Source: Patescibacteria group bacterium (GTDB lineage Bacteria > Patescibacteriota > Minisyncoccia > Phycocordibacterales > XYD1-FULL-46-19). From it: a DNA stretch of 11,762 nt. The notes below the pieces were generated by a model. That model was not told where the DNA came from. It was given only the letters and a program-made list of their open reading frames with translations, and did not search any database. The stretch spans positions 1 through 11,762 of the forward strand of contig JAUPVZ010000015.1 of NCBI GenBank assembly GCA_030916795.1, written 5' to 3'. The translations under genes were made by a program, and so were the position numbers. Of this stretch, positions 1 through 11,762 are shown one piece after another; within the stretch, counting starts at the first letter, position 1; each line of letters opens with the position of its first letter.

Positions 1-178
1 TGCCCGCCTCGTCGACACGACCCTCTCCGGCCGCGACCACCAGCCCTTGCTCTGGTCTTTCTTTACCCACTGTGTCTGGAATAATAATCCCCGACAAACT
101 GGTCTTTTCGGGATTTTTGTCTATAACTAGCAACACCCTATCGCCCAAGGGTCTGATTTTTGCTTTATTTTTTTTCAT
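1..178 (-). CDS. groES: Co-chaperonin GroES, N-terminal part (runs off the left edge)
   Basis: This is the start of a leftward gene: ATG at 178-176 and 59 readable codons before the edge. The product opens MKKNKAKIRPLGDRVLLVID and continues with a GIIIPDT segment and an EQGLVVAAGEGR stretch. These are the conserved N-terminal beta strand, mobile loop with its hydrophobic tripeptide (usually GIVLP, here GIIIP) and the following strand of GroES. GroES forms the heptameric lid on the GroEL folding chamber in the cytoplasm. The family is about 95 residues long, so a little over half is visible. groEL would be expected next to it, outside the window. The leader (taaagtaaaaat) is A-rich with no Shine-Dalgarno match. 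No CIRCE operator is visible between it and secG. The family call is firm; the regulation is unresolved. Confidence 0.93.
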   Translation of the reverse strand, partial: MKKNKAKIRPLGDRVLLVIDKNPEKTSLSGIIIPDTVGKERPEQGLVVAAGEGRVDEAG

Positions 179-260
179 ATTTTTACTTTAGATTTTATAG
201 GGCCAAATACCCCCTTTAGCCTAGTAATTCAAGCTTGTATTATGCGTCAAATTATAAATA

Positions 261-289
261 TTGCAATCCCTAAAAACCTTTGCTATAAT
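261..289 (+). promoter_or_regulatory. Promoter of secG (sigma70-like with extended -10)
   Basis: TTGCAA (261-266) and TATAAT (284-289) are separated by exactly 17 bp, and TGC precedes the -10 as in extended -10 promoters. Transcription would start near 296, giving a leader of about 49 nt before the secG ATG. This is the best sigma70 match in the left part of the window. Confidence 0.72.
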
Positions 290-312
290 CATCTCCAATA
301 GTTCTCGCTGGC

Positions 313-332
313 AGTTTTAGCTAGCTCAAACT
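313..332. repeat. 20-bp imperfect inverted repeat in the secG leader
   Basis: AGTTT-t-AGCT / AGCT-c-AAACT forms a dyad symmetric over 18 of 20 bases. It lies about 17 nt downstream of the predicted secG transcription start. It could be an operator for a dimeric regulator acting on secG, on the divergent groES, or on both. It does not match the CIRCE heat-shock operator. A role as an RNA hairpin is less likely because the centre leaves little room for a loop. Confidence 0.35.
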
Positions 333-344
333 TTAACAAATAGA

Positions 345-575
345 ATGCAAACTATTTCTACCTTATTGCCTTGGATTCAGATTATTCTGGCTGTTCTCCT
401 AATGGCTCTCATATTGCTACAACAAAATGACTCTAGTTTAGGCGGAGCTTTTGGTGGTGCCGATTCAGCCACTCACGCCCATCGCAAACGAGGTGCCGAA
501 AAATTTGTCTTCAATTCAACCATCTTGGTAGCTATCTTGTTTGTTGGTTCTGCTATTCTAGCCCTATTTGTCTAA
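345..575 (+). CDS. secG: Preprotein translocase subunit SecG
   Basis: SecG is the small accessory subunit of the SecYEG channel that exports unfolded proteins across the cytoplasmic membrane. The 76-residue product has the family layout: a first membrane helix at about residues 8-25, the ILLQQ segment, a glycine-rich loop with GGAFGGAD at about 33-40, a basic RKRGAEK motif at about 47-53, and a second helix at about 56-76. The length is typical. Translation starts at ATG 345 without a Shine-Dalgarno sequence, behind a good promoter at 261-289. The solute-binding protein gene follows 61 bp downstream on the same strand. The short length makes the call rest on topology and the GGAFGG and RGAEK motifs, which fit well. 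Confidence 0.9.
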   Translation: MQTISTLLPWIQIILAVLLMALILLQQNDSSLGGAFGGADSATHAHRKRGAEKFVFNSTILVAILFVGSAILALFV

Positions 576-582
576 GCCGGTT

Positions 583-603
583 CGACTAAATATTTTTTGG
601 TCG
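583..603 (+). other. Hairpin between secG and the solute-binding protein gene
   Basis: CGACTAAA pairs with TTTGGTCG (eight pairs including one U-G) around a 5-nt loop, starting 7 nt after the secG stop. There is no U-run after it, so it is a poor intrinsic terminator. It may be an mRNA 3' stabiliser or a partial terminator. Confidence 0.3.
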
Positions 604-636
604 TTCTAAAAAAATTATTATTCAATAAAATAGTAT

Positions 637-2388
637 ATGTCGATATCGACTGAATTGTCTTCGGTGGCACGATCTTTGCCTTTGTCAAAAAAGATTATTA
701 TTTTAGTTTTACTTATTATCGGTGGGGCTACCATCATCTCTTCTTTGTGGAAATTAAATAATACCGTTCTGGTGGGTGTCCCAGAAAACGGCGGGGTTTT
801 ACGCGAGGGTGTTATTGGAGCCCCCCGTTTTATCAACCCTTTGCTCGCAATTTCTGACACCGATCGAGACTTATCAGCGGTCATTTATTCCGGACTAATG
901 CGCAAGGGGACTGACGGCCAGTTTATCCCCGACCTAGCCGAACGTTTTGATATATCAAATGACGGCAAAACTTATACCTTCTACCTCCGCAAAAACCTAA
1001 CTTGGCACGACGGCAAACCAATCACTGCCAATGATGTCGTTTTTACGATCAACAAAGCCGTTGACCCCGCCGTCAAAAGCCCCAAAGCAATCAATTGGGA
1101 GGGGGTGGGAGTAACCGCCCAAAGTGACCGCGTAATTATCTTTAACCTACCTCAACCATATTCCGCCTTTATCGGCGAGACCACGATTGGTATATTACCC
1201 TCTCATATTTGGGGCCAGATTGCCTCGGAAACTTTGGCTTTTAGTGAATTAAATGCTCAACCCATCGGCAGTGGCCCGTACATGATTAAATCCGTAAAAT
1301 ATTCTAGCGACGGATTGCCAATTTACTACAATTTGTCAGCTTTTAAAGATTTTGCTCTCGGCAAAGCTCATATTGAAGAAATTACTTTTTATTTTTATCC
1401 AAACGAAGAAGAACTAATCGACGCTGCTCAAAAAAATATTATCGACAATTTAGGTGGTATTACTCCTCTGTCGGCCCAAAAACTTCAACGTTTTGGTGCT
1501 AAAGTAAAGCAAACCCCCCTACCTCGAGTCTTTGGAATTTTCTGGAACCAAAATGAGGCAAAAATTTTTACTCAATCTGAAGTCCGCAAGGCCCTAGAGC
1601 AAAGCTTGGACCGAAAATATATTGTCGAAAATATTTTAGAAAATTTTGCTACGCCCATCGATGGCCCATTACCTCCTAGCTCTATCGGGTATGAAAAAAA
1701 GATTGGCCTGAGCGAACCTATCGGCCTACGTATCCAAAAAGCTAAAAATCTTTTAACTTCGGCTGGTTGGGAAAAAGGTTCAGATGGTATTTTGCAAAAG
1801 ACTGTTGGCAAAGAAACCCTGCGTCTAGAATTTACTATCACCACGGCCGACACGACTGAGCTAAAAGCGATTGCTCGGTTAGCCGAAAATACTTGGGAAA
1901 AAATGGGCGCAAAGGTAACCATTAAGGTTCAGGATCTAAGCGACCTCCAACAAACTAGTATTCGTCCCCGCAAATACGATGCCTTATTGTTTGGAATGTC
2001 TACCGGGGCTGACAGTGACCTATATTCGTTCTGGCACTCAAGCGAACGCAGTGACCCTGGTCTAAATGTTGCCATGTATGCCAACCCGTCAGCCGACAAA
2101 TTATTAGAAAAAATTAAGACCGAACAAAATCGAAACCTTTTGGCTGGCGATATCAAGAAATTAAACACGATTATTCGCAACGACCACCCAGCCGTCTTTA
2201 TCTACAGCCCAGACTTTATTTATGTCATTTCTGAAGATATTAGAGAGATGGATCTGCCATATATTAATATCCCCGCTGATCGTTTTGCCCACATTTATGA
2301 TTGGTATCTAGCCACAGATAAAGTTTGGCCATTCTTTGCTCCAGACAATACTGCTTCTGACACCGCTTCTACCACCAAAAATATTTAA
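637..2388 (+). CDS. Family-5 extracellular solute-binding protein (peptide ABC transporter type), membrane-anchored
   Basis: The 583-residue product belongs to the SBP_bac_5 (DppA/OppA-like) family, which binds peptides or other solutes outside the cytoplasmic membrane. After a short cytoplasmic head, a hydrophobic helix at about residues 19-37 (KKIIILVLLIIGGATIISS) is followed by the binding domain. Family signatures are RFINPLL (64-70), VIYSGLM near 82-88, LAERFDIS, TYTFYLRKNLTWHDGKPIT at about 112-130 and ANDVVFTI. There is no lipobox cysteine after the helix, so it is probably held by an uncleaved N-terminal anchor rather than a lipid. No permease or ATPase gene lies nearby, so the partner and substrate are unknown. 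A TAAAAT box at 626-631 ends 5 nt before the ATG, and no Shine-Dalgarno is present. The family call is firm; the transport role is inferred. Confidence 0.85.
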   Translation: MSISTELSSVARSLPLSKKIIILVLLIIGGATIISSLWKLNNTVLVGVPENGGVLREGVIGAPRFINPLLAISDTDRDLSAVIYSGLMRKGTDGQFIPDLAERFDISNDGKTYTFYLRKNLTWHDGKPITANDVVFTINKAVDPAVKSPKAINWEGVGVTAQSDRVIIFNLPQPYSAFIGETTIGILPSHIWGQIASETLAFSELNAQPIGSGPYMIKSVKYSSDGLPIYYNLSAFKDFALGKAHIEEITFYFYPNEEELIDAAQKNIIDNLGGITPLSAQKLQRFGAKVKQTPLPRVFGIFWNQNEAKIFTQSEVRKALEQSLDRKYIVENILENFATPIDGPLPPSSIGYEKKIGLSEPIGLRIQKAKNLLTSAGWEKGSDGILQKTVGKETLRLEFTITTADTTELKAIARLAENTWEKMGAKVTIKVQDLSDLQQTSIRPRKYDALLFGMSTGADSDLYSFWHSSERSDPGLNVAMYANPSADKLLEKIKTEQNRNLLAGDIKKLNTIIRNDHPAVFIYSPDFIYVISEDIREMDLPYINIPADRFAHIYDWYLATDKVWPFFAPDNTASDTASTTKNI

Positions 2389-2417
2389 TCATTATTACTT
2401 AGTTAAAATAAATTATT

Positions 2418-4352
2418 ATGCCTCCAATTCGTAGAGATCAATCAACCAGAGTCGAGCACCGCCCTAAAAGTCCAAATCGACGACCAGTCCTAAATCAAGC
2501 CAGTACTGCCCCCGTCGGCGCCACCCCCGACAATAAACATGTCCCAAAAATGCCGACGAGTGTTCCCCATTCCGCCAAACATCCTTCCAAAAATAGCCGT
2601 CACTCCCACCGCCCCGCCGGTCATCGTCCTAGCTCGGCCCATTCTAATCCAGCTCCAAAAAAAGATGTCAGCCCTATTTCCGCTGATACTATTCGTATTA
2701 TCCCTCTGGGTGGGGTAGAAGAAATTGGCAAAAATATGACTGCGATTGAGTTGGGCAACGATATTATTGTTGTCGATGCCGGCCTCCAATTCCCCGACGA
2801 AAATGCCCCCGGGGTAGATTATATTATCCCTGACACCACCTATCTAGAAACCCGAAAAGATAAAATCCGGGGTCTGGTGGTCACCCACGGTCACTTAGAC
2901 CACATCGGAGGTATACCCTATGTTATGCCCAAAATTGGCAACCCGCCTATTTACACCAGTCTCTTAACCGGGGTAATGATCAAAAAACGCCAAGAGGAAT
3001 TTGTTCATTTGCCAAAACTAACAATCAATACTGTCACCCAGACCGATACTGTTCGCCTGGGACAATTTAAGCTACGTTTTTTTGGAGCGACCCACACTAT
3101 TCCGGACACCTTAGGCTTGATTATCGAAACCCCTTACGGAAACATTATCATGACGGGCGATATCAAGATTGAGACCAAAGACAATATCCCGGCGCCATTT
3201 GAAGTTGAAACTTATACAAAACTGGGCGAAGAAAACAATCTCCTACTTATTGCCGACTCGACCAATGTTGAAAAAGAAGGTTTTTCTTTTCCTGAGAAAA
3301 TTGTTCACGATAATCTCAAAAAACTAATTCAAGATGCACCCGGGCGCATTATTGTTAGCACCTTTGCTTCGTTGTTTGACCGCATTGTTTATGTGATCCA
3401 AGCAGCCGAACTCCTCGGCAAAAAGGTGGTTGTCGAGGGTCGCTCAATGAAAACCAATGTCGAGATTGCCCGCGAATTGGGTATCTTAAAAATAAAAGAC
3501 TCGACTATTGTTGGTGCCGAACGGATGGATGAATACCCCGAAAACAAATTGGTCATCTTGGCGACGGGCGCCCAAGGTGATGAATTTGCCGCCTTGATGC
3601 GTATCTCCAACAAAACTCACAAATACGTCAAACTTCACAAAGGTGACACCGTTTTATTGTCTAGCTCGGTCGTCCCGGGAAATGAAAAAAGTGTTGGCCG
3701 TCTAAAAGACAACCTCGCTCGCCAGGGCGCGCGCATCTTGCATTATGGCGTCGCCGAAATCCATTCCTCAGGGCACTCTTATCGGGGGGAAATAGAGTAT
3801 ATCCACAAAATGATCAAACCAAAGTTCTTTGTCCCTGTGCATGGTAGCCACTATATGTTACGGGTCCACGAACGTATTGCCGAGGAATTGGGTATGGCCT
3901 CAGCCAACATAATTGTTCCGGATAACGGGATGATTATCGAAATCGGCGAAAAGGGCGCCAAATTTAAATCCCTCAAAGAAAGCGCGTCTAGTCGGGTGGT
4001 GATGGTGGACGGTCTAGGTACTGGCAATGTCGAGGAAGTGGTGATTCGTGACCGCCAGCTCTTATCCCAAGATGGAATGTTTGTGATTATCGCCACGATC
4101 GATATCAAAACAGGCAAGGTCCGTAAATCGCCAGATATCATCTCGCGGGGTTTTGTTTATCTCAAAGAGTCCCAAGAAATGCTCCACGCCGTACGCAACT
4201 TAATCAAAAAGACTATCGAGGAATCCGCCAGCAAAATGCACCCGATCAATTTCGACTATGTCAAAAATTCCGTGCGTGAAGAAACCGCTCGTTATTTATT
4301 CCAAAAAACTCACAAACGTCCAATTATTTTACCGGTACTGATTGAGGTTTAA
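2418..4352 (+). CDS. rnj: Ribonuclease J (metallo-beta-lactamase/beta-CASP RNase) with disordered N-terminal extension
   Basis: RNase J degrades and matures RNA in the cytoplasm as a 5'-to-3' exonuclease and endonuclease. The 644-residue product has a metallo-beta-lactamase core from about residue 91 (TIRIIPLGGVEEIGKN). The zinc-binding HGHLDH lies at 157-162, with further ligand motifs ATHTIPD (His226) and TGDIK (Asp248). The beta-CASP domain follows, then PVHGSHYMLRVHERIA carrying the late histidine ligand, then the RNase J C-terminal domain to residue 644. The first 90 residues are an extra low-complexity tail rich in Pro, Ser, His, Lys and Arg, beyond the usual size of about 555. An internal start such as Met45 would shorten the tail without touching the core. 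It sits 29 bp after the solute-binding gene and 33 bp before the MFS gene. A TAAAAT box at 2404-2409 just precedes the ATG. Confidence 0.94.
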   Translation: MPPIRRDQSTRVEHRPKSPNRRPVLNQASTAPVGATPDNKHVPKMPTSVPHSAKHPSKNSRHSHRPAGHRPSSAHSNPAPKKDVSPISADTIRIIPLGGVEEIGKNMTAIELGNDIIVVDAGLQFPDENAPGVDYIIPDTTYLETRKDKIRGLVVTHGHLDHIGGIPYVMPKIGNPPIYTSLLTGVMIKKRQEEFVHLPKLTINTVTQTDTVRLGQFKLRFFGATHTIPDTLGLIIETPYGNIIMTGDIKIETKDNIPAPFEVETYTKLGEENNLLLIADSTNVEKEGFSFPEKIVHDNLKKLIQDAPGRIIVSTFASLFDRIVYVIQAAELLGKKVVVEGRSMKTNVEIARELGILKIKDSTIVGAERMDEYPENKLVILATGAQGDEFAALMRISNKTHKYVKLHKGDTVLLSSSVVPGNEKSVGRLKDNLARQGARILHYGVAEIHSSGHSYRGEIEYIHKMIKPKFFVPVHGSHYMLRVHERIAEELGMASANIIVPDNGMIIEIGEKGAKFKSLKESASSRVVMVDGLGTGNVEEVVIRDRQLLSQDGMFVIIATIDIKTGKVRKSPDIISRGFVYLKESQEMLHAVRNLIKKTIEESASKMHPINFDYVKNSVREETARYLFQKTHKRPIILPVLIEV

Positions 4353-4374
4353 AAAATATAATTTACAATAACTT

Positions 4375-4380
4375 TATAAT
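4375..4380 (+). promoter_or_regulatory. -10 box directly before the MFS gene, implying a leaderless mRNA
   Basis: A perfect TATAAT ends 5 nt before the ATG at 4386, so transcription would begin at or next to the start codon. A second TATAAT lies at 4357-4362. No convincing -35 element is seen at either, so activity is inferred from the -10 alone in an A/T-rich spacer. Confidence 0.4.
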
Positions 4381-4385
4381 AAGTA

Positions 4386-5564
4386 ATGATAATTAAAGTA
4401 CCTACTAATCTCCGTCTTTTCATTTATCTAACCGCGCTGTTTATGACACTTAGTGTGTCATTGGTTTCCTACACCAACTCTTCATTCCTAGCCCAAATTA
4501 TTGGGACCGACCAAATCGGTTTGATTTATATTGCCTCTTCAATTATTTCTTTGTTTTTGTTTTTAATCTGGCCAAGCATTTTAAAGACAATCCGACTTAA
4601 AACCTCGCTTGCTCTCTTAGGGTTAGTAAGTTTTATCGCTTTAACTGGTTTATTTATTTTCGATCAAGTATTAGCGGTTGGCATCGGTCTCTTCCTTGTT
4701 TTTTATGCCACGGCTCCGCTTCTACGCTATAGTCTTGACTTATATTTAGAAAATTTTTCGACTAATAAAATAACCGGCGGTATTCGTGGTTTGTTTCTGA
4801 CTATTATTAACACCGCTTGGCTTATTTCGCCAATCATAACTGGCCTTATTTTAGATGGTAGTAACCATTATGAATTGGTTTATGGGGTAGCAGGTTTAAA
4901 CCTCATTCCTTTTTTATTTTTACTATTTAAATTACCTCGCGTCGAGATCACCTCCAAGTTAAACCCTACAAGCAATCCATGGGCCATACTATGGCGTCCT
5001 AAAAATCAGCTCGACAAAGATTTGCGCAACATTTTAGGTATTGATTTTATTTTAAACTTTTTTTATGCCTTGATGGTAATTTATACCCCATTATATCTCC
5101 ATCAAGCCATGGGTTTTTCTTGGGACCAAATTGGCTTTATTTTTACTATAATGCTTTTACCTTTTGTCCTAATTCAATACCCGCTTGGCTTGTTGTGTGA
5201 TAAAAAGATAGGAGAGAAAGAAATTATTATTACCGGCCTTATTCTAATGGCCTTTGCCACCACCTTAATTATCTTTTTACCACCAGGCATGGTAGTCCTA
5301 TGGGCTATTATCTTATGTCTTACTCGCGTTGGTGCCGCCGCTGTAGAAATAGCCAAAGAAACATATTTGTTTAAAAAGATTAAACACGAAGACAGCACAA
5401 TCCTCTCTCTGTCGCGCATGTTAGTGTCTGTCTCTTATATTATCGGTCCGCTGTCTGTAGGACTATTTCTAATTATTTTTGATTTTAAATTTTTATTTGC
5501 TGCCCTCGGTCTCGTTGTCCTTTTAGGTCTTTACTTTGCCTACAACCTTGTGGATACTGCCTAG
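4386..5564 (+). CDS. Major facilitator superfamily transporter
   Basis: The 392-residue product is almost entirely hydrophobic, with about 12 predicted membrane helices (roughly residues 10-32, 42-64, 72-92, 95-115, 136-156, 164-183, 219-240, 248-270, 279-297, 303-323, 345-367 and 368-388). The long polar loop at about 184-215 is the usual MFS centre. The second-half copy of MFS motif A is visible as GLLCDKKIGEK (268-278) between helices 8 and 9. The protein would move a small molecule across the cytoplasmic membrane. The substrate cannot be read from sequence, though efflux is a reasonable guess for the fold. It is the last gene of the rightward block and ends with TAG. No Shine-Dalgarno is present, and the -10 box abuts the start. 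Confidence 0.8.
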   Translation: MIIKVPTNLRLFIYLTALFMTLSVSLVSYTNSSFLAQIIGTDQIGLIYIASSIISLFLFLIWPSILKTIRLKTSLALLGLVSFIALTGLFIFDQVLAVGIGLFLVFYATAPLLRYSLDLYLENFSTNKITGGIRGLFLTIINTAWLISPIITGLILDGSNHYELVYGVAGLNLIPFLFLLFKLPRVEITSKLNPTSNPWAILWRPKNQLDKDLRNILGIDFILNFFYALMVIYTPLYLHQAMGFSWDQIGFIFTIMLLPFVLIQYPLGLLCDKKIGEKEIIITGLILMAFATTLIIFLPPGMVVLWAIILCLTRVGAAAVEIAKETYLFKKIKHEDSTILSLSRMLVSVSYIIGPLSVGLFLIIFDFKFLFAALGLVVLLGLYFAYNLVDTA

Positions 5565-5659
5565 TTATACTTGTTACTGGTTAATAGGCCAGCCCAACGG
5601 ACTTGAGGGGGATCTGTGTATGTTGCACTGATTTGAAACGTTCATTTACAAAAAAAGTT

Positions 5660-5734
5660 AAGCTGCTAGGGTATCGAACCCAAAACTTCGGAAGGTCCCA
5701 TTTGGACAACCTGCAGGAGTCCTGCGTGAAGCTT
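5660..5734 (-). ncRNA. 75-nt tRNA-like cloverleaf without a normal anticodon arm (candidate structured RNA or degenerate tRNA)
   Basis: Read on the minus strand, the ends AAGCTTC and GCAGCTT pair at six of seven positions like an acceptor stem. Next to the 3' strand is GGG-TTCGATA-CCC, an almost perfect tRNA T-arm with a 7-nt loop in the right place (one mismatch in the five-pair stem). The rest is abnormal. The D-arm position holds GCAGG-act-CCTGC, a five-pair stem with a 3-nt loop, and the anticodon position holds an AGGT/ACCT or GTCC/GGAC hairpin without a 7-nt loop or U33. No CCA is encoded. T-runs follow on both strands (5650-5657 for minus, 5736-5740 for plus). It lies in the convergent spacer between the MFS and helicase genes. 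Alternatives are a decayed tRNA, a tRNA-mimicking small RNA or a 3'-UTR structure. No identity is assigned. Confidence 0.4.
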
Positions 5735-5804
5735 ATTTTTTCTCACCCCAAGTTTGGTCAAGCTGGATCATCAGTGTGTTCTTCTTTTTTATTAAAAACA
5801 ACTC

Positions 5805-7310
5805 CTATTTCATCAATTCTCGCAACCGGCAATAATCACACTTGGGGTCAGCACAGGTTTTATTCCAAAAAGATAGGCTGAGAATTTCATTGGCTACTTG
5901 CTCAATAGTTTTTTTTAATTCTTGTACCTGTTCACCAGTAATTTTAAATTTCTCTTTCTTATATTTACCGCTACTGTTAGGTTCAATAAAATCAATCTCC
6001 CCTGATACCATTTGATATTTTCCGTCTTCAAACAAGTTTAGTAAAAGTTGATAAAAAACCAATTGGCGAAAATAGTTTCCATCGGCCTCTTTGGTCTCAC
6101 CCAAAATTTGATTACGGCTTTTTGGTTTACCGGTCTTATAATCCACCACATTTACATTGTTACCACTTTCCAAAAATTCAATTTTATCTAAATTTCCTAC
6201 CAGTTTTACGCCCGATGTGAGCAAAACTCCCTTGATTTTAAATTCGGTCAAAACATTAAAGTTGAAGTTGGGCGAGTATGTCTCATGCCAACCAGCGAGC
6301 GCTTTCTGGCCTTTAGCCAAGGTTTCCAAAAAGTCTTGATGGGACAACGGTGCATCTTTCAATCGGCGTTCAAAACTGGCCAACAACCCCTCGAGATTAA
6401 GGCCCTTATCTTTGGCCCGAGCAAAAACATCCTGCAGGGCCCCATGGATAGCCGACCCGTACAATTGGTGCTTTTCGGGGATTGCCGGTAGGCGGATTAG
6501 ATTTCGATAAAAATATTGCCAAGGACAGATTAAATAGTTATTTAAGGCGGTCACCGATAACCCCTGCCCAGCAAAAAGCTCGGCGATAAATTCTTTATCT
6601 TTCAAGCTGTGATCCTTTTCTTCTGCTGGTAAAAGCAGTCGGACTTGGTCTTCTTGGCTAGAGACATTCCATTTCTCTACATCCACATATTCAATCAACT
6701 CTGGGTTTAGGTCAGTCACAAATCGACTAGGGCTTTGTTCTTTACCCCCTTCTCCTAATACCGAATAAGTTATAGTTAGTCCCGCCTTAGCTCTGGTCAA
6801 CGCCACATAAAACAACCTTCGTTCATCGTCATCATCAACAGCCTCATAATCTATTTTGCTGTTGTTCGACAACTTATATACCTCACTTAATAATTTTAGT
6901 TTGTCCCGATTGTGCCGCCCGCCAAAGTGCCCATCATAAGCCCCCACAATATAAACATATTCAAATTCCAGCCCCTTGGCTTTGTGTGCGGTAAGCAACC
7001 GAACCTTACCTTTCTGTCCCCCAACTCGTTTTTTCTTTAAAACAATTTTATGTTTTTTGGCTATACTTAAGAATTCCAAAAAATTAAGCAATTTCGCTTC
7101 CGGATTACTCTCAACCACTGATGCCAGCAACTCAAAAAAGGCTGCTACGCTCTCTAGCCGCTCGCGAGCTTTTGGGTCACGGACTATATATTCAACCAAC
7201 TTTGACTGTTTTAAAATAGTTTCAGCAAACGACAATAAACCATTATTTTCGCCCATAACCTTCCAATCAGATAATAAAGAGAAGGTAAGTGGCGCCTGTT
7301 TCTCCAGCAC
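5805..7310 (-). CDS. UvrD-type helicase, C-terminal half with RecB/AddB-like Fe-S nuclease domain (downstream of in-frame TAG)
   Basis: This 501-codon frame (first usable start GTG 7310) continues the upstream helicase frame exactly, after TAG and four codons. It holds helicase motif V, LTAHKAKGLEFEYVYI (about residues 106-121), and motif VI, DDERRLFYVALTRAKAG (about 161-177). A PD-(D/E)XK nuclease of the RecB/AddB/Cas4 type follows: GSAIHGAL (His289), TEFKIKG (Glu356), GNLDKIE (Asp374), VVDYKTGK (Asp390, Lys392) and QLVFY (Gln416, Tyr420). Cys262 plus the terminal C-x4-C-x2-C (486, 491, 494) match an AddB/Cas4-style 4Fe-4S clamp. Intact, the enzyme would unwind and cut DNA in break repair or recombination. 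No Shine-Dalgarno precedes the GTG, so separate translation is doubtful. The gene ends with TAG. Confidence 0.85.
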   Translation of the reverse strand: MLEKQAPLTFSLLSDWKVMGENNGLLSFAETILKQSKLVEYIVRDPKARERLESVAAFFELLASVVESNPEAKLLNFLEFLSIAKKHKIVLKKKRVGGQKGKVRLLTAHKAKGLEFEYVYIVGAYDGHFGGRHNRDKLKLLSEVYKLSNNSKIDYEAVDDDDERRLFYVALTRAKAGLTITYSVLGEGGKEQSPSRFVTDLNPELIEYVDVEKWNVSSQEDQVRLLLPAEEKDHSLKDKEFIAELFAGQGLSVTALNNYLICPWQYFYRNLIRLPAIPEKHQLYGSAIHGALQDVFARAKDKGLNLEGLLASFERRLKDAPLSHQDFLETLAKGQKALAGWHETYSPNFNFNVLTEFKIKGVLLTSGVKLVGNLDKIEFLESGNNVNVVDYKTGKPKSRNQILGETKEADGNYFRQLVFYQLLLNLFEDGKYQMVSGEIDFIEPNSSGKYKKEKFKITGEQVQELKKTIEQVANEILSLSFWNKTCADPKCDYCRLRELMK

Positions 7311-7322
7311 TTTGATTAGGGG

Positions 7323-7325
7323 CTA
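7323..7325 (-). other. In-frame TAG interrupting the UvrD helicase-nuclease gene
   Basis: Minus-strand frame: ...CAT GAA GAA AAA TAG CCC CTA ATC AAA GTG... The reading frame is identical on both sides, and no indel is needed to join the two halves into about 982 residues. TAG also ends the MFS gene, the yqeY gene, the 59-aa orphan gene and this gene itself, so it is a genuine stop codon here. A single base change from CAG, AAG, GAG, TGG or TAY would create it. Confidence 0.9.
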
Positions 7326-8753
7326 TTTTTCTTCATGGGCTTGGCGTAAATATTGATAAGTGTCGATTGGTGCCACTCCTATAAAATCAATATGTAATAA
7401 TTTGGCCAATTTAGAGTCATCCCCAAAAAAAGCGACCGCCTCAAATACAGTGATTAATTTTTGAATATCTAAATCTGTCCACAAATCATCATCAGACTCT
7501 ACTGCCAAAGGTACGCCCAGTTTGCGTAATACTGAGGACAAAAAAATCGCGTCACGATTGTCTCGATACAAAACAGCTATATCGTGAGGCATTACCCCTG
7601 TCGCAATTTTTTGGTTTATATCTTGGCCTAGGAAAAAGTATTCGGCCAGGGTCGAGCCAAAGCCCCCCACCCTAATCGGCAGATTATCATTTTCTATTTG
7701 AGCCAATAATTTGGCCTTACTTGGCAACAAAATTTCAGCCTGATTTAAAATATTTTGACCTGACCGATAATTATTAGTCAGGGTAACCACCTTGGCCTGG
7801 GGGTAAAGATGAGAAAAATAAAAGAAGTTTTCCAAAGATGCCCCCTGAAACCGAAATATGGCCTGTTTTTCATCACCCACCACAAACAGATTGGGGTTAG
7901 GGTGAAAATTGGCAATTAATTCTAATATTTTATTTTGGGCATTATTTGTATCTTGATGCTCATCAACTAGAATATATTGATATTCTTCTTGCAACATCGA
8001 CAACAAAGTTGGGTTGGTCCGCAATTCTCGCAAAACCTCCATTATCATATCGTTAAAGTCATAGAGCTTTTTTTCATTCAAGCTATTCTCATATTGCTCA
8101 TAGACCAGCGCCAACTCTAAATTTTTATCGATTTCTCGGCGTAAACGTTCATACCCCTTTTTAATTTTTCCTTTGTACAAACCCTTGTCGTGATACAAAT
8201 CTGGAATTTGCCAATAATCACTATCGGCCTTGGCACAAATATTTTTATATTCTTCAACACTAATTCCTTCTCTCTTTAAATCACTAATCACCGCCACCAT
8301 ACTACGAATATAATAATCAGGATCACCATAGGGTCGCAAAATCTTCACCGGCAATGTAGCCACGACTTTTTCTAACAGAGCAATTTGATCAATCTCGGTA
8401 ATACTAGTCGAACCAATAATCCTCGGGAATTCTTCGGGATAAGTCTTAATTATATTGTTACAAAAACCGTGAAAAGTATTTATCACCACTTGGTAGGCCC
8501 GACTACCCATCAAAAAAGCTAAACGTTCACGCATATTGCCTGTCGCATTTTCGGTAAAAGTTAAAGCCAAAATTTGCTCTGGGGCCGTGTCGGTCTGACG
8601 CAAAATATTGGCAATCCTCATCGCCAAGATCTGGGTTTTGCCAGTCCCTGGACCAGCAATAACCATCACCGGTCCCTCGATAGCATCTACGGCCTCTTTT
8701 TGGGCCTTATTTAGACCTTTGTAGACCTCTTTAAAGTTTTTTTCGTCTGCCAT
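7323..8753 (-). CDS. UvrD/PcrA-type superfamily 1 helicase, N-terminal half (ends at in-frame TAG)
   Basis: The 476-residue product carries the first half of an SF1A DNA helicase. The Q motif is GLNKAQKEAV (13-22), Walker A is AGPGTGKT (33-40), motif Ia is LALTFTENATGNMRERL (63-79), and INTFHGFC lies at 91-98. Walker B is ILVDEHQDTN (261-270), motif III is VVGDEKQAIFRFQGA (291-305), and motif IV is TLTNNYRSGQNIL (324-336). Family members use ATP to move 3'-to-5' on single-stranded DNA. Motifs V and VI are missing because TAG stops the frame early in domain 2; they lie in the next frame downstream. Alone it lacks the arginine-finger motif VI and should not hydrolyse ATP normally. Start ATG 8753 has no Shine-Dalgarno but has an extended -10 box 7 nt upstream. 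Confidence 0.9.
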   Translation of the reverse strand: MADEKNFKEVYKGLNKAQKEAVDAIEGPVMVIAGPGTGKTQILAMRIANILRQTDTAPEQILALTFTENATGNMRERLAFLMGSRAYQVVINTFHGFCNNIIKTYPEEFPRIIGSTSITEIDQIALLEKVVATLPVKILRPYGDPDYYIRSMVAVISDLKREGISVEEYKNICAKADSDYWQIPDLYHDKGLYKGKIKKGYERLRREIDKNLELALVYEQYENSLNEKKLYDFNDMIMEVLRELRTNPTLLSMLQEEYQYILVDEHQDTNNAQNKILELIANFHPNPNLFVVGDEKQAIFRFQGASLENFFYFSHLYPQAKVVTLTNNYRSGQNILNQAEILLPSKAKLLAQIENDNLPIRVGGFGSTLAEYFFLGQDINQKIATGVMPHDIAVLYRDNRDAIFLSSVLRKLGVPLAVESDDDLWTDLDIQKLITVFEAVAFFGDDSKLAKLLHIDFIGVAPIDTYQYLRQAHEEK

Positions 8754-8760
8754 ACGGCAA

Positions 8761-8769
8761 GTATAACAC
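8761..8769 (-). promoter_or_regulatory. Extended -10 promoter of the helicase gene
   Basis: On the minus strand TGT-TATACT ends 7 nt before the ATG at 8753, which predicts a transcript starting at or one base before the start codon. No good -35 is seen, as is common for extended -10 promoters. It lies back-to-back with the promoter of the 59-aa orphan gene. Confidence 0.5.
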
Positions 8770-8772
8770 CTC

Positions 8773-8817
8773 TTGAAAAGCTTGAGGAATAGTGTTTAAT
8801 TGGTAACAGAAAGGAGG
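8773..8817 (+). promoter_or_regulatory. Promoter and strong ribosome binding site of the 59-aa orphan gene
   Basis: TTGAAA (8773-8778) and TTTAAT (8795-8800) have a 16-bp spacer. Transcription would start near 8807, almost directly followed by AAGGAGG (8811-8817) and the ATG 4 nt later. The leader is therefore about 15 nt and consists almost only of the ribosome binding site. Confidence 0.6.
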
Positions 8818-8821
8818 AACT

Positions 8822-9001
8822 ATGAGCCAACACCGCCATAGTAACCACCACCGGCGAACATCACCCTTTAGGATGATCAGAAACGGTATCACCAACACCG
8901 TACAATTTATCCTAAGCATCCTCGAGGATTTCTTCCGCGGGAAGGGTGCAAAACCTGCCGAAGAACTGGGCGTCAAGCTCAGTTTTGAGAAAAAGGATTA
9001 G
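8822..9001 (+). CDS. Small orphan protein, 59 aa, basic N-terminus and amphipathic helix
   Basis: The product opens MSQHRHSNHHRRTSPFRMIR, a His/Arg-rich start. It continues with an amphipathic or weakly hydrophobic stretch at about residues 21-39 (GITNTVQFILSILEDFFRG) and ends in a mixed-charge tail (KLSFEKKD). I do not recognise a family. Support for a real gene is unusually good for its size: a sigma70-like promoter, AAGGAGG 4 nt before the ATG, and an 11-bp stem terminator beginning 2 nt after the TAG. It is a single-gene transcription unit, divergent from the helicase and upstream of yqeY. The positive N-terminus plus helix would suit binding to nucleic acid or a membrane surface, but that is only a guess. 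A minus-strand frame over the same bases has no start signals. Confidence 0.72.
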   Translation: MSQHRHSNHHRRTSPFRMIRNGITNTVQFILSILEDFFRGKGAKPAEELGVKLSFEKKD

Positions 9002-9002
9002 C

Positions 9003-9036
9003 AGCCCGGAAACCACCTGTTTCCGGGCTATTTGTT
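9003..9036 (+). terminator. Intrinsic terminator of the 59-aa orphan gene
   Basis: AGCCCGGAAAC (9003-9013) pairs perfectly with GTTTCCGGGCT (9019-9029) over 11 bp, with the 5-nt loop CACCT. ATTTGTTT follows as a moderate U-rich tail. It separates this gene from the yqeY promoter. Confidence 0.8.
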
Positions 9037-9064
9037 TGAGAAAAAAGCCTTTATCTGCTAGATT
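9036..9064 (+). promoter_or_regulatory. Promoter of the yqeY-family gene
   Basis: TTGAGA (9036-9041) and TAGATT (9059-9064) are 17 bp apart, with TGC just before the -10 (extended -10). The predicted start near 9071 leaves a leader of about 22 nt. The -35 overlaps the U-rich tail of the preceding terminator. Confidence 0.6.
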
Positions 9065-9092
9065 TAGTATTAATTAGATAACCCAATATCAA

Positions 9093-9542
9093 ATGTTGCA
9101 TGAAAAAATAAAGGGAGAATTGAAGGAAGCCATGAAAGCCAAAGATACCGTAAAGTTAGCGGTCATTCGGGGTTTGCTGTCAGCTTTTACCAATGAAGCG
9201 GTGACTAAGGGCAAAAAACCCGATGAGATGTTGGCTGACGAGGAAACCTTGGCGGTCTTAAAACGTGCCTCTAACCAGCGCAAAGATGCGGCCGAGCAAT
9301 ACCGCACCGGCGGGCGCGAGGATCTAGCGGCAGGAGAGGAAGCCGAACTAGCGATTATCCAAGGGTATCTCCCGGAACAAATGTCGACCGAGGAAATCAA
9401 AAAGATTGTAGCCGAAAAAATTGCTGAACTGGGCGCTGACAAAACCAAGATGGGGCAAATCATTGGAGCTGTTGTTAAGGCTACCGGTGGGCGGGCTGAT
9501 GGCGGGGAAATCAAAAAAGCAGTAGAAGAAGCCCTGGCCTAG
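9093..9542 (+). CDS. yqeY: GatB/YqeY domain protein
   Basis: The 149-residue, nearly all-helical, charged product matches the YqeY family along its full length. Recognisable blocks are IKGELKEAMKAKDTVKLAVIRGLLSA near the start, LKRASNQRKDAAEQYRTGGR at about 55-74, EEAELAIIQGYLPEQMS at about 80-96, and KMGQIIGAVVKATGGRADG at about 114-132. The family shares the C-terminal tRNA-binding domain of GatB, part of the amidotransferase that makes Gln-tRNA and Asn-tRNA. The stand-alone form's exact role is not established. It is a single-gene unit with its own promoter at 9036-9064 and a very stable terminator after the TAG stop. No Shine-Dalgarno precedes the ATG. Confidence 0.92.
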   Translation: MLHEKIKGELKEAMKAKDTVKLAVIRGLLSAFTNEAVTKGKKPDEMLADEETLAVLKRASNQRKDAAEQYRTGGREDLAAGEEAELAIIQGYLPEQMSTEEIKKIVAEKIAELGADKTKMGQIIGAVVKATGGRADGGEIKKAVEEALA

Positions 9543-9559
9543 TTTATTGTTTACAAAGT

Positions 9560-9595
9560 AATCCCCCGGGCGCGCTTGCGCGCCCGGGGGATTTT
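9560..9595 (+). terminator. Very GC-rich terminator hairpin after yqeY
   Basis: Fifteen bases (9560-9574, AATCCCCCGGGCGCG) pair perfectly with 9579-9593 around a CTTG tetraloop, followed by only a short TTTT. The stem is far more GC-rich than the surrounding DNA. It can also fold on the minus strand and so probably blocks transcription arriving from both sides. Confidence 0.8.
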
Positions 9596-9598
9596 GGT

Positions 9599-9622
9599 AA
9601 AGGGGATTCAGAATCCCCTTTT
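9599..9622. terminator. Second, convergent terminator hairpin overlapping the stop of the 30-aa gene
   Basis: AAAGGGGATT (9599-9608) pairs with AATCCCCTTT (9612-9621) around CAG. On the plus strand it ends in TTTT. On the minus strand the TGA of the 30-aa gene (9610-9608) lies at the hairpin apex. It shares the GGGGATT/AATCCCC element with the adjacent GC-rich hairpin. Confidence 0.6.
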
Positions 9623-9700
9623 CTTCCCAACTATCAATACATCAAAAATTGCCTCAAGGGCAAGACCGATTTGCACCGCCACCAGCTTCATAAACTTCAT
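9608..9700 (-). CDS. Tiny orphan protein, 30 aa
   Basis: The product begins MKFMKLVAVQIGLALEAIFD and ends DVLIVGKKRGF. It has a hydrophobic or amphipathic stretch at about residues 6-24 and a basic tail, a typical shape for a small membrane-associated peptide. No family is recognised. A good ribosome binding site, GAAAGGAG (9714-9707), lies 6 nt before the ATG and overlaps the stop codon of the 42-aa gene, suggesting coupled translation. The TGA sits in the loop of the terminator hairpin at 9599-9622. At 30 codons a chance frame is possible. The ribosome binding site, the tight spacing behind another small frame and the exact fit to the terminator argue for a real gene. Confidence 0.5.
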   Translation of the reverse strand: MKFMKLVAVQIGLALEAIFDVLIVGKKRGF

Positions 9701-9712
9701 ATTTTTCTCCTT

Positions 9713-9841
9713 TCACCTCTCAGGTGAATCTAGTTTAAAATCAAAATCCCAAAAAACAATGCCCAGGAAAGGGGCCACCGCAATGATCACCACCACCTCC
9801 AACAAAAGTACCCAAAAACTAATTAGGGTCTTAAGACACAT
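9713..9841 (-). CDS. Small orphan membrane protein, 42 aa
   Basis: The product opens MCLKTLISFWVLLLEVVVII and has one long hydrophobic run at about residues 5-31, then a charged tail ending KLDSPER. It is predicted to be a single-pass membrane peptide. I do not recognise a family. GAAGGAGG (9857-9850) lies 8 nt before the ATG, one of the strongest ribosome binding sites in the window. A possible promoter (TTGAAG 9892-9887, TAAGAT 9870-9865, 16-bp spacer) would start transcription right at that site. The gene lies 70 bp after the DUF389 stop on the same strand and 12 bp before the 30-aa gene. Single-pass peptides in pairs can be toxins, channel subunits or stress peptides, but nothing here decides between them. 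Confidence 0.6.
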   Translation of the reverse strand: MCLKTLISFWVLLLEVVVIIAVAPFLGIVFWDFDFKLDSPER

Positions 9842-9864
9842 GGCTGTTTCCTCCTTCTTTTTTT

Positions 9865-9892
9865 ATCTTACTCTTTTCAGTAAAAACTTCAA
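9865..9892 (-). promoter_or_regulatory. Possible promoter of the two tiny minus-strand genes
   Basis: On the minus strand TTGAAG and TAAGAT are separated by 16 bp. The predicted start near 9858 abuts the GAAGGAGG ribosome binding site, the same compact design as the 59-aa orphan gene. The -10 matches consensus at only four of six bases, and co-transcription with the DUF389 gene is an alternative. Confidence 0.4.
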
Positions 9893-9911
9893 TCAATTTG
9901 ACCTAGCTGAT

Positions 9912-10655
9912 CTAAACCGCCCCAATATTTTTGGCTATCTTTTCGCTATCCACCCGGCCTGCTTGTACAATCGCTTGATGCTGTATTTTTTCTTCGTATT
10001 TTTCCTCGGCAATTTTTTCTTCTTCTTCTCTTTGTAATCGTGAGAAGCCGTACAAAGAGAAAACAATTATAGCCCCAATAATAGTCGCAAATAGGTTGAT
10101 TACAAACATCGTTAGACCGCCAGAAATTATTACCCTATTTAGCATCACCACTCCAATGGCCGCCGCAGAAAGTGGTGGTAAAAGTGACACCGACACCGCC
10201 ACTCCCGGCAAAGTCGCCGACAAATCTTGCTTGACCCACGAGTAAGCCACCGCTACCCCCGAAGCAAAAGCGATCAAAAACATAATCAAATCTGGCCGTA
10301 TGCGCAACAAGATCTCACTACCCACCACATTGTTCGAAAACATAAAAGCGGTAATAAGTGACACGACAAAAATTACTGTTCCGGATTTTAAAATTATCTT
10401 TGATGCCCGCCCAATAGCCAGAGCACTAGTGGTCACTATTCCCATCGCCAAACTAAGAAGGGGAAACAAAAGTGGAGCAATAAATATGCCCCCTACGGTA
10501 ACACCCGCATCATCGGTAATAAGGCCAAGTGTAGTAATAAAACTAGCAAGGGCCAATAAGAAATAAAAATCGGCCTTGGCATGACTTTCGTGCAAAAGTT
10601 GGGTTAGAGTTTTTTGCTGTTCCAAAAAACTGGCAACAAAAAAGTTTTTTAACAT
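9912..10655 (-). CDS. DUF389 family membrane protein
   Basis: The 247-residue product has the DUF389 core. A signature first-helix region, LLALASFITTLGLITDDAGVTVGG (about 33-56), is followed by MxIAPLL-like FIAPLLFPLLSLAMGIV. Further membrane helices lie at about 86-108, 124-142, 150-172 and 178-202, with a conserved PGVAVSVSLLPPLSAAAIGV segment at about 149-168. The function of this inner-membrane family is not established. It is at the short end for the family and ends in a charged coiled-coil-like tail (LQREEEEKIAEEKYEEKIQ, about 208-226). Start ATG 10655 has no Shine-Dalgarno. An extended -10 lies about 16 nt upstream. The two tiny genes follow on the same strand. Confidence 0.88.
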   Translation of the reverse strand: MLKNFFVASFLEQQKTLTQLLHESHAKADFYFLLALASFITTLGLITDDAGVTVGGIFIAPLLFPLLSLAMGIVTTSALAIGRASKIILKSGTVIFVVSLITAFMFSNNVVGSEILLRIRPDLIMFLIAFASGVAVAYSWVKQDLSATLPGVAVSVSLLPPLSAAAIGVVMLNRVIISGGLTMFVINLFATIIGAIIVFSLYGFSRLQREEEEKIAEEKYEEKIQHQAIVQAGRVDSEKIAKNIGAV

Positions 10656-10671
10656 ATGAATATTTATTTAA

Positions 10672-10680
10672 ATTTTAACA
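10672..10680 (-). promoter_or_regulatory. Extended -10 promoter of the DUF389 gene
   Basis: On the minus strand TGT-TAAAAT lies so that transcription would start near 10665, about 10 nt before the ATG. The -35 region (TCGCAA at 17 bp) matches weakly. It is divergent from the pseudouridine synthase promoter. Confidence 0.42.
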
Positions 10681-10747
10681 GAAGAAACTCACTGTTGCGA
10701 CTATTTTGTGTGGACATAAAATACCATTTCCCTCTCCTACCTTAATC

Positions 10748-10756
10748 TGCTAAACT
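10748..10756 (+). promoter_or_regulatory. Extended -10 promoter of the pseudouridine synthase gene
   Basis: TGC-TAAACT ends 7 nt before the ATG at 10764, predicting a start at about 10763, which is a leaderless or nearly leaderless mRNA. No clear -35 is seen. This position favours ATG 10764 over the GTG at 10761 as the real start. Confidence 0.45.
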
Positions 10757-10763
10757 AGCGGTG

Positions 10764-11516
10764 ATGCGTCAATCACCAAAACAAAAAAGAGAGAAGGCGA
10801 GTGTCAATGCTGAATTTCCGGTCCGAATCAATAAATATCTCGCTACCCACTTCCCTGTCACCCGCCGAGCGGCCGACGAGCTCATCTCCAGCGGGTTGGT
10901 TATTTTAAATGGTCGCAAAGCGCTTCTTGGCGACATAGTCCAAGCCGAGGACAAGGTTGAAGTCCGCAACAATACCCAAAAGCCCAACTATCGCTACTTT
11001 GCCTATCATAAGCCAGCGGGCATTGCGACTCATGCTTCTGACCCAAAAGAAAAAGCTATTTCTGATGTCCTCCGACTACCGGTCAAAGCCTTCCCTATTG
11101 GCCGCCTCGACAAAGATTCGCGCGGGCTTATTATTCTTTCCAATGATGGGCGCCTAGCCGGAGCCCTACTTTCCCCCGAAGAGGGTCATGAAAAAGAATA
11201 TATTGTAACCACTGACAAAACCGTCACCACCGAGCAGGCCGAAAGATTATCCAAAGGAATCAAGATTGAAAATTATCACACCAAAAAATCCAAGGTCCAA
11301 AAAACTGGCGATAAAGAATTTACTATTATTCTGACCGAGGGCAAAAAACACCAAGTCCGCCGGATGTGCTCGGCTCTCAATCTAGAAACCAAAGATCTTA
11401 TCCGGACCCGGATTGAAAACATCAAACTAGGGGACCTAAAAGCGGGTGATTTTCGAGAATTGACCGGCGCCGAGCTAGACCAGTTTCTCGGTGGCTTAAA
11501 GCTAGTTCGGGGCTAA
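10764..11516 (+). CDS. rluF: 23S rRNA pseudouridine synthase, RsuA/RluB/RluF family (closest in look to RluF)
   Basis: The enzyme isomerises a uridine in ribosomal RNA to pseudouridine. The 250-residue product has an S4 RNA-binding domain at about 18-66 (FPVRINKYLATHFPVTRRAADELISSGLV...) and the catalytic domain from about 78. That domain contains KPAGIATH and the signature FPIGRLDKDSRGLIILSNDG, with catalytic Asp116. The blocks HEKEYIVTTDK, HQVRRMCSALNLE and LIRTRIENIKL resemble RluF, which modifies U2604 in E. coli, more than RsuA or RluB. The exact target base cannot be fixed from sequence, so the symbol is tentative. ATG 10764 is preferred over the adjacent in-frame GTG 10761 because of the -10 position. 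No Shine-Dalgarno is present. It is a single gene, divergent from DUF389. Confidence 0.88.
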   Translation: MRQSPKQKREKASVNAEFPVRINKYLATHFPVTRRAADELISSGLVILNGRKALLGDIVQAEDKVEVRNNTQKPNYRYFAYHKPAGIATHASDPKEKAISDVLRLPVKAFPIGRLDKDSRGLIILSNDGRLAGALLSPEEGHEKEYIVTTDKTVTTEQAERLSKGIKIENYHTKKSKVQKTGDKEFTIILTEGKKHQVRRMCSALNLETKDLIRTRIENIKLGDLKAGDFRELTGAELDQFLGGLKLVRG

Positions 11517-11554
11517 ATAATATCCACAGTCTGTTTTTATAAACCATGTTTTTC

Positions 11555-11563
11555 TGTTATAAT
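11555..11563 (+). promoter_or_regulatory. Extended -10 promoter in the right-hand intergenic region
   Basis: TGT-TATAAT is a perfect extended -10 and predicts a start near 11570. The -35 region is a T-rich stretch without a clear match. No coding frame begins nearby, so the product is probably a non-coding RNA or a long leader. Confidence 0.6.
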
Positions 11564-11569
11564 AATAAG

Positions 11570-11738
11570 TAGAAAATCTAGGAAAAATGATAAAGAAACG
11601 CCATTTGAGCGTTTTTAAATTTTTCTAGAGAATGGTCATTGGTGTGCAAATTACGCGCGTAAGGCGTATTTTTTAGTTCTAAAATTGCCCTTACGTCTCG
11701 TATAGATTGTCAAAAGCCGACCCCCAGGGTCGGTTTTT
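11570..11738 (+). ncRNA. Candidate small RNA of about 170 nt (or structured leader of a gene beyond the window)
   Basis: Between a perfect extended -10 and a classic terminator lie two further hairpins. The first (11577-11629) has an outer stem, TCTAG-g-AAAAAT with ATTTTTCTAGA, and an inner stem, AAACGC with GCGTTT around CATTTGA. The second (11658-11695) has CGTAAGGC with GCCCTTACG (one bulge) and an inner TTTTA-gttc-TAAAA stem. The second competes with an alternative terminator-like hairpin, TACGC-gcgtaag-GCGTA, followed by six T (11652-11674). No open frame with start signals fits. It does not show the SRP RNA loop, a tRNA-like domain or another family I recognise. The alternatives are a terminator of the pseudouridine synthase gene plus a leader with attenuation for a gene to the right. 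Confidence 0.4.
11712..11738 (+). terminator. Intrinsic terminator at the right edge
   Basis: CCGACCC (11717-11723) pairs with GGGTCGG (11727-11733) around CCA, and AAAAG/TTTTT extends the stem by five more pairs including one G-U. TTTTT follows the core stem. The flanking A-run gives a T-run on the other strand, so it could stop transcripts from both directions. Confidence 0.82.
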
Positions 11739-11762
11739 GCGCTTTTCCCTCCCCCACCCCCA

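Follow-up and report, generated by a model that had tools for sequence, protein, structure and literature searches.

An interrupted helicase-nuclease gene

The window, meaning the whole 11,762-nucleotide stretch that was analysed, is a complete contig (C42) of a draft metagenome assembly of 461,735 bases in 59 contigs, estimated to be 80.12% complete. Its minus strand carries a helicase-nuclease gene whose reading frame is crossed by a single TAG. The features of the locus are as follows.

7326..8753, minus strand: frame before the TAG, 476 aa, UvrD/PcrA-like helicase with Walker A, Walker B and the first part of UvrD_C
7323..7325, minus strand: in-frame TAG, codon 477, at a variable alignment column
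5808..7322, minus strand: frame after the TAG, 505 codons, with motifs V and VI, a PD-(D/E)XK nuclease and four conserved Cys
7308..7310, minus strand: GTG, the earliest possible start 3' of the TAG, with no Shine-Dalgarno-like sequence seen by eye in the preceding 20 bases
7254..7256, minus strand: ATG, the second possible start 3' of the TAG, corresponding to the 483-aa frame P0241 in the protein database
5805..5807, minus strand: terminal stop of the gene, also TAG

Translation of the minus strand from 8753 to 5805 yields 476 residues, the TAG at 7325-7323, 505 residues and the terminal TAG, or 982 codons before the last stop, in agreement with a first-pass annotation that described about 982 residues in one frame divided by one TAG. 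UvrD-helicase (E 5e-67), UvrD_C and PDDEXK_1 (E 2e-26), as defined by Pfam, all lie in this one frame. The first is upstream of the TAG and the last downstream, while UvrD_C is cut by it, with profile positions 2-141 before and 231-348 after, so that the order proposed earlier, UvrD motifs followed by a PD-(D/E)XK nuclease, is recovered. UvrD_C begins in the first piece, after the UvrD/REP N-terminal domain, and ends in the second, ahead of the nuclease. This content bears out the further claim that the TAG parts Walker A/B from motifs V/VI. When the protein is aligned to PcrA, the TAG falls near mid-chain, at what we take to be the interval after motif IV and before motif V, and the first piece, having neither motif V nor motif VI, should be inactive as a helicase. 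An alignment with 30 homologues shows no variation at nuclease residues Cys 743, 967, 972 and 975 or in the D871-Y-K873 stretch.

Neighbouring genes in the window encode an SBP_bac_5 protein, RNase J, an MFS protein, YqeY, a DUF389 protein and a pseudouridine synthase. Between the MFS gene and the helicase, at 5655-5735 on the minus strand, is a stretch resembling a tRNA; it has a GGGTTCGATACCC arm and folds much like a cloverleaf (z -1.64), and neither ARAGORN nor Rfam calls it a tRNA. Elsewhere in the assembly, ARAGORN places a tmRNA gene at L099:4656-5035 (contig C3).

Relatives of the gene and constraint beyond the TAG

A full-length, one-piece homologue occurs in 29 of the 60 relatives searched, with the three domains uninterrupted and a stop in none. 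The alignment of homologues that the first-pass annotation had called for shows a variable column at the TAG site, occupied among 30 homologues by K (9), R (6), Q (6), I (5) and L, T, E and A (1 each). The nearest genome compared, G001, is of the same genus as that of the window. Over the 505 codons that follow the TAG, identity to it is 67.5%, so the openness of this frame is beyond chance. The next full-length relatives, among the matches listed, are 71% identical. At no invariant column does the window alone deviate, whether before the TAG (0/138) or after it (0/85). Because dS against the nearest genome was saturated or not computable, codon-position counts and trees were used instead. Changes at third positions exceed the mean of the first two positions 2.83-fold before the TAG and 2.51-fold after. 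With the node shared by the five nearest sequences as origin, the branch of the window is 0.281 before the TAG (0.244-0.318 for the other four) and 0.358 after it (0.272-0.416). Identity to the nearest relative does fall, from 74.8% in the first half to 67.5% in the half after the TAG, reaching 59.7% over codons 478-730, and decay was considered as the cause but rejected, since the relatives span the same range of branch lengths. Compared with its intact relatives, the gene is therefore interrupted in the assembly as given, with no relaxation of constraint after the lesion. The earlier claim that no decay is visible stands, although the 501 codons over which it was made were counted from GTG 7310, and the open frame has 505.

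Matches at E <= 1e-80 occur in 164 of 297 genomes sampled from the order, and among the matches listed stops occur only in the window (one TAG), G230 (three TGA) and G210 (one TGA). A search of public proteins for a second allele, in which the best 120 of 8000 scored candidates per search were considered, gave no allele beyond the two pieces of the window itself, P0121 and P0241. In another family, G018 carries a homologue (C4:147722-150626) broken by a frame change and two TAG, likely a real pseudogene. The homologue frames L201 and L214, from genomes G607 and G356 of the class, are broken or split before the C-terminal part. A Paceibacterota draft homologue (L041:1655-3094) has four in-frame TGA, of which two coincide exactly with columns of conserved Trp (745 and 963), and the 499-aa homologues P0198, P0212, P0213 and P0215 likewise end near a Trp column. 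This suggests that TGA is read as Trp.

Lone stops across the draft and their explanation

To place the TAG in context, 80% of the draft (370,648 bases) was compared with 613,444 bases of G001 through the ORFs of at least 100 aa called in each, using tblastn both ways. A counterpart in the draft was found for 259 G001 ORFs (78,332 codons), with 10 in-frame stop calls. Four of the 259 genes were judged by eye to have a clean lone stop; their families were assigned by Pfam.

Window 7325: helicase-nuclease, TAG
L096:428 (contig C46): Cpn60/groEL, TAA
L142:5397 (contig C22): rpsG, encoding ribosomal protein S7 (uS7), TAA
L161:4920 (contig C44): uvrC, encoding UvrC, TAA

The other six calls were discarded: two in L100, where identity is 50%; L096:9234, whose flanks match at 2 and 3 of 12 residues; one in L120, in a frame with many stops; and two in L118, whose 112-aa ORF lies close to a tRNA-Ile gene and is presumably not a real gene. 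In the reverse direction, 255 draft ORFs gave seven stop calls, none clean. Three in L100 (48% identity), two in L113 (47%) and one in L142 (flanks 6 and 2) were dropped, and one in L119 (TGA, flanks 4 and 9 of 12) is ambiguous. Frameshift-like cases were found in neither direction. Since 4/259 versus 0/255 gives p = 0.12, the count of stops is weak by itself. The evidence weighs instead on uS7, whose loss is hardly viable for a cell. The single rpsG match in this assembly bears the stop, while no stop is seen in 35 other matched genomes among the 40 relatives searched. Overall, rpsG was matched in 36 of 41 genomes; the five relatives with no match reflect either a miss by the search or an absent contig. 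As a cell can hardly dispense with S7, this stop at least is either absent from most cells or read through. The one groEL copy here also has its stop, and 17 other copies have none.

Most likely, in our view, the metagenome draft, which is fragmented, has a wrong or minority base in its consensus at the helicase TAG. The first-pass annotation had offered three options, a very recent mutation, readthrough and an assembly variant. The last, if extended to cover any wrong or minority base, is preferred, since lone stops also occur in three other conserved genes, one of them the only rpsG gene. Readthrough gained no support, and recent mutation is left as the main rival. The four stops would then share a cause, presumably a technical one. 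That the stop codons and the aligned residues differ from case to case is in keeping with substitutions rather than with one suppressor. With no frameshift seen, the best fit is a scatter of base substitutions in a draft as fragmented as this one. Were all four errors, the implied rate would be about 4e-4 substitutions per base, with a rough range of 1e-4 to 1e-3. For two of the four stops a contig end is no more than about 430 bases away, and such ends make up 11% of the sequence (p 0.06). Other observations count against this reading. The helicase TAG sits in the middle of its contig, and of the 12 residues that follow it only 3 match the relative. Outside the stops there is no excess of odd residues at conserved columns (0/223 in the helicase, 1/129 in GroEL). 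Excess internal stops are described in PMC11017572 as a mark of poor assemblies that depends on coverage and read quality, and PMC7111523 reports local errors in uncurated metagenome drafts. The literature searched held no account of this interrupted helicase-nuclease.

If the favoured reading is correct, living cells of this Vogelbacteria-like Parcubacterium would make one protein of about 982 residues from an otherwise intact single-chain gene. Its SF1 motor would unwind DNA ends and its fused PD-(D/E)XK nuclease would cut the strands, as in AddAB/RecBCD end processing. Both the unwinding and the cutting are predicted from domain content.

The main rival is a true, recent nonsense mutation, by which the gene would have newly become a pseudogene in this strain or population. 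We regard this as unlikely, though clearly the best of the other accounts. A very young lesion would likewise leave no decay after the TAG. The gene is also dispensable in the group, as its match in 164 of 297 genomes of the order indicates; G018 has its broken copy; and another intact UvrD/PcrA-like helicase (a 642-aa frame on C16) remains in this genome. For groEL and the helicase a genuine loss is conceivable, the former being missing from 4 of 21 genomes and the latter from many. Against this, the mutation would be a separate event in a draft whose rpsG, groEL and uvrC stops it leaves unexplained, and no full-length relative is interrupted.

It is improbable that the TAG instead ends a working helicase part, with a restart at GTG 7310 or ATG 7256 giving a two-chain enzyme. 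Other Parcubacteria do seem to encode the helicase-nuclease in two neighbouring genes, with eight candidate pairs whose two members come from contigs of equal length (P0122/P0355, P0125/P0352, P0126/P0328, P0128/P0308, P0133/P0335, P0140/P0346, P0141/P0318 and P0146/P0349), and the fold may tolerate a cut between motifs V and VI. In that natural form, however, the cut comes some 150 residues later, and the second piece begins with a new N-terminus of its own, whereas the cut here lies inside the helicase, nothing resembling a ribosome site precedes GTG 7310, and the relatives are uncut. In the two-gene form, first pieces of 629-675 aa end shortly past motif V and second pieces of 345-395 aa begin immediately ahead of motif VI and frequently carry a new, MPK-rich start. 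This arrangement would place the motif VI arginine on a different chain from the Walker motifs. It was not seen in the class, where 383 genomes gave 51 matches. In a Nomurabacteria genome (L033:4744-5509), about 765 bases occupy the split site. They separate the two pieces and contain a membrane-like ORF of 198 aa and low complexity, and Rfam recognised no intron in them.

Programmed or suppressor-driven readthrough of the TAG is more doubtful still. The downstream frame is fully constrained, and tRNAs for Met, Phe, Asp and Asn are missing from the genes recovered, an incomplete set that leaves room for a suppressor. The suppressor search proposed earlier was run, and none of the 30 tRNA genes in this incomplete set has a CUA anticodon; a scan of the sampled contigs gave the same answer. 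No stimulating structure was found, the fold after the TAG being ordinary (z -0.72, with 38 of 200 shuffles as good), the gene's own terminator is TAG, and the conservation of the stop expected of programmed readthrough is contradicted by 0/29 full-length relatives. Global recoding of TAG is rejected. In the window, TAG terminates the MFS gene, YqeY, DUF389, a 60-codon ORF and the helicase-nuclease itself, and among 297 ORFs of at least 120 aa in sampled contigs of this assembly it terminates 82 (TAA 170, TGA 45). An intact RF1-like gene is also present, which we assign to RF1 by what we take to be its PAT motif. The first-pass annotation was thus right to set a global code change aside. A missing RF2 was also considered and rejected. 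The assembly has one PF00472 match but the same-genus genome has two, so the RF2 gene is probably in the missing part of the assembly.

Equally hard to credit, and overlapping with readthrough, is that this organism reads through UAA and UAG so often that stray stops are tolerated in genes as essential as rpsG, making all four stops real and neutral or nearly so. Explanations other than these hardly enter into consideration.

As biology, the interrupted gene is most likely void, and its use is as a quality warning on the draft. One candidate for readthrough or gene fission in the Patescibacteria would thereby be removed, and other genes of this draft may also hold wrong bases. Counting lone stops in genes that cannot be lost is a cheap check on a draft before biology is read into any one stop. 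Should the stops prove real, this minimal bacterium would offer a striking example of stop suppression.

Likeness to known systems

The window protein shares with the SF1 helicases UvrD, PcrA and Rep the motifs in order and the UvrD-helicase and UvrD_C domains, and its best solved relative is PcrA (1pjr, E 4.8e-60). It differs from all three in falling below their NCBIfam cut-offs and in having a C-terminal nuclease. The pairing of an SF1 motor with a PD-(D/E)XK nuclease is shared with AddAB and RecBCD, and the four conserved Cys recall the AddB-type Fe-S nuclease, from which we presume an Fe-S role for them here. Unlike AddAB/RecBCD, it is one chain of about 980 residues, and its two pieces, scanned apart, fall below the curated cut-offs of the NCBIfam AddA, AddB and RecB equivalogs. 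PADLOC matches to the GajB, RTasHel and Cas4 models were taken as general helicase/nuclease resemblance. The interruption itself resembles the spurious pseudogenes treated in PMC11017572, in that lone stops occur in intact conserved genes of a fragmented draft with no frameshift. That work used RefSeq assemblies and reassembled reads, whereas the present case is judged from the assembly alone.
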